Virus record (IMG/VR): IMGVR_UViG_3300031841_001169
Coordinates: 1 to 20,073 of that record
From: a virus
Length of the DNA stretch: 20,073 nt
Direction: 5' to 3' (one strand)
Positions 1 through 20,073 of the stretch are shown here, piece by piece. A program made the translations under genes and the position numbers. Numbering within the stretch: position 1 is the stretch's first letter; each line of letters starts with the position of its first letter. The notes below the pieces were generated by a model. That model did not search any database. It was not told where the DNA came from and was given only the letters and a program-made list of their open reading frames with translations.

Positions 1-80
1 GCACCATAAATTAAAAGTTTGGCCCCTTGGTTTTCTACCAACTGGCTAGGACTTTTAATACGTTCTAGGATATTCGACAT
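1..80 (-). CDS. Probable P-loop ATPase, N-terminus only (runs off the left edge)
   Basis: The minus strand opens with ATG at position 80 and stays open to position 1, giving 26 residues, MSNILERIKSPSQLVENQGA followed by KLLIYGA. A GGAGAA ribosome site lies about 5 bases upstream of the ATG. The ending resembles the beta-strand that leads into a Walker A loop (IYGxxGxGKT), as in phage RecA-like/Sak4-type recombination ATPases or other AAA proteins. The Walker A lysine lies outside the window, so the family is inference. The gene is divergent from the replication island and shares its upstream region. Confidence 0.55.
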   Translation of the reverse strand, partial: MSNILERIKSPSQLVENQGAKLLIYG

Positions 81-168
81 ATTCTTCTCCATAAATAATA
101 AAAATCTATTTTAAAATAAAAAAATATAATATACAATAGGTCAACTAGATAAATTAACGGAATGTATA
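81..168. promoter_or_regulatory. Divergent AT-rich promoter region
   Basis: This 88-base gap separates the leftward ATPase gene from the rightward HTH-like gene and is extremely A+T rich. For the minus strand, TTGACC (complement of 139-144) is followed 17-18 bases later by a weak -10 (TTTTAT or TTTATT). For the plus strand, TACAAT at 132-137 has a weak TTTTAA -35 at 109-114 with 17-base spacing. A perfect TATAAT at 125-130 has no recognisable -35. These are consensus matches by eye in a sequence where chance AT-rich hits are common. The position between divergent genes is the stronger argument. I see no clear operator palindrome. Confidence 0.4.
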
Positions 169-501
169 ATGAACGAAATTAACCCAGTACAATGGAAGGT
201 TAATTATCTTTGGAGAATAAAGAGTTTAGCTGATAAAGAACTAAGCGTCTACACGTCTCAAAAGATTGAACCTGAATATAAGGAGCGAGAAGTGAGAAGA
301 ATAACCCTAAAGGAGTATATCGAATTTGTAGGTATTGAACCTGCGGCAGAACTGTTTGGCTGTTCGCCAGCATCAACCAAAGCTTGGAGATATGGGATCA
401 GACAGCCCTCTATTAAACAAGCTAAAAAAATTATTCACGCCTCTGGCGGAAGATTAGATTTTGAATCTATCTTTGGACCTGTAGAAGATGGTGTTGAATA
501 A
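169..501 (+). CDS. Small HTH-like DNA-binding protein
   Basis: A 110-aa protein whose C-terminal half looks like a helix-turn-helix of the Cro/transposase type. Residues 48-90 contain a helix (KEYIEFVG), a turn with PAAELFGCS, then a recognition-like helix (PASTKAWRYG) and basic IRQPSIKQAKK. This resembles small HTH-like proteins that sit before primase genes in marine phages, from memory. It is the first gene of the plus-strand island and ends 2 bases before the primase start. The ribosome site is weak (ACGGA about 6 bases upstream); ATG at 169 is the only methionine. It could regulate the divergent promoter beside it or assist replication initiation; neither can be decided from sequence. 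Confidence 0.6.
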   Translation: MNEINPVQWKVNYLWRIKSLADKELSVYTSQKIEPEYKEREVRRITLKEYIEFVGIEPAAELFGCSPASTKAWRYGIRQPSIKQAKKIIHASGGRLDFESIFGPVEDGVE

Positions 502-503
502 AA

Positions 504-2627
504 GTGTTCAATTTAAACGTAACAGCGCAGGATTCTGCGTTGGACTTAGCTCTTGCGTATGCTGAATATGGACTGAGCGTTATACCTCTACAGAGGCATA
601 ATAAAGTTCCGCCTAAAGAATTAGGCAGTTGGGAAAAATACAAGACAGAGCAACCAACGACAGAACAGATAGAGAAATGGTTCAAGGGGAGAAACGATTT
701 AGTTGTAGCCTTAGTCTGCGGTAAGTTTATCGTCGTAGATGCAGATACACCTGAATCAGTTAATTGGGCAGAAGCTAATTTACCAGTAACACCTTTTAAA
801 GTTGCGACTGGTAAGGGTATGCACTATTACTATAACAATCCGGAAAACTTTACAACTTACGTAGCTAGAAGGACTGAATCAACAGACCCAGCTAAACTTA
901 TTGACTTACGCGGCGTCGGTGGCTTAATCATTGCTCCACATAATATACATGCTACTGGCGCCATCTACGAACCTATTGTTATACATGACTGGGGCCTAAA
1001 CGACGTTGATGATCTTCCAGACTTTACTAAAGAATTATGGGTAAAGATTACCGGAGCAGAAAAATTAAACGGTAAGCCCATATCTGCTCCGTTATCAATT
1101 AAGGGTGTAAAAGAAGGAAGTAGAAACGACCAAGCAGCAAGACTTGCCGGCTATCTAATAGCTAAAGATATTAATGTAGATTTTGTAGAGTTCTTTGTTC
1201 AGTCTTGGAATAGACAAAACAATCCGCCTCTTGATCATACAGAAATATCTACAACAGTTAATTCAATACAAAAGACTCATGATCGTAAAAACCAACAAGC
1301 ACCTGCTTATATAAAAAGTACGCATTCAATTGCTGAGCCAACTAACTTATATAGTCCTCCAGGTGTTCTTAAAGATATATACGATTACTCGGAGAATATA
1401 GCCAAGATATCTCAACCAGCTATTAGTATGCAAGCTGCGCTATCTGTTGGATCTGTTGCAGCAGGAAGAATGTATAGAACAGATATGAATAACTTTTCAT
1501 CTTTATTCTTTATGTGTATTGCTAAATCGGGCCAAGGTAAAGAAAACGTAAAGACTGTTGTTGAATCTATATTAGATAAAGCAGACCATTCTGATTTGAT
1601 GGCTGGTGATGGTTATACATCTAGTGGCGCTATCTATTCTTTGCTTAGATATAAACCAACTCATATAACAGTTATGGATGAATTTGGTAAACGTCTTGAA
1701 AGTATATCTAAAGCATCTAACTCAAACAAAGAAGACGCCTTGCAAGTGCTAATGGAAACTTGGGGTAGGTGTCATGGTGTCCTGCGTCCAGATAATTATT
1801 CAATGATGACGCTCAATCAAAAGCAACAAAAAGAAGCTATGGATAGGTCTACGATTAAACCTGCTATTACGTTAGTCGGTATGAGTGTTCCTAAAAACTT
1901 TTACGGTGCTTTATCAACTGGCCGTATTGTTGACGGTTTCTTAAATAGATTTATTGTCGTTGAGTCTCACGTGCCAAGAAGCGTTGGCAGAATGATACCT
2001 TACGTTGAGCCACCTAAATCTGTATACGATTGGGTGACTGATGTAAGACAAACTAATAACGAAATGGAGCAGATAGCTAGAGATAATGCTGAACTAGATT
2101 TTAAACAACGCATACTTACCTTTGATGATGACAGTAGAAACCTGTTAGAAAAACTTGCATACGATTTAGTAGACCAACAAAACAAATTAGAGAAAGAAGG
2201 CTTAGAAGTATTGCTGTCTAGAACTAGAGAAAAAGCTATGCGTCTTGCTTTGATAGGAGCTTTAGCAGATAACAAGCGAGCTAGAACTATTAGCGGTGAT
2301 ATAACCCAATGGGCTATTGACTACGTTAATTACTACGACCAGTTATTAATAGAGTCTTGTAAAGATAAAGTTGCAGGATCTGAAATGGAAGGACGTATTA
2401 AACAAATACTTAGCTTTATTCGTTCTCAAGGCGAGTGGGGTATTAGTAAGCGTGATATTGATAGGCGTGAAATATTTAGAAGTATGAAGTCATACGAAGT
2501 AAAAGAAATTATAGAAAGACTTAAAAACTCAGGAGAAATACAAGAAAAAGATGTAAAGAAATCTGCTACAGGCAGACCAACAAAACGTATTGTTGCAATA
2601 GACCCTGAATTTTTTAACGAGGATTAA
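504..2627 (+). CDS. Bifunctional primase-polymerase / helicase (PrimPol + DUF3987-like)
   Basis: A 707-aa replication protein. The N-terminal ~180 residues fit the archaeo-eukaryotic-type PrimPol fold: an opening ALAYAEYGLSVIPL, the metal pair D79/D81 in VVDADT, H107 in TGKGMHYYY and D134 in IDLRGVGG. Residues 203-260 (EGSRNDQAARLAGYLIA) resemble the primase C-terminal linker domain. Residues 280-500 fit a DUF3987-type helicase ATPase, with a P-loop IAKSGQGKE at 339-347, Walker B ITVMDEF (D392, E393) and a GRIVDGFLNRF sensor/arginine segment near 473-483. The tail from about 630 looks like a winged helix (SKRDIDRREIFRSMKSYEVK). It would make primers and unwind phage DNA. The start is GTG at 504, which follows the previous gene's stop by 2 bases and has no obvious ribosome site, suggesting coupled translation. 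The P-loop has Glu where Ser/Thr normally follows the Lys. Confidence 0.85.
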   Translation: MFNLNVTAQDSALDLALAYAEYGLSVIPLQRHNKVPPKELGSWEKYKTEQPTTEQIEKWFKGRNDLVVALVCGKFIVVDADTPESVNWAEANLPVTPFKVATGKGMHYYYNNPENFTTYVARRTESTDPAKLIDLRGVGGLIIAPHNIHATGAIYEPIVIHDWGLNDVDDLPDFTKELWVKITGAEKLNGKPISAPLSIKGVKEGSRNDQAARLAGYLIAKDINVDFVEFFVQSWNRQNNPPLDHTEISTTVNSIQKTHDRKNQQAPAYIKSTHSIAEPTNLYSPPGVLKDIYDYSENIAKISQPAISMQAALSVGSVAAGRMYRTDMNNFSSLFFMCIAKSGQGKENVKTVVESILDKADHSDLMAGDGYTSSGAIYSLLRYKPTHITVMDEFGKRLESISKASNSNKEDALQVLMETWGRCHGVLRPDNYSMMTLNQKQQKEAMDRSTIKPAITLVGMSVPKNFYGALSTGRIVDGFLNRFIVVESHVPRSVGRMIPYVEPPKSVYDWVTDVRQTNNEMEQIARDNAELDFKQRILTFDDDSRNLLEKLAYDLVDQQNKLEKEGLEVLLSRTREKAMRLALIGALADNKRARTISGDITQWAIDYVNYYDQLLIESCKDKVAGSEMEGRIKQILSFIRSQGEWGISKRDIDRREIFRSMKSYEVKEIIERLKNSGEIQEKDVKKSATGRPTKRIVAIDPEFFNED

Positions 2628-2628
2628 T

Positions 2629-2841
2629 ATGAAGATAGACAGAAGAGCCTTAAAAGAAAGTGTAAGTGATGTAGGTGTTGGTATTCTTATTGCTATACCT
2701 TTAAGTTTTGCTGTATTGAATGTATGCACTTATTTCGAATTAGCCAATCTAACCATCTCAATAATTCAAGTTGCAGTTTTTACAATCGTTGGAATTATTA
2801 GAAAGTATTGCGTAAGAGTAATATTTAAAAAAGGAGATTGA
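2629..2841 (+). CDS. Small two-helix membrane protein (DUF7220-like)
   Basis: A 70-aa protein with a short basic N-terminus (MKIDRRALKES), a first membrane helix at about 15-37 (VGVGILIAIPLSFAVLN), a short loop, a second helix at about 42-58 (TISIIQVAVFTIVGIIR) and a basic end (RKYCVRVIFKKGD). The layout, with proline inside helix 1 and an RKY motif after helix 2, matches small two-helix proteins common in marine phages (DUF7220, from memory). Function is unknown. The gene starts 1 base after the primase stop; a GAGG ribosome site lies within the primase end. Confidence 0.6.
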   Translation: MKIDRRALKESVSDVGVGILIAIPLSFAVLNVCTYFELANLTISIIQVAVFTIVGIIRKYCVRVIFKKGD

Positions 2842-2976
2842 ATGAACAACCCAGAACAAATTATACATGCTTGGAAATTACTAAAAAATTTTTTAGAAGA
2901 ATGTATATCTGAAGGAGTCCAGCCGGATCCAGAAGAATTACTTGAAACAATGCAAAATTTTGAACAGGAGGGATAG
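2842..2976 (+). CDS. 44-aa acidic small protein
   Basis: An ORF of 44 codons plus stop, starting ATG at 2842 and ending TAG at 2976. A strong AAGGAG ribosome site lies 5 bases upstream. It begins directly after the TGA of the membrane-protein gene and its own stop touches the next ATG at 2977, so it fits the operon exactly with no leftover bases. The product (MNNPEQIIHAWKLLKNFLEE at the start) is acidic and predicted helical. I recognise no family. Perfect packing and the ribosome site are the reasons to call it. Confidence 0.65.
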   Translation: MNNPEQIIHAWKLLKNFLEECISEGVQPDPEELLETMQNFEQEG

Positions 2977-3468
2977 ATGGAACAACCCAAACCAAAGATG
3001 GAAAATATTAACGATCAGAAACGAGAGGAACGCGTTGCTGGTTTTATAGAAGGACTTTGGAATGTTAGATGTCATAAGCTTCCAGTATCATACGGCCTAG
3101 ATTACTGGTGCGAAAGCAAAGAAGTTTCTTTTTGGATGGAAGTAAAATGCAGAAGTTTTGGTATAGATAAGTATGACACTTTATTACTTTCTTCTAGCAA
3201 GTTGAGAATGGGTGCTGCTCTATCAGCTGCAACCAACCATCCTTTTGTTATTGTCTACGCTATGACTGATAGCGTATACAGTCATACGTGGCAAAGAGAT
3301 AAGGTGTATGACGTTAGATTTGGAACGGTAGCAGAGCCTATATACGAAGAAGATTCAGAGCCATACATACATTTTAGTAGAGACGAACTTGAATGCTTGT
3401 CTCCGCATCCTCTTGGATTTGATAGAGAAGAAATGGGATTAGTTAAAAATTATAATAAGGATAAGTGA
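2977..3468 (+). CDS. PD-(D/E)XK-type nuclease-like protein
   Basis: A 163-aa protein whose N-terminal half carries a candidate PD-(D/E)XK core: an acidic helix (E17/E18), then YGLDYW with D42, then the strand FWMEVKCR with E55-x-K57. This D...ExK spacing of about 13 residues is typical of restriction- or resolvase-like nucleases. The following region (LLLSSSKLRMGAALSAATNHPFVIVYAM) fits the rest of the fold, where a beta-strand follows a helix. The C-terminal half has no motif I know. A GGAGGG ribosome site lies inside the end of the preceding 44-aa gene. Within a replication operon it could process recombination or packaging intermediates, or degrade host DNA. The fold call is moderate; the substrate is unknown. 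Confidence 0.55.
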   Translation: MEQPKPKMENINDQKREERVAGFIEGLWNVRCHKLPVSYGLDYWCESKEVSFWMEVKCRSFGIDKYDTLLLSSSKLRMGAALSAATNHPFVIVYAMTDSVYSHTWQRDKVYDVRFGTVAEPIYEEDSEPYIHFSRDELECLSPHPLGFDREEMGLVKNYNKDK

Positions 3469-3899
3469 TGGTAAACAGCAGAAACAAAGGCGCTCAGTTT
3501 GAAAGAGATGTAGCCAAAATACTAAACGAATTTTTTGAAGCAGAAGGCATTGATTATCAAACTAAAAGAAATCTAGATCAATATCAAGGTGCAGGACAAT
3601 GTGATTTGAACATGCCTTACCATGCTGTTGAGTGTAAATTTTATAAAGAAGGTACAGGATTAAAAAACGCTTGGTGGAATCAGGTGTGTGAATCTGCGCA
3701 AGGCAGAATACCAGTTTTAATATTTAAGTTTAATAGAAAACCAATACAAGTATGCATACCCTTGCATGCAATTAATACTGAGTGGGAAGAAGATAATAAA
3801 AAAATAGCCTTTATGCCTATGGATGAATGGTTGGAAATCTTAAGAAGAAATTGGAAAATTTATTCTATGTTAGATCGTCTTAAGGGTGTTAAAGATTAA
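3468..3899 (+). CDS. PD-(D/E)XK endonuclease, Holliday-junction-resolvase-like
   Basis: A 143-aa protein starting at ATG 3468, which overlaps the previous TGA by one base (TGATG) and has AAGG about 7 bases upstream. An in-frame GTG one codon earlier is less likely. The sequence SRNKGAQFERDVAKIL (E12) opens the classic resolvase-like helix. GAGQCDL gives D46 and HAVECKF gives E55-x-K57, the full E...D...ExK set. The rest (PVLIFKFNRKPIQVCIPL) fits the later strands. Phages use such enzymes to resolve branched replication or recombination DNA. It ends the plus-strand island and converges on the virion operon, with six bases between the two stop codons. Confidence 0.7.
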   Translation: MVNSRNKGAQFERDVAKILNEFFEAEGIDYQTKRNLDQYQGAGQCDLNMPYHAVECKFYKEGTGLKNAWWNQVCESAQGRIPVLIFKFNRKPIQVCIPLHAINTEWEEDNKKIAFMPMDEWLEILRRNWKIYSMLDRLKGVKD

Positions 3900-3905
3900 A
3901 TTTAT

Positions 3906-6900
3906 TTAGCCAAGTCTTTGTAGTCTCTGAGCAATATCTATATTAGCTGGAGATCCACCTAATAAACTTTGGCTTACAGGAGCTTGCCCAGGGGCTGAAA
4001 TAGCTGGAGTTACATCTGGAAGGTCTCCAAGATCTGCAGACAATCTAGGCTGGGTTGCCTCTCTGCCGATATTCATTAATTCAGATGCGCTTTTTTCCAA
4101 CAGCCCTCTAATGCTTTGTCCCTCTTCGGTTTCTTCTAAAGCTCTTAAGCCTTCTGTAGCCTCCTCTCCCGCTTCTAACGTTTGTAAATAAACATCTCTA
4201 AAACCGCCACGTGTTATGGTTTGCGCAAAATAATCAAGAACTTGAACTATAGAATTTTTATCCTGTTTGGCTAATGCAGAAACTATTCTTGGATTAGAGA
4301 ATACTTGTTTATAAAAACCAAGAGCTGCAACCATCGGCCAAAGCGCTACGTTAAATACATTTAGAGCTAAGGTACCAGCTACAAGAGTACCAGCTCCACC
4401 TGTACCAGTCTCTCCTGCTGTAGCCCTAAGAGTTCTAGAAAAGTTTTTCAAAGATAATGTTAAGTCTTTTCCAAACATCGCTTCTAAAGTATCGTCGCCA
4501 TACATCGTTAAAGCTCTTTCTAAATTACCTGGTTTAAATATATCGTTTAGTTTAGTGCTACCTGTTTGAATACTATCTCTAAGTATTTGATCTAAGGCTT
4601 GTTCTTGTATATCAGTAAAAGCATCAGCAGTAACTGCATTTTTAACTCTTAATATATCTTCTGAGGATTTTGGTCTAAATACTATTTTTACAACTTCTTC
4701 TGGAGATGCTGAATCTATACGATCAAAAATTCTAGCCTTTTGCATGTCTGCAGCCTCAGCACTTACTTTTGCTTTGTTTTTTAGAGAATCTATAAATCTT
4801 ACAAAACTTTGAGGAGCTCCGGTTGTAGCCTCTAGTTGAGGTATTCTTCCAGATAATTCTGCAGCAACTGTTTCTAATTCTTTTACAGTTAAGTTTGGTT
4901 TTAATTTTACAAAATCATCCATCGCTTGAAAAAACGCTGTAGATCTATTTCCTAGCAAGGGTTCTAGTTTTTGTCTATCTTTTAAAACCATGTTTGCAAA
5001 TCTTGCTGGGTTTATAATTCCAGTTATTGGATCTGCAACAGCTGCTTTAGATTTTTCTTGCATGTATCTTCTTAAGAGTTTTTGTCTTGCAGGAAGCCTT
5101 TGAGCCTCTGGTAAAGATTGGATAATAGCTTTCATGTCTCCAGCTTTATTAATTCCAAATACTGCGTTGTATACATCATCACTATCAACTTTAGTATCGC
5201 TCATTATTTTTCGGACAACAGCGTTATCAAAAGGTAAATGATTTTTATAATACTTAGCATTTTCTTTTTTCAAATCGTTAATAATCGCAGCTAGTTTCTT
5301 TTTATCAGTCTCGGTTCCGCCTATTTTATGAAGATTGTTTGGAAGTTCGTTTATTTTTTCGTCAATTAAGTCATATACTTTTCTAATTAAATCTCCTTGA
5401 GATCCTCCATCTAAATTGTTAGCCATTTCTTGAGATCTTACATCTTTTCTTATTTTTATTAATTCATTTAAAGTAACTTTATCGTTTCTTTTTTCTAAGC
5501 CATTTACCAAAGCTGTAATAATTTTAAAGTTAGCGTCATCTGCTCTTGCCGCTATAAGAAAATCCTCATCTAAAGTTTCTTTTATATATCTGTTTATGTC
5601 TGACATGTCTATTTTAAAATCAGGATTAAACTTTTTAATTCTTTCTTCTATAGCTCCATATGCTTGTCTATGATTATCTTGTATGGTTTTGTAAGATTCT
5701 TTGATTGTGGCTTGTACATTTTCTCCAAGTTCTTTTTTGCTTTGTAATATTGCAGAGCTAAAACCTCCGGTCTCAGAAGCAAGATCATTCATCAGTTTAT
5801 TTAATTCGTTAGTTACATCTTGGTCTGCTTTTTCTAAAGCAGTTTTCTTAGCTTTTAGTTCTGATATAACCTTTGAATCTGTTTCTGAAAATATAGAGTA
5901 TTCATCTAGCTTAGCTTTTTGATCAGCTATTTTTCTTTTTAACTGATTTAACGCGGCCATATTGTAAGCAATAATTCCTTGCTCTCTTCTAACTTTACCA
6001 AAAATAGTTTCACCTGCTGCCTGCATTCTTCCTGGTATTTCTCTTCCTAAAGCCCTTTGCGTTGGTATGGCTTTAAATCCTAATTCTTTTACTTCTCCTC
6101 TTTTTACAGCTTGGTTTATTTCTTTTTCTGTAGCTGTTCTACCAAGTTTTTTATCCAGTCTAATTACGTCATCCATACTTAAGCCTTTAGACGTAATATA
6201 AAAATCTCTTATAGTTTCTGTTGGAGCTTTTCTACCAAAAAAAGCGCCAAGAGCTTTTGCTCCTAGCTCTCCTAATCCTTGGCCGGTAACGCCAATAGCA
6301 AATTCTGTTTTTAGTAAATTAGCTAATTCTCCAGCATCTTTATCTTGGAATCCTTGTAATACGTCTACTGATTCCTCAGCAGCCTTACCACCCGCTGCTC
6401 CGATACCAGATGCTATAGATCTGCTTACAGTAGGGGCTTTGAATAAATATTGAATGCCTTTCAATAATCTTCCTTGAGGACTAAGAGCTGCAATCGCTCC
6501 AGCGATAGGACCAATAGCTCCAGCAAAATCTGCGTAGTCTCCAGCGCTACCAAACTTGTTTTCATCTATAACAATATTTTTATCAGACTGTTGATCTTCA
6601 TCCAGCAATCCTTTTTCAATAAGAACTCTTTGTCCTTCTGGAGTGATAGCAAAATCACCTTTAGTTGTTCTAGTAAATCCTGTACTGTCAACGTAAGCTC
6701 TTAAAACGTTTTCTTTTTCTTCTCTCTTTTCCTGTCTTGCTAAAGCTTGTCTTAATCTTGGAACGTTAATACCTGTTTCGTAATCAAAGTATATAGAATC
6801 AAAAAGAGGCGACGCCTCTTTCTTTGCAATTTCTGATTTAAGTATCCTTACTGCTTCTTCTCTTGAATTAGCTTCTACCGGTACTGTAAGATCATCCGTT

Positions 6901-6923
6901 AATCTGAATCTGTAGGTTTTCAT
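3906..6923 (-). CDS. Large internal virion / DNA-ejection-type protein (1005 aa)
   Basis: The last gene of the virion operon. The N-terminal ~110 residues (MKTYRFRLTDDLTVPVEA, then a REEAVRILK helix) look like a small folded domain with a charged helix. Glycine/alanine-rich hydrophobic stretches at about 130-150 and 205-230 could enter membranes. A coiled coil spans about 325-380. Another likely membrane-active segment is at 845-873 (GTLVAGTLALNVFNVALWPM). The C-terminus carries a proline-rich tail and an SLLGGSPANIDIAQRLQ ending. Size, position and mix of coil plus membrane-active helices suit a T7 gp16-like or P22 ejection protein that crosses the cell envelope during DNA entry; no transglycosylase motif is evident. 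The start overlaps the previous stop as ATGA, without a good ribosome site, so translation is probably coupled. Confidence 0.6.
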   Translation of the reverse strand: MKTYRFRLTDDLTVPVEANSREEAVRILKSEIAKKEASPLFDSIYFDYETGINVPRLRQALARQEKREEKENVLRAYVDSTGFTRTTKGDFAITPEGQRVLIEKGLLDEDQQSDKNIVIDENKFGSAGDYADFAGAIGPIAGAIAALSPQGRLLKGIQYLFKAPTVSRSIASGIGAAGGKAAEESVDVLQGFQDKDAGELANLLKTEFAIGVTGQGLGELGAKALGAFFGRKAPTETIRDFYITSKGLSMDDVIRLDKKLGRTATEKEINQAVKRGEVKELGFKAIPTQRALGREIPGRMQAAGETIFGKVRREQGIIAYNMAALNQLKRKIADQKAKLDEYSIFSETDSKVISELKAKKTALEKADQDVTNELNKLMNDLASETGGFSSAILQSKKELGENVQATIKESYKTIQDNHRQAYGAIEERIKKFNPDFKIDMSDINRYIKETLDEDFLIAARADDANFKIITALVNGLEKRNDKVTLNELIKIRKDVRSQEMANNLDGGSQGDLIRKVYDLIDEKINELPNNLHKIGGTETDKKKLAAIINDLKKENAKYYKNHLPFDNAVVRKIMSDTKVDSDDVYNAVFGINKAGDMKAIIQSLPEAQRLPARQKLLRRYMQEKSKAAVADPITGIINPARFANMVLKDRQKLEPLLGNRSTAFFQAMDDFVKLKPNLTVKELETVAAELSGRIPQLEATTGAPQSFVRFIDSLKNKAKVSAEAADMQKARIFDRIDSASPEEVVKIVFRPKSSEDILRVKNAVTADAFTDIQEQALDQILRDSIQTGSTKLNDIFKPGNLERALTMYGDDTLEAMFGKDLTLSLKNFSRTLRATAGETGTGGAGTLVAGTLALNVFNVALWPMVAALGFYKQVFSNPRIVSALAKQDKNSIVQVLDYFAQTITRGGFRDVYLQTLEAGEEATEGLRALEETEEGQSIRGLLEKSASELMNIGREATQPRLSADLGDLPDVTPAISAPGQAPVSQSLLGGSPANIDIAQRLQRLG

Positions 6924-8995
6924 TTTTTAAATTGATCTCTAAAATCTATAATCTCTTCTCCAAGATCAACTCCCTCATCTTCTAACAAAGAAATTCCTTT
7001 TTTAATAACGTCAAAAGCATTTAATCCAGTTAAATCCATTCCAGCTAAATTTAAAGCATATCTTACTGAATTAATCTCATCTAACTGAGTCTGCATATTG
7101 TTTCTAATTCTTTTATCAACTGTTCGTAACGATAGCAAATTAGATGCAGCTGGAGCACCTAATACAATTGCAGTAGAAAGATCTTGAACGATTTGTCTGT
7201 CAAAGTTAGATATGGTTCTTCCTGACTCACCCAATATCTCTCTAATATTTGCTTGGCTGATTAAAGTAGAAAGCTTTCTTGCTTGTTCAGTTGAACTTAA
7301 TTTTTTAAAGTCTTCAATAGATCCTGTTTTATCTTGACCTAAAGCAACAGCCGCTTTTTCAAGAATATCTTTTGTAAAGCTGCTTAATGAAGTTGGATTT
7401 TTATTTTTTAAAACGTTTTCTAATTGCTTTATGAGAGCAATCGTTTCTGTTGAATTTTGAAAACTTTGAGCTGCTGTATTTGCTGTATTATTTAAATCAT
7501 ATACTTTCTTAGCGTCGGTAAGATCCATTTTACCAGCATCCATTTTATCAATTAATTCTAGTTGTAATTCTTGATCAAATTTTTGTTGTTCTAAATCTCT
7601 CAGCCCTCTTTCTTCAGCTGCAAGCGCTGCGCCTTTCGCCAAGCCAGATGCCATATCTTCTGAAGTAGCTAAACCTTTTGATAAGTTGGCAACAAATCTT
7701 ATAAAGTTTTTGTTAGCGAATGCATTTCCTGCTCTTTCAAGATCTCCTGCCGGAACTACACCTGCGGCTTGACTTGTACCAGCTTGAGCATCTGCATCTT
7801 TATCAGCGTCTACATCTGTATCTTTATCTAGATCTTCATCAGGAATAATTGTTTCTTCCAAACCTTCTTGTTTTAAAAATTCTTTTACTTCTTCTTTTTT
7901 AGTATCCTCAGTTGCATCTCCAATTGCTTTATCTGATACAGCAGAGGTTTTTTCTAAATCTTCTAATTGTTTTGATAAATCTGCAGTTTCTGGTGGGATA
8001 TATGAAACTCCAGGTATTTGTAATAATCTTGCTAACCCAATATCTCTTTTAGAGATTTCATCTCCAGGAATAAAATCTTGGAATTTTTCTCTTCCTCTTT
8101 GACCTCCTGCTAACTCACCCGCAAATCCAGCAATCCCCTCAAGGATAGGTCTTCCTATATTAGCAAGTCCTCTTCCGGCTTCTTGAGCTCCGTATCCAAA
8201 ATCTCCCGGCCCAGCAAAAGTGCCTCTTCTTTCTTCAAAGCTGCCACCTATCCTTTCGCTTATTCTAAAAGGTTCGTCCATTCTTGCAAAATTTTCTAAG
8301 GAGGCTGCAACATCCGGACTAAACTCAAAATCTCTGTTATTAATTATTGAATATAAAGTAGTACCTCCTATTCTTCCTTGCTCGACTTGCTCTGAAAAAT
8401 TAGAAGGTAATTGATATACTGAGTTTGTAACTTTATCTCTTATTTGATTCGGCTGTAAGTCTGAAGATGCAAAGCCAGATGTTGGTTCTTCTGTTACCTC
8501 AACAACATCTAACGAAGCCAAACTTGGATCTGGCATTTCAATAGAAGTTTCTGGTAAAGCTAAATATTCTTTAGCTTCTTCGTCTGTTAAATTGAAGTTT
8601 ACTTTTAATCCAAGGATTTGGTTATCTGTTCCTAAATCTTTAGTAGCTTCTATATATTTTCTGATTTGATCTAATTCTATATTTTTGGGTAATTCTACCT
8701 TTGGAGCTTGCCTTTGAACTACTTTAGTTTCTGGAATTTCTTGAAATACATTTATATTACCAGTAAATTCATCTGCGCCAGGACTGGCAATTGCTGGATT
8801 AACGCTGCCGCCCAAACCACTTACCGTTGTTTCTATTTCTGAAAAAGAAACATTTGGAATCATTTCTTTTATTTCGGCGGCGTTGTAGCCTTGAGATACG
8901 TAGTATTGAATTAACTTTGGTATATCAATTCTAGGCTTAGGTCCTGCATTTACCACGTCGCCTTGAGCAAACATTTTTCTTTGTAGTATATTCAT
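6920..8995 (-). CDS. Acidic internal virion-type protein (691 aa)
   Basis: A large acidic protein. The start MNILQRKMFAQGDVVNAG could alternatively be at Met8, since many marine phage proteins begin MFAxG; the upstream ATG sits one base after the previous stop. Residues 250-330 are glycine-rich (GPGDFGYGAQEAGRGLANIG). A linker at about 366-402 is very acidic with Asp/Lys alternation (DLDKDTDVDADKDAD). The C-terminal ~270 residues are helical, with SKGLATSEDMASGLAKGAA and GESGRTISNFDRQIVQDLS, motifs I associate with ejection or tail-interior proteins of marine phages (from memory). It lies between two other ejection-type proteins and is probably part of the same internal complex. No enzymatic motif is seen. 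Confidence 0.55.
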   Translation of the reverse strand: MNILQRKMFAQGDVVNAGPKPRIDIPKLIQYYVSQGYNAAEIKEMIPNVSFSEIETTVSGLGGSVNPAIASPGADEFTGNINVFQEIPETKVVQRQAPKVELPKNIELDQIRKYIEATKDLGTDNQILGLKVNFNLTDEEAKEYLALPETSIEMPDPSLASLDVVEVTEEPTSGFASSDLQPNQIRDKVTNSVYQLPSNFSEQVEQGRIGGTTLYSIINNRDFEFSPDVAASLENFARMDEPFRISERIGGSFEERRGTFAGPGDFGYGAQEAGRGLANIGRPILEGIAGFAGELAGGQRGREKFQDFIPGDEISKRDIGLARLLQIPGVSYIPPETADLSKQLEDLEKTSAVSDKAIGDATEDTKKEEVKEFLKQEGLEETIIPDEDLDKDTDVDADKDADAQAGTSQAAGVVPAGDLERAGNAFANKNFIRFVANLSKGLATSEDMASGLAKGAALAAEERGLRDLEQQKFDQELQLELIDKMDAGKMDLTDAKKVYDLNNTANTAAQSFQNSTETIALIKQLENVLKNKNPTSLSSFTKDILEKAAVALGQDKTGSIEDFKKLSSTEQARKLSTLISQANIREILGESGRTISNFDRQIVQDLSTAIVLGAPAASNLLSLRTVDKRIRNNMQTQLDEINSVRYALNLAGMDLTGLNAFDVIKKGISLLEDEGVDLGEEIIDFRDQFKK

Positions 8996-8996
8996 A

Positions 8997-10268
8997 TTAG
9001 AAGCCTGGTAGTCCTGTACTTCCTCCTGGTAAAGTTGTTGGGAAATTAAAGCCTCCTAAACCTCCTGTTGAAAATCCTGGAGTTCCTGGATATCCACCAG
9101 ATCCTGGAAGCGTTGTCGGAAAATTATATCCACCAGGATTATATCCACCAGTTGTTCCCGGATATCCGCCTGCACCAGGCAGGGTTGTTGGGAAGCTCAT
9201 GCCAGGCATAGTTGTTGGCTGGGTTGTCGGAGCTGTCGTTGGAGTTGCTGTAGGAGCTGCTGTCGGAGTTGCTGCCGTAGCTGTTCCAGCTTGGCTTGGT
9301 TGATAAAGACTTGCATATGCACCCAGTCCAGCAGCCAAACCTTGCTGTAAAGGATCTACAGGCATTCCGTATTGACTTTGAACTTGAGTTTGACCACTTT
9401 GATATTGAGGAGCAAAACCTTGAACGAATTGTAAAGCTCTCATCGGATCTTGTCGTAAAGCTTCTTGATATTCGTATTGTCTTCCAAGCTGAGTTTCTTT
9501 TAATTCTCTTGGAACAGCTCCTAATCCCATCAACTCTTGTCTTTCTGATTGTCCAAGTCTTTGAAGAGTTGCTCCTAAGCCTCCAAGCTCAGAACCATAT
9601 CCTGATAATTCTCTTCCCAATCCTCTTTCAAATTCTGCAGCTCTTTGTAAAGCGCCTCTACCGAACTCTGATTCTCTTTGAGCTGCGCCTAAAGCTTGAG
9701 TATACCCACCTGATCTAATTCTTGATAAAGCTTCTCCAAGACCTCTACCTAAAGCGGCCTGTCTTTCCCCAGCAGTTAATCTAGCTCTTGAACCAAAAGC
9801 TGATTGACCACCTGCTTGAATGTCTCTTGCTCTTTGCGCTATATCTTGCTGAGCGCCACCTTTCATCACATCTTGAATGGTTTGTTGTACCACTTGTTCT
9901 TCAAATGGATCGTAAAATCTTCCTATATCTCTTGGTTGAAAGCCTCTTAAAGTACCTCTGGATAAACCTCTAGCTGTTCCTAAAGTCCCCATACCGCCAA
10001 GTATCGCTTGTTCTTGAGCTTTTAAATATGGTTCGTATCCTCCAATACCGCCGTAAGCTCTTTGTATTGCAGCAGTTTCTAAAGGAGAAAGCCCAGCAGT
10101 ACGTCTCATTGTTGGGCCAACATCTAAATACCTTTGCGCAGCCCCTCTAGCTTGTTGAATTAATCCTGCATAATCAGGAGATCCAAAATATAATTCTCTT
10201 ACAAAAGGATCAGATATTACCTGTCTTCTGTCTACTTGTTTTAATACTGGACTAATAGGTTCTGCCAT
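8997..10268 (-). CDS. Gly/Gln/Arg-rich virion protein with PTTLPG repeats (423 aa)
   Basis: Residues 1-320 are rich in Gly, Gln, Arg and Ala and likely helical (YDPFEEQVVQQTIQDVMKGG, then SAFGSRARLTAGERQAALG), a composition shared by internal virion proteins of marine podoviruses. From about 326 the protein changes to an Ala/Pro/Thr linker (TPTAAPTATPTTAP) and then a Gly/Pro/Tyr tail. The tail has three FPTTLPG units (359-365, 383-389, 409-415), each followed by GGYPGT-like sequence. The tail resembles surface-exposed or collagen-like low-complexity segments. The start overlaps the preceding stop as TAATG. A structural role is inferred from composition and neighbours. Confidence 0.55.
   Translation of the reverse strand: MAEPISPVLKQVDRRQVISDPFVRELYFGSPDYAGLIQQARGAAQRYLDVGPTMRRTAGLSPLETAAIQRAYGGIGGYEPYLKAQEQAILGGMGTLGTARGLSRGTLRGFQPRDIGRFYDPFEEQVVQQTIQDVMKGGAQQDIAQRARDIQAGGQSAFGSRARLTAGERQAALGRGLGEALSRIRSGGYTQALGAAQRESEFGRGALQRAAEFERGLGRELSGYGSELGGLGATLQRLGQSERQELMGLGAVPRELKETQLGRQYEYQEALRQDPMRALQFVQGFAPQYQSGQTQVQSQYGMPVDPLQQGLAAGLGAYASLYQPSQAGTATAATPTAAPTATPTTAPTTQPTTMPGMSFPTTLPGAGGYPGTTGGYNPGGYNFPTTLPGSGGYPGTPGFSTGGLGGFNFPTTLPGGSTGLPGF
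9000..9293 (-). repeat. Coding low-complexity repeats: Pro/Thr linker and three FPTTLPG units
   Basis: This segment encodes residues 326-422 of the 423-aa virion protein. It starts with alternating TPT/APT/PTT triplets and continues with three copies of FPTTLPG spaced 24 and 26 residues apart, two followed by GGYPGT. The nucleotide copies are close (AAAGTTGTTGGGAAA, AACGTTGTCGGAAAA and AGGGTTGTTGGGAAG on the plus strand), consistent with recent internal duplication. Confidence 0.8.
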
Positions 10269-11749
10269 TATATTGCCTCAAAAATATCCATTAATTGACG
10301 CATATTTTCTACGCCTTTTTTACGAGATGGTTTACCGCCTGATACTAATTCTATACCTGATTTATTTTTCTTTACGTTAAATGCTCCAGCACCTCTGGTT
10401 GCTTTTGCAGTCATCACGTATTCGCCGTCGCTTAACATCGCAGGTATATCATCTGAAGTACCTGTACCTGGGCCTGCTGATTCGCCACCATCTCTCATAT
10501 CTAATTCAGCGACTCCTCCCATATTGAAATATTGTCTTGTAGAAGCTAAACCGCCTCCAGCAAACTCTAAAGCTTTTGGAGCTGGTCCTAAACCAAACTC
10601 ACCTCTAGTTCCGCCTGTTCCTAATTCTTTTGCTAACTGATACCTACCAAGCTCATCCATCATTACAGCAGGTGTTGCGGCTAATCCGCCTTTTCTTTCT
10701 TTAGCAGCGTCGTATGCAGCTTTACCAAGAAGACCAGCCATCGCAGCTGCTCCCATATTGCCGCCAAACATTCCTCCGCCTGGCTGTTGATATCCGCCTC
10801 CAAATATACTTCCTAAACCACCCTCTCTTACAGGATCAGAAGTCTTGCCTTTAATAATGTCTTCAATAAGACCAATTCTGCTTTGGCCAGGAGTTCCTCC
10901 AAAAAGTCCTCCGCCCCTTACAGGGTCAGATGTTTTTCCTTTTAAAATATCTTCAATTATTCCTATACGACTTTGACCGGGAGTTCCTCCAAAAAGTCCT
11001 GAAGGCTGAGATGTAATAACATTTCCAGATTGATCTAAATAACCTTCAGCAATCATTTGTTCGGTTGTTAATTGTCTACCATCTGGTAATTGATATAAAT
11101 CTGTAGGGTTTCCTGCTTCATCTAAAACTTGCGTAGGCTGTTGGCCCATTCCTCCGCCAAATAGGCTGCCTATACCTCTTCTTATACCTGGTCCAATAGT
11201 TCCTCCAAATATGCCTTTAGTTCCTTCTGCAGGATTGAAATAGCTTCCTATACCACTTTTAAGTCTTTGAAATATATTTCCTTTGGCAGCATCTGCTGCT
11301 CCAGTAGCTGCGCTACCAGCACCTCCAAACATTTTGCCGCCAGCAAAACTTAAAGCGCCTCCAAGTAAGGCTTCTTTTGTAGATAATCCAGATGCTTTAC
11401 CCGCTACTGCTGTTAAAGCAGCTTTAGCTACCGGTCCAACTCCTGGTATAAAATTTATTGCAATAGGTGCAACTTTCTTAACAACTTTCTTTACAGACTT
11501 AAATGTTTTCTTTAGCCAACCAAACTCTGGCATTCCTGTAATAGGATTAATAGACATACCTGCGCCAACAGTATATTCATCCGGAGATAGGCCTACAGCC
11601 TTCATCTCAGCTTCTATACGAGCCCTTGTTTCTGGAGAGATAATAGGTGGTACGACCATTTCGCCTTGGGCGACGTGAGCCATATATTGGTCTTCATCTC
11701 TACCTAGTTTTGCTAATCCTTGTCCGCTATTGTCTATTTTATTCATCAT
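10268..11749 (-). CDS. Glycine-rich tail/ejection-type protein with AMLSDGEYVM motif (493 aa)
   Basis: The N-terminus contains MAHVAQGEMVVPPIISPETR, followed by a basic amphipathic segment (KKTFKSVKKVVKKVAP, 80-95) and a hydrophobic stretch up to about 118. The centre is glycine-rich and contains two tandem copies of a 30-residue unit (GLFGGTPGQSRIGIIEDILK and onward). The C-terminus (426-455) carries GPGTGTSDDIPAMLSDGEYV with MTAKATRG, a motif widespread in marine phage tail or internal proteins. The basic-amphipathic plus hydrophobic pattern suggests membrane interaction during DNA delivery. Two adjacent ATGs (11749, 11746) are possible starts; AAGG lies about 9 bases upstream. The function is not established for this motif family as far as I know. 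Confidence 0.55.
   Translation of the reverse strand: MMNKIDNSGQGLAKLGRDEDQYMAHVAQGEMVVPPIISPETRARIEAEMKAVGLSPDEYTVGAGMSINPITGMPEFGWLKKTFKSVKKVVKKVAPIAINFIPGVGPVAKAALTAVAGKASGLSTKEALLGGALSFAGGKMFGGAGSAATGAADAAKGNIFQRLKSGIGSYFNPAEGTKGIFGGTIGPGIRRGIGSLFGGGMGQQPTQVLDEAGNPTDLYQLPDGRQLTTEQMIAEGYLDQSGNVITSQPSGLFGGTPGQSRIGIIEDILKGKTSDPVRGGGLFGGTPGQSRIGLIEDIIKGKTSDPVREGGLGSIFGGGYQQPGGGMFGGNMGAAAMAGLLGKAAYDAAKERKGGLAATPAVMMDELGRYQLAKELGTGGTRGEFGLGPAPKALEFAGGGLASTRQYFNMGGVAELDMRDGGESAGPGTGTSDDIPAMLSDGEYVMTAKATRGAGAFNVKKNKSGIELVSGGKPSRKKGVENMRQLMDIFEAI
10827..11000 (-). repeat. Two tandem copies of a 90-base (30-aa) coding repeat
   Basis: Copies start near 10827 and 10917 (plus-strand coordinates) and encode GLFGGTPGQSRIG(I/L)IEDI(L/I)K followed by GKTSDPVR. 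The proteins are nearly identical while the DNA differs at many silent positions, for example AAGTCTTGCC against ATGTTTTTCC. This suggests an old duplication kept by selection on the protein. Confidence 0.85.
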
Positions 11750-11761
11750 ACTATTGTAACC

Positions 11762-12499
11762 TTAATTTTCTTTACTGTTAATTGATTCTTCCTCAGAATT
11801 AAGCCAAAAAACCAATAAATATCTATCGCCTTCCTCAACTGCTAAACCTCGATGCATGTGAGTATAGCTAGGAAATATTAGACCGCTACCTGTCGGTAAA
11901 GGCTCTACGATTCCCCTGTTTAAAAATTCTGTTCCGCCACCTTTGTAATCGCCTGTATTTAAGGGTACTACAATACTAACATCTGAACTGGCGTCGTGGT
12001 GCCAAGCACCTTGTTTTTTATTCTTTAAATTATAATTTGCTATCTGTATATTGCCACCTGTAACGTGGCGATTCCATATCGTTAATAAGATTGGATTAAT
12101 AAAAGATTGAACTACGTGTAGCAAAGAGTTGTATAACTCTGGACATTTTTCACTTAAAACTATCTCTGGTATTTGTCTAAGCTCATCTTCTTCTGGATTC
12201 GGGCAAAATGAAAAATGTTCTTGCATATTGTTTATTTCATCTAACAATATTTGACAAAACTTTTCTGAAAACAAAGGAACGGTATATACCTCTTTTAAAG
12301 GCTCTGATATAACGCTTGTTAAAGGATTATCTTCTGGATTACTAACACCCATACTTTTGTAAAAATCTACGATATTTGGAAGAGATGCTTTGGCTTTTTC
12401 TAAAGTTTTTTCGTTTAAAAACCAATCAGACGGATATGCGAGTAATAGATTTTTAAGCTCGTATTGTTGTTCTTCTAAATATATTTTTTCTGCTAGCAT
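11762..12499 (-). CDS. 2-oxoglutarate/Fe(II)-dependent oxygenase (prolyl-hydroxylase-like)
   Basis: A 245-aa protein. The C-terminal ~110 residues show a complete 2OG-Fe(II) dioxygenase core: W-H167-H-D169 (the HxD metal pair) in AWHHDASSDVSIVVPL, the GGGTEFL strand, the distal metal ligand H216 in THMHRG, and R226 in EGDRYLLVFWL as the 2OG-binding arginine. The N-terminal 100 residues contain no known motif and may select the substrate. Such enzymes hydroxylate protein side chains, commonly Pro, Lys or Asn, or nucleobases. The gene sits among virion genes, between the small fibre-like protein and the 493-aa protein, so a phage structural protein is a plausible substrate; this is inference. 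The start ATG at 12499 has a GGA ribosome site about 7 bases upstream. Confidence 0.85.
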   Translation of the reverse strand: MLAEKIYLEEQQYELKNLLLAYPSDWFLNEKTLEKAKASLPNIVDFYKSMGVSNPEDNPLTSVISEPLKEVYTVPLFSEKFCQILLDEINNMQEHFSFCPNPEEDELRQIPEIVLSEKCPELYNSLLHVVQSFINPILLTIWNRHVTGGNIQIANYNLKNKKQGAWHHDASSDVSIVVPLNTGDYKGGGTEFLNRGIVEPLPTGSGLIFPSYTHMHRGLAVEEGDRYLLVFWLNSEEESINSKEN

Positions 12500-12512
12500 G
12501 TTGTTCCATATG

Positions 12513-12824
12513 TTAAGGCGTTGAAACTGTTACGCTTCCTAACGCTGATGTAGCAGAAACTCCTGTTAAGTAAGTACGATGGCTCGTTAAATCAATAAAC
12601 TCAGTCCCGTCAAATACTTGTAGCGTTTCTGTTGTTGTATTAAATATTAGCGTGCCTTGATTAAAATTCAAAGAATCACGTTCAGTAGTCGACAATTGTA
12701 TCGTATTATCTGGATCTACTGATCCTAAGTTTATCTCTAAAATCCTTACAAGTCTATTAAAAACAGAAGCTGGCACATATTCGCCTGTAGCAATCGGTAG
12801 TTGAGTTTGTAATAGTTTGCTCAT
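12513..12824 (-). CDS. Small tail-fibre-like / virion accessory protein (103 aa)
   Basis: A 103-aa protein with a helical first third (PASVFNRLVRILEINLG) and a beta-rich end containing LIFNTTTETLQVFDGTEFID. This NTTTxxLQVFDGTxF pattern is familiar from trimeric fibre or spike proteins, where it precedes the receptor-binding region. Here it ends soon after, so it may be a head-tail or fibre adaptor. The ATG overlaps the stop of the 623-aa tail gene as ATGA. Family assignment is weak. Confidence 0.45.
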   Translation of the reverse strand: MSKLLQTQLPIATGEYVPASVFNRLVRILEINLGSVDPDNTIQLSTTERDSLNFNQGTLIFNTTTETLQVFDGTEFIDLTSHRTYLTGVSATSALGSVTVSTP

Positions 12825-14692
12825 CTTCTACCGTCAGGTTTAATATCTATTCTGGTAGCCCCCAATCTCCATCCAATACCTAAGTTACCGTTGTTATCAG
12901 CGTCGTCGTTTGACTCAAAGCGCAATACCATTTGTCTTGCTCTGCCTCTAACATACGCTTGTTGCGTTGTTTCGCTTATTTCGTTTGTTGAGTTAGTTGT
13001 TAGAGAATCTCCAGGAAAGTTTCTAGTTTTAACAACAATATTAATTGAGCCGTTATTTTGGTTTTCTATAAATTTAAAGTCAGGAATAATTCTTCGTATA
13101 AAAGTAAACTGATCGCCCTCGCCTATATCAAAGTCAGAGCTTTCTATAAAAACGTTAGTCATCGGCGATCCGTCGTCGTCAAAGCCTGTTTCTTGTTCGT
13201 ATAAATATCCGCCGTTTACTGCTCTTGGGAAGTTTTCTATACCAGCATCCAACCAAGCTGTTCTGCTTAACTGGCCATACGTCCAAAGGTTTTCCATATA
13301 GTTATAAATAACATATCTGTCTATCTCGTCGCTGCTAGAAGAACAATAAAACCAACCTACTTCGTTTTTATCAGCAATAGTAAAAGCGTTTATTTTAAAT
13401 GACTGTACTAAGTTAATATCGTTGAACACGTAATTATGAACGTTACAAGGTATGGTTTGAACGCTACCGTTATAGCTATAAAAATTATTATAACCCATCC
13501 AGTAAATAGCTGAAGGCGCTGTTACTGCGGCTTTGGGACCAACCAATCCTGTTCCTTCGTTTACTAGGTTTACTGCAAAAGTAAATGGCGGTCCAACAAA
13601 CTGCATACTATATAAAGCAGTATCAGTCCATACAAGTATCTCTTGCCTTGATTTAACAGCTCCAATAATAGATGAGCCAGATGATAATCGTAACGAACCG
13701 GCAGTATTAGTAATTAAAGGCTCAAACTGTAAATTATCTTCTTGATCAGAAAAAGCTATAAGCATCGGATCTACTGTACCGGTTCTAGCTGTACCTGTAC
13801 CATTTAAAGGATCTGCGCCCAATACAATCAAATGTCTATCTTTTTCAGAAGTAATAACTTGTAAGCCTACGGTTGGAACTAGGTTAGCTCCTGATAGGCT
13901 GGACATATCTACAGCTCTAGTATCGGTACCATTATTTTCTGTCCATTGATAAATACCGCCGCCTCTAACATTTATTATTAGGTTTTCGCCAAAGTGATCA
14001 TGCGTCCAAAGTCTAAGCTGGTTTGTTACAGATAAGGCTGTAGCAGAGCCAAAGGTTCCTTCACCCCAGCCGTTTAAACCCCAGCCAGTACCAGGAACAT
14101 ATACATCCAGCCCTACGTTTATTTGATAAGTTCCTACGGTACTTGAGCCTCCATTTCCTGTATCAGATGCGTTAGCTGTTACGGTATCTCCGTTAGTATC
14201 TTTTGCTGTAATTGTATAGGTATTAGTTGTTACTGATACTATTTGATACTCTTGGTTTAAAACATCTGCTGTTATATTGCCACCTAAGCTTACTGCTCCG
14301 CTAAAAGTAACAAAATCATTCATTACTGCTCCATGCGCAGTATCACTTACAGTAATAGTTGAAGATCCATCTGTTGCAGCAAAAGTAACATCTCCTGCTG
14401 CTGTAGTAGTTCTTATAGGAGTAACGTCGTTAAAGTTAGAACCTTCTTCTATATAATATTTAAAAGTAGTACCAAGTCCTAAATACTTGGTTCCCTCTAA
14501 AGCAACCCAAGGGTGTAAAGCTCTGCAAGTTCCAAGAAAACTATTAGGAGTATTTTTACTCCATCCGCCAAATTTTTCTGGATATCCTTTTCTAAAACGA
14601 ACTAAGTTGACGTCAAACCAACCGCCCTCGTTACTATAATCGGTACCTTCTCTGTTGATACCTGGGTTAAATACTGCTTTCTGTAAGGTCAT
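12821..14692 (-). CDS. Tail hub/nozzle-like protein (P22 gp10 / T7 gp12 type)
   Basis: A 623-aa protein starting MTLQKAVFNPGINREGTDYS, with VRFRKGYPEKFGGW at 31-44 and LHPWVALEGTKYLGLGTT at 59-76. This opening resembles the packaged-DNA stabilisation / tail nozzle family of short-tailed phages. Residues about 110-165 hold an inserted beta domain (TITVSDTAHGAVMNDFVTFS, ending in VTTNTYTI), common in marine phage tail proteins. The remaining part is beta-propeller-like (LRLWTHDHFGENLIINVRGG, RLSSGSSIIGAVKSRQEILV). It would close the tail and hold packaged DNA. Its first 26 bases overlap the end of the upstream nuclease gene. The family call comes from remembered patterns, not a search. Confidence 0.6.
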   Translation of the reverse strand: MTLQKAVFNPGINREGTDYSNEGGWFDVNLVRFRKGYPEKFGGWSKNTPNSFLGTCRALHPWVALEGTKYLGLGTTFKYYIEEGSNFNDVTPIRTTTAAGDVTFAATDGSSTITVSDTAHGAVMNDFVTFSGAVSLGGNITADVLNQEYQIVSVTTNTYTITAKDTNGDTVTANASDTGNGGSSTVGTYQINVGLDVYVPGTGWGLNGWGEGTFGSATALSVTNQLRLWTHDHFGENLIINVRGGGIYQWTENNGTDTRAVDMSSLSGANLVPTVGLQVITSEKDRHLIVLGADPLNGTGTARTGTVDPMLIAFSDQEDNLQFEPLITNTAGSLRLSSGSSIIGAVKSRQEILVWTDTALYSMQFVGPPFTFAVNLVNEGTGLVGPKAAVTAPSAIYWMGYNNFYSYNGSVQTIPCNVHNYVFNDINLVQSFKINAFTIADKNEVGWFYCSSSSDEIDRYVIYNYMENLWTYGQLSRTAWLDAGIENFPRAVNGGYLYEQETGFDDDGSPMTNVFIESSDFDIGEGDQFTFIRRIIPDFKFIENQNNGSINIVVKTRNFPGDSLTTNSTNEISETTQQAYVRGRARQMVLRFESNDDADNNGNLGIGWRLGATRIDIKPDGRR

Positions 14693-15149
14693 TTAAAGGC
14701 TCTAATTCTGGTATTTTATTTATTGTTAGTAAAGTTTTAATCAAAGACTCTTTTGAGTCAATCTCTTTTAAATTTTTTGCTGTCTTTGCATACTCTGTTT
14801 GGTTTCCGTCTTCTGTATAAGGAACAAAGAAAACCTTATTAATAGGCAAGGCAACAAGGCAAAACATATCTATTTGCCCGTTTCCATATCTTACCATTTT
14901 ATTTTGTCGAATGTTATCTTGAGTTCTTTTGCTGGTTCGTATTTCCCAGCGATAATAATCAGCTCCCCTGCGTTTATAGGTGCTGTTTGTAGTCTTTACT
15001 TGTACTTTATAGAGTTGACCTTGATGGTCTAAAATTAAATCGGAACGATGACCTGCTGGAGCTAAAATAACAGAGTCGCAATATCTCATCAAATATGACG
15101 CTGCCAAATATTCACCTGCTAACGCAATACGCGTTGTAGCATGTGGCAT
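14667..15149 (-). CDS. PD-(D/E)XK_5-like endonuclease between lysis and tail genes
   Basis: A 160-aa protein that begins TTRIALAGEYLAASYLMRYC (E13 on the first helix), continues APAGHRSDLILD (D37) and then QLYKVQVKTT (Q50-x-K52). This E...D...QxK layout matches the PDDEXK_5-type endonuclease family, in which QxK replaces ExK. A textbook AAGGAG ribosome site lies 7 bases before ATG 15149. Its end overlaps the tail gene by 26 bases in another frame. Nucleases at this place could act in DNA packaging, target competing phages or behave as free-standing homing enzymes. The sequence does not decide. Confidence 0.65.
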   Translation of the reverse strand: MPHATTRIALAGEYLAASYLMRYCDSVILAPAGHRSDLILDHQGQLYKVQVKTTNSTYKRRGADYYRWEIRTSKRTQDNIRQNKMVRYGNGQIDMFCLVALPINKVFFVPYTEDGNQTEYAKTAKNLKEIDSKESLIKTLLTINKIPELEPLNDLTESSI

Positions 15150-15158
15150 TTTATCTCC

Positions 15159-15602
15159 TTATATTTTTCCCCACTCCTTGCCTTCAAATAGTAGAGATTC
15201 CGCGTTTCTTCTCCTTACCAAACCTTCCAAAACTTTTCCGCCTGCTTTATTCCATCTTTGCATTTGCGCAGGCACTTCTTCGTATTCTTTATTATTTAAA
15301 ACTTTTAACATCGTAGACGCTTTTAAATTAGCTGGACCAAGATTAAATACCCAAGATACTAAAGCGTCGAATTGATTTTGGCTTAGATCCACTTCAACCA
15401 AATCGTTTATATATCCTTCGTACTCTTTCATCTCTTCTAATAAAAGATGATCAGCTTCTTCTTGGGTTATAGTATCGCCTTCTTTTACACCTTTAGTAGA
15501 ACCATATCCTATAGTCCAAACTCCTGCTGCACATTTATAAGCTTCAAGCTCGCAGCCTTCAAACTTCTTAATAAGGCAAAGACCTTCTTGAGATATATTC
15601 AT
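15159..15602 (-). CDS. Endolysin, lysozyme fold (T4/P22 type)
   Basis: A 147-aa muramidase that would cleave peptidoglycan at the end of infection. Visible motifs: IKKFEGCELEAY with catalytic E15, AGVWTIGYGST (T30 next), and the C-terminal WNKAGGKVLEGLVRRRNAE signature that closes this family. The usual second acidic residue after AY is replaced by Cys24 (AYKCAAG), a variant I recall in other lysozyme-like endolysins. I place the start at ATG 15602 because AAAGGAG lies 6 bases upstream and the ATG follows the holin gene's stop by one base. An in-frame ATG at 15671 would add 23 residues overlapping the holin gene and is less likely. No signal peptide, so it depends on the holin. Confidence 0.9.
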   Translation of the reverse strand: MNISQEGLCLIKKFEGCELEAYKCAAGVWTIGYGSTKGVKEGDTITQEEADHLLLEEMKEYEGYINDLVEVDLSQNQFDALVSWVFNLGPANLKASTMLKVLNNKEYEEVPAQMQRWNKAGGKVLEGLVRRRNAESLLFEGKEWGKI

Positions 15603-15603
15603 A

Positions 15604-16089
15604 TTAGTCTCCTTTGTCGCTTGAGTTAGAAGCTCCAAAATAAAACGAAATAATTGCGCTAGCCAATCCACCTAAATATCCTAATACTAAATTAATTAAA
15701 GCTTCTGAGTTTTGTTCTGGCGGTTGTAACGTAACCAAAAATATATAACCTAAAAAGCCACCTATAGTTGCTATACCAATTATTCTTGCAGTCCAGTCTT
15801 TAGAGAAGTAACCTCTAGCGTTTTCCTTTTCTTTTGCTTCTAAAGCAAAAATATCAACCTCAAGCTCTTTCATTTTTATTTCAAAATCTTTTTCAGCTTT
15901 TTTAAGTTGTAGCATTTGTTCTGGCGTAGCGTTTTGGATTGCTGCTTCAATAGACTTTGGATTGTTAGGAACTCCTAATACTTCGGATATCATATTTGCA
16001 GCCATACCGCCCATAGGTCCACCCAAAGCCGTACCAAGTGTAGGAGCTACTGCGCCTACAACGTTTTTTAATAATCCTTTAAATTTCAT
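15604..16089 (-). CDS. Holin-like protein (3-TM holin family)
   Basis: A 161-aa protein. It starts MKFKGLLKNVVGAVAPTLG, a hydrophobic glycine/alanine-rich segment to about residue 38, followed by a charged coiled region (PEQMLQLKKAEKDFEIKMKE to about 95). Two clear membrane helices follow near 104-121 (IIGIATIGGFLGYIFLV) and 131-150 (LINLVLGYLGGLASAIISF), and the protein ends FGASNSSDKGD. The order hydrophobic - coil - two helices - FGxS tail matches the holin_3TM family. It precedes the endolysin and overlaps the upstream 70-aa gene as ATGA. It would open the inner membrane to release endolysin. Confidence 0.75.
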   Translation of the reverse strand: MKFKGLLKNVVGAVAPTLGTALGGPMGGMAANMISEVLGVPNNPKSIEAAIQNATPEQMLQLKKAEKDFEIKMKELEVDIFALEAKEKENARGYFSKDWTARIIGIATIGGFLGYIFLVTLQPPEQNSEALINLVLGYLGGLASAIISFYFGASNSSDKGD

Positions 16090-16298
16090 AGTAGAACAGA
16101 TACCAAGGCTATAGCTAGAGCGCCTATAAAGCCAAATATTCCGAAGGTTGTCATTTTAATTGTATTGTTAATAGAAGCTATTTCGCTTTTTATCTCAGCA
16201 AATTCGTTGAACGCTGTCTTCCAACGCTCAGAACATTGAGCCTCATGCTTGGCAAGATCTGCCGCTACAGTTAGTGTGGTTGGTCTTTTTGTCGTCAT
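16086..16298 (-). CDS. Coil plus C-terminal TM protein, XhlA-like (lysis accessory)
   Basis: A 70-aa protein. Residues 8-48 form a predicted helix/coil (ADLAKHEAQCSERWKTAFNE, then IKSEIASINNTI) and residues 50-70 one membrane helix (TTFGIFGFIGALAIALVSVL) at the very end. This layout matches XhlA-type haemolysin/antiholin proteins and small phage lysis partners. It lies directly before the holin. Its ATG follows the cyclase stop codon with no base between, and no separate ribosome site is evident, so it may be translated by coupling to the cyclase gene. A Cys at 22 is notable but not in a lipobox. Confidence 0.6.
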   Translation of the reverse strand: MTTKRPTTLTVAADLAKHEAQCSERWKTAFNEFAEIKSEIASINNTIKMTTFGIFGFIGALAIALVSVLL

Positions 16299-18035
16299 TT
16301 ATATAGTATAAACCTTTAACGGTTTCTTTTTTCCTTTTACGTATATTTTTTTATGAAAAACACCATTTTGCGTTTTCTTAATTGTAGCCTCGCCAATTAG
16401 TATGTCAACACCAGCTTCTTTTGTTGCAGACTCAAGACGTGCTGCTGTATTTACCGCGTCACCTATAGCCGAATAATCAAATCTAGTATCACTACCCATA
16501 TTGCCAATAACTGCATATCCGGTATTTACGCCAATACCAATTTCAACACCGAGATCGGCCATTTTAATTTTATCTTGTATTTCTTTTGCGCAAAGAACCG
16601 CAGCCATTTCATGGTCAGGTATATCTATAGGTGCGTTAAATATTGCCATCATCGCATCACCAATATATTTATCTACCATACCATCATAAAACTTAACTGT
16701 ATCTGCTTGAATCGTTAAAGCCTTATTCATAATCTTGGTTACTTCTTCTGGTTCTAGTTTTTCTGATAAAGATGTAAAACCTCTAACGTCTGTAAATAAA
16801 AATGTGCAATATTTTTTCTCGCCTCCAAGTTTTAGTAACTCAGGATTGTCTTGTAATTGCTTCACTTGTCTTGGATCCAGATAATGTTCAAACTGTTTTT
16901 TAATCTCTTGACGTAGTTTATATTGTTTTTTGTAGTTTATATAGAAAGCAACGGTAGAAGTTATGATTTGAGATATAAAAGTCCATGAAAAATCCAATAA
17001 AATGCCCTTCTGAATGCTAAAAACGCCTGAGAAGCCCGTGGTGAAAAGCAAAATTACAGCAATACTTAGACCCTTAACCACACCAAGATAATTGATTGTG
17101 AGCCACGTCAGGGTGACAAAAATTCCCAAAATCAAAATTTCGGCTACTAAATGCCATTCTGGTATTCTTGGAGAGCTTTGGATGAGAATTGACTCAGATA
17201 ATGCTGCTTGAATTTTATGTGGCTCTAATAATCCTGCTGGAGTTGCAACTTGAGGCATAATTCCAGGAGCAGTTATTCCAAGAAAAACAAACTTACCTTC
17301 TACATCCATTTCTTGTAAATTGGTTTCTGGAGTTTTTACCCAACTAATCCACTTGCGGCCAAGACTATCAGTTTTAACCGGGGGTAATCCTTGAACAGTA
17401 ATTTCTTCAATACCAAGTTCGTTGGTTTTAATAATATAAGTTTTTGCACCTACTAAACTTTTTAATACTTCTGTACCAAAGGAACTTACGTATCCGTCTG
17501 GGGTTCTAAACAATAAAGGGATTCTTCTAACAAGGTTATCAAGATCGGTGGGTGCAGCAGATATACCTTCTTGTATATAGTCGTTTCTAAGGTTGTTGGT
17601 ATTTTGTACCACACCCTTTGCTAGCATACCACCAACATCAGGACCTTTGATGACCGTACCAACTGTTTTTGGGTATATTTTATTTGGGTATTCAAATGAA
17701 GCTAAAATAGATGTACCATATTTTAAAGACTCTGCAAAAAATCTATCTCCCCCAAACCTATCAGGATGTGGAAAACTAACAACCCAACCTACACCTAACG
17801 CACCTTTTTCTATTAGTTCTGCATGTATATTACCAAGTTTTTGTCTGGGTATAGGCCAACCGCCTTCTGCGTCTATATCTTCTTCGGTAATATTTAAAAT
17901 AGTAAAGTAGCCAGATGGTTCTGGCGTTTGAACAAAAGCGTCAAATATTTTAAGTTTTAATATTTCGGTAGGCGTACTTTGAAATATTAAAGGTAATCCC
18001 AGTATTATAAGTATTGGTAATAATAATTTATTCAT
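16299..18035 (-). CDS. CHASE2-domain class III adenylate cyclase
   Basis: A 578-aa inner-membrane sensor enzyme predicted to make cAMP from ATP. One N-terminal membrane helix (3-18) is followed by a CHASE2 periplasmic sensor (about 28-290; typical GGWPIPRQKLGNI and GKFVFLGITAPG). Three membrane helices follow near 297-318, 321-340 and 350-367, then a linker and the cyclase domain from about 405. The cyclase keeps both metal aspartates (D416 in FTDVRGFT, D460 in YIGDAMMA), the adenine-specifying pair K456 and D520, and the transition-state pair N529 and R533 (VNTAARLES). By these residues it should use ATP rather than GTP. It starts 8 bases after the FecR gene, without a clear ribosome site. 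Its stop abuts the ATG of the lysis accessory gene. Bacterial CHASE2-cyclases often neighbour FecR-domain genes (from memory). I know of no described phage case. Confidence 0.92.
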   Translation of the reverse strand: MNKLLLPILIILGLPLIFQSTPTEILKLKIFDAFVQTPEPSGYFTILNITEEDIDAEGGWPIPRQKLGNIHAELIEKGALGVGWVVSFPHPDRFGGDRFFAESLKYGTSILASFEYPNKIYPKTVGTVIKGPDVGGMLAKGVVQNTNNLRNDYIQEGISAAPTDLDNLVRRIPLLFRTPDGYVSSFGTEVLKSLVGAKTYIIKTNELGIEEITVQGLPPVKTDSLGRKWISWVKTPETNLQEMDVEGKFVFLGITAPGIMPQVATPAGLLEPHKIQAALSESILIQSSPRIPEWHLVAEILILGIFVTLTWLTINYLGVVKGLSIAVILLFTTGFSGVFSIQKGILLDFSWTFISQIITSTVAFYINYKKQYKLRQEIKKQFEHYLDPRQVKQLQDNPELLKLGGEKKYCTFLFTDVRGFTSLSEKLEPEEVTKIMNKALTIQADTVKFYDGMVDKYIGDAMMAIFNAPIDIPDHEMAAVLCAKEIQDKIKMADLGVEIGIGVNTGYAVIGNMGSDTRFDYSAIGDAVNTAARLESATKEAGVDILIGEATIKKTQNGVFHKKIYVKGKKKPLKVYTI

Positions 18036-18043
18036 ATTATTTA

Positions 18044-19234
18044 TTAATTACTTTGGGTTATTTTTATTGTACTACCCGTTCCTCCGTTTACTTTTATTAT
18101 TCTAGATACGCCATCTTGAATAAAAATAACAGTATAGCTACCAGATGAATCTATATCTACTCTAGCAGTATCGCTAACACTTCTCATCAAAGTAAGTATT
18201 TCTCCGGTTACGTAAGATGTAATCTGCGTATTTAAGTCCTGGCCTAAATTAGTACCAACTAAATTTATAGATGTAGCATCTTGGGCCAACTGATCTTCTT
18301 GTTTTATTTCTTGTAAAGCATCTATAACATCTAGTAAATCTTCTAAAAAGTTTACGTCAAGATAATTTATATCTAACTCGGTAAATTCTAGTTCGTCTTC
18401 TTTAAAAAAATCTTCTTCTAAGTAATCTATATCTAAGTCGTCAAAGTCTAAAATGTTTTTCTTTTGCGTTTGTACTGTTTCTTCTAAAACGGCTTCTTCT
18501 TTAGGCGGATTTACGATTAGCATATTGTCAATAATATCTAACGTAAGATCTAAAATAACAGGAGAGCTTGGAGATTTTTCAAATACGTCTACGGTTGTAG
18601 CTTCGTAAGGCTTGTTTAAAGTAACAGTTCCCATCGCAGTTGTTACCAATATTTCGCCGCTAGCGTTACCAAATTCATCTGGTAAAAGTATTAACAAACT
18701 ACGGCCTGTTTCATCTACAGTAACTGTAAAGTCTGTTCCTCTGATTGCTATATTAGCGGTAGGAGTCTTAAGGTCTATGTTAGACTTATCTATCTTATTT
18801 AAAGAACCAGTAATAAATCTAGCCGTACCCAAACCAAAGGTGATAGCCATTTTAGATTTACTAGGATTTGGGTCAAAGATATATTCATCTATTGTTAGTT
18901 GAGAATGTTCCGTTAATTTTACTTTTGAGTCATCTAAAAACGTAATAGCCATACGACCATTCGTTGTTACAGCCTCATCGTTTTGTTGGATGTCAAAATC
19001 CAACTCGGCATTATACGGTTTTTCTCTTAAAACTCTAGCAGAACCTGAGAGTTCAGATATGTTTCCTACATCAACAGCTGGTTGTTGTTCCGCCGTCGTT
19101 TTGAACGACACAAATAGTACCGTTAGAACCAGTAGAGTCAATTCGTAACCAGTCTGCTGCAAGCGTTGACGATTGGGTGATATTAAATGTTCTGCTGTTA
19201 CCTGTTTGGTCGAGGTAGAAATATCCGCCTGCAT
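18044..19234 (-). CDS. FecR-domain periplasmic protein with acidic repeat linker
   Basis: A hydrophobic signal/anchor (ELTLLVLTVLFVSF, 31-44) precedes a FecR domain at about 55-175: GNISELSGSARVLR, then RMAITFLDDSKVKLTEHSQL, and the family signature TPTANIAIRGTDFTVTV. A linker at 261-302 is acidic and contains two 20-residue units (FDDLDIDYLEEDFF and FTELDINYLDVNFL). The C-terminus (about 325-396) is beta-rich and ends GTGSTIKITQSN. FecR domains sit in the periplasm and relay envelope signals; bacterial versions often pair with CHASE2-cyclases. The start is uncertain. ATG 19234 (AGGA about 7 bases upstream) overlaps the curlin-like gene by 164 bases in another frame. TTG at 19141 or GTG at 19111 would shorten the N-terminus. 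All choices place the hydrophobic segment within, or cut it at, the overlap. Confidence 0.8.
   Translation of the reverse strand: MQADISTSTKQVTAEHLISPNRQRLQQTGYELTLLVLTVLFVSFKTTAEQQPAVDVGNISELSGSARVLREKPYNAELDFDIQQNDEAVTTNGRMAITFLDDSKVKLTEHSQLTIDEYIFDPNPSKSKMAITFGLGTARFITGSLNKIDKSNIDLKTPTANIAIRGTDFTVTVDETGRSLLILLPDEFGNASGEILVTTAMGTVTLNKPYEATTVDVFEKSPSSPVILDLTLDIIDNMLIVNPPKEEAVLEETVQTQKKNILDFDDLDIDYLEEDFFKEDELEFTELDINYLDVNFLEDLLDVIDALQEIKQEDQLAQDATSINLVGTNLGQDLNTQITSYVTGEILTLMRSVSDTARVDIDSSGSYTVIFIQDGVSRIIKVNGGTGSTIKITQSN
18332..18454 (-). repeat. Acidic 20-residue tandem repeat within the FecR protein
   Basis: This stretch encodes residues 261-301 of the FecR-domain protein. FDDLDIDYLEEDFF (264-277) and FTELDINYLDVNFL (284-297) are two copies in register 20 residues apart, with a core LDI(D/N)YL. 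The segment holds Asp/Glu plus large hydrophobics and almost no basic residue. It could bind Ca2+ or a partner protein. Confidence 0.75.
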
Positions 19235-19805
19235 ATCCGCTTCCTGTAAAGTTTATTGTATTGCTATCTCCGTCTACATCAACATAATTAGTAGCACCAT
19301 CATAGTTTATATCAAAATCAAATGTGTTGCTGTCGCCGTTAATTATCCAGTCTAAATCAAGATTTGAAGCTAAAGCACTTGTACCCACATCTAACGTAAA
19401 TGTGTTAGAGCTTCCAGTAACATCAACATTGAAATCAGAACTGTCTATTCCATAAGTATCTGTTGGATCTCCTTGTATAGTAAAAGTATTACTATCGCCG
19501 TCAAACTCAAAAAAACCAGTAATATTATCGCCTAGGATGTCACCCAAGAATTTATTAGTATTACCTATTTGGTTTATATCTAGCGTTAAACTCAAACCGT
19601 CTAAATCTAGAGCGGTAAGCGTACCTGCGACAGAGTTAAGACCACCTATAATATTAGATGAGCCTAATTGCTCTAAATCTATATTTGCTGTTGCTCCGGA
19701 CTGCTCAACATATATTTCGTTATCTGCAGAATAAGCAGATAATCCAAAAAAAGTTAGTCCTAATATACCGTAGTAACTTACTACTCCTATATCATTTTTA
19801 TTCAT
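19071..19805 (-). CDS. Curlin-like extracellular repeat protein (putative amyloid fibre subunit)
   Basis: A 244-aa secreted protein. A signal peptide spans 1-26/27 (VVSYYGILGLTFFGLSAYSA, cleavage before DNEI). The first part has curlin-type QxGxxN units: VEQSGATAN, LEQLGSSN and INQIGNTN. From residue 102 a related unit GDSNTF recurs (DGDSNTF 102, TGSSNTF 130, NGDSNTF 156, DGDSNTI 178, TGNSRTF 201) at 22-28 residue spacing. These Asn-ladder repeats fit a stacked beta-solenoid/amyloid. Two cysteines (C232, C244) flank the end (GTICVVQNDGGTTTSC). It would leave the cell through the CsgG pore. The ATG overlaps the csgG stop by 8 bases, with GGA upstream, so the two are probably coupled. The 3' 164 bases overlap the FecR ORF. 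The curlin relationship rests on repeat pattern and csgG linkage. Confidence 0.75.
   Translation of the reverse strand: MNKNDIGVVSYYGILGLTFFGLSAYSADNEIYVEQSGATANIDLEQLGSSNIIGGLNSVAGTLTALDLDGLSLTLDINQIGNTNKFLGDILGDNITGFFEFDGDSNTFTIQGDPTDTYGIDSSDFNVDVTGSSNTFTLDVGTSALASNLDLDWIINGDSNTFDFDINYDGATNYVDVDGDSNTINFTGSGYAGGYFYLDQTGNSRTFNITQSSTLAADWLRIDSTGSNGTICVVQNDGGTTTSC
19185..19502 (-). repeat. Five GDSNTF-type coding repeats
   Basis: On the plus strand, variants of AAATGTGTTGCTGTCGCC recur at about 19485-19502, 19400-19416, 19319-19337, 19257-19272 and 19186-19202, encoding (G)(D/S/N)S(N/R)T(F/I). Spacing is 66-84 bases. They form the repeating body of the curlin-like protein. Confidence 0.75.
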
Positions 19806-20073
19806 ATATCTTCCAATATCCCTTTGTTGTTCCTTCTTTTATTGTTTGTAATACAGCTGTTTCTATAGCTGTTTGTAAGGCAATATTAATAGATTCGTTT
19901 CTAACTAAACCGTTCTCTATTTCAACAAGCTCTGTTGAATCGGTTATAAACCTAAACACATCTTGATCAATAGATGCACTTAATATTGTTTTGGTTACGA
20001 GAACCTCTAGCAGCACTTTGCCGGTACTGACGGAAACTGTTCGTAAGGATATGGTAACGGTATCTTGTTTGTA
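19798..20073 (-). CDS. csgG: CsgG-like curli secretion channel, C-terminal part (runs off the right edge)
   Basis: The minus strand is open from the window edge to the TAA at 19798 and gives 91 residues. They align by eye with the end of E. coli CsgG: TVTISLRTVSVSTGKVL against its AVNLRVVNVSTGEIL region, TKTILS, then VFRFI, NESINIALQTAIETAV against its NEPVMLCLMSAIETGV, and EGTTKGYW against DGIDRGLW. CsgG is the nonameric outer-membrane lipoprotein pore of type VIII secretion. The part seen corresponds to the end of the transmembrane-hairpin and periplasmic domain. It lacks the charged extension that E. coli CsgG has after the final Trp. The N-terminus and lipobox lie beyond the window. Confidence 0.9.
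   Translation of the reverse strand, partial: YKQDTVTISLRTVSVSTGKVLLEVLVTKTILSASIDQDVFRFITDSTELVEIENGLVRNESINIALQTAIETAVLQTIKEGTTKGYWKIYE

Follow-up and report, generated by a model that had tools for sequence, protein, structure and literature searches.

Gene organization of the locus

The window analyzed here is a virus record of 20,073 bases, which may be a fragment. Its minus strand is a single long gene run, starting with the end of a CsgG gene, a curlin-like open reading frame (ORF), FecR, a CHASE2-adenylate cyclase, two small ORFs, a lysozyme and a PDDEXK_5 protein. These are followed by a stabilization-type tail protein, a 103 aa protein, a 2OG-Fe(II) oxygenase, a 493 aa protein, a 423 aa repeat protein and two large proteins (Table 1). 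The original prediction placed the repeat protein two genes from the oxygenase in a virion operon. The gene order (oxygenase, 493 aa protein, 423 aa repeat protein) was found as predicted, and it is homology that points to a virion operon. The C-terminus of the 493 aa protein matches tape-measure families (best match 3.6e-9) and contains a DDIPAMLSDGEYVM motif within the matching part, and the 423 aa protein has a weak match to the DNA-ejection family phrog_4287 (6.9e-5). The oxygenase and the repeat protein are thus presumed to sit among virion genes.

Table 1. Features of the gene run on the minus strand of the window (positions in the 20,073-base record).
Feature	Position	Strand	Characteristics
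1005 aa protein	3906..6923	-	corresponds in position to the 'DNA transfer protein' of phage DSL-LC04
691 aa protein, unknown family, same gene run	6920..8995	-	ejection protein presumed from position alone (cf. DSL-LC04)
423 aa protein, Pro/Thr/Gly C-terminal tail	8997..10268	-	three FPTTLPG; weak DNA ejection family match
Presumed internal virion/ejection protein, 493 aa	10268..11749	-	class A N-terminus; Lys-rich segment following PEFG; mosaic central part
Class A N-terminal domain (residues 1-77) of the 493 aa protein	11519..11749	-	IDNSG...GEMVVPP...MSINPITGxPEFG
LH-like 2OG-Fe(II) oxygenase, 245 aa	11762..12499	-	iron ligands H167/D169/H216 and 2OG ligand R226 by motif and alignment
103 aa protein, left neighbour of the oxygenase in the window	12513..12824	-	weak tail-fibre match
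Stabilization/tail-type protein	12821..14692	-	phrog_3287 'virion structural protein', 1.4e-65; flanking gene used for the tree

The order from the tail protein over the 103 aa protein, the oxygenase and the 493 aa protein to the 423 aa protein is kept, as far as the contigs reach, among the best 80 of 514 oxygenase relatives in IMG/VR. A few of these 80 contain an insert ahead of the oxygenase. The 103 aa gene is common to oxygenase-bearing and oxygenase-free relatives.

Upstream of the lysis genes, positions 16299-20073 (minus strand) hold the CsgG end (Pfam CsgG, 4.6e-15), the curlin-like repeat ORF, whose label is a reading from sequence with no significant Pfam match, FecR and the CHASE2-adenylate cyclase. 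This order is also kept in relatives (e.g., loci L003, L013, L032, L039, L043, L045, and L053). Such a cassette is known in kind, since a similar one (CsgF, CsgG, CsgA/B, FecR, adenylate cyclase) has been reported for HTVC023P-type and myovirus pelagiphages in the parts of PMC9599517 consulted.

The oxygenase has an intact active site and resembles lysyl hydroxylases

The oxygenase had been predicted to possess the complete HxD...H...R set of residues, and we found all four, H167 (codon 11999-12001), D169 (11993-11995), H216 (11852-11854), and R226 (11822-11824), to be present and invariant in an alignment of 29 sequences. The HxD...H triad and the 2OG-binding arginine lie on a double-stranded beta-helix in the predicted model, as is characteristic of the 2OG-Fe(II) oxygenase superfamily. 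The protein matches phrog_61, '2OG-Fe(II) oxygenase' (2.3e-29), and secondly phrog_2297 (4e-13), for which the label DNA endonuclease seems doubtful. NCBIfam yields a sub-threshold dioxygenase match only, and in PADLOC only the generic '2OG' model is matched (9.4e-9, labelled CRISPR-associated). A search of bacterial genomes with two peptide patterns gave 143 pattern matches, none of which was a confirmed oxygenase relative.

Among 140 distinct full-length relatives, HxD, H, and R are intact in 139. The sole exception (L314:2294-2932) is altered from shortly before the distal histidine onward; it looks frame-shifted, which could be an assembly error. The median dN/dS is 0.12 (interquartile range 0.09-0.17) over 1,501 non-independent pairs, taken in list order from the start of the qualifying ones. 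As read from these alignments, the gene has kept an intact active site and has evolved under purifying selection.

Several comparisons assign the enzyme to the lysyl hydroxylase (PLOD/LH) type. Enzymes of this type are Fe-dependent dimers of LH domains. The only Pfam family matched by the oxygenase of the window is OGFOD2-like (PF25238), at 31.6 bits against a cut-off of 31 and over residues 53-95 only, and this match is found in all 29 aligned members at E 0.01. When the profile of the 29 members was searched against all solved chains, the only significant matches were human LH3 (5.5e-13) and mimivirus L230 (3e-10 and 6.3e-9). The next oxygenase was PiuC (0.62), and prolyl hydroxylases were absent from the 16 matches that the profile gave up to E 10. 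An AlphaFold2 monomer model (mean pLDDT 79.7) gave a similar picture. Foldseek matched it to LH3 at 1.5e-13 and to L230 at 6.6e-12, compared with 4.4e-6 for the best prolyl enzyme, and the best match in BFVD was a Megavirus procollagen-lysine dioxygenase (5.3e-13). In VIA-align, L230 reached a Z of 21.6 (rmsd 2.1 A over 183 residues) and LH3 a Z of 20.9 (2.5 A over 194 residues); the next family was OGFOD1 (Z 13.7), and the best entry titled prolyl-4-hydroxylase had a Z of 13.3. Sequence profile and predicted fold thus place the oxygenase with the lysyl hydroxylases, well above other 2OG enzymes. A prolyl hydroxylase identity was rejected, since LH3 and L230 are far ahead in all three comparisons (profile, Foldseek, and VIA-align). 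An LH-like fold, itself taken from a model, does not prove that lysine is the substrate.

The proline-rich repeats do not follow the oxygenase

The original prediction proposed that the phage may hydroxylate prolines in the C-terminal tail of the 423 aa protein, with three FPTTLPG/GGYPGT repeats. We confirmed three copies of FPTTLPG (9174-9194, 9102-9122, and 9024-9044), while GGYPGT occurs twice and PTTMPG once. At the DNA level there are three 29-nt copies, 72-100% alike and spaced by 78 and 72 nt. Among orthologues of this protein, taken from the best 80 of 514 oxygenase relatives, 39 of 53 reach the C-terminus, and only L004 and L002, the latter almost a copy of the window, have FPTTLPG repeats. 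Similarly, PTTLPG was found besides the window only in + strand ORFs of two contigs among the loci examined, namely L002 (= L086/L152/L465) and L004 (= L154).

The oxygenase is therefore widespread among its relatives without a Pro-rich repeat protein, which had been named beforehand as an outcome speaking against the proposal, and the expected co-occurrence of the two is absent, the repeats being confined to two lineages among the loci examined. The looser pattern PTTxPG is present in five of 84 distinct complete orthologues at oxygenase-bearing loci and in none of 30 at oxygenase-free loci. Proline makes up a median of 5% of the last 100 residues of the repeat protein with the oxygenase versus 14.5% without it (Mann-Whitney p 6e-4, relatedness ignored). 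Oxygenase-free sisters also retain the protein: L113 is 94.9% identical to L072 at the DNA level over L072 10972-18593, spanning the repeat-protein gene (12048-13049), and L104 is 92.4% identical to L066 over L066 7470-9508, again spanning this gene (7995-9440). The Pro-repeat tail was rejected as the substrate on these three grounds (repeats in two lineages, lower proline with the oxygenase, and retention in oxygenase-free sisters). Despite the X-Pro-Gly-rich tail that the lineage of the window carries two genes off, hydroxylation of its FPTTLPG/GGYPGT prolines is very improbable, as the enzyme is also of the lysyl type. What survives of the wider idea of a phage hydroxylating its own structural protein is an apparently active, protein-hydroxylase-type enzyme among presumed virion genes, for which a virion substrate is possible; the FPTTLPG prolines as its target find no support.

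The oxygenase tracks the N-terminal class of the 493 aa protein

A search with the tail protein retrieved oxygenase-free relatives, where the 103 aa gene lies immediately next to the homologue of the 493 aa protein, the two being 17 or 40 bases apart in 28 loci. Oxygenase-bearing phages share an N-terminus of about 77 residues, termed class A here, with the pattern IDNSG...GEMVVPP...MSINPITGxPEFG or close variants, and the oxygenase-free phages have different N-terminal types (e.g., B1 and B2). Further scans started from the N-terminus, from a divergent oxygenase and from divergent tail proteins. From each of the eight viral scans in all, at most the best 80 loci were taken (for example of 514 in the first oxygenase search, and of 419, 467, and at least 589 in others).

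The N-terminus was recognised in 343 of the 481 loci with the flanking tail-protein gene. Within the best 80 loci per scan, and with overlapping loci from one contig included in the counts, class A is accompanied by an oxygenase directly upstream in 266 of 266 loci (263 and three GE-to-NE variants), compared with none of the 77 loci of other types (56 B1, nine other, eight B2, two C, and two D). Counted by distinct sequence, there are 169 class A N-termini with the oxygenase versus 56 of other types without it. Among the 138 loci with no recognised N-terminus, 25 are cut right after the oxygenase, three are class A and 43 are too short; the remaining 67 have neither an oxygenase nor a recognised domain, although at least 1.5 kb follows.

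Apparent incongruences were traced individually. Four apparent class A loci without an oxygenase do possess it, abutting the N-terminus, and three loci of 'other' type with an oxygenase belong to class A but carry NE in place of GE. Three additional oxygenase loci, with MSINPVSG, fit the coupling to class A. Two second oxygenase-like ORFs (L043:216-764 and L045:1-336) are weak (scores 36 and 34) and located elsewhere, far upstream of the main oxygenase, and were discarded as instances of an oxygenase without its N-terminal partner.

In a tree of the flanking tail protein, thinned within classes from 322 to 97 rows (69 with and 28 without the oxygenase), the presence of the oxygenase changes 15 times. 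Supported branches provide 13 independent pairs, and the N-terminal class follows the oxygenase in all 13 (p 2.4e-4). Among the best 80 loci per scan, oxygenase and class A thus co-occur strictly in independent lineages. In a sample of 25 class A rows, the class A N-termini group together (support 82), so the pairing may have arisen once. Two control traits on the same tree, the presence of PDDEXK_5 and an insert following the 103 aa gene, show three changes each (76 and 95 of the 97 rows scored, respectively), so that few uncoupled losses would be expected anyway. Perhaps about three uncoupled losses of the oxygenase would be expected and none was seen, which is suggestive only. Mirror-tree distances do not single out the N-terminus: over 155 loci, the correlation with the oxygenase is 0.81 for the N-terminus against 0.84 for the neighbour on the left, the difference ranging from -0.06 to +0.01 in the bootstrap, with partial correlations given the tail protein of 0.73 and 0.64, respectively.

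Residues 1-77 contain no invariant lysine. Directly after PEFG, Lys80 is a lysine in 119 of 120 distinct N-terminal rows with the oxygenase (window included), while the 47 oxygenase-free rows have serine (35) or lysine (12) at this position. Lys80 is only a lead as the putative modified site, because the contrast is largely a difference between classes and because classes C and D retain the lysine without an oxygenase. The class A N-terminus gave no match in the annotated-phage collection. Past PEFG, the 493 aa protein is a mosaic common to the oxygenase-bearing and oxygenase-free sets. In the 60 residues that follow the N-terminal domain, distances show little correlation with those of neighbouring genes (r 0.26-0.35), and the C-terminus is conserved. 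The part encoded by 10268-11518, together with its homologues, looks like that of a recombination-prone virion protein.

Oxygenase and N-terminal domain are replaced together between sister phages

The gap between the oxygenase and the N-terminus ranges from -10 to +67 bases in 266 of 266 loci. On its left side the oxygenase is separated by more than 250 bases in 34 of 263 loci, with up to 2.7 kb of other genes. These encode helical proteins, or a peptidase-like protein and small lysine-rich proteins (labels read from the sequence). Very lysine/arginine-rich small proteins of the GKGPKGDWVDIGAPKKKG type occupy the slot between the gene of about 103-110 aa and the 493 aa homologue, left of the oxygenase in L170-L173 and L201, where a peptidase-like gene is present too, and in the oxygenase-free L384 and L413.

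The extent of the exchanged tract is best visible in closely related pairs with and without the oxygenase. On the left, L072 and L113 share 93.7% identity as far as base 10005, which lies 17 bases inside the oxygenase ORF (start 9989); identity (94.9%) resumes from 10972, just past the N-terminal domain, which ends near 10944-10950. Exactly the oxygenase and the N-terminus form the sole replaced stretch over 12.4 kb. L069 and L124 are 94.3% identical up to 3975 (ORF start 3959) and resume at 4897, close to where the domain ends (4917), with only 161 bases following. Both edges agree in the pairs L066/L104 and L064/L207, which differ additionally in the central part of the 493 aa gene. L193/L374 are too diverged for placing the right edge, and L136/L450 have no sequence right of the tract. 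Class A and oxygenase-free blocks have no DNA-level match inside the replaced tract. As both parts lie within about 1 kb and the alleles share no DNA match, recombination in the flanks alone could keep oxygenase and N-terminus together.

Interpretation of the coupling

One reading of these data, which we favour only tentatively, is that the LH-like oxygenase and the class A N-terminus form an enzyme-target pair in an exchangeable cassette. The unit of exchange would be a single cassette made up of the oxygenase and the first ~77 residues encoded by the next gene. The oxygenase would be an active LH-like 2OG-Fe(II) enzyme, hydroxylating a residue in the class A N-terminal domain or in the adjoining lysine-rich segment. 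This modification would precede packaging of the 493 aa protein, probably an internal or ejected virion protein, and phages with another N-terminal type would have no need of the enzyme. The fullest version is a more doubtful proposition still, namely that in marine podophage-like viruses a collagen-LH-like enzyme hydroxylates the N-terminal region of an ejected protein, with enzyme and substrate domain swapped as a cassette and other alleles dispensing with the enzyme. If true, this would constitute an allele-specific self-modification system of a bacteriophage virion.

An equally plausible account is pure linkage, in which the enzyme acts on a host protein or metabolite and merely shares a non-homologous allelic block with class A, the block being swapped whole by recombination in the flanks. 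This account fits a replaced tract lacking any DNA match between alleles, the single group formed by the class A N-termini, and the unspecific mirror-tree result; two nearby traits changing only three times each make the absence of uncoupled losses weak evidence against it, and in three phages examined distant relatives of the enzyme lie away from virion genes. On the other hand, pure linkage has to accommodate zero uncoupled cases in 343 readable loci, even though the space left of the oxygenase does admit other genes. We give the enzyme-substrate and linkage readings equal weight because the association is strict, yet the tract is short and without an allelic DNA match, the distances are unspecific and the controls are suggestive only.

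That the enzyme hydroxylates a nucleic acid (DNA or RNA) or a small molecule, in repair, base modification, or nitrogen signalling, is unlikely. Such substrates have been proposed for other phage 2OG oxygenases (PMC3037559 and PMC11288001, in the parts consulted), distant homologues adjoin replication genes in phages Itty13 and Kurepalu-1, and the questionable endonuclease label of phrog_2297 would point the same way, but among solved structures the enzyme stands by far the closest to lysyl hydroxylases acting on proteins.

Marine phages repeatedly carry 2OG oxygenases, for whose substrates the literature, as far as consulted, offers only guesses. Genome comparison here yields one candidate partner, for which sister phages with and without the enzyme offer a built-in control. 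Should the pair be enzyme and substrate, a phage enzyme would gain its target and a hydroxylated bacteriophage virion protein would be demonstrated. Should linkage be the explanation, the data would still oppose the Pro-repeat idea and group the enzyme with the lysyl hydroxylases.

Comparison with known systems

In the open-access literature searched, at the level of titles and abstract openings, no report of hydroxylation of a phage virion protein was found, and the consulted parts of PMC9599517, PMC3037559, and PMC11288001 name no virion partner for marine-phage 2OG oxygenases. Cyanophage 2OG oxygenases have been linked to DNA repair or 2OG/nitrogen signalling (PMC3037559, in part) and those of CRP-810-type phages, likewise regarded as auxiliary, to DNA repair (PMC11288001, in part). 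A statement in the consulted part of PMC3368898, concerning collagen-like prophage proteins, has prolyl-hydroxylase enzymes lacking in bacteria and viruses. HTVC023P-type pelagiphages encode several 2OG oxygenases, which the consulted text of PMC9599517 treats as auxiliary genes, often near ferrochelatases, with 'a range of molecules' as substrates.

The HTVC023P-type pelagiphages and CRP-810-type roseophages are likewise marine and encode 2OG-Fe(II) oxygenases. In HTVC023P and HTVC027P, these lie near a gene of the same flanking family as in the window. The HTVC023P-type oxygenases are non-orthologous, and the regions of HTVC023P, HTVC027P, and DSL-LC04 gave no tblastn match to the enzyme of the window at 1e-3. 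In HTVC023P (L085, 4032-8982), a putative ferrochelatase and three genes annotated as 2OG-Fe(II) oxygenases are clustered upstream of the tail protein, and these oxygenases gave no match to the profile of the window enzyme at 1e-5.

Annotated-phage matches to the oxygenase comprise 193 records, 187 of which are Pseudomonas phages. The nearest relatives are found in phages phi-2, Itty13, and Kurepalu-1 (about 29-39% identity among the matches listed). In the three phages examined, these homologues are located among early/replication genes, in a collection without class A N-termini.

Prolyl hydroxylases (PBCV-1 vCPH, P. putida P4H, PHD2) have the double-stranded beta-helix superfamily in common with the enzyme of the window, at the more distant Foldseek and VIA-align values given above. 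Mimivirus L230 and human LH3 (PLOD3) are closer. The enzyme of the window differs from both in being a stand-alone protein of 245 aa without the glycosyltransferase part, with about 22% identity, a partner that is not demonstrably collagen-like and lysine as a putative substrate residue, and it resembles both in profile, predicted fold and the placement of HxD...H...R.

Follow-up and report, generated by a model that had tools for sequence, protein, structure and literature searches.

What is known of phages and cyclic nucleotides mostly concerns the destruction or sensing of these molecules. A type VIII secretion (T8SS, curli) module with FecR and an adenylate cyclase (AC) was described in 2022 in HTVC023P-type podophages and pelagimyophages (PMC9599517). 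The same paper reports that the module is expressed in ocean metatranscriptomes, that its tree favors an origin in Alphaproteobacteria, and that the module was transferred between phage families. Annotated cyclases are also present in the cultured myophages HTVC008M (SAR11) and Melnitz (a Methylophilales phage; OM43), where the last gene of the curli module encodes a protein with a CHASE2 and a class III cyclase domain. Among bacteria, Campylobacterota have CHASE2 cyclases in gene clusters that also contain FecR, TPR and phosphodiesterase genes (PMC9239204), and in magnetotactic bacteria the gene after mtxA codes for a CHASE2 cyclase (PMC4439547). Unlike the phage enzymes, bacterial CHASE2 cyclases (PMC9239204; Sinorhizobium CyaD1, PMC5498481) are cellular genes in organisms with CRP-type receptors.

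We analyzed a stretch of 20,073 nucleotides from the IMG/VR virus record IMGVR_UViG_3300031841_001169 (hereafter the window), in which CsgG, curlin-repeat and FecR genes adjoin a CHASE2 cyclase, i.e., a T8SS module with the same order of CsgG, CsgA/B, FecR and AC as in HTVC023P-type podophages. However, the window genome is a distinct lineage, the second curlin gene between FecR and AC of the published module is absent, and the position of that module's upstream "histidine kinase" lies outside the window. The HTVC008M and Melnitz cyclases are about 33% identical to the window's, and these two phages likewise have an extra curlin-like gene between FecR and AC that the window does not have. Bacterial CHASE2-FecR cyclase clusters share the CHASE2-TM-cyclase architecture and, in some cases, the FecR neighbor, while plasmid-borne rhizobial CHASE2 cyclases are 23-30% identical to the window's. 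A preliminary description of the window considered a cAMP-producing phage unusual, which no longer holds: hundreds of viral contigs encode relatives of the window cyclase, and it belongs to a published kind, since the module with FecR and AC was described in 2022 (PMC9599517). What remains of interest is that a widespread marine phage family apparently produces cAMP downstream of a membrane sensor coupled to the curli pore, that in podophage members this sensor is also coupled to lysis genes, and that the CRP-type receiver is missing in SAR11-type hosts, which turns the receiver into a sharp, testable question.

Domain architecture and catalytic residues

The cyclase gene (16299..18035, minus strand) is a real, uninterrupted ORF of 578 aa with the coordinates first given for it, and domain and homologue evidence identify it as a CHASE2-class IIIb adenylate cyclase. 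Pfam profile searches place a CHASE2 sensor domain at residues 14-306 (17118..17996, minus strand; PF05226, E 1.1e-24, 87.8 bits against a curated cut-off of 26.3) and a class III catalytic domain at residues 408-577 (16305..16814, minus strand; PF00211, Guanylate_cyc, E 3.7e-18, 66.2 bits against a curated cut-off of 21.9). The hydropathy profile has a hydrophobic N-terminal anchor and hydrophobic segments at about residues 291-342, and AlphaFold places helices 295-317, 319-342 and 350-383 between the two domains, giving three transmembrane/linker helices at residues 295-383 (16887..17153, minus strand). The CHASE2 domain and transmembrane helices thus precede the effector domain as in CHASE2 receptors, and the topology predicted from hydropathy and AlphaFold2 puts the CHASE2 domain in the periplasm, in agreement with the membrane-sensor layout proposed earlier. 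The AlphaFold model has a mean pLDDT of 77, and low values around residues 512-527 mean that the active-site loop is poorly modelled. The nearest solved homologues of the cyclase domain are Cya2 (2w01), CyaB (3r5g) and CyaC (1wc0); Foldseek found no whole-length solved homologue, and the listed matches span the cyclase domain only.

Six catalytic residues had been proposed for this enzyme, including a Lys/Asp pair that specifies ATP. Five of them stand (D416, K456, D460, N529 and R533), among them the two metal-binding Asp (D416 and D460), the transition-state N529 and the R533 that define class III cyclases, but D520 is replaced by S522 in the catalytic set. The substrate-selecting residue of class III cyclases lies seven positions before the transition-state Asn (D1018 and N1025 in mammalian AC). 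In the window cyclase this position is S522, while D520 lies nine before N529, and alignment with CyaB agrees on S522 (3r5g 'rmdyTiigrevN' against 'rfdySaigdavN' in the window). Both the spacing and the alignment led us to reject D520 as the substrate-specifying Asp. K456 is therefore paired with S522 and not with the Asp of class IIIa, and the same position holds Ser in 53 and Thr in 27 of 80 podophage relatives. Lys with Ser/Thr is the class IIIb pattern, and class IIIb enzymes use ATP. Accordingly, Ser522 assigns the window enzyme to class IIIb, and the ATP-type specificity suggested earlier is still predicted, now through the Lys/Ser pattern.

Gene neighborhood

The cyclase closes the CsgG/curlin-repeat/FecR block, and a probable lysis cassette abuts it downstream without a gap. 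Neither the three genes directly upstream nor this cassette had been recognized in the preliminary description. The gene for the FecR-domain protein (18044..19234, minus strand; PF04773, E 8.7e-10) stops 8 nt ahead of the cyclase start. Since its ORF overlaps the curlin gene, the true FecR start may be downstream of the listed ATG. The curlin-repeat (CsgA/B-like) protein (19071..19805, minus strand) has no Pfam match and was identified from its position, from homologues between CsgG and FecR, and from the annotation of the same slot in HTVC008M and Melnitz. The contig end cuts csgG, leaving its 3' part (19798..20073, minus strand; PF03783, E 4.6e-15). CsgF lies upstream of csgG in the related locus L012, and the relatives suggest that csgF and further upstream genes would also belong to the window module.

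Downstream, a 70 aa single-TM protein (16086..16298, minus strand) with a weak function-unknown PHROG match starts on the base that adjoins the cyclase stop, and its gene overlaps the cyclase by ATGA in many relatives. It is followed by a 161 aa protein (15604..16089, minus strand) with C-terminal hydrophobic segments and a match to phrog_1544 (function unknown), whose place ahead of the lysozyme makes it a probable holin-like lysis protein, and by the phage lysozyme (endolysin) itself (15159..15671, minus strand; PF00959, E 1.1e-50). The minus-strand gene run around the cyclase is unbroken, with intergenic gaps of a few bases. The earlier wording "late operon" is fair with respect to this run, but promoter and terminator scans of the window gave nothing clearly exceeding shuffles and do not inform on it. 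The Rfam scan was also uninformative.

Wherever the flank exists, the 80 podophage loci show the genes in the order CsgG, curlin, FecR, AC. Among podophage loci whose upstream flank reaches 700 bp or more, all 69 have a FecR gene on the same strand before the cyclase (a strict test finds 65, and the remaining four are truncated FecR ORFs). The FecR-to-AC spacing is 440-673 bp in a few loci. FecR also precedes the cyclase in cultured Melnitz and, by similarity, in HTVC008M. Short genes before csgF in two related loci (L012:3383-3733 and L086:2405-2973) encode proteins of 91-116 aa with an N-terminal hydrophobic stretch and no Pfam match, and two of three examined pre-csgF proteins have weak PHROG holin similarity (E 0.0003-0.001). 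If these are the same genes as in the 2022 paper, the "histidine kinase" label used there may be wrong.

Phage identity and relatives

Genes for a primase, a virion stabilisation protein and the lysozyme on the same virus record confirm the phage setting. A DNA-level search of the whole window against phage records gave no match. The window stabilisation protein is 42% identical to that of DSL-LC04 and 31-36% to those of Roseobacter CRP-901/902 and HTVC023P/027P (31-33% for the latter pair). The terminase and DNA polymerase genes lie outside the window, and the terminase comparison was made via the syntenic relative G003, whose terminase is 57-61% identical to those of HTVC023P, HTVC027P, 023Pt and DSL-LC04. 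As judged from protein similarity, the window phage appears to be an HTVC023P-like podophage, broadly defined.

A second podophage type (L009, L012 and L013) has a different portal, holin and endolysin, and its portal is 41-46% identical to those of Sinorhizobium phage phiM5 and Manatee Spring phages. Its cyclases share 81-82% identity with the window's, so the cassette has also been transferred among podophage lineages. This adds a further phage lineage with a closely similar curli-FecR-cyclase module to the two that the 2022 paper covered. Matches labelled Acinetobacter phage MD-2021a in the phage collection cover the cyclase domain only.

A tree of CHASE2 cyclases had been suggested as a way to find the donor lineage. 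Our tree separates all phage copies and four MAG contigs from 30 alphaproteobacterial CHASE2 cyclases (SH-aLRT 99), with a cellular sample of Alphaproteobacteria only. It groups the phage copies but fixes neither root nor donor, and the closest alphaproteobacterial enzymes in the sample group apart from them. The outcome that would have spoken against a phage gene, i.e., placement inside a host's own locus with no other phage-borne members, did not occur, as there are many phage-borne relatives. A genome-contig scan found phage-type cyclases on five MAG contigs (L086-L090; Pelagibacter, Neomarinimicrobiota and Flavobacteriaceae). These were rejected as donors because the tree groups the four cyclases entered in it with the phage copies, and because phage curli/FecR genes are present on the Pelagibacter and Neomarinimicrobiota contigs. 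The cyclase-bearing MAG contigs are likely phage contigs or binning contamination.

Conservation and selection

From the hundreds of viral contigs with relatives, 80 close podophage relatives were kept for comparison. The two metal Asp and the catalytic Lys, Asn and Arg are invariant in 80/80 of these, and the same positions are invariant in 79-80 of 80 HTVC008M-type relatives (all readable ones). Full-gene dN/dS of the window cyclase is 0.14-0.19, about 0.15, in the more diverged pairs (80-91% identity), and by this measure the cyclase of the window's clade is under strong purifying selection. With its invariant catalytic positions and this selection, the window cyclase looks intact and apparently active, as first proposed. 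Between the window and L004, dS is 0.56 in the cyclase half (16299-16814) but 0.20 in the CHASE2 half, which suggests domain-level recombination among phages. The Melnitz-type cyclases (L235-L314) differ from the window (S522, N529) in having Asp at the substrate position and Ser replacing the transition-state Asn in 78 of 79 aligned sequences. This substitution is consistent within the family, and their activity may differ or be lost.

cAMP receivers in SAR11

Receivers were sampled in one host group, SAR11 (117 Pelagibacterales genomes), which the cultured relatives HTVC008M, HTVC023P and HTVC027P infect. HTH_Crp_2 was above cut-off in none of the 117 genomes. Domains that bind cNMP occur in eight of them, and the two proteins that were read combine them with an acyltransferase or an ABC/C39 exporter, without a DNA-binding domain. 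A class III cyclase was present in one genome, on a contig also bearing phage genes, and no cellular class III cyclase was found among the 117. Nor was a cNMP-binding domain found in 16 cyclase-bearing phage records (two complete, most fragments). With SAR11 as host, the cyclase would send a signal for which no receiver is recognized, though the window phage's own host may differ.

Proposed function and alternative explanations

The domain make-up, the intact catalytic residues, the purifying selection, the gene order and the shared descent with phage copies can all be read from the sequence. On this basis, we consider it fairly probable that the cyclase is the last gene of an HTVC023P-like podophage curli module in which FecR senses the envelope via the CHASE2 cyclase. 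The FecR protein would be exported to the periplasm or outer membrane, monitor the condition of the envelope or curli export, and signal to the CHASE2 domain in the periplasm. In the cytoplasm, the cyclase dimer would then convert ATP to cAMP, which would report the envelope signal to whichever receiver the host has, with curli expression, host physiology or lysis timing as the response. That FecR feeds the CHASE2 sensor is inferred from the bacterial FecR-CHASE2 clusters (PMC9239204) and the CHASE2 cyclase following mtxA (PMC4439547). Against such a unit, a FecR relative (phage-built profile) lies near only 3 of 20 alphaproteobacterial CHASE2 cyclases, whose other neighbors are type I secretion or TonB genes. 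A bolder and rather doubtful proposal is that these phages supply an entire envelope-sensing cAMP generator to hosts with neither cyclase nor CRP-type receiver, and that an unrecognized host or phage cAMP receptor exists.

The output could instead be lysis timing, with FecR/CHASE2 sensing the envelope (e.g., the CsgG pore) and cAMP delaying or triggering the adjoining lysis genes. The 70 aa gene directly after the cyclase stop, its ATGA overlap in many relatives and the lysozyme that follows fit this, as do the holin (phrog_3427) and M15 endolysin genes after the cyclase of the unrelated podophage type and the lysis role proposed for the CsgGF pore (PMC9004378). However, the adjacency may reflect shared late expression alone, and the annotation of the myophages HTVC008M and Melnitz has no lysis gene beside the module. 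We also know of no cAMP-responsive lysis factor, and this role, though a credible alternative given the close gene linkage, seems improbable. The preliminary description had cAMP driving host CRP-type regulation toward carbon uptake late in infection. Class III cyclases normally feed CRP-family regulators, CHASE2 cyclases occur in 167 of 289 alphaproteobacterial genomes, and the window phage could have a CRP-bearing host. Nothing ties the window cyclase to carbon uptake, however, and the route is unlikely if the host is SAR11, given no CRP-type receptor in the 117 genomes and no DNA-binding domain in the two cNMP-binding proteins that were read; overall, we find it decidedly unlikely.

An inactive cyclase, kept as a relic or scaffold, would agree with the poorly modelled active-site loop and the loss of the transition-state Asn in Melnitz-type relatives, but is very hard to reconcile with the complete catalytic set and the strong purifying selection on the window's own clade. 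CHASE2 cyclases are common in bacteria and the record is a 20 kb linear fragment, so the contig might be a bacterial locus or chimera. This is largely refuted and hardly credible: virion, primase and lysozyme genes share the contig with the cyclase, hundreds of viral contigs encode relatives (with a common gene order in the 80 kept), and the tree nests the window cyclase among the phage copies, apart from the alphaproteobacterial ones. Of the latter, several (L135-L154) adjoin HlyD/OEP type I secretion or TonB receptor genes, hinting that CHASE2 cyclases may be linked more widely to surface secretion.
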